Of a stretch of 37,116 nucleotides of DNA, positions 1 to 37,116 are shown piece after piece. Location of the stretch: positions 1-37,116 of the forward strand of contig JACQCE010000001.1 of the NCBI GenBank assembly GCA_016201765.1, in the 5' to 3' direction. The stretch is from Nitrospirota bacterium. GTDB lineage: Bacteria > Nitrospirota > Nitrospiria > JACQCE01. A program made the translations under genes and the position numbers. Every line of letters begins with the position of its first letter. Position 1 is the first letter of the stretch. A model generated the notes under the pieces. It worked only from the letters and a program-made list of their open reading frames with translations. It was not told the origin of the DNA and did not search any database.

Positions 1-1
1 G

Positions 2-154
2 CCGGACGGCGTGGAGATGGTCATGCCGGGGGACAACGTGCGGTTTGAAGTGACGCTCATCACGCCGATTGCGATGGAAGAGGGGCTGCGGTTTGCCATC
101 CGCGAAGGCGGCCACACCGTCGGCGCCGGCGTCATCAGCAAGATTCTCGAATGA
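2..154 (+). CDS. tuf: Elongation factor Tu, C-terminal fragment (5' end outside window)
   Basis: Frame 2 reads [50 protein letters not shown], a characteristic EF-Tu C-terminus; located directly upstream of rpsJ. Confidence 0.97.
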
Positions 155-222
155 CGAGACCGGGGTCGGTGACCATCATGATCGTCATGGCTGTGAACTG
201 TGAACTGGACACTGTGAACTAA

Positions 223-528
223 ATGGATCAGCGAATTCGCATACGATTGAAAGCGTACGATTACCGGTTGTTGGATCGGTCCGTTGCCGAAATTGTGGAG
301 ACGGCCAAGCGGACGGGCGCGAACATTGCCGGCCCGATCCCGTTGCCGACCAAGATCCAAAAGTTCACCGTCCTGCGCTCGCCGCACGTGGACAAGAAGT
401 CCCGCGAGCAGTTTGAGATCCGGACGCACAAGCGGCTGATCGATATCGTCCAGCCGACGCCGGAAACGGTGGATGCGCTGATGAAGCTGAGCCTGTCGGC
501 CGGCGTGGATGTGGAGATCAAGCTGTGA
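223..528 (+). CDS. rpsJ: 30S ribosomal protein S10
   Basis: [20 protein letters not shown]...[36 protein letters not shown] is S10; first gene of the S10 operon. Confidence 0.98.
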
Positions 529-1214
529 GCAGCGAGGCGCAGTCACCGGCCGTCACGGGATTGATCGGGCGGAAACTCGGCATGACGCAATTGTTTCTTG
601 AAGACGGTCAGGTGGTTCCGGTGACGGTCGTGGAGGCCGGACCCTGCCGGGTCCAGCAGGTGAAGACGCGGGAACGGGACGGGTACCTGGCGGTACAACT
701 GGCGTTTGAAGAGGTGCCGGAGCAGAGACTGAACAAGCCGACGCTCGGCCGGTTTCGCAAGTCGAGCGTGCCGCCGTCCCGTCATCTGCGGGAGTTTCCG
801 TATGAGGGAGCGGCGCCCGAAGTCGGAGGCGTCATCGACGCCTCGATTTTTCAGGCCGGACAGCAGGTGGACGTGACGGGCACCTCGATTGGAAAAGGCT
901 TCGCCGGCGGCATGAAGCGGCACCATTTCAGGGGCGGACCGGCCACCCACGGCTCGATGTTTCACCGGGAGCCCGGTTCGATCGGCGCCAGCTCGTTCCC
1001 GTCGAGAGTATGGAAGAACAAAAAACTGCCGGGCCACATGGGCGCGGAGCAGGTGACGGTCAAACGGCTGGAGGTGGTCCGGGTGGAGCCCGATCAGCAT
1101 CTGCTGTTTTTGCGCGGATCGGTGCCGGGCGCGAAGAATGGACTGCTGTTGGTGAGAAAACATGGATCGAGACGGATCGGCAAGGAAAAGGAAGTCACCA
1201 ATGCCGGCGGTTGA
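525..1214 (+). CDS. rplC: 50S ribosomal protein L3
   Basis: [13 protein letters not shown]...[33 protein letters not shown]. Confidence 0.98.
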
Positions 1215-1824
1215 CGTGGTGACGATGTCGCGCGGCAAGGCCGGCTCGGTTGAGCTTGATCCGAAGGTGTTCGGTGTCCGGGTCAAGCCCGAGGTGGTGC
1301 ACGAAGTGCTGGTGATGCAACTGGCCTCCCGCCGGCAGGGCACCGCCGCGACGAAGGAGAAGGGCGACGTCAGCGGGGGCGGCAAAAAACCGTGGAAGCA
1401 AAAGGGGTCGGGCCGCGCCCGCGCCGGGTCGTCACGCTCGCCGTTGTGGCGCGGAGGAGGCACGACTTTTGGTCCCCATCCCCGCCGGTACGGCTATCGT
1501 ATTCCGAGCCGGAAATCCCGTCTGGCCCTGCACGGGGCGTTGTCGGCCAAGGTGGCGGCGGGCGATCTGGTGGTGCTGGAACAATTGCAGGTGGAGCCGG
1601 TCAAGACGAAAACCATCTCGATGATCGTCAAGGGGCTGGGGCTCGATGGAAGGGTGTTGGTGGTGGTGGATCAGCCGTCGGACGCGCTGCAGCGGGCCGC
1701 GCGCAATCATCCCGGCGTTGAGGTGCTGCCGCTGGCGGCGCTGAATCTGTACGATGTGCTGCGGCACCGGTATCTTGTCACGACGAAAGCCGATTTGCCT
1801 CGATGGTCGGAGCGGTGGGCATGA
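1201..1824 (+). CDS. rplD: 50S ribosomal protein L4
   Basis: KPWKQKGSGRARAGSSRSPLWRGGGTTFGPHPR; ATG at 1201 chosen over the 1162 ORF start because it is preceded by a purine-rich AAGGAAAAGG and gives a 14-nt overlap with rplC. Confidence 0.95.
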   Translation: MPAVDVVTMSRGKAGSVELDPKVFGVRVKPEVVHEVLVMQLASRRQGTAATKEKGDVSGGGKKPWKQKGSGRARAGSSRSPLWRGGGTTFGPHPRRYGYRIPSRKSRLALHGALSAKVAAGDLVVLEQLQVEPVKTKTISMIVKGLGLDGRVLVVVDQPSDALQRAARNHPGVEVLPLAALNLYDVLRHRYLVTTKADLPRWSERWA

Positions 1825-2114
1825 GGCCGGACGAACACCAGATCCTGTTGCGCCCGGTGCTGACCGAAAAAAGCACGCTGCTGCGCGAAGGCCACAACAA
1901 GGTGGCGTTTGCCGTCCATCCCTCGGCGAATAAAATCGACGTCAAGTCGGCCGTCGAGCACATGCTCAACGTCAAGGTGGTGGATGTGAACATGGTCAAC
2001 GTGCGGGGCAAGATCAAGCGGCTCGGCCGGTTCGCCGGGAGAAAGCCGAATTGGAAGAAAGCGATCGTGACGTTGAAGGCGGGCGAAAAACTCGACCTGT
2101 TTGAGGGCGCATAA
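1821..2114 (+). CDS. rplW: 50S ribosomal protein L23
   Basis: [49 protein letters not shown] at 1821 overlaps the rplD stop. Confidence 0.95.
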
Positions 2115-2115
2115 C

Positions 2116-2949
2116 ATGCCGGTGAAACTCTATAATCCCACGACGCCCGGCCGACGGGCGATGTCCGTCAACACGGCCAAGGATCTTGCCAGGCCGAGCG
2201 TCAGGCGTTTACTCCACGGGACCGTTAAAAGCGGAGGGCGCAACAACCAGGGACGGATCACGACGCGCCACCACGGCGGCGGTCACAAGCAACGCTACCG
2301 GATCATCGATTTTGTGCGGAACAAACCCGGCGTTCCCGCCAGGGTGGCCGGGATCGAATATGATCCGAACCGCTCGGCGCGCATCGCCCTGCTCCACTAT
2401 GCGGACGGAGAGAAGCGGTACATTCTGGCCCCTGAAGGATTGACGGTGGGCGAGCAGGTCATGGCCGGTGAGAATGCCGAGGTCAAGATCGGCAACACCC
2501 TGCCGTTGCAGCGCATCCCCGTGGGCACCGTGCTGCATAACGTGGAGCTGAAGCCCGGGAAGGGCGGCCAGCTGGCCCGGAGCGCCGGAGCGTCGGTGCA
2601 GTTGATGGCCAAGGAAGGCGACTACGCGCAGCTGCGGTTGATGTCCGGCGAGATCAGAAAGGTGTATGTCCTGTGCAATGCCACGATCGGGCGGGTCGGC
2701 AATCCCGATCATGAAAACGTGACCATCGGCAAGGCCGGCCGGACGCGCTGGCTGGGGATCCGGCCGACGGTCCGCGGCGTGGCGATGAACCCGGTGGATC
2801 ACCCACACGGCGGAGGCGAAGGCAAATCCGGCCAGGGCAACCCGCATCCGGTGTCGCCGTGGGGGCAGTTGACCAAGGGATTCAAAACGCGCCGTCGTAA
2901 ATTGACCAATCGATTTATCGTGCAGTCGCGCCACCGCCGGAAAGGATAA
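2116..2949 (+). CDS. rplB: 50S ribosomal protein L2
   Basis: [18 protein letters not shown]...[32 protein letters not shown]. Confidence 0.98.
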
Positions 2950-2951
2950 CG

Positions 2952-3245
2952 ATGCCGCGTTCCGTGAAAAAAGGACCGTTTATTGACGCCAAGCTGTTGA
3001 AGCGGGTGGAACTGATGAACCAGGGGCAGGAGAAAAAGCTGCTCAAAACCTGGTCGCGGCGGTCGACGATCATGCCGGAAATGATCGGCCATACCTTTGC
3101 GGTGCACAACGGCAAAAAATTCATTCCCGTCTACGTGACGGAAAACATGGTGGGCCACAAACTGGGCGAATTCTCGCCCACCCGGTTCTTCAAGGGGCAC
3201 GGGGCGGCCAAGGTTGAGACCGCCGCTCCCGGCAAGCCCAAGTAG
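2952..3245 (+). CDS. rpsS: 30S ribosomal protein S19
   Basis: [19 protein letters not shown]...[46 protein letters not shown]. Confidence 0.98.
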
Positions 3246-3280
3246 CGGGGAAGCGGTGACGGGACGTCAGGAGACGGCAG

Positions 3281-3649
3281 ATGGCCGCTGAGGCAAAGGC
3301 GATTTTACGGCATGTCCGGGTGGCGCCGCGCAAAGTGCGCGACGTCGTGAATCTGGTGCGCGGCAAGCGCGTGGGCGAGGCGATGACCATTCTGAAATTC
3401 ACTCCACGCCACGCGGCCAAGGTGGTGGAAAAGGTGCTCAAGTCCGCCGTGGCCAATGCCGAGCAGCGGGAAGTCGGCGATGTGGATGAACTGTGGATCA
3501 GCAAGGCGTGCGTCGATCAGGGGCCGACCTTGAAACGGATTCAACCGGCCCCGCAGGGACGCGCGCATCCGATCAAGAAACGGACCAGCCATATCACGCT
3601 GGTGGTGGCCGCTCGTCCGGCTGGCGCCTCGAAGAGCTCAAAGAGCTAG
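3281..3649 (+). CDS. rplV: 50S ribosomal protein L22
   Basis: [58 protein letters not shown]. Confidence 0.98.
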
Positions 3650-3659
3650 GAGAGCAGTC

Positions 3660-4331
3660 ATGGGACAAAAAACCAATCCGATCGGACTGCGGCTCGGCTA
3701 TAACCAGAACTGGTTGTCGCGCTGGTACGCGGGAAAGGATTATGCGACGCTGTTGCATGAAGATCTGGCGATCCGGCGTCTGGTCAAGGCCAAGCTCATG
3801 CACGCCGGCGTGGCCAAGATCGAGATCGAGCGCTCGGGCAATCAGCTGAAGCTGACCATCCATACCAAAAGCCCCGGCATCATCATCGGCCGCAAAGGGG
3901 CCGAGGTGGACAAGCTGAAGGCGGAGCTTGAGGCGAGGACCAAGCGGCAGATTTACATCAACATTCGCGAAATCAAGAAGCCTGAATTGGAAGCGCAATT
4001 GGTGGCCGAGAGCATCGCCATGCAATTGGAAAAGCGCGTGGCGTACCGTCGGGCGATGAAAAAGGCGGTGGCGGCGACCATGCGGCTGGGCGGTCAGGGC
4101 ATCAAGGTCGCCTGCGCGGGACGGTTGGCCGGGGCTGAAATCGCCCGGACGGAATGGTATCGCGAAGGGCGGGTGCCCCTGCACACGTTGCGCGCGTTCA
4201 TCGATTGCGGATTTGCCGAAGCCGTGACGCCGCAGGGGAATATCGGCGTCAAGGTGTGGATTTACCGCGGCGAGGCGCTTCCTGAATCCCTGTATGAGGA
4301 AGAACTGCCCGGGGTGGGAGGCCGACGCTGA
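3660..4331 (+). CDS. rpsC: 30S ribosomal protein S3
   Basis: [24 protein letters not shown]...[19 protein letters not shown] (KH motif). Confidence 0.98.
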
Positions 4332-4744
4332 TGCTCAGCCCGAAGAAAGTCAAATACCGCAAGATGCAAAAGGGGCGGATGTTCGGCAAAGCCTATCGGG
4401 GCGGCAAGCTGGTGATGGGGGAGTACGGGTTGAAGGTGCTCCAGCCGGGCTGGCTGACCGCGCGTCAACTGGAGGCGGGACGTATTGCGATGACCCGTTT
4501 CATCAAGCGCGGCGGCCGCATCTGGATCCGGGTGTTTCCCGATAAGCCGATTTGCAAAAAACCCGCCGAAACGCGGATGGGCAAGGGCAAGGGCAGTCCG
4601 GAATTGTGGGTGGCGTCGGTGCGTCCCGGGCGCGTGATCTATGAAATGGACGGGGTGACCAAGGAAGTGGCCACCACCGCCTGCCGGTTGGCGTCGCACA
4701 AACTGCCCCTGGCCACGGCCTTTATTCAGCGGAGCGCAGTCTGA
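4331..4744 (+). CDS. rplP: 50S ribosomal protein L16
   Basis: [17 protein letters not shown]...[41 protein letters not shown]. Confidence 0.98.
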
Positions 4745-5004
4745 TGGAATTGGAACCGCTTCAGCAGCTTCGGGAGTTGTCGGCGGATGATCTCCGTCAA
4801 CGGGCCGGCGGGATCCGGAAGGAGCTGTTTTCCTTGCGCGTCCACCAGGTGTCCGGCCGGATTGAGCGGCCCTCCCAATTCCGGGCGCTGCGTCGGCAAC
4901 TGGCCCGCGTGTTGACACTGTTGAACGCTCAAGCCGGCGCCGCGCCTCAACCGGCGGCCCCGATGGACGCCATGACGGGCAAAAAGAAAAGGGGACGGCA
5001 GTGA
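4744..5004 (+). CDS. rpmC: 50S ribosomal protein L29
   Basis: LQQLRELSADDLRQRAGGIRKELFSLRVHQVSGRIERPSQFRALRRQLARVLTLL; position between L16 and S17. Confidence 0.95.
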   Translation: MELEPLQQLRELSADDLRQRAGGIRKELFSLRVHQVSGRIERPSQFRALRRQLARVLTLLNAQAGAAPQPAAPMDAMTGKKKRGRQ

Positions 5005-5306
5005 CGACGCAACAACAGGAGGCGGCGCGCCCTTCGCGCACCCAGACGATTGTGGGCACGGTGACCACGGTGTCGGGGCAGAAGACCGTGACGGTGTCGA
5101 CCAGCCGCCGGATCCGCCACAAGCGATACTTGAAGGTCATCCGTCAGGTGACCCAGGTCAGGGCGCATGATGAGCTGTCCCAATGCAAGCAGGGGGATCT
5201 GGTTGAAATCCAGCTGACCCGGCCCATCAGCCGGACCAAGCGGTGGCGGGTGGTGCGTGTCGTGAAACAAGCGAATGAGCTCGCCGCCGGCGAGGCGTCA
5301 TCATGA
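5001..5306 (+). CDS. rpsQ: 30S ribosomal protein S17
   Basis: [43 protein letters not shown]...[21 protein letters not shown]. Confidence 0.97.
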
Positions 5307-5671
5307 TCCAGGCCACCACGATGCTGGACGTGGCCGACAATTCCGGGGCCACCCGTGTCATGTGTTTCCACGTGATGGGCGGGTCCAAGCGCCGGTACGC
5401 GTCGGTCGGCGACGTGATCGTGGCCACGGTCAAAGAGGCGATTCCGCAGGGATCGGTCAAGAAGGGCGACGTGGTCAAGGCGGTGGTGGTCCGGACGGTC
5501 AAGCCGGTTAGGCGCAGTGATGGATCGTTCATTCGGTTTGATCGCAATTCCGCCGTGCTGCTGAATCCGCAGGGCGAACCCCTGGGCACCCGGATCTTCG
5601 GACCGGTGGCGCGCGAGCTGCGGTGGAAAAAATTCACGAAGATTATTTCGCTGGCGCCGGAAGTGTGGTAG
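5303..5671 (+). CDS. rplN: 50S ribosomal protein L14
   Basis: [48 protein letters not shown]. Confidence 0.98.
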
Positions 5672-5680
5672 GAGCGGCTG

Positions 5681-6028
5681 ATGTCGGACATGACGGCAAC
5701 AAAACTCCGGATTAAAAAGGGCGACACGGTGCTGGTCACCAGCGGACGGGCCAAGGGGCGTCAGGGCAAGGTGCTGACCGTGGACCGCGTCCGCCACCGG
5801 GTGGTGGTGGAGAAGGTGAACATGATCAAGCGGCACGTGCGCCCGTCGCGGGACAGCAAGGGCGGCATCATCGAGAAGGAAGGCGCCATTCACGTGTCGA
5901 ACGTGATGCTGGTCTGCCCCGAATGCGGGAAGCCGTCGAGGGTGGCCGTCCGCCGGCTGGAAGACGGCCATGCCCTTCGGATCTGCAAGCGATGCCGCGA
6001 AGCGGTGGAGAAGACCAAGCATGCATGA
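5681..6028 (+). CDS. rplX: 50S ribosomal protein L24, with C-terminal CxxC...CxxC motif
   Basis: [48 protein letters not shown] (KOW) plus [12 protein letters not shown]...ALRICKRC. Confidence 0.97.
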
Positions 6029-6066
6029 TGCGGTGAGGTTCACACGCGGGATGACGGGATAAACGC

Positions 6067-6666
6067 ATGGCACAGACGATGACCAAAACTGCAGCGAAAA
6101 CGACGGCCAAACAACGCGGGACCTCGGGGCTTAAGAGCTTTTACGAGGAGACGGTGGTGCCGGCCTATTTGAGTGAAGGGGGGTACACCAACCGGCTCCA
6201 GGTGCCCCGGTTGACGAAACTCATCGTGAATGTGGGACTGGGAGAAGCGGTGCAGAACGTCAAGCTCCTTGACATTGCGACGGAAGAGCTGTCGGCGATC
6301 ACCGGACAGCGCCCGGTGGTGACGCGGGCCAAAAAATCGATCGCCGGGTTCAAGATCCGCCAGGGGATGCCGATCGGCTGCAAAGTGACCCTGCGCGGCA
6401 AGCGGATGTACGAGTTTGTGGAACGGCTGATCCACGCGGTGCTGCCGCGCTTGAGGGATTTTCGCGGCGTGTCGGGCAAGGCCTTTGACGGACGTGGCAA
6501 TTATACGCTGGGGTTGAAGGAACAGTTGATTTTCCCCGAGATCAAATATGATTCGGTGCAGATGGTGCACGGCATGGATATCACGATTGTGACGACGGCC
6601 GCCGATGATGCGGCGGCCAAGGAACTGCTGACGCGTCTCGGCATGCCGTTTCGGGAGGGACGATGA
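6067..6666 (+). CDS. rplE: 50S ribosomal protein L5
   Basis: [23 protein letters not shown]...[44 protein letters not shown]. Confidence 0.98.
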
Positions 6667-6848
6667 CCAAAAAATCCTTGATGATCAAGGCGAATCGGCC
6701 GCCGAAATTCGCCGTGCGCGCGTACACGCGATGCCGGTTGTGCGGCCGGTCGCGCGGCTATTTGAGAAAATTCGCCCTCTGCCGGATTTGTTTCCGCCAC
6801 TTGAGTCTGCGGGCGGAAATCCCCGGCGTCAGAAAATCGAGCTGGTAG
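6663..6848 (+). CDS. rpsN: 30S ribosomal protein S14, zinc-binding (type Z)
   Basis: [45 protein letters not shown]; two CxxC pairs. Confidence 0.98.
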
Positions 6849-6875
6849 GCAGACGGCCGACGTGGAGTTTCGACA

Positions 6876-7271
6876 ATGATGACCGATCCGATTGCTGACA
6901 TGCTGATTCGAATCAAGAACGCGTTGCAACGACGGTACCAGACCGTGGAGGTGCCGCAGTCGAGGTTGAAAATGCAGATTGCGGCGATTCTCCGCGACGA
7001 AGGTTTTGTGGAAGCCGTGAACGTTGTGGCCAAGAAGCCCCGGTCGGTCATGAAAATCCGGCTCAAGTATCTGCAGGACGAGCAGCCCGTCATTCATGGT
7101 CTTCAGCGGGTGAGCCGTCCGGGCCGACGGGTCTATGCCGGCTACGAGGATCTCAAGCCGGTCGAAGGGGGCATCGGCATTTCGATCCTGTCGACCCCGG
7201 CCGGCGTCATGACGGATCATCAATCCCGCACGCGCCGCGTCGGCGGCGAAGTGCTCTGCCGGGTCTGGTAA
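6876..7271 (+). CDS. rpsH: 30S ribosomal protein S8
   Basis: MTDPIADMLIRIKNALQRRYQTVEVPQSRLK...STPAGVMTDHQSRTRRVGGEVLCRVW. Confidence 0.97.
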   Translation: MMTDPIADMLIRIKNALQRRYQTVEVPQSRLKMQIAAILRDEGFVEAVNVVAKKPRSVMKIRLKYLQDEQPVIHGLQRVSRPGRRVYAGYEDLKPVEGGIGISILSTPAGVMTDHQSRTRRVGGEVLCRVW

Positions 7272-7276
7272 GGGCG

Positions 7277-7825
7277 ATGTCGCGCATCGGAGCCAAACCG
7301 ATTCCCATTCCGAAGGAGGTCAAGGTCTCCATTTCGGGCAGCGAGAACAGGGAGATTCAGGTCCAGGGGCCGAAGGGGAAGCTCACCGGCACGTTTGACG
7401 ATCGGGCGTTGACCTATGAACTCACCCCCGAATCGCTGGTGGTGAAGCGGCTCGGCAATGAAAACGCCGATCGGGCCATGCATGGATTGGTGCGGAGCGA
7501 AATCGTCAACATGATCCAGGGTGTGGTCAAGGGGTATGAACGGAAACTGGAGATTTCAGGCGTCGGTTTCAAGGCGCTGCAGCAGGGGAAGCGGCTCAAT
7601 CTGACCCTGGGGTATTCCCATCCCGTGATCGTGGATATTCCAGCCGGCATCGAGGTGGCGATCGACAAGCAAACCGCGGTGACGATTCGCGGGATCGACA
7701 AACACCTCGTCGGACAGTTTGCCGCGGACGTGCGGAGCCACCGGCCGCCGGAGCCGTATCAGGGGAAGGGCATCAAGTACCAGAACGAGCAGATTCGGCG
7801 CAAGGAAGGGAAGAAGAGCAAGTAA
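7277..7825 (+). CDS. rplF: 50S ribosomal protein L6
   Basis: [21 protein letters not shown]...VQGPKGKL...[28 protein letters not shown]. Confidence 0.98.
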
Positions 7826-7883
7826 TGGCACGAAAATCGGACATTACTTCTCGCATGCGCTCGAAGTAAACGGGGAGTCGACA

Positions 7884-8255
7884 GTGGGCAGCGAGCAGAC
7901 ATCACGACAGGACGCCAGGGCCAAGCGCCATTGGCGCGTCCGGCAAAAGATCGCCGGCCACACAGGACGGCCGCGATTGAGTGTGTTCCGCAGCCATAAG
8001 CACATTTACGCCCAGGTGGTGGATGATGTGACCGGGCGCACCCTGGTCAGCGCCTCCACGGTGGATCCCGACTTTCAAGCCAAGACACAAAAAGGGTCGG
8101 ATCGGGCGGCGGCGACCACGGTCGGTCAGTTGCTGGCCAAGCGGGCGCTGGCCGCCAAGATCAAACAGGTGGTGTTCGACCGGGGCGGCTACCTCTTTCA
8201 CGGCCGGGTCAAGGCCCTGGCCGACGGCGCCCGTTCAGCCGGTCTGGAGTTTTAG
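7884..8255 (+). CDS. rplR: 50S ribosomal protein L18 (GTG start)
   Basis: [44 protein letters not shown]...[31 protein letters not shown] at 7884 preceded by GGGGAG; the longer ORF from 7719 overlaps rplF and its N-terminus is not L18-like. Confidence 0.93.
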
Positions 8256-8311
8256 CCCATGCGGGGTTGTGAAATGACACGACATGATCAACGGAGAATG
8301 GGGAGCGCTGC

Positions 8312-8845
8312 GTGAGCAAGATTGATCCGGAAGGGTTGTCGCTGAAGGATAAAGTCGTCGCCATCAACCGCGTCGCCAAGGTGGTCAAAGGCGGCAAGCG
8401 CTTCAGTTTCAGCGCCGTCGTGGTGGTGGGTGACGGCCGTGGGCACGTCGGCGCGGGAAAAGGCAAGGCGGCCGAAGTGCCTGAGGCGATCAGAAAGGCC
8501 GTTGATCAGGCGAAAAAACGGCTGGTCACGGTCACCCTTGATAAGACCACGATTCCCCATGCGATTGTCGCTCGATACGGCGTGGAGGAAATCATGATGA
8601 AACCGGCCGCCGACGGGACGGGGATCATCGCCGGCGGGGCGGTTCGCGCCGTGGTGGAATTGGCCGGCATCCAGAACATTCTGACCAAGTCCCTCGGCAG
8701 CGGCAATCCGGCCAACGTCGTCAAGGCGGTGCTCAGCGGATTGCAGAGCCTTCGGATGCCAGAGGCGACCGTCCGGGCCCGCCACGCGACGCCTTCAACG
8801 GCGGCCGACGCACCGGTTGGAGCGGCCACGGCGTCCGGAGCCTGA
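8312..8845 (+). CDS. rpsE: 30S ribosomal protein S5
   Basis: [54 protein letters not shown]. Confidence 0.98.
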
Positions 8846-8846
8846 G

Positions 8847-9050
8847 ATGGCGCCAAAGATTGCGATGAAGAAACTTGACATTATTCTGCGTCGAAGCCCG
8901 CACGGCCATCCGATACCGCAACGGCGGGTGCTGAAGGCCCTGGGGCTGCGTCGCGTGCGGCAGTGCGTGGTGCGCAATGACCATCCGTCGATTCGCGGCA
9001 TGATCAACAAGGTGTCGCATTTGTTGGAGGTTCGCCCTCATGCGTCTTGA
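8847..9050 (+). CDS. rpmD: 50S ribosomal protein L30
   Basis: LDIILRRSPHGHPIPQRRVLKALGLRRVRQCVVRNDHPSIRGMINKVSHLLEV; ATG at 8847 preferred to 8817, which lies inside rpsE. Confidence 0.95.
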   Translation: MAPKIAMKKLDIILRRSPHGHPIPQRRVLKALGLRRVRQCVVRNDHPSIRGMINKVSHLLEVRPHAS

Positions 9051-9481
9051 TAAATTGAGACCTCATCCCGGCGCGACGCACCGCACGACACGTGTGGGGC
9101 GAGGACCGGGATCGGGGATGGGCAAAACCTCGACCAAGGGCCACAAGGGACAATTGGCGCGGTCGGGTGGCGGCAAGGGCCCGGGTTTTGAGGGCGGTCA
9201 GCAACCGTTGATCCGTCGGGCGCCGAAGCGCGGCTTCCGGGCGCCGGTGCGGGTGCGCTGGACCGTGGTGTCACTGGAACGGTTGGGGCGGCTGACCGGC
9301 GGCGGTGAGATCGATCTTGAGCGGTTGCGGCGTGAGGGCGTGCTGAACAGCCGCCGGGCGAAGGTCAAAATTCTTGGCGACGGCGAGGTCACCGCGGCCC
9401 TGACCGTCTCGGCCCATGCCTTCAGCGCGTCGGCCAAAGCGAAAATCGAAGCGGCAGGCGGAACGGTCCGTGTGGTGACGG

Positions 9482-9489
<8 letters not shown>
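9040..9489 (+). CDS. rplO: 50S ribosomal protein L15
   Basis: MRLDKLRPHPGATHRTTRVGRGPGSGMGKTSTKGHKGQLARSGGGKGPGFEGGQQPLIRRAPKRGF. Confidence 0.98.
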
Positions 9490-10815
<1,326 letters not shown>

Positions 10816-10816
<1 letters not shown>

Positions 10817-11463
10817 TGCGGATCGTGCTGCTGGGGGCTCCGGGCGTCGGCAAGGGGACGCAGGCGCAGCGATTGGCGCAGCGCGCCGGGGTCGTCCGGA
10901 TTTCAACGGGTGATCTGCTGCGCGAAGCGGTGCGGCAGCAGACCCCGCTTGGGATGGAAGCGAAGCGCTACATGGACCAGGGCGCCTTGGTGCCCGACAG
11001 CGTGATGATCGGTCTGGTGCGCGAGCAGCTGGCCGCCCGACGCGGAGTGTCCGGCTATGTGCTGGACGGTTTTCCCAGGACGATTGCCCAGGCCGACGCG
11101 TTGAATCAGTTGCTTGAAGAGGCGCGCGAGCCCCTGGAAGCGGTCATCAATCTGGAAGTGAAGGAAGAGGAACTGATCCGCCGACTCTCGGGCCGGCGGA
11201 CGTGCCCGAAGTGCCAGCGCGTCTATCACGTCGACTCGGCGCCGTCGGCGAAGGGATTGCAGTGCGAGGCTTGCGGGACGGGTCTGGTGCAACGGGATGA
11301 TGACCGGCCGGACACGGTGAAGAACCGGCTGTCCGTCTATCGCGATCAAACCCGGCCCCTTCTCGACTATTATCTCGAGCGGGGACTGTTGCGCGGGGTT
11401 GAGGGCGTCGGGCCGGTGGAGACCGTGACTGAACGGATTGTGCAGCAACTGGGAAGATCATGA
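10816..11463 (+). CDS. adk: Adenylate kinase, with four-Cys LID motif
   Basis: MRIVLLGAPGVGKGTQAQRLAQR...DGFPRTIAQA...RRTCPKCQRVYHVDSAPSAKGLQCEACGTGLVQRDDD. Confidence 0.98.
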
Positions 11464-12248
11464 TCATGCTCAAGAGCGACAAGGAGATCGAGGTGATGGC
11501 CGAGGCGTCGCGGATTGTCGCGCAGACGCTGCTGGAGTTGCGGACGCTGACCCGGCCCGGCGTCACGACGCTGGAGCTGGACGATGCGGCGGAAACGACG
11601 ATTCGCCAGCTCGGCGGCACGCCGGCGTTCAAGGGCTACCGCAACTTCCCCAGGACGCTGTGCATCTCCGTGAACGAAGAGGTGGTCCATGGGATTCCTT
11701 CGAAGCGTCGATTGCAGGAGGGTGACATCGTCGGCCTTGATCTGGGGGCGATCGTGGAGGGGTATTACGGCGACGCCGCCATGACGATTCCGGTGGGCGC
11801 CGTGTCGGAACCCGCTCAGCGATTGATGCAGGTGGCCCAGCAGGCGCTCTATGACGGCATTGCGCAGGCGAAGGTGGGCAACCGTCTGTCGGACATTTCC
11901 CACGCCGTCCAGCAACGGGCCGAATCGGCGGGTTTTTCCGTCGTAACCGATTTTGTCGGACATGGGATCGGCCGGCAGTTGCACGAGGAGCCGCAGGTGC
12001 CCAACTTTGGTCCGCCGGGGCAGGGGCCCCGTCTGCGTCCCGGCATGGTCCTGGCCATCGAGCCGATGGTCAACATGGGGGGCAGCGCGGTCAAGGTGTT
12101 GTCCGATCGCTGGACGGTGGTCACGCAGGACGGCAGTCTGTCGGCCCATTTCGAGCATACGATCGCCATCAGCGAGGGAGGACCCCGTGTGCTGACGGCC
12201 TGGGAACGCCGGACGGCGGCGTCATCCCCGGGGACGATGGTCGGATAG
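11460..12248 (+). CDS. map: Type I methionine aminopeptidase
   Basis: KSDKEIEVMAEASRIVAQTL...NFPRTLCISVNEEVVHGIPSKRRLQEGDIVGLDLGAIVEGYYGDAAMT...GHGIGRQLHEEPQVPNFG. Confidence 0.98.
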   Translation: MIMLKSDKEIEVMAEASRIVAQTLLELRTLTRPGVTTLELDDAAETTIRQLGGTPAFKGYRNFPRTLCISVNEEVVHGIPSKRRLQEGDIVGLDLGAIVEGYYGDAAMTIPVGAVSEPAQRLMQVAQQALYDGIAQAKVGNRLSDISHAVQQRAESAGFSVVTDFVGHGIGRQLHEEPQVPNFGPPGQGPRLRPGMVLAIEPMVNMGGSAVKVLSDRWTVVTQDGSLSAHFEHTIAISEGGPRVLTAWERRTAASSPGTMVG

Positions 12249-12251
12249 GGC

Positions 12252-12473
12252 ATGGCGAAAGACGATGCCATTGAAGTCCAGGGAACGATCACGGAGACGC
12301 TGCCGAATGCGATGTTTCGGGTGGAATTGGACAACGGACACCGCGTGCTGGCGCATATTTCAGGCAAGATGCGGATGCACTACATCAAGATTCTTCCCGG
12401 CGATCGGGTGACGGTGGAGTTGTCGCCCTACGATCTGACGCGGGGTCGGATCACCTATCGCATCGGGAAGTAG
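12252..12473 (+). CDS. infA: Translation initiation factor IF-1
   Basis: [70 protein letters not shown]. Confidence 0.98.
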
Positions 12474-12491
12474 ACGGAGAACGAGGGACAC

Positions 12492-12605
12492 ATGAAGGTT
12501 CGGGCATCGGTCAAGCCACTGTGTGTGAAGTGCAAGGTCATCAGACGGCGGGGGGTGGTGAGAATCATCTGCGTCAATCCCCGCCACAAACAACGGCAAG
12601 GGTGA
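12492..12605 (+). CDS. rpmJ: 50S ribosomal protein L36 (zinc-ribbon form); absent from the supplied ORF track because it is short
   Basis: Direct translation: [37 protein letters not shown]. Confidence 0.97.
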
Positions 12606-12614
12606 GTCGACATC

Positions 12615-13016
12615 ATGGCACGCATCGCGGGAGTGGATTTGCCGAAGGACAAGCGGATTGAAACGGCGCTGACCTATATCTACGGGATCGGCCCGGCCGT
12701 CGCCAAGCGGATTCTGGACGCCACGAAAGTGAATCCGAATGCGCGCGTCAAGGCGCTGGCGGAAGGCGACATCGTCAAGCTGCGGGACATGATCGAACGG
12801 GATCAGACGGTCGAGGGGGATCTGCGCCGGGAAGTGACGTCGAATATCAAACGGCTGATGGAGATCGGGTGCTACCGGGGGCTCCGTCACCGGCGCAAGC
12901 TGCCGGTCAGGGGGCAGCGCACCAAGACGAACGCCCGGACCCGCAAAGGTCCGCATCGAATGGTGATCGGGGCGAAGACCAAGAAGACGGCCCCGGCCCC
13001 GGCGGCCAAGGCCTAG
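12615..13016 (+). CDS. rpsM: 30S ribosomal protein S13
   Basis: [26 protein letters not shown]...[26 protein letters not shown]. Confidence 0.98.
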
Positions 13017-13044
13017 GCCCCGGACAGAGGATAGAGGGAGCACA

Positions 13045-13422
13045 ATGGCTCAGGGAAAGAAAAAGGAAAAAAAGAACATCCAGATCGGCATCGCCCACAT
13101 CCACGCGATGTTCAACAACACACTGGTCACGATCACCGATCTGACCGGGAACGTGATCGTGTGGAGCAGCTCCGGCAGCCAGGGGTTCAAAGGGTCGCGC
13201 AAAAGCACCCCATTTGCCGCCCAGCGTGCGGCCGAGGTGGTGGCCCGCAAAGCGATGGAGCATGGGCTGAAGCAGGTGGACATCCATGTCGACGGCCCGG
13301 GCGCCGGCCGCGAGTCGGCCATCCGGGCGATCCAGTCTGCGGGGCTGAAGGTCAACGTCATCAAGGACGTGACCCCGATTCCTCATAATGGGTGCCGACC
13401 GCCGAAGCGCCGGCGGGTGTAG
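13045..13422 (+). CDS. rpsK: 30S ribosomal protein S11
   Basis: [50 protein letters not shown]...[16 protein letters not shown]. Confidence 0.98.
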
Positions 13423-13469
13423 GCAGGGTTCGATTATCATGACCAGGCAAGACGGTTAACGGAGGCGGA

Positions 13470-14096
13470 ATGGCGAGACACACGGATGCGGTCTGTCGAT
13501 TATGTCGTCGGGAGGGCGTCAAGCTCTTCCTGAAGGGGCAGCGGTGCTACACCGAAAAGTGCGCGATCGATCGTCGCGCCTATCCACCGGGTCAGCAGGG
13601 ACAGGCGCGCCCGAGATTTTCGGAATACGGCGTCCAATTGCGGGAGAAGCAGAAACTGAAGCGCTTTTACGGCGTGCTTGAAACGCAATTTCGGAACTAT
13701 TTCGCCATGGCCGGCCGGATGAAGGGGGCGACCGGCGAAAATCTGCTCCTGCTCCTCGAGCGCCGGCTGGACAATGTGCTCTACCGCATGGGGTTGGCGG
13801 CGTCCCGCGCCCAGGCGCGACAGTGGATCAGGCACCGGCACGTGCATGTCGGCGGTCATCTGGTGACGATCCCGGCGTTTCTGGTTCGTCAGGGCGCGGT
13901 CGTCGAGATCAAGGAAAAGAGCCGGGCCTCCTCGGCCGTGCAGCGGGCGATCGCCGTCACGGAGTCGCATCAGGTGCCGGGATGGCTGCGTGTGGATCGA
14001 GCCAATTGCCGTGGCGAGGTGACGGGATTGCCGACGCGTGATGATATTGATCTGTCGATCAATGAGCAATTGGTGGTCGAACTCTATTCTCGATAG
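13470..14096 (+). CDS. rpsD: 30S ribosomal protein S4, with N-terminal Cys motif
   Basis: AVCRLCRREGVKLFLKGQRCYTEKCAIDRRAYPPGQQG...LQLREKQKLKRFYGVLE-type S4 core; C-terminal S4 RNA-binding region. Confidence 0.98.
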   Translation: MARHTDAVCRLCRREGVKLFLKGQRCYTEKCAIDRRAYPPGQQGQARPRFSEYGVQLREKQKLKRFYGVLETQFRNYFAMAGRMKGATGENLLLLLERRLDNVLYRMGLAASRAQARQWIRHRHVHVGGHLVTIPAFLVRQGAVVEIKEKSRASSAVQRAIAVTESHQVPGWLRVDRANCRGEVTGLPTRDDIDLSINEQLVVELYSR

Positions 14097-14144
14097 CGGA
14101 TCTGTGATAATGGCCAAGAGCGCGTGTGCGGCGCGGGGGGAACG

Positions 14145-15143
14145 ATGATTATTCGGACAAAAGATTTTCAGATGCCCAAGAAGTTGGAAGCGGATCAGGA
14201 AACCCTGACCGAGCTGTACGGCAAATTTGTCGCGGAACCTTTTGAGCGCGGGTTCGGCATCACCATCGGCAACTCCCTCAGGCGCGTGCTGCTCTCCTCG
14301 CTGGTGGGCGCGGCGATCACGTCGGTGAGAATCGAGGGCGTGTTGCACGAGATTTCAAGCTTGAGCGGCGTGAAAGAGGATGTGACCGACATCATTTTGA
14401 ATCTCAAGGCGATCCGATTCAAGCTGCACAGCGACCGTCCGGCGACCGTTCATCTGCGCAAGAAAGGCCCCGGCGTGGTCACCGCCAAGGACCTGCTGCT
14501 GGACGCCGAGGTGGAATTGTTGACGCCGGACCAGCACATCGCCACGCTGGACAAGGACGGCAAGCTGGACATGGAGCTGACGGTGAAACTGGGCCGCGGG
14601 TACGTGACGGCCGACCGCAACAAGGACGAGCAGAGCCCCATCGGGGTGATTCCCATCGATGCCATCTTCACCCCGGTGCGCCGGGTCAACTACACGGTTG
14701 AAAATGCCCGCGTCGGCCGGATGACGGACTATGACAAATTGATCATGGAGGTCTGGACGGACGGCAGCATCAAGCCGGATGACGCCATCGCCCACGCCGC
14801 AAAGATCCTGAAGGACCACCTGTCGATCTTCATCAACTTTGAAGAAAGCGAAGTGGTCGTGCCGCAGGCTTCCGAGGACCGGCTCAAGGAAATCGGACGG
14901 TATTTGCACCGCAGCGTGAATGAACTGGAGCTCTCCGTCCGCGCGGCGAACTGCCTGAAGAATGCGAATATTCACACCATCGGCGACCTGATCCAGAAGA
15001 CCGAGGCCGAGATGCTCAAAACGAAGAATTTCGGACGCAAGTCGCTCCATGAGATCAAGGAAATGCTGGCTGAGATGGGGTTGTCGTTCGGCATGAAGGT
15101 CGACCAGGCGGCGACGGCGCCCTCATCGGAGTCAGAGGCTTAA
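14145..15143 (+). CDS. rpoA: RNA polymerase alpha subunit
   Basis: [39 protein letters not shown]...[28 protein letters not shown] at 14145 preferred to GTG at 14124. Confidence 0.97.
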
Positions 15144-15165
15144 CGCACACGGGGAGTGACGGGTC

Positions 15166-15660
15166 ATGCGGCATCGAATGGCGGGACGACAATTTGGACG
15201 AAACAGCGGCCACCGACGGGCGCTCTTGCGCAATCTCACCATCGCGCTGGTTGAACATGAGCGGTTGGAAACGACCGTGCCGAAGGCCAAGGAGCTTCGC
15301 CGGGTCGCCGACCGTCTGGTCAGCTGGGGCAAGTCGGGCACGCTGCACGCCCGGCGCATGGCGCAATCGGTGCTGCAACAACACGGACTCGTGGTGAAGC
15401 TGTTCAGCGACATTGCGCCGCGCATGGGCGACCGCCCCGGAGGGTATACGCGAATCATCAAGACCCGCCGTCGTGTCGGCGATGGCGCGCCGATGGCGAT
15501 GATTGAACTGGTGTGCGCCAATCCCCCGGCGCCGCGCCGGCGCCGGGCGACCGAACAGGGTCAGGAAGAGGCCGCCCAGGCCGCGGCAGCGGAGCGGCCG
15601 TCGGAAGAGCAGAAAGCCAAGGCGGAAGAGAAGAAAGCCAAGGCCGGGAAAAAGGCCTAA
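15166..15660 (+). CDS. rplQ: 50S ribosomal protein L17, with Lys/Ala/Glu-rich C-terminal tail
   Basis: MRHRMAGRQFGRNSGHRRALLRNLTIALVEHERLETTVPKAKELRRVADRLV. Confidence 0.97.
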   Translation: MRHRMAGRQFGRNSGHRRALLRNLTIALVEHERLETTVPKAKELRRVADRLVSWGKSGTLHARRMAQSVLQQHGLVVKLFSDIAPRMGDRPGGYTRIIKTRRRVGDGAPMAMIELVCANPPAPRRRRATEQGQEEAAQAAAAERPSEEQKAKAEEKKAKAGKKA

Positions 15661-16196
15661 CGGGTTGTGGGAAGTGCGGCGGCGGCCAGCTCCAGGGCCA
15701 GCGCCGAAAGAATTTCCGAAATGCTGGTTCCGGTTTTTTCCTTGATGGACTGCTGAAGCATCCATTCGCCGCTGGGCGGCCTCGTTCGATCGTACATCTC
15801 GAATTTCCGAGTGATTAGCACCTGGGTTTTATTCTCCGGGCGTTTGGTCACCTGGACCTCATACGTATCCCGGTAATCCTCCTGGACGGGCGGAAATTTC
15901 GCCGAGCTGATCTTGAAATACCGGTGGGGCGCCGTCGTGACCTTGCCCCCGTCCTTATCCGCGGACGCGACCGACAGGTCGAAGGACTTCAGCGTGGCAA
16001 GCAGTTTGTCCCACGTCAGATCGTAGCCGGCTGCGTACAATTCCGTTTTTTGTGAATCCGGTGACGGAGGCGCGTCTTCACCGCGCGCGCCATTGAACGG
16101 GCAGAGCAGACCGAATAACGCCAGTCCAAGAACAAGAGGCCGGAAGAAAAGAACACCAGAGGATTGCTGTAAACGGACCGAGCCGGGTCGTTTCAT
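15657..16196 (-). CDS. Exported protein with BamC/NlpB-like C-terminal region; function unassigned
   Basis: Signal-peptide-like N-terminus (SGVLFFRPLVLGLALFGLLCPFNGARGED) from MKRPGSVRL; YDLTWDKLLATLKSFDLSVASADKDGGKVTT...YEVQVTKRPENKTQVLITRKFEMYD resembles the NlpB/BamC fold pattern by eye. Confidence 0.6.
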   Translation of the reverse strand: MKRPGSVRLQQSSGVLFFRPLVLGLALFGLLCPFNGARGEDAPPSPDSQKTELYAAGYDLTWDKLLATLKSFDLSVASADKDGGKVTTAPHRYFKISSAKFPPVQEDYRDTYEVQVTKRPENKTQVLITRKFEMYDRTRPPSGEWMLQQSIKEKTGTSISEILSALALELAAAALPTTR

Positions 16197-16298
16197 GCGA
16201 GCTTCCCTCCCCATGCAACACAACCGCTCCTCCCCCGGGGGAACCGCCCGTCATCCCGGCGATCGCCCCGTTCGGGGGTGGTGTGGACACCCAGTACC

Positions 16299-16326
16299 TT
16301 TATCGCGTTTGACCGGGCGGTGTCAA
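16299..16326 (-). promoter_or_regulatory. Candidate sigma-70 promoter for the minus-strand exported protein gene
   Basis: On minus strand: TTGACA (16326-16321), 16-nt spacer, GATAAA (16304-16299); about 100 nt upstream of the 16196 start. Confidence 0.5.
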
Positions 16327-16387
16327 GTCTCATGGGCAGGGACTCCGCCGAATAGTTCTGGGCTGAAATGAACGTATTATCATTGGG

Positions 16388-16416
16388 TTGACAAGCACCT
16401 GGCGGCTGATTATGAT
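16388..16416 (+). promoter_or_regulatory. Near-consensus sigma-70 promoter upstream of hflX
   Basis: TTGACA (16388-16393), 17-nt spacer, TATGAT (16411-16416). Confidence 0.75.
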
Positions 16417-16420
16417 ACCC

Positions 16421-16501
16421 ATGATGCGCGTGTTGATGAGGATGGTGGTCCAACGTCGTCGTTCTTGGCCCCTTGATGGGCGATTCCTCTGGGATTTCTG
16501 A
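16421..16501 (+). CDS. Candidate 26-aa leader ORF overlapping the hflX start (TGATG)
   Basis: MMRVLMRMVVQRRRSWPLDGRFLWDF*; stop TGA 16499-16501 shares its A with the hflX ATG at 16501; the predicted TSS (about 16423) lies at the start of this ORF. Confidence 0.4.
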   Translation: MMRVLMRMVVQRRRSWPLDGRFLWDF

Positions 16502-17886
16502 TGGCTGCCGAGCGGGCCGTTGTGGTAATCAAGGAAACGACTCCGCGCCGTTCCCGGCGGGCGGCCGCGCGGCTCGGATTGCCGGATCGGGCGCCGTTAT
16601 CACCGACTTCCGTCCAGGGGGTGGAGGAGCACGAAGCGGACGAGCTTGAGGAGTTGACGCGTTCCGCCGGTGCCCAGGTGGTTGGACGGCTGGTTCAACG
16701 GTCGCCGTCGATCGACCCGCGGTATTTGATCGGCAGCGGCAAGGCGATGGAGCTTCGGGAGATGTGCCGGAGCCAGACCATCGACATGGTCGTCTTCAAC
16801 GCGGAGTTGTCCCCGGCCCAGACGCAGCATCTCGAGGCGATGCTGGGGGTCAAGGTCATCGACCGGACACAACTGATCCTGGATATTTTCGCCCAGCGCG
16901 CGAGAAGCCGAGAGGGCCAGCTTCAGGTGGAACTCGCCCAGCTCCGGTATCTGCTCCCCCGGTTGACCGGACAGGGAGTGCTCCTCTCCCGATTGGGCGG
17001 CGGGATCGGGACGCGGGGTCCCGGTGAAACCAAGTTGGAAGTGGATCGACGCAGAATCCGCCAGCGCATCCGGATGCTGGAACGGGAGATCGACCAGGTG
17101 GCCCGAACCCGGTCGGTGCACCGGGCCCGGCGGCTGCGGGAGGCCGTGCCGCTTGTCGCGCTGGTCGGCTATACGAATGCGGGCAAATCAACGGTGTTCA
17201 ATGCGTTGACGGGGGCCGGCGTGGATGCCAGAGACCGGCTCTTTGCCACTCTGGACCCCACCATACGGTACGTCACGCTGCCCCACAAGACCACGATTGC
17301 CCTGTCGGATACGGTCGGGTTTGTCCGCCGGTTGCCGCACGCTCTTGTGGCGGCGTTCAAGGCGACGCTGGAGGAGGTGCGCCACGCGCACTGTCTCGTG
17401 CATATCATTGATCGGAGCCATCCCGAATGGCGGGCCCAGACGGCGTCGGTTGAACGGGTGCTGGATGAATTGGATGTGGCCGCGACGCCCCGTGTGAGAG
17501 TGCACAATAAACTGGACCGTGTCACGGAGGGAGTCGTGCACACGGGGGCCGGACGGGCCGGCGTGGCTCAGGGTGACGGACAGACGGTGGTGCGTCTGTC
17601 CGCGTTGACCGGAGAAGGGTTGGACGACCTGATCGATGCGATCGAGAAGGCCGTCGGATCAGGTCTGGCCCGGTACCGCCTGACCATTCCGGCTGAACGG
17701 GGCGATCTCTTCGCCCAGCTTCATGCCCATGGCCGCGTCCTGCGGTGCGCGCCGGGGCGGGGCGGAATGGTCATGGATGTTGAACTGACCGATCAGGCGA
17801 TCCGCCAGTGGGGGGAGCAGTGGGCGCCGTTCTTTGTCGCCGATCGGCACACGGCCGTTCGTCGAGCGGTGACGCGAGCAGGATGA
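16501..17886 (+). CDS. hflX: GTPase HflX
   Basis: GSGKAMEL, LSRLGGGIGTRGPGETKLEVDRRRIRQRI, VALVGYTNAGKSTVFNALTGA, DTVGFVRRLPHALVAAFKATLEEV. Confidence 0.97.
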   Translation: MAAERAVVVIKETTPRRSRRAAARLGLPDRAPLSPTSVQGVEEHEADELEELTRSAGAQVVGRLVQRSPSIDPRYLIGSGKAMELREMCRSQTIDMVVFNAELSPAQTQHLEAMLGVKVIDRTQLILDIFAQRARSREGQLQVELAQLRYLLPRLTGQGVLLSRLGGGIGTRGPGETKLEVDRRRIRQRIRMLEREIDQVARTRSVHRARRLREAVPLVALVGYTNAGKSTVFNALTGAGVDARDRLFATLDPTIRYVTLPHKTTIALSDTVGFVRRLPHALVAAFKATLEEVRHAHCLVHIIDRSHPEWRAQTASVERVLDELDVAATPRVRVHNKLDRVTEGVVHTGAGRAGVAQGDGQTVVRLSALTGEGLDDLIDAIEKAVGSGLARYRLTIPAERGDLFAQLHAHGRVLRCAPGRGGMVMDVELTDQAIRQWGEQWAPFFVADRHTAVRRAVTRAG

Positions 17887-17938
17887 TGTCCGGTGACGCG
17901 AGCGGGATGATGCCCGGTGACGCGAGCGGGATGATGGA
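17868..17938 (+). repeat. 24-bp tandem repeat, three copies, spanning the hflX stop codon
   Basis: GGTGACGCGAGCAGGATGATGTCC / GGTGACGCGAGCGGGATGATGCCC / GGTGACGCGAGCGGGATGATGGAT. Confidence 0.95.
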
Positions 17939-17946
17939 TCGCGGGA

Positions 17947-18501
17947 GTGTTGATGGTGGATGCAGGGCTGGAACGGTGGGCCGTGGGAGCAGCGGCGACC
18001 CCGTCCTCCGGCGGCATGGCTGCCGAGCAACATCGCGGCCGTTCCATCGAGCCAATGCCCGATGTGGTGATCACCGGGTTCCAATTTCTCAATGTGCTTC
18101 CGCGACCCGAAGCCAGACCGGTGTGGAGTCTGACCGCCAGCTCGGCGTCGTTGTTTGAACCACGGCAGGAGGCGGCGCTTCAGAACATTGAGGCGGTCTT
18201 TCAACCGGAAGGGAACGCAGCCCGCGTGGTGTTGACCAGCGAGCAGGGCCGGTTTGATCTGAAACGCTTGAATTTTGACGTGACCGGCCGGACGGAACCT
18301 GTCGCCATGGAACTGGCCGGCCGGTACCGCCTGACGACCGGCGAACTGGCGTGGAACAATGCGGCGGCGAGATTGACGAGCGAACAATCGGTCACGATCA
18401 CCGGCGAGGGCTTGACCGTCCGCGGCGTCGGGTTTGAATGGAGCCAGGCGGCCGGGATGGTGTCACTTCGTCATGATGTCAGCACGATCATTGCGCCCTG
18501 A
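17947..18501 (+). CDS. lptC: LptC-like LPS export protein; start uncertain (GTG 17947 or ATG 17953) and no obvious N-terminal TM anchor
   Basis: Position directly upstream of lptA-lptB-rpoN; PMPDVVITGFQFLNVLPRPEARPVWSLTASSASLFEPRQEAALQNIEAVFQPEG...VVLTSEQGRFDLKRLNFDVTG has LptC/YrbK-like character. Confidence 0.75.
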   Translation: MLMVDAGLERWAVGAAATPSSGGMAAEQHRGRSIEPMPDVVITGFQFLNVLPRPEARPVWSLTASSASLFEPRQEAALQNIEAVFQPEGNAARVVLTSEQGRFDLKRLNFDVTGRTEPVAMELAGRYRLTTGELAWNNAAARLTSEQSVTITGEGLTVRGVGFEWSQAAGMVSLRHDVSTIIAP

Positions 18502-18502
18502 C

Positions 18503-19090
18503 ATGACTCGCCGGCTCATGCGTGCCGCGGCGGGGGCGGGGTGCGGGATCGCGCTTGCGATGGCGGCGGTGATGCCCGCGACCGCGCAGAACAAAAGCCC
18601 CGAACGGCCGCCCGCTCATTCCGGCGGGGGGCCGTCGCTCCCGTCCCGCACCGCCCCCATGACCATTACATCGGCGCGCCTGAGCATTCATGATGCCGAA
18701 CGCCGGGCGACGTTTGAGGGAGCCGTGGTGGTCAATCAGGGTGATTTGACGCTGAAGGCCGACCGGGTGGATGTCTGGACCAATGACTCGCCTGTGACGT
18801 CGGCCGGACCGGTCTACGGCGGCAGCAACGTGTCGCGCATTGTCGCGACCGGCCATGTCGAGGTGTCGCAGGGTGATCGTGTGGTGCAGGCCGATGAGGC
18901 CGTCTATGATCAGGCCCGCCAGCAGATCGAATTGACCGGCAATCTCTCCGGGCGGGAGGGCGGATACAAGGTGGCCGGTACGCGCATGGTGGTGTTTTTG
19001 CTTGAACACCGCAGCGTCATTGATCAAAGCCGGGTGGTGATTCCGCCCCAGGCGTTGTCCGCGCCGACGCGCGATGGGAAGGGGCCGTGA
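18503..19090 (+). CDS. lptA: LptA/OstA-like periplasmic LPS transport protein
   Basis: Signal peptide MTRRLMRAAAGAGCGIALAMAAVMPATAQ; ITSARLSIHDAERRATFEGAVVVNQGDLTLKADRVDVW...RIVATGHVEVSQGDRVVQADEAVYDQARQQIELTGN (OstA repeats). Confidence 0.9.
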   Translation: MTRRLMRAAAGAGCGIALAMAAVMPATAQNKSPERPPAHSGGGPSLPSRTAPMTITSARLSIHDAERRATFEGAVVVNQGDLTLKADRVDVWTNDSPVTSAGPVYGGSNVSRIVATGHVEVSQGDRVVQADEAVYDQARQQIELTGNLSGREGGYKVAGTRMVVFLLEHRSVIDQSRVVIPPQALSAPTRDGKGP

Positions 19091-19117
19091 TGGCGGCCGG
19101 ATACGTGGAGCGCAGGC

Positions 19118-19873
19118 ATGGCGCTTGAAGCGAAGGGCCTCAGCAAATGGTATCGGCGGCGCCACGTGGTCAGATCCGTGGACGTGGAGTTGAAAGGGGG
19201 CGAGATCGTCGGCCTCCTGGGCCCGAACGGGGCGGGGAAAACCACGATTTTTTCCATGATCGTCGGGCTGATTCGTCCCACGGCCGGTCGTGTGCTGCTT
19301 GATGGGGTCGACATCACCCCCTCGCCCATCCATCAGCGGGCCCGGGCCGGCCTGGGCTATCTGCCTCAGGAGCCGTCGGTCTTCCAGAAGTTGACGGTGG
19401 AAGAAAATCTCACCGCAGTTCTTGAAGTGAGGGGCGTGGACCGCGCGACCCGCCGCGACAAGGCCGCCGCCCTGCTGCACGAATTCGGGCTCGATCATGT
19501 CGCCGGGCAGCGCGCCTACACACTGTCCGGGGGGGAACGGAGACGGCTGGAAATTGCCCGGGCGATGTTGACCGAACCGCGTTATCTCCTGCTGGATGAG
19601 CCGTTTTCCGGCATCGATCCCATTGTCGTGGGAGAATTGCAGCGGGTGCTGCTGAACATCAGCCGCGCGGGACTGGGGATTCTCATTACGGATCATAATG
19701 TTCAGGAAACCCTGACGGTGACCGATCGCGCCTATCTGATCTATGAGGGGCAGGTCCTGCACAACGGGACGCCGGAAGAGCTGGCGGCCGACCCCAAGGT
19801 GCGCGCCGTCTATCTGGGCGAACGGTTTCAATTTCACGCCAGGCCGCTTGACGGTCGTTCCGGCGGGGGATAG
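19118..19873 (+). CDS. lptB: LPS export ABC transporter ATP-binding protein LptB
   Basis: VGLLGPNGAGKTTIFSMIVGLIRPT, LGYLPQEPSVFQKLTVEENL, LSGGERRRLEIARAML, LLLDEPFSGIDPIVV. Confidence 0.97.
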   Translation: MALEAKGLSKWYRRRHVVRSVDVELKGGEIVGLLGPNGAGKTTIFSMIVGLIRPTAGRVLLDGVDITPSPIHQRARAGLGYLPQEPSVFQKLTVEENLTAVLEVRGVDRATRRDKAAALLHEFGLDHVAGQRAYTLSGGERRRLEIARAMLTEPRYLLLDEPFSGIDPIVVGELQRVLLNISRAGLGILITDHNVQETLTVTDRAYLIYEGQVLHNGTPEELAADPKVRAVYLGERFQFHARPLDGRSGGG

Positions 19874-19894
19874 ACTGGGTGCGGGAGCACGGTC

Positions 19895-21367
19895 ATGCGA
19901 CCTCGACTTGATCTCAGATTAGCCCAAAAACTGGTGATGACGCCGCAATTGCAGCAGGCGATCAAACTGCTGCAATTGACCCGCCTGGAATTGTCTCAAA
20001 CGATCAGCCAGGAGTTGTTGGAAAATCCGGTGCTTGAAGAGACGGCCGCCGAGTCGGCCGAGGAATCGGTTCCGGAGGCCGGGGAGCGGCGCGACGAACC
20101 GTCGGACGATGCCGGGTCCGCTTCGGGCGAGAACGACCGGGGGGAGGTGGCCGCCGAGCCCTTTGACTTGAACTGGGGGGGGGCCGCCGGAGATGACGGG
20201 TCGACGGAATGGCGTGAGAGCGAGTCCGCCGACACCGCGGTCGAGGAACGCCCCTCCTACGAGCAGACGCTGACCAAGGCGACGACGCTGCACGAACATC
20301 TGCTCTGGCAGCTCAGCGTCAGCGGCCTGGATGAGGCCGACAAGACGATCGGGACGCAGATCATCGGGAATATCGATGACGACGGGTATCTGAGAACCTC
20401 CATCGATGAACTGGGGGCCGAATGCGGGGCGCCGCCGGCTCAGGTTGAGCGGGTGTTGAAGATCGTTCACACGTTTGATCCCACCGGAGTGGGGGCCAGG
20501 AGCCTGCAGGAGTGTCTGTCGCTGCAGCTTGAAGCCCTGGGTGTGCTGGACGGCGTGGCGCACATCCTGGTCACGGACCACCTGGAGGAATTGGAACATC
20601 CGGATTACGCCGCCATTGCGGCCCACGTGGGCTGCTCCGTGGAGGAGGTGGCCCAGGCCGCCCGGGTCATCGAACGGTTGGAGCCCAAGCCGGGCCGGCC
20701 GTTTTCCTCCACCGACAATCAGGTGATCATTCCCGATGTCTTTATCATCAAGGTGGAGGGGGAGTCCGAGTATCGGATCATGATGAATGAGGACGGTCTG
20801 CCCCGGCTCAGGGTCAATGAGTATTATCGCCGCCTGCTGCGCCGGCCCGGCGAGCTGTCCAAATCGACCCGTTCCTATCTGGAGGACCGGTTCCGGGCGG
20901 CGTTGTGGCTCATCCGCAGCATTGAACAGCGCAACCGGACCATCTGCCGCGTGACGGCCTGCATCGTCAAATTTCAACGGGAGTTTCTGGACCGGGGACT
21001 GTCGGCGTTGAAGCCCCTGGTGTTGCGGCAGGTGGCGGAGGAACTCGGGTTGCATGAATCGACGATCAGCCGGGTGACCACGAACAAGTATGCGCAGACG
21101 CCGCAGGGATTGCTGGAATTGAAATTTTTCTTCAACGGCGGCATCGCGAGGACCGGCGACGGCGAGGAGGCCATGTCGCGGGTGATCGTCAAGGAGATGA
21201 TCCGCGGCATGATCCAGGCCGAGGACCCGGCCCATCCCCTTCGCGATGAGGAGATCACCGCGCGCCTGCGCGAGCGTCGCATCGACATCGCCCGCCGCAC
21301 CATCGCCAAATACCGCACGATGTTGAACATTCCCTCCGCCAGCAAACGAAGACGCGCGCCGTCGTGA
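19895..21367 (+). CDS. rpoN: RNA polymerase sigma-54 factor
   Basis: LRLAQKLVMTPQLQQAIKLLQLTRLELSQTISQELLENPVLE; LGLHESTISRVTTNKYAQTPQGLLELKFFF; RpoN box ARRTIAKYR. Confidence 0.98.
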   Translation: MRPRLDLRLAQKLVMTPQLQQAIKLLQLTRLELSQTISQELLENPVLEETAAESAEESVPEAGERRDEPSDDAGSASGENDRGEVAAEPFDLNWGGAAGDDGSTEWRESESADTAVEERPSYEQTLTKATTLHEHLLWQLSVSGLDEADKTIGTQIIGNIDDDGYLRTSIDELGAECGAPPAQVERVLKIVHTFDPTGVGARSLQECLSLQLEALGVLDGVAHILVTDHLEELEHPDYAAIAAHVGCSVEEVAQAARVIERLEPKPGRPFSSTDNQVIIPDVFIIKVEGESEYRIMMNEDGLPRLRVNEYYRRLLRRPGELSKSTRSYLEDRFRAALWLIRSIEQRNRTICRVTACIVKFQREFLDRGLSALKPLVLRQVAEELGLHESTISRVTTNKYAQTPQGLLELKFFFNGGIARTGDGEEAMSRVIVKEMIRGMIQAEDPAHPLRDEEITARLRERRIDIARRTIAKYRTMLNIPSASKRRRAPS

Positions 21368-22251
21368 CGCCCCCGCTGCAGATCATCGTCATCAGCGGGC
21401 TTTCCGGATCGGGGAAAACCGTCGCGCTCCGCAGTTTTGAGGATCTCGGCTTCTTCTGCATCGACAACCTCCCGCCCCCCCTCTTGACGACGTTTATCGA
21501 CCTGTGCGCCGATTCCAGCCACAACATCTCGCGCATTGCGCTCGGCATCGACATCCGCGAAGGAGTCTTCCTCGATCAGTTCTTTGCCTGCCATCGGCAG
21601 CTGATCCAGCAGGGGCGCAACGTGATGGTGCTGTTTTTTGAAGCCGCTGACGACGTGTTGTTGCGCCGCTTCTCGGAATCCCGCCGTCCGCACCCCGCCG
21701 CCAAGGATCGCCCGCTCCGGGAGGCGATCGCACTGGAGCGGGAGCAGCTGGGCAAACTACGGGCCGAGGCCGACCGGGTGATCGATACGTCCCGCCTGAC
21801 CGTGCATCAGTTGAAGGCCGTGATCACCGGTGAATACCGGGCCGGACTGGGGGCGCGCAAACTGCAGGTGACATTGATTTCGTTCGGCTATAAAAACGGC
21901 ATCCCCAGCGAAGCGGATCTCTTGTTCGACACCAGGTGTCTGCCGAACCCGTACTTTAATGAAGAACTCAAGCACCTGTCCGGGGAGTCCGAGGCGGTGC
22001 GCGAGTTTCTGCTGGCGCAGGACCAGACGACGCAGTTTCTGGAGCGTCTCTGCGGGTACCTGGACTTTGTCCTGCCGCAGTATGAGCGCGAGGGCCGCGC
22101 CTATCTGAACATCGGCATCGGCTGCACGGGCGGGCAGCATCGTTCCGTGGTGACAGCCGTTCAGGTCGCCCGCCATCTGGAGAAGAACGGCATCTGGCCT
22201 GTCGTGCGTCACCGCGATTTGCAGCCGTCCGGGGCGGCCCCTCCTTCATGA
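21364..22251 (+). CDS. rapZ: RNase adapter protein / nucleotide-binding protein RapZ
   Basis: IIVISGLSGSGKTVALRSFEDLGFFCIDNLPPPLL; IGIGCTGGQHRSVV near the C-terminus; GTG start overlaps the rpoN stop. Confidence 0.95.
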   Translation: MTPPLQIIVISGLSGSGKTVALRSFEDLGFFCIDNLPPPLLTTFIDLCADSSHNISRIALGIDIREGVFLDQFFACHRQLIQQGRNVMVLFFEAADDVLLRRFSESRRPHPAAKDRPLREAIALEREQLGKLRAEADRVIDTSRLTVHQLKAVITGEYRAGLGARKLQVTLISFGYKNGIPSEADLLFDTRCLPNPYFNEELKHLSGESEAVREFLLAQDQTTQFLERLCGYLDFVLPQYEREGRAYLNIGIGCTGGQHRSVVTAVQVARHLEKNGIWPVVRHRDLQPSGAAPPS

Positions 22252-22784
22252 AGGCCCGGATCATGAAACCGGGATTCATGGAATCCCGGCCATCCGGACG
22301 GAGGCCCTGGCGCGGCCGCGCGGCGCTGCCGGCGCTGATCGTCATCCTGGCGGCCGGTTGGGGATGCGCGGGAACAAACACGGATGTCCGGAAGGATTCC
22401 CCTGACTGGCTCAACAGCGTGGTGGCCGTTCAGGAGCATGTGGAGATCACGCCCTCCATGTCCGTCGCCGACCGGCTGGCCGAACTGCGTCGGGCGAAGG
22501 AAGCGGCCTTCGGTCAATTGATGACGATGATCCTGGCGCTTCAGGTGGATGATCACGAGACGGTCGGGGCGTTGGTCGCGCGGCAGCCTCAATTACGGCA
22601 GCAAATCGAGTCGTATGTCCGCCGCGTGGCGGTGGTTGACACGGATCTGCGCTCCACCGGGCCGATGGAGATTCATACGCGTGTTGAAGTCGGCATGGAG
22701 TTTTTCAACCTGGTTCATGTGAAACGAACGCCGGCGCCCGTGGACCGGAACACCCCCTCAACAGGGATCGTCAGGCCCCTCTAG
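22248..22784 (+). CDS. Hypothetical exported/lipoprotein-like protein
   Basis: Hydrophobic segment AALPALIVILAAGWGCAG after a basic N-terminus; ATGA overlap with the rapZ stop; three in-frame candidate ATGs (22248, 22263, 22278). Confidence 0.75.
   Translation: MKARIMKPGFMESRPSGRRPWRGRAALPALIVILAAGWGCAGTNTDVRKDSPDWLNSVVAVQEHVEITPSMSVADRLAELRRAKEAAFGQLMTMILALQVDDHETVGALVARQPQLRQQIESYVRRVAVVDTDLRSTGPMEIHTRVEVGMEFFNLVHVKRTPAPVDRNTPSTGIVRPL
22269..22289 (+). repeat. Perfect 9-bp inverted repeat with an in-frame ATG as the 3-nt loop
   Basis: CCGGGATTC-ATG-GAATCCCGG. Confidence 0.9.
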
Positions 22785-22811
22785 CGGGGCGCCGCGCGGC
22801 GGAGCGACTGC

Positions 22812-23324
22812 TTGGAACCGGATCGGACATCCTCCCCTCCCCCCGAAGGCGCGCCCGAGTCCGATCCCTCCGCCGCGGCGGCCCCCGATGCGCCCCACGC
22901 CATCGAGCGGCTGCCGTTGTTCGCCTCGATTCAACGGATGTCGGTGGCCGAACGGATGCAATTTGCCCGGCGCGCGGACAAGGAGGGCCGGGGATTGTTG
23001 ATTCGCGATTCAAACAAGCAGGTGTCCCTGGCGGCCCTGAACAATCCCAAAATGACCATCCAGGAAATCGAGCAATTTGCCAAATCCCGGCAGCTCGATA
23101 CAGATATTCTCCGTGAAATCGGCTCCAACGTGGAATGGTTGAAGAACTATGCCGTGGTGCATGCGCTGGTGGCCAATCCCAGAACGCCGCTCCCCATTGC
23201 GCTCAGATTGCTTTCCCGATTGAAAACGCTGGATATGAAGTTGGTTGGAACCGATCGCAACCTGCCGTCTGCCATCCGGATCGCCGCCACGAAATTTGTC
23301 AAAAGCCGGATGGAGGGGGGCTGA
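22812..23324 (+). CDS. Conserved-looking hypothetical protein with short helical-repeat character (TTG start)
   Basis: VSLAALNNPKMTIQEIEQFAKSRQLDTDILREIGSNVEWLKNYAVVHALVANPRTPLPIALRLLSRLKTLDMKLVGTDRNLPSAIRIAATKFV; GGAG 7 nt upstream of TTG. Confidence 0.7.
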   Translation: MEPDRTSSPPPEGAPESDPSAAAAPDAPHAIERLPLFASIQRMSVAERMQFARRADKEGRGLLIRDSNKQVSLAALNNPKMTIQEIEQFAKSRQLDTDILREIGSNVEWLKNYAVVHALVANPRTPLPIALRLLSRLKTLDMKLVGTDRNLPSAIRIAATKFVKSRMEGG

Positions 23325-23460
23325 TTCTCCCGGCGGTTTCGCCTCTTGATCGTCGTAGAACAGGTGTTTCCCGATACCATCATCCATTAGACCTCCATCC
23401 CCGCCGCCGGGGTCGGCCGATCCCCCCCGCCGAACTTTTGGCCGATTCCACGCTTCTTGC

Positions 23461-23488
23461 TTGACAGAATGGACTGTTCCGGTATACT
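23461..23488 (+). promoter_or_regulatory. Near-consensus sigma-70 promoter for HTH-pilMNOPQ
   Basis: TTGACA (23461-23466), 16-nt spacer, TATACT (23483-23488). Confidence 0.75.
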
Positions 23489-23516
23489 TATCCCGCAGAA
23501 CCGAAAGGGGATTATA

Positions 23517-23591
23517 TTGAATATACTTAGCAGGCTGACTACGATGATCGCGGTAAATAATAATAAACAGCCGGTGTGTGACGGACGATGA
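23517..23591 (+). CDS. Candidate 24-aa leader ORF (TTG start) upstream of the HTH gene
   Basis: SD-like AAAGGGG then 6 nt to TTG; MNILSRLTTMIAVNNNKQPVCDGR*; ends 6 nt before ATG 23598. Confidence 0.4.
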   Translation: MNILSRLTTMIAVNNNKQPVCDGR

Positions 23592-23597
23592 GGCGCA

Positions 23598-23828
23598 ATG
23601 TTGCTGAGCAGACACAAATCGGCCGGAAGCAAAGTGAAAGCCAAGCCCCGATACAAGCCCCAGGACATCTGCCGTCTGTTTGATATCTCCAAGGCGACGC
23701 TGTTCCGATGGGAGCGCGAAGGGTTGATCTCCAATGTGGGCAGGGACTGGCGGAACTGGCGCCTCTATAATGATAAGAACGTGCAGGAAATCAAAGCCAT
23801 CATGCGCGGGCGCAATGCAAAGCGCTGA
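23598..23828 (+). CDS. Small MerR-type helix-turn-helix DNA-binding protein
   Basis: YKPQDICRLFDISKATLFRWEREGLISNVGRDWRNWRLYNDKNVQEIKAIM; no effector domain in 76 aa. Confidence 0.85.
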   Translation: MLLSRHKSAGSKVKAKPRYKPQDICRLFDISKATLFRWEREGLISNVGRDWRNWRLYNDKNVQEIKAIMRGRNAKR

Positions 23829-23849
23829 CGAGCAACGCAGGAGCACGCC

Positions 23850-24917
23850 GTGCTGTTCAAACGCAAATTAAAACCGCTGGTCGGACTGGACGTGGGGTCG
23901 AGCGCCATCAAGCTGGTGCAGCTTCGCGAGACCCGGTCGGGGTATACCGTGGAAAAATTCGGCGTCCGCCAGTTGGAGCCTGAATTGATCGTGGACGGCA
24001 GCGTCATGGATGCCGGCCCGATCGTTGACGCGATCAAGGGGCTGGCGTCCGAATGCAAGCTCAGGAACAAGGAGGTGGCGCTGGCCGTTTCGGGGCATTC
24101 CGTGATCGTCAAGCGCGTCAAATTATCCCCCATGAGCGAAGAGGAACTGGAGGAGATGATCAAATGGGAGGCGGCGCAATACATTCCATTCGACATCAAC
24201 GAGGTGAACCTCGATTTCTCGATTCTTGACGGCCAGCACGGCGAGGAGGCGCAGGGGGAAATGAACGTCGCGCTGGTGGCCGTGAAGAAGGACAAGCTGG
24301 CCTCCTATACCTCATTGGTGACCGATGCCGGTCTCCGCCCCGTGGTGGTGGATGTGGACGCCTTCGCCCTGGAAAACATGTATGGCGTCAATTACGACGT
24401 CGGCGCCAACGAGGTGGTGGCCCTTGTCAACATCGGCGCCAGCGTGATCAATATGAATATTCTGGTCGGCGGGACCTTCGGATTCACGCGCGACATCTCC
24501 ATCGGCGGCAATCGCTATACCGAGACCATTCAAAAGGAATTGAACGTGAGCTACGCGGCCGCCGAGGCGGCCAAGCGCGGCCAGCAGAACCGCGAGGCGG
24601 ATGTCACGGCGGTCGACAGCATCGTGGCGACGGTCAATAACGAAGTGGCCATGGAAGTCAGCCGTTCGCTGGATTATTTCCGAACCACCACGATGCATGA
24701 CCAGGTGCACAAGCTGGTGCTCAGCGGAGGCGGGGCGAAGATCAAGGGACTGGTCGAGGCGCTTGCCGAACGGTGCCAGGTGCCGTTGGAACTCGCCAAT
24801 CCGTTCAAACAGATTGACGTGGACCAGAAATCCGTGAATGCGGAGCTGATCAGGGACGCGGGCATCCAGGCCGCCGTGGGGGTGGGGCTGGCCATTCGAC
24901 GGGTGGGCGATCGATGA
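23850..24917 (+). CDS. pilM: Type IV pilus assembly protein PilM (GTG start)
   Basis: LVGLDVGSSAIKLVQL...KRVKLSPMSEEELEEMIKWEAAQYIPFDINEVNLDF...GGGAKIKGLVEALAER. Confidence 0.97.
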   Translation: MLFKRKLKPLVGLDVGSSAIKLVQLRETRSGYTVEKFGVRQLEPELIVDGSVMDAGPIVDAIKGLASECKLRNKEVALAVSGHSVIVKRVKLSPMSEEELEEMIKWEAAQYIPFDINEVNLDFSILDGQHGEEAQGEMNVALVAVKKDKLASYTSLVTDAGLRPVVVDVDAFALENMYGVNYDVGANEVVALVNIGASVINMNILVGGTFGFTRDISIGGNRYTETIQKELNVSYAAAEAAKRGQQNREADVTAVDSIVATVNNEVAMEVSRSLDYFRTTTMHDQVHKLVLSGGGAKIKGLVEALAERCQVPLELANPFKQIDVDQKSVNAELIRDAGIQAAVGVGLAIRRVGDR

Positions 24918-25462
24918 TCAAAATCAACCTGCTCCCGTACCAGAAGGCCTCCAAGGTCCGGCGCCAGCAGGCGATGGAGGTCCAGCTGCTGGCGGCCGGC
25001 ATCATCTTTGTGGTGTTTGTGTTGGGGTTGGCGTTTTTCTGGTGGGAGTTGAATCAAAAAATTTCCGAGCTGACACAGACGCGCACCGCCATGACGGCGC
25101 AATTGGACATCCTGAAGAAAAAGGTTCAGGAAGTCCAGGATGTCGAGAAGAAGAAGCAGCAGGTGGAGAACAAAATCGCCATTATCGCCCAACTCAAAAA
25201 AAACCAGCAGGGACCGGTTCATGTCCTGGACGAGTTGAGCCGCTATCTGCCGGATCGTGTCTGGCTGGTCTCGCTCGTTGAAAAGGAAGGGGCGTTCGAC
25301 CTGGACGGTCGGGCCACGACGAGCTTTGAGATTGTCGACTACGTCAACAATCTCAAGTCATCCGCCTATATCACCAATATTCAACTGCTCGAATCCAGGC
25401 AGGCCAGCGAGAAGGGTCTGACGATCTACAATTTTAAGTTGACGTTTCAGATGAAGGCCTGA
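24914..25462 (+). CDS. pilN: Type IV pilus assembly protein PilN
   Basis: MIKINLLPYQKASKVRRQQ, single TM, coiled coil, LPDRVWLVSLVEKEGAFDLDGRA. Confidence 0.95.
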   Translation: MIKINLLPYQKASKVRRQQAMEVQLLAAGIIFVVFVLGLAFFWWELNQKISELTQTRTAMTAQLDILKKKVQEVQDVEKKKQQVENKIAIIAQLKKNQQGPVHVLDELSRYLPDRVWLVSLVEKEGAFDLDGRATTSFEIVDYVNNLKSSAYITNIQLLESRQASEKGLTIYNFKLTFQMKA

Positions 25463-25477
25463 ACGGGGTGACGTGAC

Positions 25478-26134
25478 ATGGCGTTGAACATCAACTTCTC
25501 CATCAGCTCGATTCCGGTCTACCAGAGGCTGGTGATTTTTGCGCTGTTGTTGGTCTTCTGCGTCGGCGGATTCATTTATATTATCTATCTGCCGAAGCAG
25601 GAACAACTGATGGTGCTCAAGAAGCAAATCGCCGAGCTGGAGGGCAACATCCACACCAATCAGGCGCTGGCGGACAAGCTGCCGCAGCTGAAGGAGGAAA
25701 AGGAGAAGGCGGAGACGCAACTGATCACCCTGCAGCAGGAACTGCCGGCGGAAGCCGAGATGGTGGCGTTGCTCAAGCAAATCGCCGAGCTGGGGGTGAA
25801 AAGCGGTCTGGATTTCAAATTATGGAAACCAGGCGCCTCGCGCGCCGGTCGTGACGGACTGTATGTCGAATTTCCCGTCAACGTTGAAGTGGCCGGGGGG
25901 TATCATGCCCTGGCCGGCTTCTTCGACCAGATCGGCCATTTGCAGCGAATCGTCAATGTGACCAATCTGAAAATGGGGTCGGCAAAAGCGAGCCAGGCGG
26001 ACGTGGACATTCAAACCGTATTTGTCGCGACGGCGTTTGCCGCCGGGCAGGAACCCGCACCGGCCGCTTCGAAGCCGAAGGCCGGGGCCAAACCGGCCGC
26101 CAAGCCGGCCGACAAAAAGCGATCGGATGAGTGA
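25478..26134 (+). CDS. pilO: Type IV pilus assembly protein PilO
   Basis: N-terminal TM plus coiled coil, LPAEAEMVALLKQIAELGVKSGLDFKLWKPG...YVEFPVNVEVAGGYHALAGFFDQIGHLQRIVNV. Confidence 0.95.
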   Translation: MALNINFSISSIPVYQRLVIFALLLVFCVGGFIYIIYLPKQEQLMVLKKQIAELEGNIHTNQALADKLPQLKEEKEKAETQLITLQQELPAEAEMVALLKQIAELGVKSGLDFKLWKPGASRAGRDGLYVEFPVNVEVAGGYHALAGFFDQIGHLQRIVNVTNLKMGSAKASQADVDIQTVFVATAFAAGQEPAPAASKPKAGAKPAAKPADKKRSDE

Positions 26135-26780
26135 CGTGGGGCCGAATGCGAACAGCGTGTCTGCCGGGATGCCCGCCACAGTGGCGTGCCGGTTGACTGG
26201 ACTGATGCTGGCGCTTGGAGCCTGTCTCTGGCTGGGCGGGTGCGGCGGGGGTGATGGCGCGGCGCCGGCCAAAGCGCCGACGCCGGCCAAGCCGCCGGCC
26301 CCGGCAAAAACGGCTCCGGCCGACGCCAAACCGGCGGCCACGGCCCCTGCGCCGGCTCCGGCCGCTCAAGGCCCCGCTCCCGCGATGCCCGGTGGGCAGG
26401 CGATCTTGGCGGAGGCGGCCGAGGGTCAGAGCTATTTCTATCGGGCCGGCGGACGCCGGGACCCGTTTCGTTCGATCATCGTATCGGGCGGAGCGTCAAC
26501 CGGGTCGATGACGAATCCACTGCAGCAATATTCGGTGAAGGACTTGAAATTGATTGCCGTGATCTGGGGGCAGTTGAGGACGGGAGCGATGATTGAAACA
26601 CCCGATGGGAAGGGCTACACGGTCTATGTCGGCACCACGGTGGGCAACAGGGAGGGCGTCGTCAAACAGATCAAGCCGGATCAGCTTGTGGTCAGGGAAC
26701 AATACACGGATATTTTTGGAGAGCGGAAAGAGGAGTTGGTCGTGTTGGACCTGCACCTCCCAGAGGAGGGGTTGAAATGA
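26127..26780 (+). CDS. pilP: Type IV pilus assembly lipoprotein PilP
   Basis: Lipobox LGGC; Ala/Pro-rich linker; YRAGGRRDPFRSII...NPLQQYSVKDLKLIAVIWGQLRTGAMIETPDGKGYTVYVGTTVGNREGVVKQI. Confidence 0.93.
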   Translation: MSDVGPNANSVSAGMPATVACRLTGLMLALGACLWLGGCGGGDGAAPAKAPTPAKPPAPAKTAPADAKPAATAPAPAPAAQGPAPAMPGGQAILAEAAEGQSYFYRAGGRRDPFRSIIVSGGASTGSMTNPLQQYSVKDLKLIAVIWGQLRTGAMIETPDGKGYTVYVGTTVGNREGVVKQIKPDQLVVREQYTDIFGERKEELVVLDLHLPEEGLK

Positions 26781-29302
26781 GCCAGTGGTGGTTTCGTGCG
26801 ATCTTGAGCGGCGGCATGTTATTCGCGCTCGGGTGCGCGGCGCAGTCGACAAACATACAGACGGCGGCCTCGACCGACCCGCAAATCCGCCTCCATGTGG
26901 ACACGCAGCCGGAGGGCGTGCAGCTGGTCATTGACGGCGATACCCCGCTGGTCTACACGGCGTTCCGACTGCCCGATCCACCGCGGTTGATTCTGGACCT
27001 GGCCGGCGTGTCACTCGAGCCGGGCCAGCAATCGATTCAGGTCGATCATGGCGCGGTCACGACCATTCAGCCGACAGCCGGAACGGCCGGCAGCCATAAC
27101 ACCAGGATCGAAGTGGGATTGACGCAGTTGGTCGACTACCAGCTTCGGCCGAACGGCAACAAGTTGCAGGTCACGATTGCGGCTCCATCGACAGCCGGAA
27201 CGCCGATCAATACGGCTGATGCGTCTCCATCGGCGCCTTCCATTGCAGGGACATCACCGGCCGCGCAACAGGCGCCGCCGGCCGCCGCGTCATCTTCATC
27301 CGTTGCGGAGGCCTCAGCGGCGCCGGACGCCACTGAGCCGTCCGAACGGCCGACGGCGGATCATCCAATGACGTCCAATTCGGCAATGACGTCCACTGCG
27401 GCGACGACGCCCGAAGCGCCGGCGCCCCCGAGTGCGCCACCGATGACACTGCCCGATGCCACCGCGGTGACGGCCATCCATATCAACCGCGGCGGCCCCG
27501 CATTGGTGGTCGCCATTGAAGGGAACGGACAATTCCATCCCCAGACGATGCTGTTGAGCGGCCCTCGTTTGGTGATTGACCTGCCCGGCGCGAGCGCCCG
27601 GTTGCGCCCGCGCATTGCGGTCAACGAGCCCCTGCTCAAGCAGATTCGGATCGGCACACATCAGGATCCCCGAAAGGTTCGGGTGGTGATGGATCTGGCC
27701 GGCTCTGTGACATACGAGGTCACCCAAGAGGCGGGCACGCTGCATGTGTCCTTGACCTCCTCGACGGCCACCCCGGCGGGTTCCCCGGACGCCGAGGGGC
27801 GCCGTCACTCGACCGCCACCGACTCCTCCCATCAGCCCGCGCCGGCTGCTCCAAACGGCGTGACGGAGGCGACAACTCCGGCACCAAACGCGGCGCCGAT
27901 TGAACGCGCCCCGGCCTCCGCGGTGAAACCGATTGGAGACGCCAGGGTGAAGGACGTGGCGCTGCCGGTGCCGGCCCTGCCGAAAAAGGCGATGAACGTG
28001 CAAATGTCCTCCAACGGAGCCGACAAAACCGGAGCGCCGAAGACGGGGGACATTGGTCAAAAACAGTTCACCGGACGGCTCATTTCCCTGGATTTTCAGG
28101 ATGCCGACCTGGACAACGTGCTGAGATTGATGGCCGATGTCAGCGGGATGAACATCGTCGTCGGCGAAGGTGTCAAGGGCAAGGTCACGGTCAAGCTGCT
28201 GAATGTGCCGTGGGACCAGGCGCTTGATCTGGTCTTGCGCACGCATGGTCTGGGCCAGGCCCGAGAGGGCAATATCCTGCGGATCGACACGCTGAACAAT
28301 CTGGCCAAACAGCAGGACGACGAGGCCAAGGCGAAGGATTCAGCCACAAAGGCGGAGGATCTGATCACCCGCGTGATGTATGCCAATTACGCCGAGGCGA
28401 AGAAACTGGCCGACGCTCTGAAGAAGCATATGAGTCCGCGCGGCGATATCACGATCGACGACCGGACCAATGCTCTGATCGTCAAGGACATCAACTCGAG
28501 CGTGCAGGAGATCCTGGCCCTGCTCAAGGTGCTTGATACCAAGACGCCCCAGATTTTGATCGAGGCCAGAGTCGTTTCGGCCGACACCAACTTTGCTAGG
28601 GACCTGGGCGTGGCGTGGGGCGGCAGCGCCAAGACCACGACCGGCAGCAACCAGTTTGGGGTCATCACCGGTCCCACGGGGGACGTCTTTACGGGCTCTC
28701 AAAAAACACCCGCCCCGGGTTTTTTGGTGAATTTGCCGGCCAGCGGGCAGGCCGGCCCGTTGGGCAACCTGGGCTTCACCCTGGGCCGTCTGACCAGTAA
28801 TCCCTTGACGCTCGATCTTCGTCTTTCGGCGGGAGAGACGCAGGGGGTGAGCAAGACGATTTCGGCGCCCAAAGTGCTGGTGCTGGACAACCAGAAGGCG
28901 AGAATCGAGCAAGGCACGTCGGTGCCCTTTCAAACAACGTCCCAGCAGGGCACCAACACGATCTTCGTTTCGGCCAGCTTGATTCTGGAGGTCACGCCCC
29001 ATGTCACGCCGGACGGCAGCATTCTGATGGCGTTGACGATCTCGAACGACGAACCGGATTATGCCAAGGTGACCGACGCCGGCCCCCCGATCAAAAAGAA
29101 GGAGGCCAAAACGAACATCATGGTCAAGGATGGCGACACGGTTGTGCTGGGAGGCATCTATATTTCCACCAACTCGGATTCGGTCAGCGGACTTCCCTGG
29201 CTTCGCAATATCCCCATTTTTGGCTGGTTGTTCAAGCAGACGTCGAAAGCCAACTCCAACAATGAGCTACTGCTCTTTCTTACGCCCAAAATCGTGACCT
29301 AG
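26777..29302 (+). CDS. pilQ: Type IV pilus secretin PilQ (AMIN-type N-terminal region plus secretin domain)
   Basis: RLILDLAGV and [13 protein letters not shown]-like segments; [92 protein letters not shown]. Confidence 0.97.
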
Positions 29303-29318
29303 GGGACCGACGGCGGGC

Positions 29319-30509
29319 ATGTTGCGCTATTTGAATGCGGGCGAGTCGCATGGCCAGATGCTGGTGGCGATCATTGAGGGGATGCCGGCCGGCGTGCCGG
29401 TCACGGCGGAGACCGTCGATCACGACCTGGCCAGACGGCAACGCGGCTATGGGCGCGGCGGGAGAATGAAAATCGAGCAGGATCGGGTTGAGTTCGTGTC
29501 CGGTGTGCGCAAAGGACGGACGATGGGGAGTCCCATCAGCCTGCTGGTGCGGAACAAGGATTGGGAGAATTGGAAGGAGATCATGTCGGTGGCGCCGGGA
29601 GAAACGTCAACGGAACGGGTGGTGACGCGACCCCGCCCCGGCCATGCCGATTTTGCCGGCGCGATCAAATACGGCCATACCGATCTCCGCAATGTGCTGG
29701 AAAAAGCCAGCGCACGGGAAACCACCATCCGGGTGGCCATCGGCGCCGTGGCCAAACAGTTGCTCGCCGAGTTCGGCATGAAGGTCGTCAGTTATACGGT
29801 GGAAATCGGCGGGGTTGCGTCGGACAGGGGCCGCCGGACGCCTGAGGAGTGCTTTGAACAGGCGGAGCGCTCGGAGGTGCGTTGCCCCGATGCCGCGGCC
29901 GAGGCCAAGATGATCGAACGGATCAACGAGGCGAAGGACAAGGGCGATACGCTCGGCGGCGTGTTCGAGGTGGTGGTGACCCATCCGCCCATTGGATTGG
30001 GCAGCTATGCCCAGTGGGACCGGCGGCTGAACGCCCGGCTGGCATTCGCCTTGATGAGCATCCAGGCGATGAAGGGGGTGGAGATCGGGTTGGGTTTCGA
30101 GGCGGCCCGTCGATTCGGCTCGGAGGTGCATGACGAGATTTTCTACGGTGATGAGGCCGCGGCGGCGACGTCGGGGAAAGCCCGGGGGAAGTTCTATCGG
30201 AAGACGAATAATGCCGGCGGATGCGAAGGGGGCATCACCAACGGACAGGACATCGTGCTGCGGGTGGCCATGAAGCCGATTTCCACGTTGTATTCGCCGC
30301 TGCAGAGTGTTGACATGAAGAGCAAGGAGCCGTTTCAAGCCTCGATCGAACGGTCCGATGTCTGCGCCGTGCCGGCGGCCGGTGTGGTGGGCGAAGCCGT
30401 GGTGGCGTTTGAAATGGCCGCGGCCATGACCGAAAAATTCGGCGGCGACAGTCTGATCGAAATGAAGCGAAATTACGATGGGTATATGAAAACGATTGAA
30501 GAGCTGTAA
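29319..30509 (+). CDS. aroC: Chorismate synthase
   Basis: [28 protein letters not shown]...[35 protein letters not shown]...[16 protein letters not shown]. Confidence 0.98.
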
Positions 30510-30522
30510 CCGCACGAATAAA

Positions 30523-30551
30523 TTGACACAATGGGAAAAGTCCGTTACATT
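30523..30551 (+). promoter_or_regulatory. Candidate sigma-70 promoter for aroK
   Basis: TTGACA (30523-30528), 17-nt spacer, TACATT (30546-30551). Confidence 0.6.
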
Positions 30552-30583
30552 GTGAATTGGCTACTCTGAGCGAGGATACACAC

Positions 30584-31105
30584 GTGGTGTTGGTTGGGAT
30601 GATGGGCACTGGAAAAACCGCCGTCGGCCGGGCGCTGGCCCAGCGGCTTGGCCGGCCGTTCTATGATACCGATCATCTCATTGAATCACGAGAGGGACGA
30701 TCGGTCGCGGCCATCTTTGAAACGGAAGGGGAGTTGTATTTTCGTGATGTGGAGAGCGCAGTGATCCGCGAGACGACGGCGCACCCGGCGGCGGTCATTG
30801 CCACCGGCGGCGGCGCGTTGCTGCGGCGCGAAAATCGCGAGCGATTAAATCAGCGGGGATTGCTTGTCTGGCTGAAAGCGGATCTTCATGAAATGACACG
30901 GCGAGTCTCCATGACAAAGAACAAGAGACCTCTCTTGAAAGGCACGCCGCAGGCGGAACGGCTGAAGCAGCTGTTGACCGAACGTGAACCGCTCTATGCG
31001 GAAGCGGCGGTCACTGTTGAGACGACGGGGAAGAGTGTCGGCGAAGTGGTTTCGCTGATCGTGGGCCGTCTGCGCGGCCATCCGACAACGCAACAGGAGG
31101 AATAA
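30584..31105 (+). CDS. aroK: Shikimate kinase; start ambiguous (TTG 30557 or GTG 30584)
   Basis: VVLVGMMGTGKTAVGRALAQRLGRPFYDTDHLIESREGRSVAAIFETEGELYFRDVE...VIATGGGALLRRENRERL; GAGGA 7 nt before GTG 30584. Confidence 0.93.
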   Translation: MVLVGMMGTGKTAVGRALAQRLGRPFYDTDHLIESREGRSVAAIFETEGELYFRDVESAVIRETTAHPAAVIATGGGALLRRENRERLNQRGLLVWLKADLHEMTRRVSMTKNKRPLLKGTPQAERLKQLLTEREPLYAEAAVTVETTGKSVGEVVSLIVGRLRGHPTTQQEE

Positions 31106-31596
31106 TGAAACGACTCCTTGGAATATTGGCGGCCGGCCTGGTCAGCGCATCAGTATTTTGGGGATGCGGGACTGATGCGGGCTTTGAAGCGGTGGTGATC
31201 ATCGAGCAGAGCCCTCCCAGTGTCAGTTCGTCACCGGACACCGACCTCGGGATGATCGGTCCCGTGCAAATCCTGGTGCAGAAATCTGGAACCGATGACA
31301 CGCCCGTCCCTAATGCGAATATCAAGATTTTTGGAGGAGGGGCATCGGTTGCACCCTATTTCAATGGGACGGATTCCGGGTATATCTGGAAAGATTATGG
31401 TGCGACGCAGTTGGCGGGTGACGGCTTTGAATGGGATACTAGGACCGACGACCAGGGCGCCGTGACAGTGTTTTTGGTTGGACACACGTTTCTATGTCCT
31501 GGGACGGATGACATCAACGGCGGGATGGGCATTTCAGCCGTTATATCGGCGTCGGCCAACTCGTTTGATGTCCCGGTGACCATCAAGTGTTCCTGA
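31105..31596 (+). CDS. Putative lipoprotein, possibly with an Ig-like (Big_1-type) fold
   Basis: MKRLLGILAAGLVSASVFWGCG lipobox-like; PVPNANIKIFGGG...TDDQGAVTVFLVG pattern; TAATG overlap with the aroK stop. Confidence 0.75.
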   Translation: MKRLLGILAAGLVSASVFWGCGTDAGFEAVVIIEQSPPSVSSSPDTDLGMIGPVQILVQKSGTDDTPVPNANIKIFGGGASVAPYFNGTDSGYIWKDYGATQLAGDGFEWDTRTDDQGAVTVFLVGHTFLCPGTDDINGGMGISAVISASANSFDVPVTIKCS

Positions 31597-31613
31597 TGAC
31601 TGCCACGGGGTGT

Positions 31614-31627
31614 GCCGGCCGGCCGGC
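31614..31627 (+). repeat. 14-bp perfect GC palindrome (GCCGGCCGGCCGGC)
   Basis: Read directly between the lipoprotein gene and aroB. Confidence 0.9.
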
Positions 31628-31704
31628 CCCACTCCGGTGTGTCATGGGATGCCGCCGATCAGTACGCTGATTGTCCGGTGATGCACCGCCGACGTCCATA
31701 AGCC

Positions 31705-32802
31705 TTGCCTACTCTTTCCGTCCGATTGTCCGACCGCGCCTACCCGATCGTCATTGGGCGTCACTGCCTGCCCCGGCTGGGGCGGCTGTTGAAGTCATTG
31801 GCTGCGGTTCGACGGATCGTGATCGTATCGGCGCCGCCCGTGTATCGACGGTACGGCCGCGCGATTCTTGCCTCGCTCAATGCGTCGGGATTTGAAGCCC
31901 GTGTGGTGACCGTTCCGGATGGCGAACGAGCCAAATCGCTCCGGTGGCTCTCGTATCTGTATGACCGCCTGGTCGAGGCCAGGTGCGACCGTGATGTCAC
32001 GGTGATTGCGCTGGGGGGGGGCGTCATCGGGGATCTGGCCGGTTTTGCCGCTTCGACCTATCTGCGCGGGGTGCGCGTCGTCCAGGTGCCCACCACGCTT
32101 GTGGCCCAGGTGGATGCCAGCATCGGCGGGAAAACCGCCGTCAATCATCCGAACGGGAAAAATTTGATTGGCACCTTCCACCAGCCGGCGCTTGTGCTGG
32201 CCGATGTGGCTGTGCTTCGAACGCTGCCCACGCGCGATCTGGTCGGGGGTCTGGCCGAGGTGGTGAAATACGGCGTCATTGCCGATCCGGCATTGTTTCA
32301 GTATCTGGAGCGCCATGCCCCGCGGTTGCTGGCCTGCGACCTGGCGGCGTTGGAGCGGATCGTGGTGCGTTCCGCCGCCATCAAAGCCGATGTGGTCGGT
32401 CGTGATGAGCGGGAAGGGGGGCTTCGGCGGATCCTCAATTACGGCCACACCCTGGGTCATGCCGTGGAGACGGTGACGGGATACCGCCGCGTTCACCACG
32501 GGGAGGCGATTGCCATCGGCATGGCTTTCGCGGCCCGGCTGGGCGTGCGGCTTGGGTTGTGCGGATGGAACTTGGTGGAGCGCCAGGATGGGTTGTTGCG
32601 CCGGATCGGGCTTCCCGCGCGGCTTCCCCAGGGGATTTCCACGAGCGGGTTGATGTCATCCATGGCTCATGACAAGAAAGTCAGGGGCGGCCGGTTGCAT
32701 TTTGTGCTGCCCCGGCGTGTAGGCGCCGTGGTGGTCAGGGCGGTCGATACCGCAGAAGTCCGGAGGGCACTGACGGCGTTTGCCGCCGACCGGCCTGGGT
32801 AG
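31705..32802 (+). CDS. aroB: 3-dehydroquinate synthase (TTG start, uncertain)
   Basis: VTVIALGGGVIGDLAGFAASTYLRGVRVVQVPTTLVAQVDASIGGKTAVNHPNGKNLIGTFHQP; RRILNYGHTLGHAVE...HHGEAIAIGM. Confidence 0.97.
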   Translation: MPTLSVRLSDRAYPIVIGRHCLPRLGRLLKSLAAVRRIVIVSAPPVYRRYGRAILASLNASGFEARVVTVPDGERAKSLRWLSYLYDRLVEARCDRDVTVIALGGGVIGDLAGFAASTYLRGVRVVQVPTTLVAQVDASIGGKTAVNHPNGKNLIGTFHQPALVLADVAVLRTLPTRDLVGGLAEVVKYGVIADPALFQYLERHAPRLLACDLAALERIVVRSAAIKADVVGRDEREGGLRRILNYGHTLGHAVETVTGYRRVHHGEAIAIGMAFAARLGVRLGLCGWNLVERQDGLLRRIGLPARLPQGISTSGLMSSMAHDKKVRGGRLHFVLPRRVGAVVVRAVDTAEVRRALTAFAADRPG

Positions 32803-32938
32803 TGGGCCAGTTTCACCGCAATATGGCGCAAAAATAGGGACACGTCCTAATTTCTCCGTTCTACGTGCGGTAACCAACGAAATTAGGACGTATCCCCATT
32901 TTTGCCATGGGTTGCCGTCATCAAACTGACCCACTACC
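32798..32938 (+). mobile_element. REP/MITE-like long imperfect inverted repeat without a transposase
   Basis: Left arm GGTAGTGGGCCAGTTT...GGCGCAAAAATAGGGACACGTCCTAATTTC (to 32854); right arm GAAATTAGGACGTATCCCCATTTTTGCC...AAACTGACCCACTACC (from 32879). Confidence 0.75.
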
Positions 32939-33012
32939 GACCGGGTGCTGCGCTAGCTATCAGCTTTTGTTCTGTGCTATCTTTCCGCATTGAACCAACG
33001 TCGTCGCCACCC

Positions 33013-34254
33013 ATGCCGGCACACCTCAACCTGAAACAGCAGCTTCGCCGCAAGATCGGAGAGGTCGAACTGCTTCACCGGTTGAGCGAAACCGTCAGCA
33101 GCACGCTCGATCTGGATGCGATTCTCCGCCATCTGGCGGACATGGTGGCGGACGTGACCCGCGCGGACGCCTGCCTCCTCTATCTGCTGGACAGCGCGAA
33201 AGGGGAGCTGGTGCTCCGGGCGTCGAAAAACCGCCATCCGAAATTGATCGGCCGCATCACCCTGGAAATGGGAGAGGGCATCACCGGCTGGGTGGCCAAG
33301 GAGCGGACCCCCGTGAAGATCGCCCGTCATGCCAGCGACGACCCCAGGTTCAAGTTTTTTCACAACCTTCCCGAAGACCGGTATCAGGCCTTTTTGTCGA
33401 CGCCCATGATCCATCACGGGCGCGTGGTCGGCGTCATCAATGTCCAGCACAAGCGGCCGCACCAGCACACGCCCGATGAGGTGGCGCTGATCGAGACGAT
33501 CGCCCGCCACGCAGGCGCTGCGATCGAGAACGCCCGGTTGTTCGCCTCGATGAAGGAAAAGGCCAGGCAGGTTGAGATGCTCTCCCAGGTCAGCCAGACG
33601 ATCGCGTCAAACCGCTATCTCGAGGAAATTCTTCAACTGATCGTGACCATGACGGCGCAGGTGATGGGCTCCGCCATCTGCGCGATCATGCTGGTCGATG
33701 ACGACCGCCAGCAGCTGTCGATCAAGGCGACCCAGAGCCTCAGCGACGCCTATCGCAACAAGCCGCCGCTTCGCATCGGCGAGAGCATCAGCGGCCGGGC
33801 CGTCAAGGAGCGCCGGCCGCTTGCCGTCCTGGACGTGACCCGGGAGCCCGGCTACATGTATCCTGACGTCGCCAGGAAAGAGGGGCTGTGCTCGCTGCTC
33901 TCCGTGCCGATGATGATGAAGGATCGCGTCATTGGCGTCATCAACAGTTACACCTCCCAGCCGCATCCCTTTGCGCCCGAAGAGATTCAAGTTTTGTCGG
34001 CCGTGGCCAATCAGGCCGCCGTGGCGATCGAACATACCCGGCTGATGGAGCGTTCGCTCGCCATGCAGGAGGCCCTCGAGAGCCGCAAGCTGGTTGAGCG
34101 GGCCAAGGGGATGTTGATGCGCCAGCGGGGGATTTCTGAAGAGCTGGCGTTTCAATTGCTGCAGCGCCAGAGCATGAACAGCCGCAAGAGCATGCGAGAA
34201 GTCGCCGAGGCGGTTTTGCTGGCGACCTCATTACACGACTCCGACCGCCGCTAG
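33013..34254 (+). CDS. GAF-GAF-ANTAR domain regulator (predicted RNA-binding antiterminator); start uncertain
   Basis: LHRLSETVSSTLDLDAILRHLADMVADVTRADACLLYLL (GAF1); LSQVSQTIASNRYLEEILQLIVTMTAQVMGSAICAIMLVDDD (GAF2); KLVERAKGMLMRQRGISEELAFQLLQRQSMNSRKSMREVAEAVL (ANTAR). Confidence 0.9.
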   Translation: MPAHLNLKQQLRRKIGEVELLHRLSETVSSTLDLDAILRHLADMVADVTRADACLLYLLDSAKGELVLRASKNRHPKLIGRITLEMGEGITGWVAKERTPVKIARHASDDPRFKFFHNLPEDRYQAFLSTPMIHHGRVVGVINVQHKRPHQHTPDEVALIETIARHAGAAIENARLFASMKEKARQVEMLSQVSQTIASNRYLEEILQLIVTMTAQVMGSAICAIMLVDDDRQQLSIKATQSLSDAYRNKPPLRIGESISGRAVKERRPLAVLDVTREPGYMYPDVARKEGLCSLLSVPMMMKDRVIGVINSYTSQPHPFAPEEIQVLSAVANQAAVAIEHTRLMERSLAMQEALESRKLVERAKGMLMRQRGISEELAFQLLQRQSMNSRKSMREVAEAVLLATSLHDSDRR

Positions 34255-34316
34255 TCCCCGCTCGTTTCCTCTTATTACATGTTCCCCCCCTTGTTGCGCC
34301 CTCCCCCCCGTATTGT

Positions 34317-34335
34317 GGGCACGGTCTGTGTACCC
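34317..34335 (+). promoter_or_regulatory. Imperfect dyad GGGCAC-N7-GTACCC, candidate activator-binding site
   Basis: Dyad symmetry about 140 bp upstream of the sigma-54 element; typical enhancer distance. Confidence 0.3.
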
Positions 34336-34460
34336 GCTTCCATAGCTGTGAAAATGGCTACCCCTTTTTAAATCTCCCACATCGCTGGTTGATGAGGGGT
34401 GAAATTACATAACTATTTGAGAATACATATTATTTCAATGATTGTTGCTGCGTCGCCGTC

Positions 34461-34476
34461 TGGCACTCAAGTTGCA
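34461..34476 (+). promoter_or_regulatory. Sigma-54 (-24/-12) promoter upstream of the minor pilin operon
   Basis: TGGCAC-TCAAG-TTGCA: matches TGGCAC-N5-TTGCA with GG-N10-GC spacing; ATG of the first pilin 29 nt downstream. Confidence 0.85.
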
Positions 34477-34504
34477 CCCCATTCAGGCAGAGGACAGAGA
34501 AACC

Positions 34505-35053
34505 ATGAAACAACGACGATCGGATAAAAAGGGATTTACGCTCATGGAAGTTGCCATCACGGTTGGTATCGCGGCGGTGGTGACGGCCCTGGCGATTCCG
34601 ACCTTTCGCACCAGCTTCGCTCATTACAGTCTGACGGGAGCCGGCAGAAATCTTCTGGCCGACCTTCGGCTGGCCCAGGGACTGGCGGTCAAGGAAAATA
34701 CGGCTTATCAACTGTTTTTTGACCCGTTGAATTCCACGTATCAGATCGAGAAATGTCCGTGCAATCTGAACCCGGGCGGGGTGCATGGCACCGTGCAGCA
34801 AACCCAACGAGCGTTGAATGAATCGAACACCATCGGGCACGGCGCTCTCGATCTGGTTTCCGTTCAAGATACGTCGAGTGCAGATCGGCCGATCGTGCAA
34901 TTCGGCACCAATGGATTGGTGACCATTCCGACGACGGTGAATTTCCCTCTCACGGCCACGCTTCGGTCCAACGCCACCGGCGAGCAGATCCAGGTGAATG
35001 TCTGCCGGATGGGCAGGGTCTACGTGGTGTCGGCCGGCGATACGGGTTGTTGA
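34505..35053 (+). CDS. GspH/FimT-family prepilin-like protein
   Basis: Class III signal MKQRRSDKKG^FTLMEVAITVGIAAVVTALAIPTF. Confidence 0.92.
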   Translation: MKQRRSDKKGFTLMEVAITVGIAAVVTALAIPTFRTSFAHYSLTGAGRNLLADLRLAQGLAVKENTAYQLFFDPLNSTYQIEKCPCNLNPGGVHGTVQQTQRALNESNTIGHGALDLVSVQDTSSADRPIVQFGTNGLVTIPTTVNFPLTATLRSNATGEQIQVNVCRMGRVYVVSAGDTGC

Positions 35054-35067
35054 CGATGAGGAATGAG

Positions 35068-35538
35068 ATGAAGACGCAGGCGCACAGACAGAGACGAGGC
35101 CGGAACACCGGGATGGCCGGACAGGGAGGCTTCACGCTGCTGGAAGTGACGATCATGCTGCTGATCCTGGGGGCCGCCCTGGTCATGCTCTCCGGCGTGC
35201 AGACGACCTCCATCCGCAGTACCGGCATCGGATTCAGGCAATCGGTCGCCGTGTCGCTGATGGAACAACGGCTGGAGGAGCTGAGAGGCTTGACGTACAC
35301 CGACACGATCACCGACGCCGCGCTGACGGCTGGAGCTCATGCCGATGCCGATATCGTCATGCTCAATGGCGTCGATGTCACAGTGGTTCCCAATGCCCAC
35401 GGAATGACATATAGCCGGACCTACACCGTGGCGGACAATGACCCGACTGCGGACGTGAAACTCATCACCTATAACATGACCTGGAACGACGGCATCGCGC
35501 ACACGCTGACCATGGCCACCAGAGTGGGGAAAAACTGA
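35068..35538 (+). CDS. pilV: PilV-like minor prepilin
   Basis: GQGG^FTLLEVTIMLLILGAALVML; GAGGA 6 nt before ATG 35068; gene order FimT-PilV-PilW-PilX-PilY1. Confidence 0.85.
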   Translation: MKTQAHRQRRGRNTGMAGQGGFTLLEVTIMLLILGAALVMLSGVQTTSIRSTGIGFRQSVAVSLMEQRLEELRGLTYTDTITDAALTAGAHADADIVMLNGVDVTVVPNAHGMTYSRTYTVADNDPTADVKLITYNMTWNDGIAHTLTMATRVGKN

Positions 35539-35539
35539 G

Positions 35540-36379
35540 ATGGACCGCCGGGTCGAAACAGGCATGAGCCGCGCAGAGGGACGACGGGGGCTGACCCTGA
35601 TCGAAATGATGATCGCCCTGCTGTTGATGAGCTTTGTGATGATTTTCATTCAGGGCGTCTTTGTGACCCAGCGGAAAACGTACGTGGTGCAGGAGGACGT
35701 TTCTGACGCGCAGCAGGCGGTTCGGAACAGCCTGAGCCTGATCGAGCAGGACCTTCGATCGGCCGGTTATGGCATTCCTGCCGGATCGGGGACGCTGGCG
35801 ATTTCGGCCACGACGAACGGGAACCCCGATTCGCTCACCATGAACGTGGCGCAGGGTCCCACGACGTACCTGACGCTCACGCCCACCACGACCACGACCA
35901 TCACCGTGGCGGATGTCACCGGCTTTGCGGCGACCCAGTCCGTCACGATTCTGAACACCGTGTCACAGCAGGCGCTGGTGACGGGAACGATCGTCGCGGT
36001 CAATGCAGGCGCCAAGACACTTACGTTTGCCAATGGCACGATTCCCACGACCGTGAAACTGGGCGATCTGGTGGTCAGCAGCATCAATGTCATCAGCTAC
36101 AGTCTGGCTGGCACGAGCCTGACACGAACGGTCGACGCAACGCCGGAGGTGTTGACCAATCAAATCCAGAACCTGCAGTTTCGTTATGTCCTGGCCAACG
36201 GCACCGAGGTGGATGATCCCAGCGCATCGGGCGATCTGGCGAACATTCTCACTGTCCGGGTCACGCTGACGGCGCAGACGACCAGGCAGGCCTCAAGAGA
36301 CAGTTTCGGCAATCCCCTTGCCAGGCAATTGACCACCCTGGTCAGGGTGAAGAATCTGGCCATTCAAACCTCGACGTGA
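35540..36379 (+). CDS. pilW: PilW-like minor prepilin
   Basis: GRRG^LTLIEMMIALLLMSFVMIFIQGVF...DAQQAVRNSLSLIEQDLRSAGYGIP. Confidence 0.9.
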   Translation: MDRRVETGMSRAEGRRGLTLIEMMIALLLMSFVMIFIQGVFVTQRKTYVVQEDVSDAQQAVRNSLSLIEQDLRSAGYGIPAGSGTLAISATTNGNPDSLTMNVAQGPTTYLTLTPTTTTTITVADVTGFAATQSVTILNTVSQQALVTGTIVAVNAGAKTLTFANGTIPTTVKLGDLVVSSINVISYSLAGTSLTRTVDATPEVLTNQIQNLQFRYVLANGTEVDDPSASGDLANILTVRVTLTAQTTRQASRDSFGNPLARQLTTLVRVKNLAIQTST

Positions 36380-36389
36380 GGGAGCGGTT

Positions 36390-36890
36390 ATGACCACGCA
36401 CAGATCACGGAGACGACGGACGATGCCTGGGGTCTTGGGCCAGGAACGGGGCGCGGCCCTGGTCATGAGCCTCGTGATCATGCTGGTCCTGACCTTCCTG
36501 GGCATCATCGCCATGCTGACCTCCACGACGGAATTATCGCTCTCCGGCAATTATCGCCTGTCAAAGGAAGCCTACTACGCGGCCGACGGCGGGATGACCT
36601 ATGTCCTGAGGGACAAGCAATATTTTGCCCTGACCAATCCCACGACGCTGACCACGCCGAATTTCCCGGTCGGCGGCGTGGATTTGACGGTCAACGGGGC
36701 CTCGGCCAGCGGAACGGTGGAATTGCTGGCCTCCAACCAGGCAGCCCCGGATAATACGGGAAATGATGTGACGATCAACGGCCAGGTTCATGCAAATTAT
36801 TACAAGGTGACTTCACTGGGCAGTGGGAATCTCAACTCCCAGAGTCGTCAGATTGTGATCAAGGCGGAGCTGGTTCCCAGCGGGAACTAG
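36390..36890 (+). CDS. pilX: PilX-like minor pilin
   Basis: GQERGAALVMSLVIMLVLTFLGIIAMLTSTTELSLSGNYRLSKEAYYAADGGMTYVLRD. Confidence 0.9.
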   Translation: MTTHRSRRRRTMPGVLGQERGAALVMSLVIMLVLTFLGIIAMLTSTTELSLSGNYRLSKEAYYAADGGMTYVLRDKQYFALTNPTTLTTPNFPVGGVDLTVNGASASGTVELLASNQAAPDNTGNDVTINGQVHANYYKVTSLGSGNLNSQSRQIVIKAELVPSGN

Positions 36891-36917
36891 ACGCCGGCAG
36901 CGACAGGAGGATACGCC

Positions 36918-37116
36918 ATGGACAACCGGACACGGATGACGCGCATCGCGGCTCTTCTCCTTATGGCGGCCTGGCTGGCCTGGCCCGCCGTCGGCTCCGC
37001 AGACGACACCGAAATTTACGGATCGAGCAATGCCGAGATCAAGCCCAACGTGCTGATCATTTTCGACAACTCGGGCAGTATGAATGACACCATTCATACG
37101 GCGCATTATGACCCCG
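36918..37116 (+). CDS. pilY1: PilY1-like adhesin/assembly factor, N-terminal fragment (continues beyond window)
   Basis: Direct translation: MDNRTRMTRIAALLLMAAWLAWPAVGSADDTEIYGSSNAEIKPNVLIIFDNSGSMNDTIHTAHYDP; signal peptide plus DNSGSM MIDAS-type vWA motif; AGGAGG-like SD. Confidence 0.88.
   Translation, partial: MDNRTRMTRIAALLLMAAWLAWPAVGSADDTEIYGSSNAEIKPNVLIIFDNSGSMNDTIHTAHYDP

Follow-up and report, generated by a model that had tools for sequence, protein, structure and literature searches.

Conserved sigma-54 promoter element and candidate operon-specific enhancer upstream of the minor-pilin/pilY1 operon in Nitrospiria

Introduction

Minor pilins and PilY1 prime the assembly of type IV pili and carry the adhesin, and their level can therefore decide whether a cell makes pili. 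The window analysed here, a stretch of 37,116 nt that constitutes the whole contig C17 of a 1.96 Mb, 86% complete genome from the class of Nitrospira, ends in such a gene set, preceded by a -24/-12 element. Does sigma-54 drive the tip genes of the pilus, separately from the pilMNOPQ base, and through which activator? An original prediction from the sequence answered the first part affirmatively, citing sigma-54 control of pilA through PilR. RpoN/PilR control of pilA is indeed established in Geobacter, where the pilR gene is the immediate upstream neighbour of pilA (PMC2725144). However, this precedent does not transfer automatically to minor pilins, because in P. aeruginosa PilR did not seem to act directly on the minor-pilin genes: they are altered in a pilR mutant, an effect judged indirect by the authors (PMC6058289). 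A search of the open-access full-text literature (subscription papers being outside its scope) returned no title or abstract joining Nitrospira pili with a sigma-54 minor-pilin promoter. We know of no worked-out pilus genetics for this phylum, which includes nitrite oxidisers.

Results

A -24/-12 element precedes the tip operon

The element and the genes behind it occupy the following positions.

34461..34476, plus strand: -24/-12 (sigma-54) promoter element TGGCACTCAAGTTGCA, an exact match conserved upstream of fimT
34486..34488, plus strand: predicted transcription start, placed by sigma-54 geometry 11-13 nt past the GC
34490..34494, plus strand: Shine-Dalgarno-like GAGGA for fimT, read from the sequence just downstream of the predicted start
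34505..35053, plus strand: fimT-like minor pilin, first gene of the operon (PF12019, PF07963; prepilin leader MKQRRSDKKG/FTLMEV)
35056..35538, plus strand: pilV-like minor pilin (GFTLLEV prepilin motif and homology only; same position in relatives)
35540..36379, plus strand: pilW-like minor pilin (PF07963; 39-44% identity to f6 homologues)
36390..36890, plus strand: pilX-like minor pilin (PF14341 PilX_N, E=2e-13)
36918..37116, plus strand: 5' end of pilY1 (50-65% N-terminal identity to f6 proteins, including one with the PF05567 beta-propeller)

Direct reading at 34461-34476 gives the layout T-GG-CACTCAAGTT-GC-A, with GG at 34462-34463, GC at 34474-34475 and an N10 spacer, and leaves 28 nt between the end of TGGCACTCAAGTTGCA and the fimT ATG at 34505, confirming the exact spacing, the two consensus halves and the distance originally described. 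The remark that no comparable element was seen in the other intergenic regions checked also holds in the window: TGGCACTCAAGTTGCA is the sole match to TGGCAC-N5-TTGCW at zero mismatches, and the sole match at one mismatch (6925, minus strand) is intragenic. Pfam domains, the prepilin motif and homology to relatives confirm the predicted downstream set as fimT-pilV-pilW-pilX-pilY1; the contig stops 66 codons into pilY1, which was identified via the relative carrying PF05567. Elsewhere, at L290:3362-6946 (minus strand), a pilW-like open frame with a prepilin leader reaches 1194 aa, compared with about 280 aa in other cases, and is possibly a pilin with an adhesin-like extension.

The element is conserved across the class

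Relatives at class level (Nitrospiria) served as comparison genomes. With the FimT protein as query against 58 of them, 26 loci with a readable start were obtained, the window counted among them, and 250 nt upstream of each were scanned with shuffled sequence as control. In 14 of the 26, the first minor-pilin gene is preceded by a site that has no more than one mismatch, against 0.04 expected from shuffles, and all 14 sites lie 26-79 nt from the start codon; five further loci have two-mismatch sites 13-63 nt from the start. The sites with at most one mismatch come from families f1, f2, f5, f6, f8 and f9, and f11 contributes at two mismatches. The element is retained despite differing upstream neighbours, namely a GAF-ANTAR gene in the window, PilR in f9 and f5, and a second set of pilins (set B) with an ACT-domain gene in f6. 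Conservation in relatives, whose absence would have spoken against the original prediction, is seen at minor-pilin operons in several families, and this class-wide retention at the same gene supports a sigma-54 promoter there. Very probably, as far as sequence comparison can indicate, the promoter at 34461-34476 expresses fimT-pilV-pilW-pilX-pilY1.

A palindrome and an IHF-like site lie upstream of the promoter

Between the upstream gene and the -24/-12 element, three further features are found.

34326..34345, plus strand: candidate upstream activating sequence CTGTGTACCCGCTTCCATAG, a diverged copy of CTATGTAATNNATTACATAG (13/18 match, 133 nt from the TGG)
34378..34387, plus strand: CACATCGCTG element, common to f6 relatives near -80, between palindrome and promoter
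34410..34422, minus strand: IHF-like site TCTCAAATAGTTA, one mismatch to WATCAANNNNTTR

The palindrome CTATGTAATNNATTACATAG occurs upstream of the tip operon (set A, fimT-pilV-pilW-pilX-PilY1) in f6, f8, f9 and f11. For most of the relatives checked, its distance to the TGG of the -24 box is 130-143 nt, and in f11 it is 108 nt. Its exact 16-bp core has four occurrences among 270 class genomes, each before the tip operon and once per genome where present, against one place for the reversed core; these four hits are independent of the window. For the diverged copy CTGTGTACCCGCTTCCATAG, shuffling gives P values of 0.0056 anywhere in the gap and 0.00055 within 128-145 nt, and since the palindrome statistics were computed after the motif had been seen, they carry some selection bias. 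A MAFFT alignment, which set the palindrome opposite 34370-34382 with large gaps, was discarded for the distance-constrained match. No full palindrome within two mismatches is present in the window's own genome. The palindrome is also absent from pilA promoters and, in f9, from the set-B promoters beside pilR. Three near-identical relatives do have a 13/18 match at pilA promoters, by chance and at the wrong distance. The IHF-like site follows the palindrome core by 64-66 nt, on the same strand and in the same place in five f6 relatives, and a candidate palindrome-IHF-promoter layout with near-fixed spacing appears common to the window and f6. As far as we know, such a candidate enhancer specific to the tip operon is new.

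PilR is the likeliest activator

A full sigma-54 gene is encoded in the same window, as originally pointed out.

19895..21367, plus strand: rpoN (sigma-54), with AID, CBD and DBD all present (TIGR02395)

Its proximity is probably incidental, because sampled Nitrospira keep the pilQ-aroB-GAF/ANTAR block without minor pilins. The genome encodes 12 full sigma-54 activator domains, and a genome search of the kind proposed with the original prediction found a PilR-type activator on contig C63. There, a PilD-PilS-PilR cluster places a response regulator (REC, sigma-54 activation, Fis-type HTH) beside a PAS-HisKA kinase. Eight relatives encode a response-regulator enhancer-binding protein (EBP) directly in front of fimT, to which this regulator, C63:84252, is 58-67% identical. 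The next of the genome's own EBPs compared reaches at most 50% against the same proteins, and C63:84252 is therefore their clear counterpart.

The arrangement of these genes differs between families. In f9 and f5, pilR is directly upstream of a minor-pilin set that has a sigma-54 site in front. In f6 the genes run PilD-PilS-PilR-(DUF6941)-orphan EBP-set B minor pilins-(ACT-domain gene, opposite strand), followed by the palindrome, the sigma-54 site and set A; stretches long enough to show it have an MshEN protein after set A. In the window's genome the same pieces are split: C63 carries PilD-PilS-PilR-orphan EBP-set B-MshEN, and set A lies in the window downstream of pilMNOPQ, behind the GAF-ANTAR gene. 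Set A appears to have been relocated with its own promoter, or else the f6 order is the derived one; in both cases the operon keeps its promoter. The second minor-pilin set on C63 (fimT/pilV/pilW/pilX-like; L116, G000:C63:74000-92000) is located behind the orphan EBP, a 742-aa protein that matches no Pfam family in its N-terminal half, and no close sigma-54 site was found in front of this set.

PilR homologues are present in f6, f8, f9 and f11, the palindrome-carrying families, and PilR is probably the activator of the tip-operon promoter, being the likeliest candidate on these genomic grounds. If PilR reads the palindrome, its absence from pilA and from the f9 set-B promoters is odd, and pilA without a palindrome leaves room for a dedicated factor. 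A sigma-54 promoter whose palindrome is read by such a non-PilR activator, be it an EBP or not, would uncouple the tip even from PilA; the restriction of the exact core to the tip operon and the 12 activator domains speak for this possibility. We nevertheless regard it as rather unlikely, given the PilR homologues in the palindrome families and the usual location of an EBP gene near its target promoter (PMC2725144). In addition, the orphan EBP would be the obvious alternative candidate, but a search of f8 and f11 genomes with good palindromes did not find it, a distribution that disfavours it as the palindrome reader.

Other origins of tip-operon transcription

The gene upstream of the gap is the following.

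32998-34254: GAF-GAF-ANTAR protein, conserved in Nitrospira (about 63% identity), where its gene likewise neighbours aroB and pilQ

Its product was considered as a linked regulator and rejected: in sampled Nitrospira the GAF-ANTAR gene is followed by other genes, the pilin operon being absent there, and among the retrieved relatives none of the genes upstream of fimT matched it. The operon might instead be transcribed mainly by readthrough from this gene, no terminator having been detected in the gap between it and fimT, or from a weak sigma-70-like match in that gap (ATTACA-18-TATTAT, 34404-34433, 9/12), leaving the -24/-12 element minor or silent. However, 0.3 such matches are expected by chance, and the upstream gene varies among relatives while the -24/-12 element is constant, making this origin quite improbable.

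Genome-wide, perfect matches number 5 in 1.96 Mb, against 2 for the reversed pattern used as background control. With up to one mismatch allowed, the raw number of sigma-54 sites proves nothing, because it shows no excess over that control (51 against 52). Placement was used instead: by a custom gene caller, 27 of 50 near-consensus sites are intergenic, compared with 3 of 30 for the reversed control (Fisher P=5e-5), and the genome therefore has a real sigma-54 regulon. That TGGCACTCAAGTTGCA is a functionless chance match, as the equal near-match numbers might suggest, is extremely improbable in view of this enrichment and of its conservation before the same operon in several families, where 0.04 sites were expected. 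The genome's own pilA (contig C80) also has a near-consensus site, 93 nt upstream, and most relatives have sigma-54-like sites 56-112 nt in front of pilA, with one mismatch (4 loci), two or three. Own pilA and fimT upstream regions share one 8-mer only, which is uninformative. Another intergenic sigma-54-like site, TGGCATCCCTGTTGCA (G000:C63:77708-77723, minus strand), is located in the pil cluster, 58 nt upstream of a gene for an MshEN-domain protein.

The pilMNOPQ base has a different promoter

The head of the pilMNOPQ operon contains two features of interest.

23461..23488, plus strand: sigma-70-type promoter of pilMNOPQ, TTGACA-N16-TATACT, exact
23598..23828, plus strand: gene for a 76-aa MerR-type HTH protein (PF13411, E=8e-8), the first in the pilMNOPQ operon and also conserved in relatives

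The -35 and -10 boxes are exactly as originally proposed, but they lie 361 nt before pilM, with the small MerR-type gene between. The promoter recurs letter-for-letter in 26 of 29 relatives, and no sigma-54 site (at most two mismatches, 400 nt scanned) is found upstream of pilM in 30 loci (29 or 30, L161 not being in frame there). In many relatives the -10 box falls within the palindrome ATAGTAAGTATACTTACTAT or a closely similar sequence, a position that suggests that pilMNOPQ may be autoregulated by the small MerR-type protein. The promoter contrast behind the predicted separation of tip and alignment complexes holds class-wide, and separate control of the tip genes and the pilMNOPQ base is well supported at the level of sequence.

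Discussion

From what is observed, namely conserved sequence elements at characteristic spacings and a genome that contains the activator genes, we infer the following mechanism. Sigma-54 polymerase at 34461-34476 would start transcription near 34487 and express fimT-pilV-pilW-pilX-pilY1, the tip/priming complex of the pilus. A bacterial enhancer-binding protein would bind about 120-150 nt upstream, as at other sigma-54 promoters, on the palindrome, which is degenerate in the window (34326-34345); an IHF-like bend around 34410-34422 would bring it to the polymerase, and ATP hydrolysis would open the promoter. Activation would most likely come from the PilS-PilR pair, the genes of which lie on a different contig (C63). 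The pilMNOPQ operon would be expressed separately from its conserved sigma-70-type promoter, with probable autoregulation by the MerR-type protein at the operon head. We tentatively propose, short of holding it probable, that the Nitrospiria tip operon has its own 20-bp palindrome enhancer and the base a MerR-autoregulated sigma-70 promoter, placing tip, fibre and base under three controls.

Sigma-54 control of type IV pili is of a known kind; what would be new is the operon-specific enhancer and the split between tip and base control. As in the PilS-PilR/RpoN-pilA systems of P. aeruginosa, Geobacter sulfurreducens and Myxococcus, there is a sigma-54 pilin promoter and an NtrC-family regulator beside a histidine kinase, but the strongest site in the present case is that of the minor-pilin/pilY1 operon. 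The place that pilR takes upstream of pilA in Geobacter it takes upstream of fimT in several of our relatives. The P. aeruginosa fimU-pilVWXY1Y2E operon, an equivalent minor-pilin/PilY1 gene set, is known to be under AlgR control. That operon is also reported to depend on Vfr/cAMP (PMC6058289), whereas a direct sigma-54 element is conserved here. Pseudomonas PilR sites are reported to have TGT-N11-AGA and GTCT as hallmarks (PMC6058289), unlike the TGT-N8-ACA in the 20-bp palindrome, the exact core of which was seen at the tip operon only. A further parallel is the predicted PilR regulon of G. sulfurreducens, in which, as cited in PMC6058289, many type IV pilus genes have a predicted sigma-54 promoter in front. 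Like our sites, these are predicted sigma-54 promoters at pilus genes, but they belong to another phylum and to a regulon that is prediction only. We know of no single-operon palindrome in that regulon.

If the proposed mechanism is true, the combination of a sigma-54 switch on the tip operon with a constitutive-looking base promoter would describe a machine that is pre-built and armed on signal. It also supplies a concrete candidate operator sequence, together with candidate regulators, for the type IV pili of the phylum Nitrospirota.
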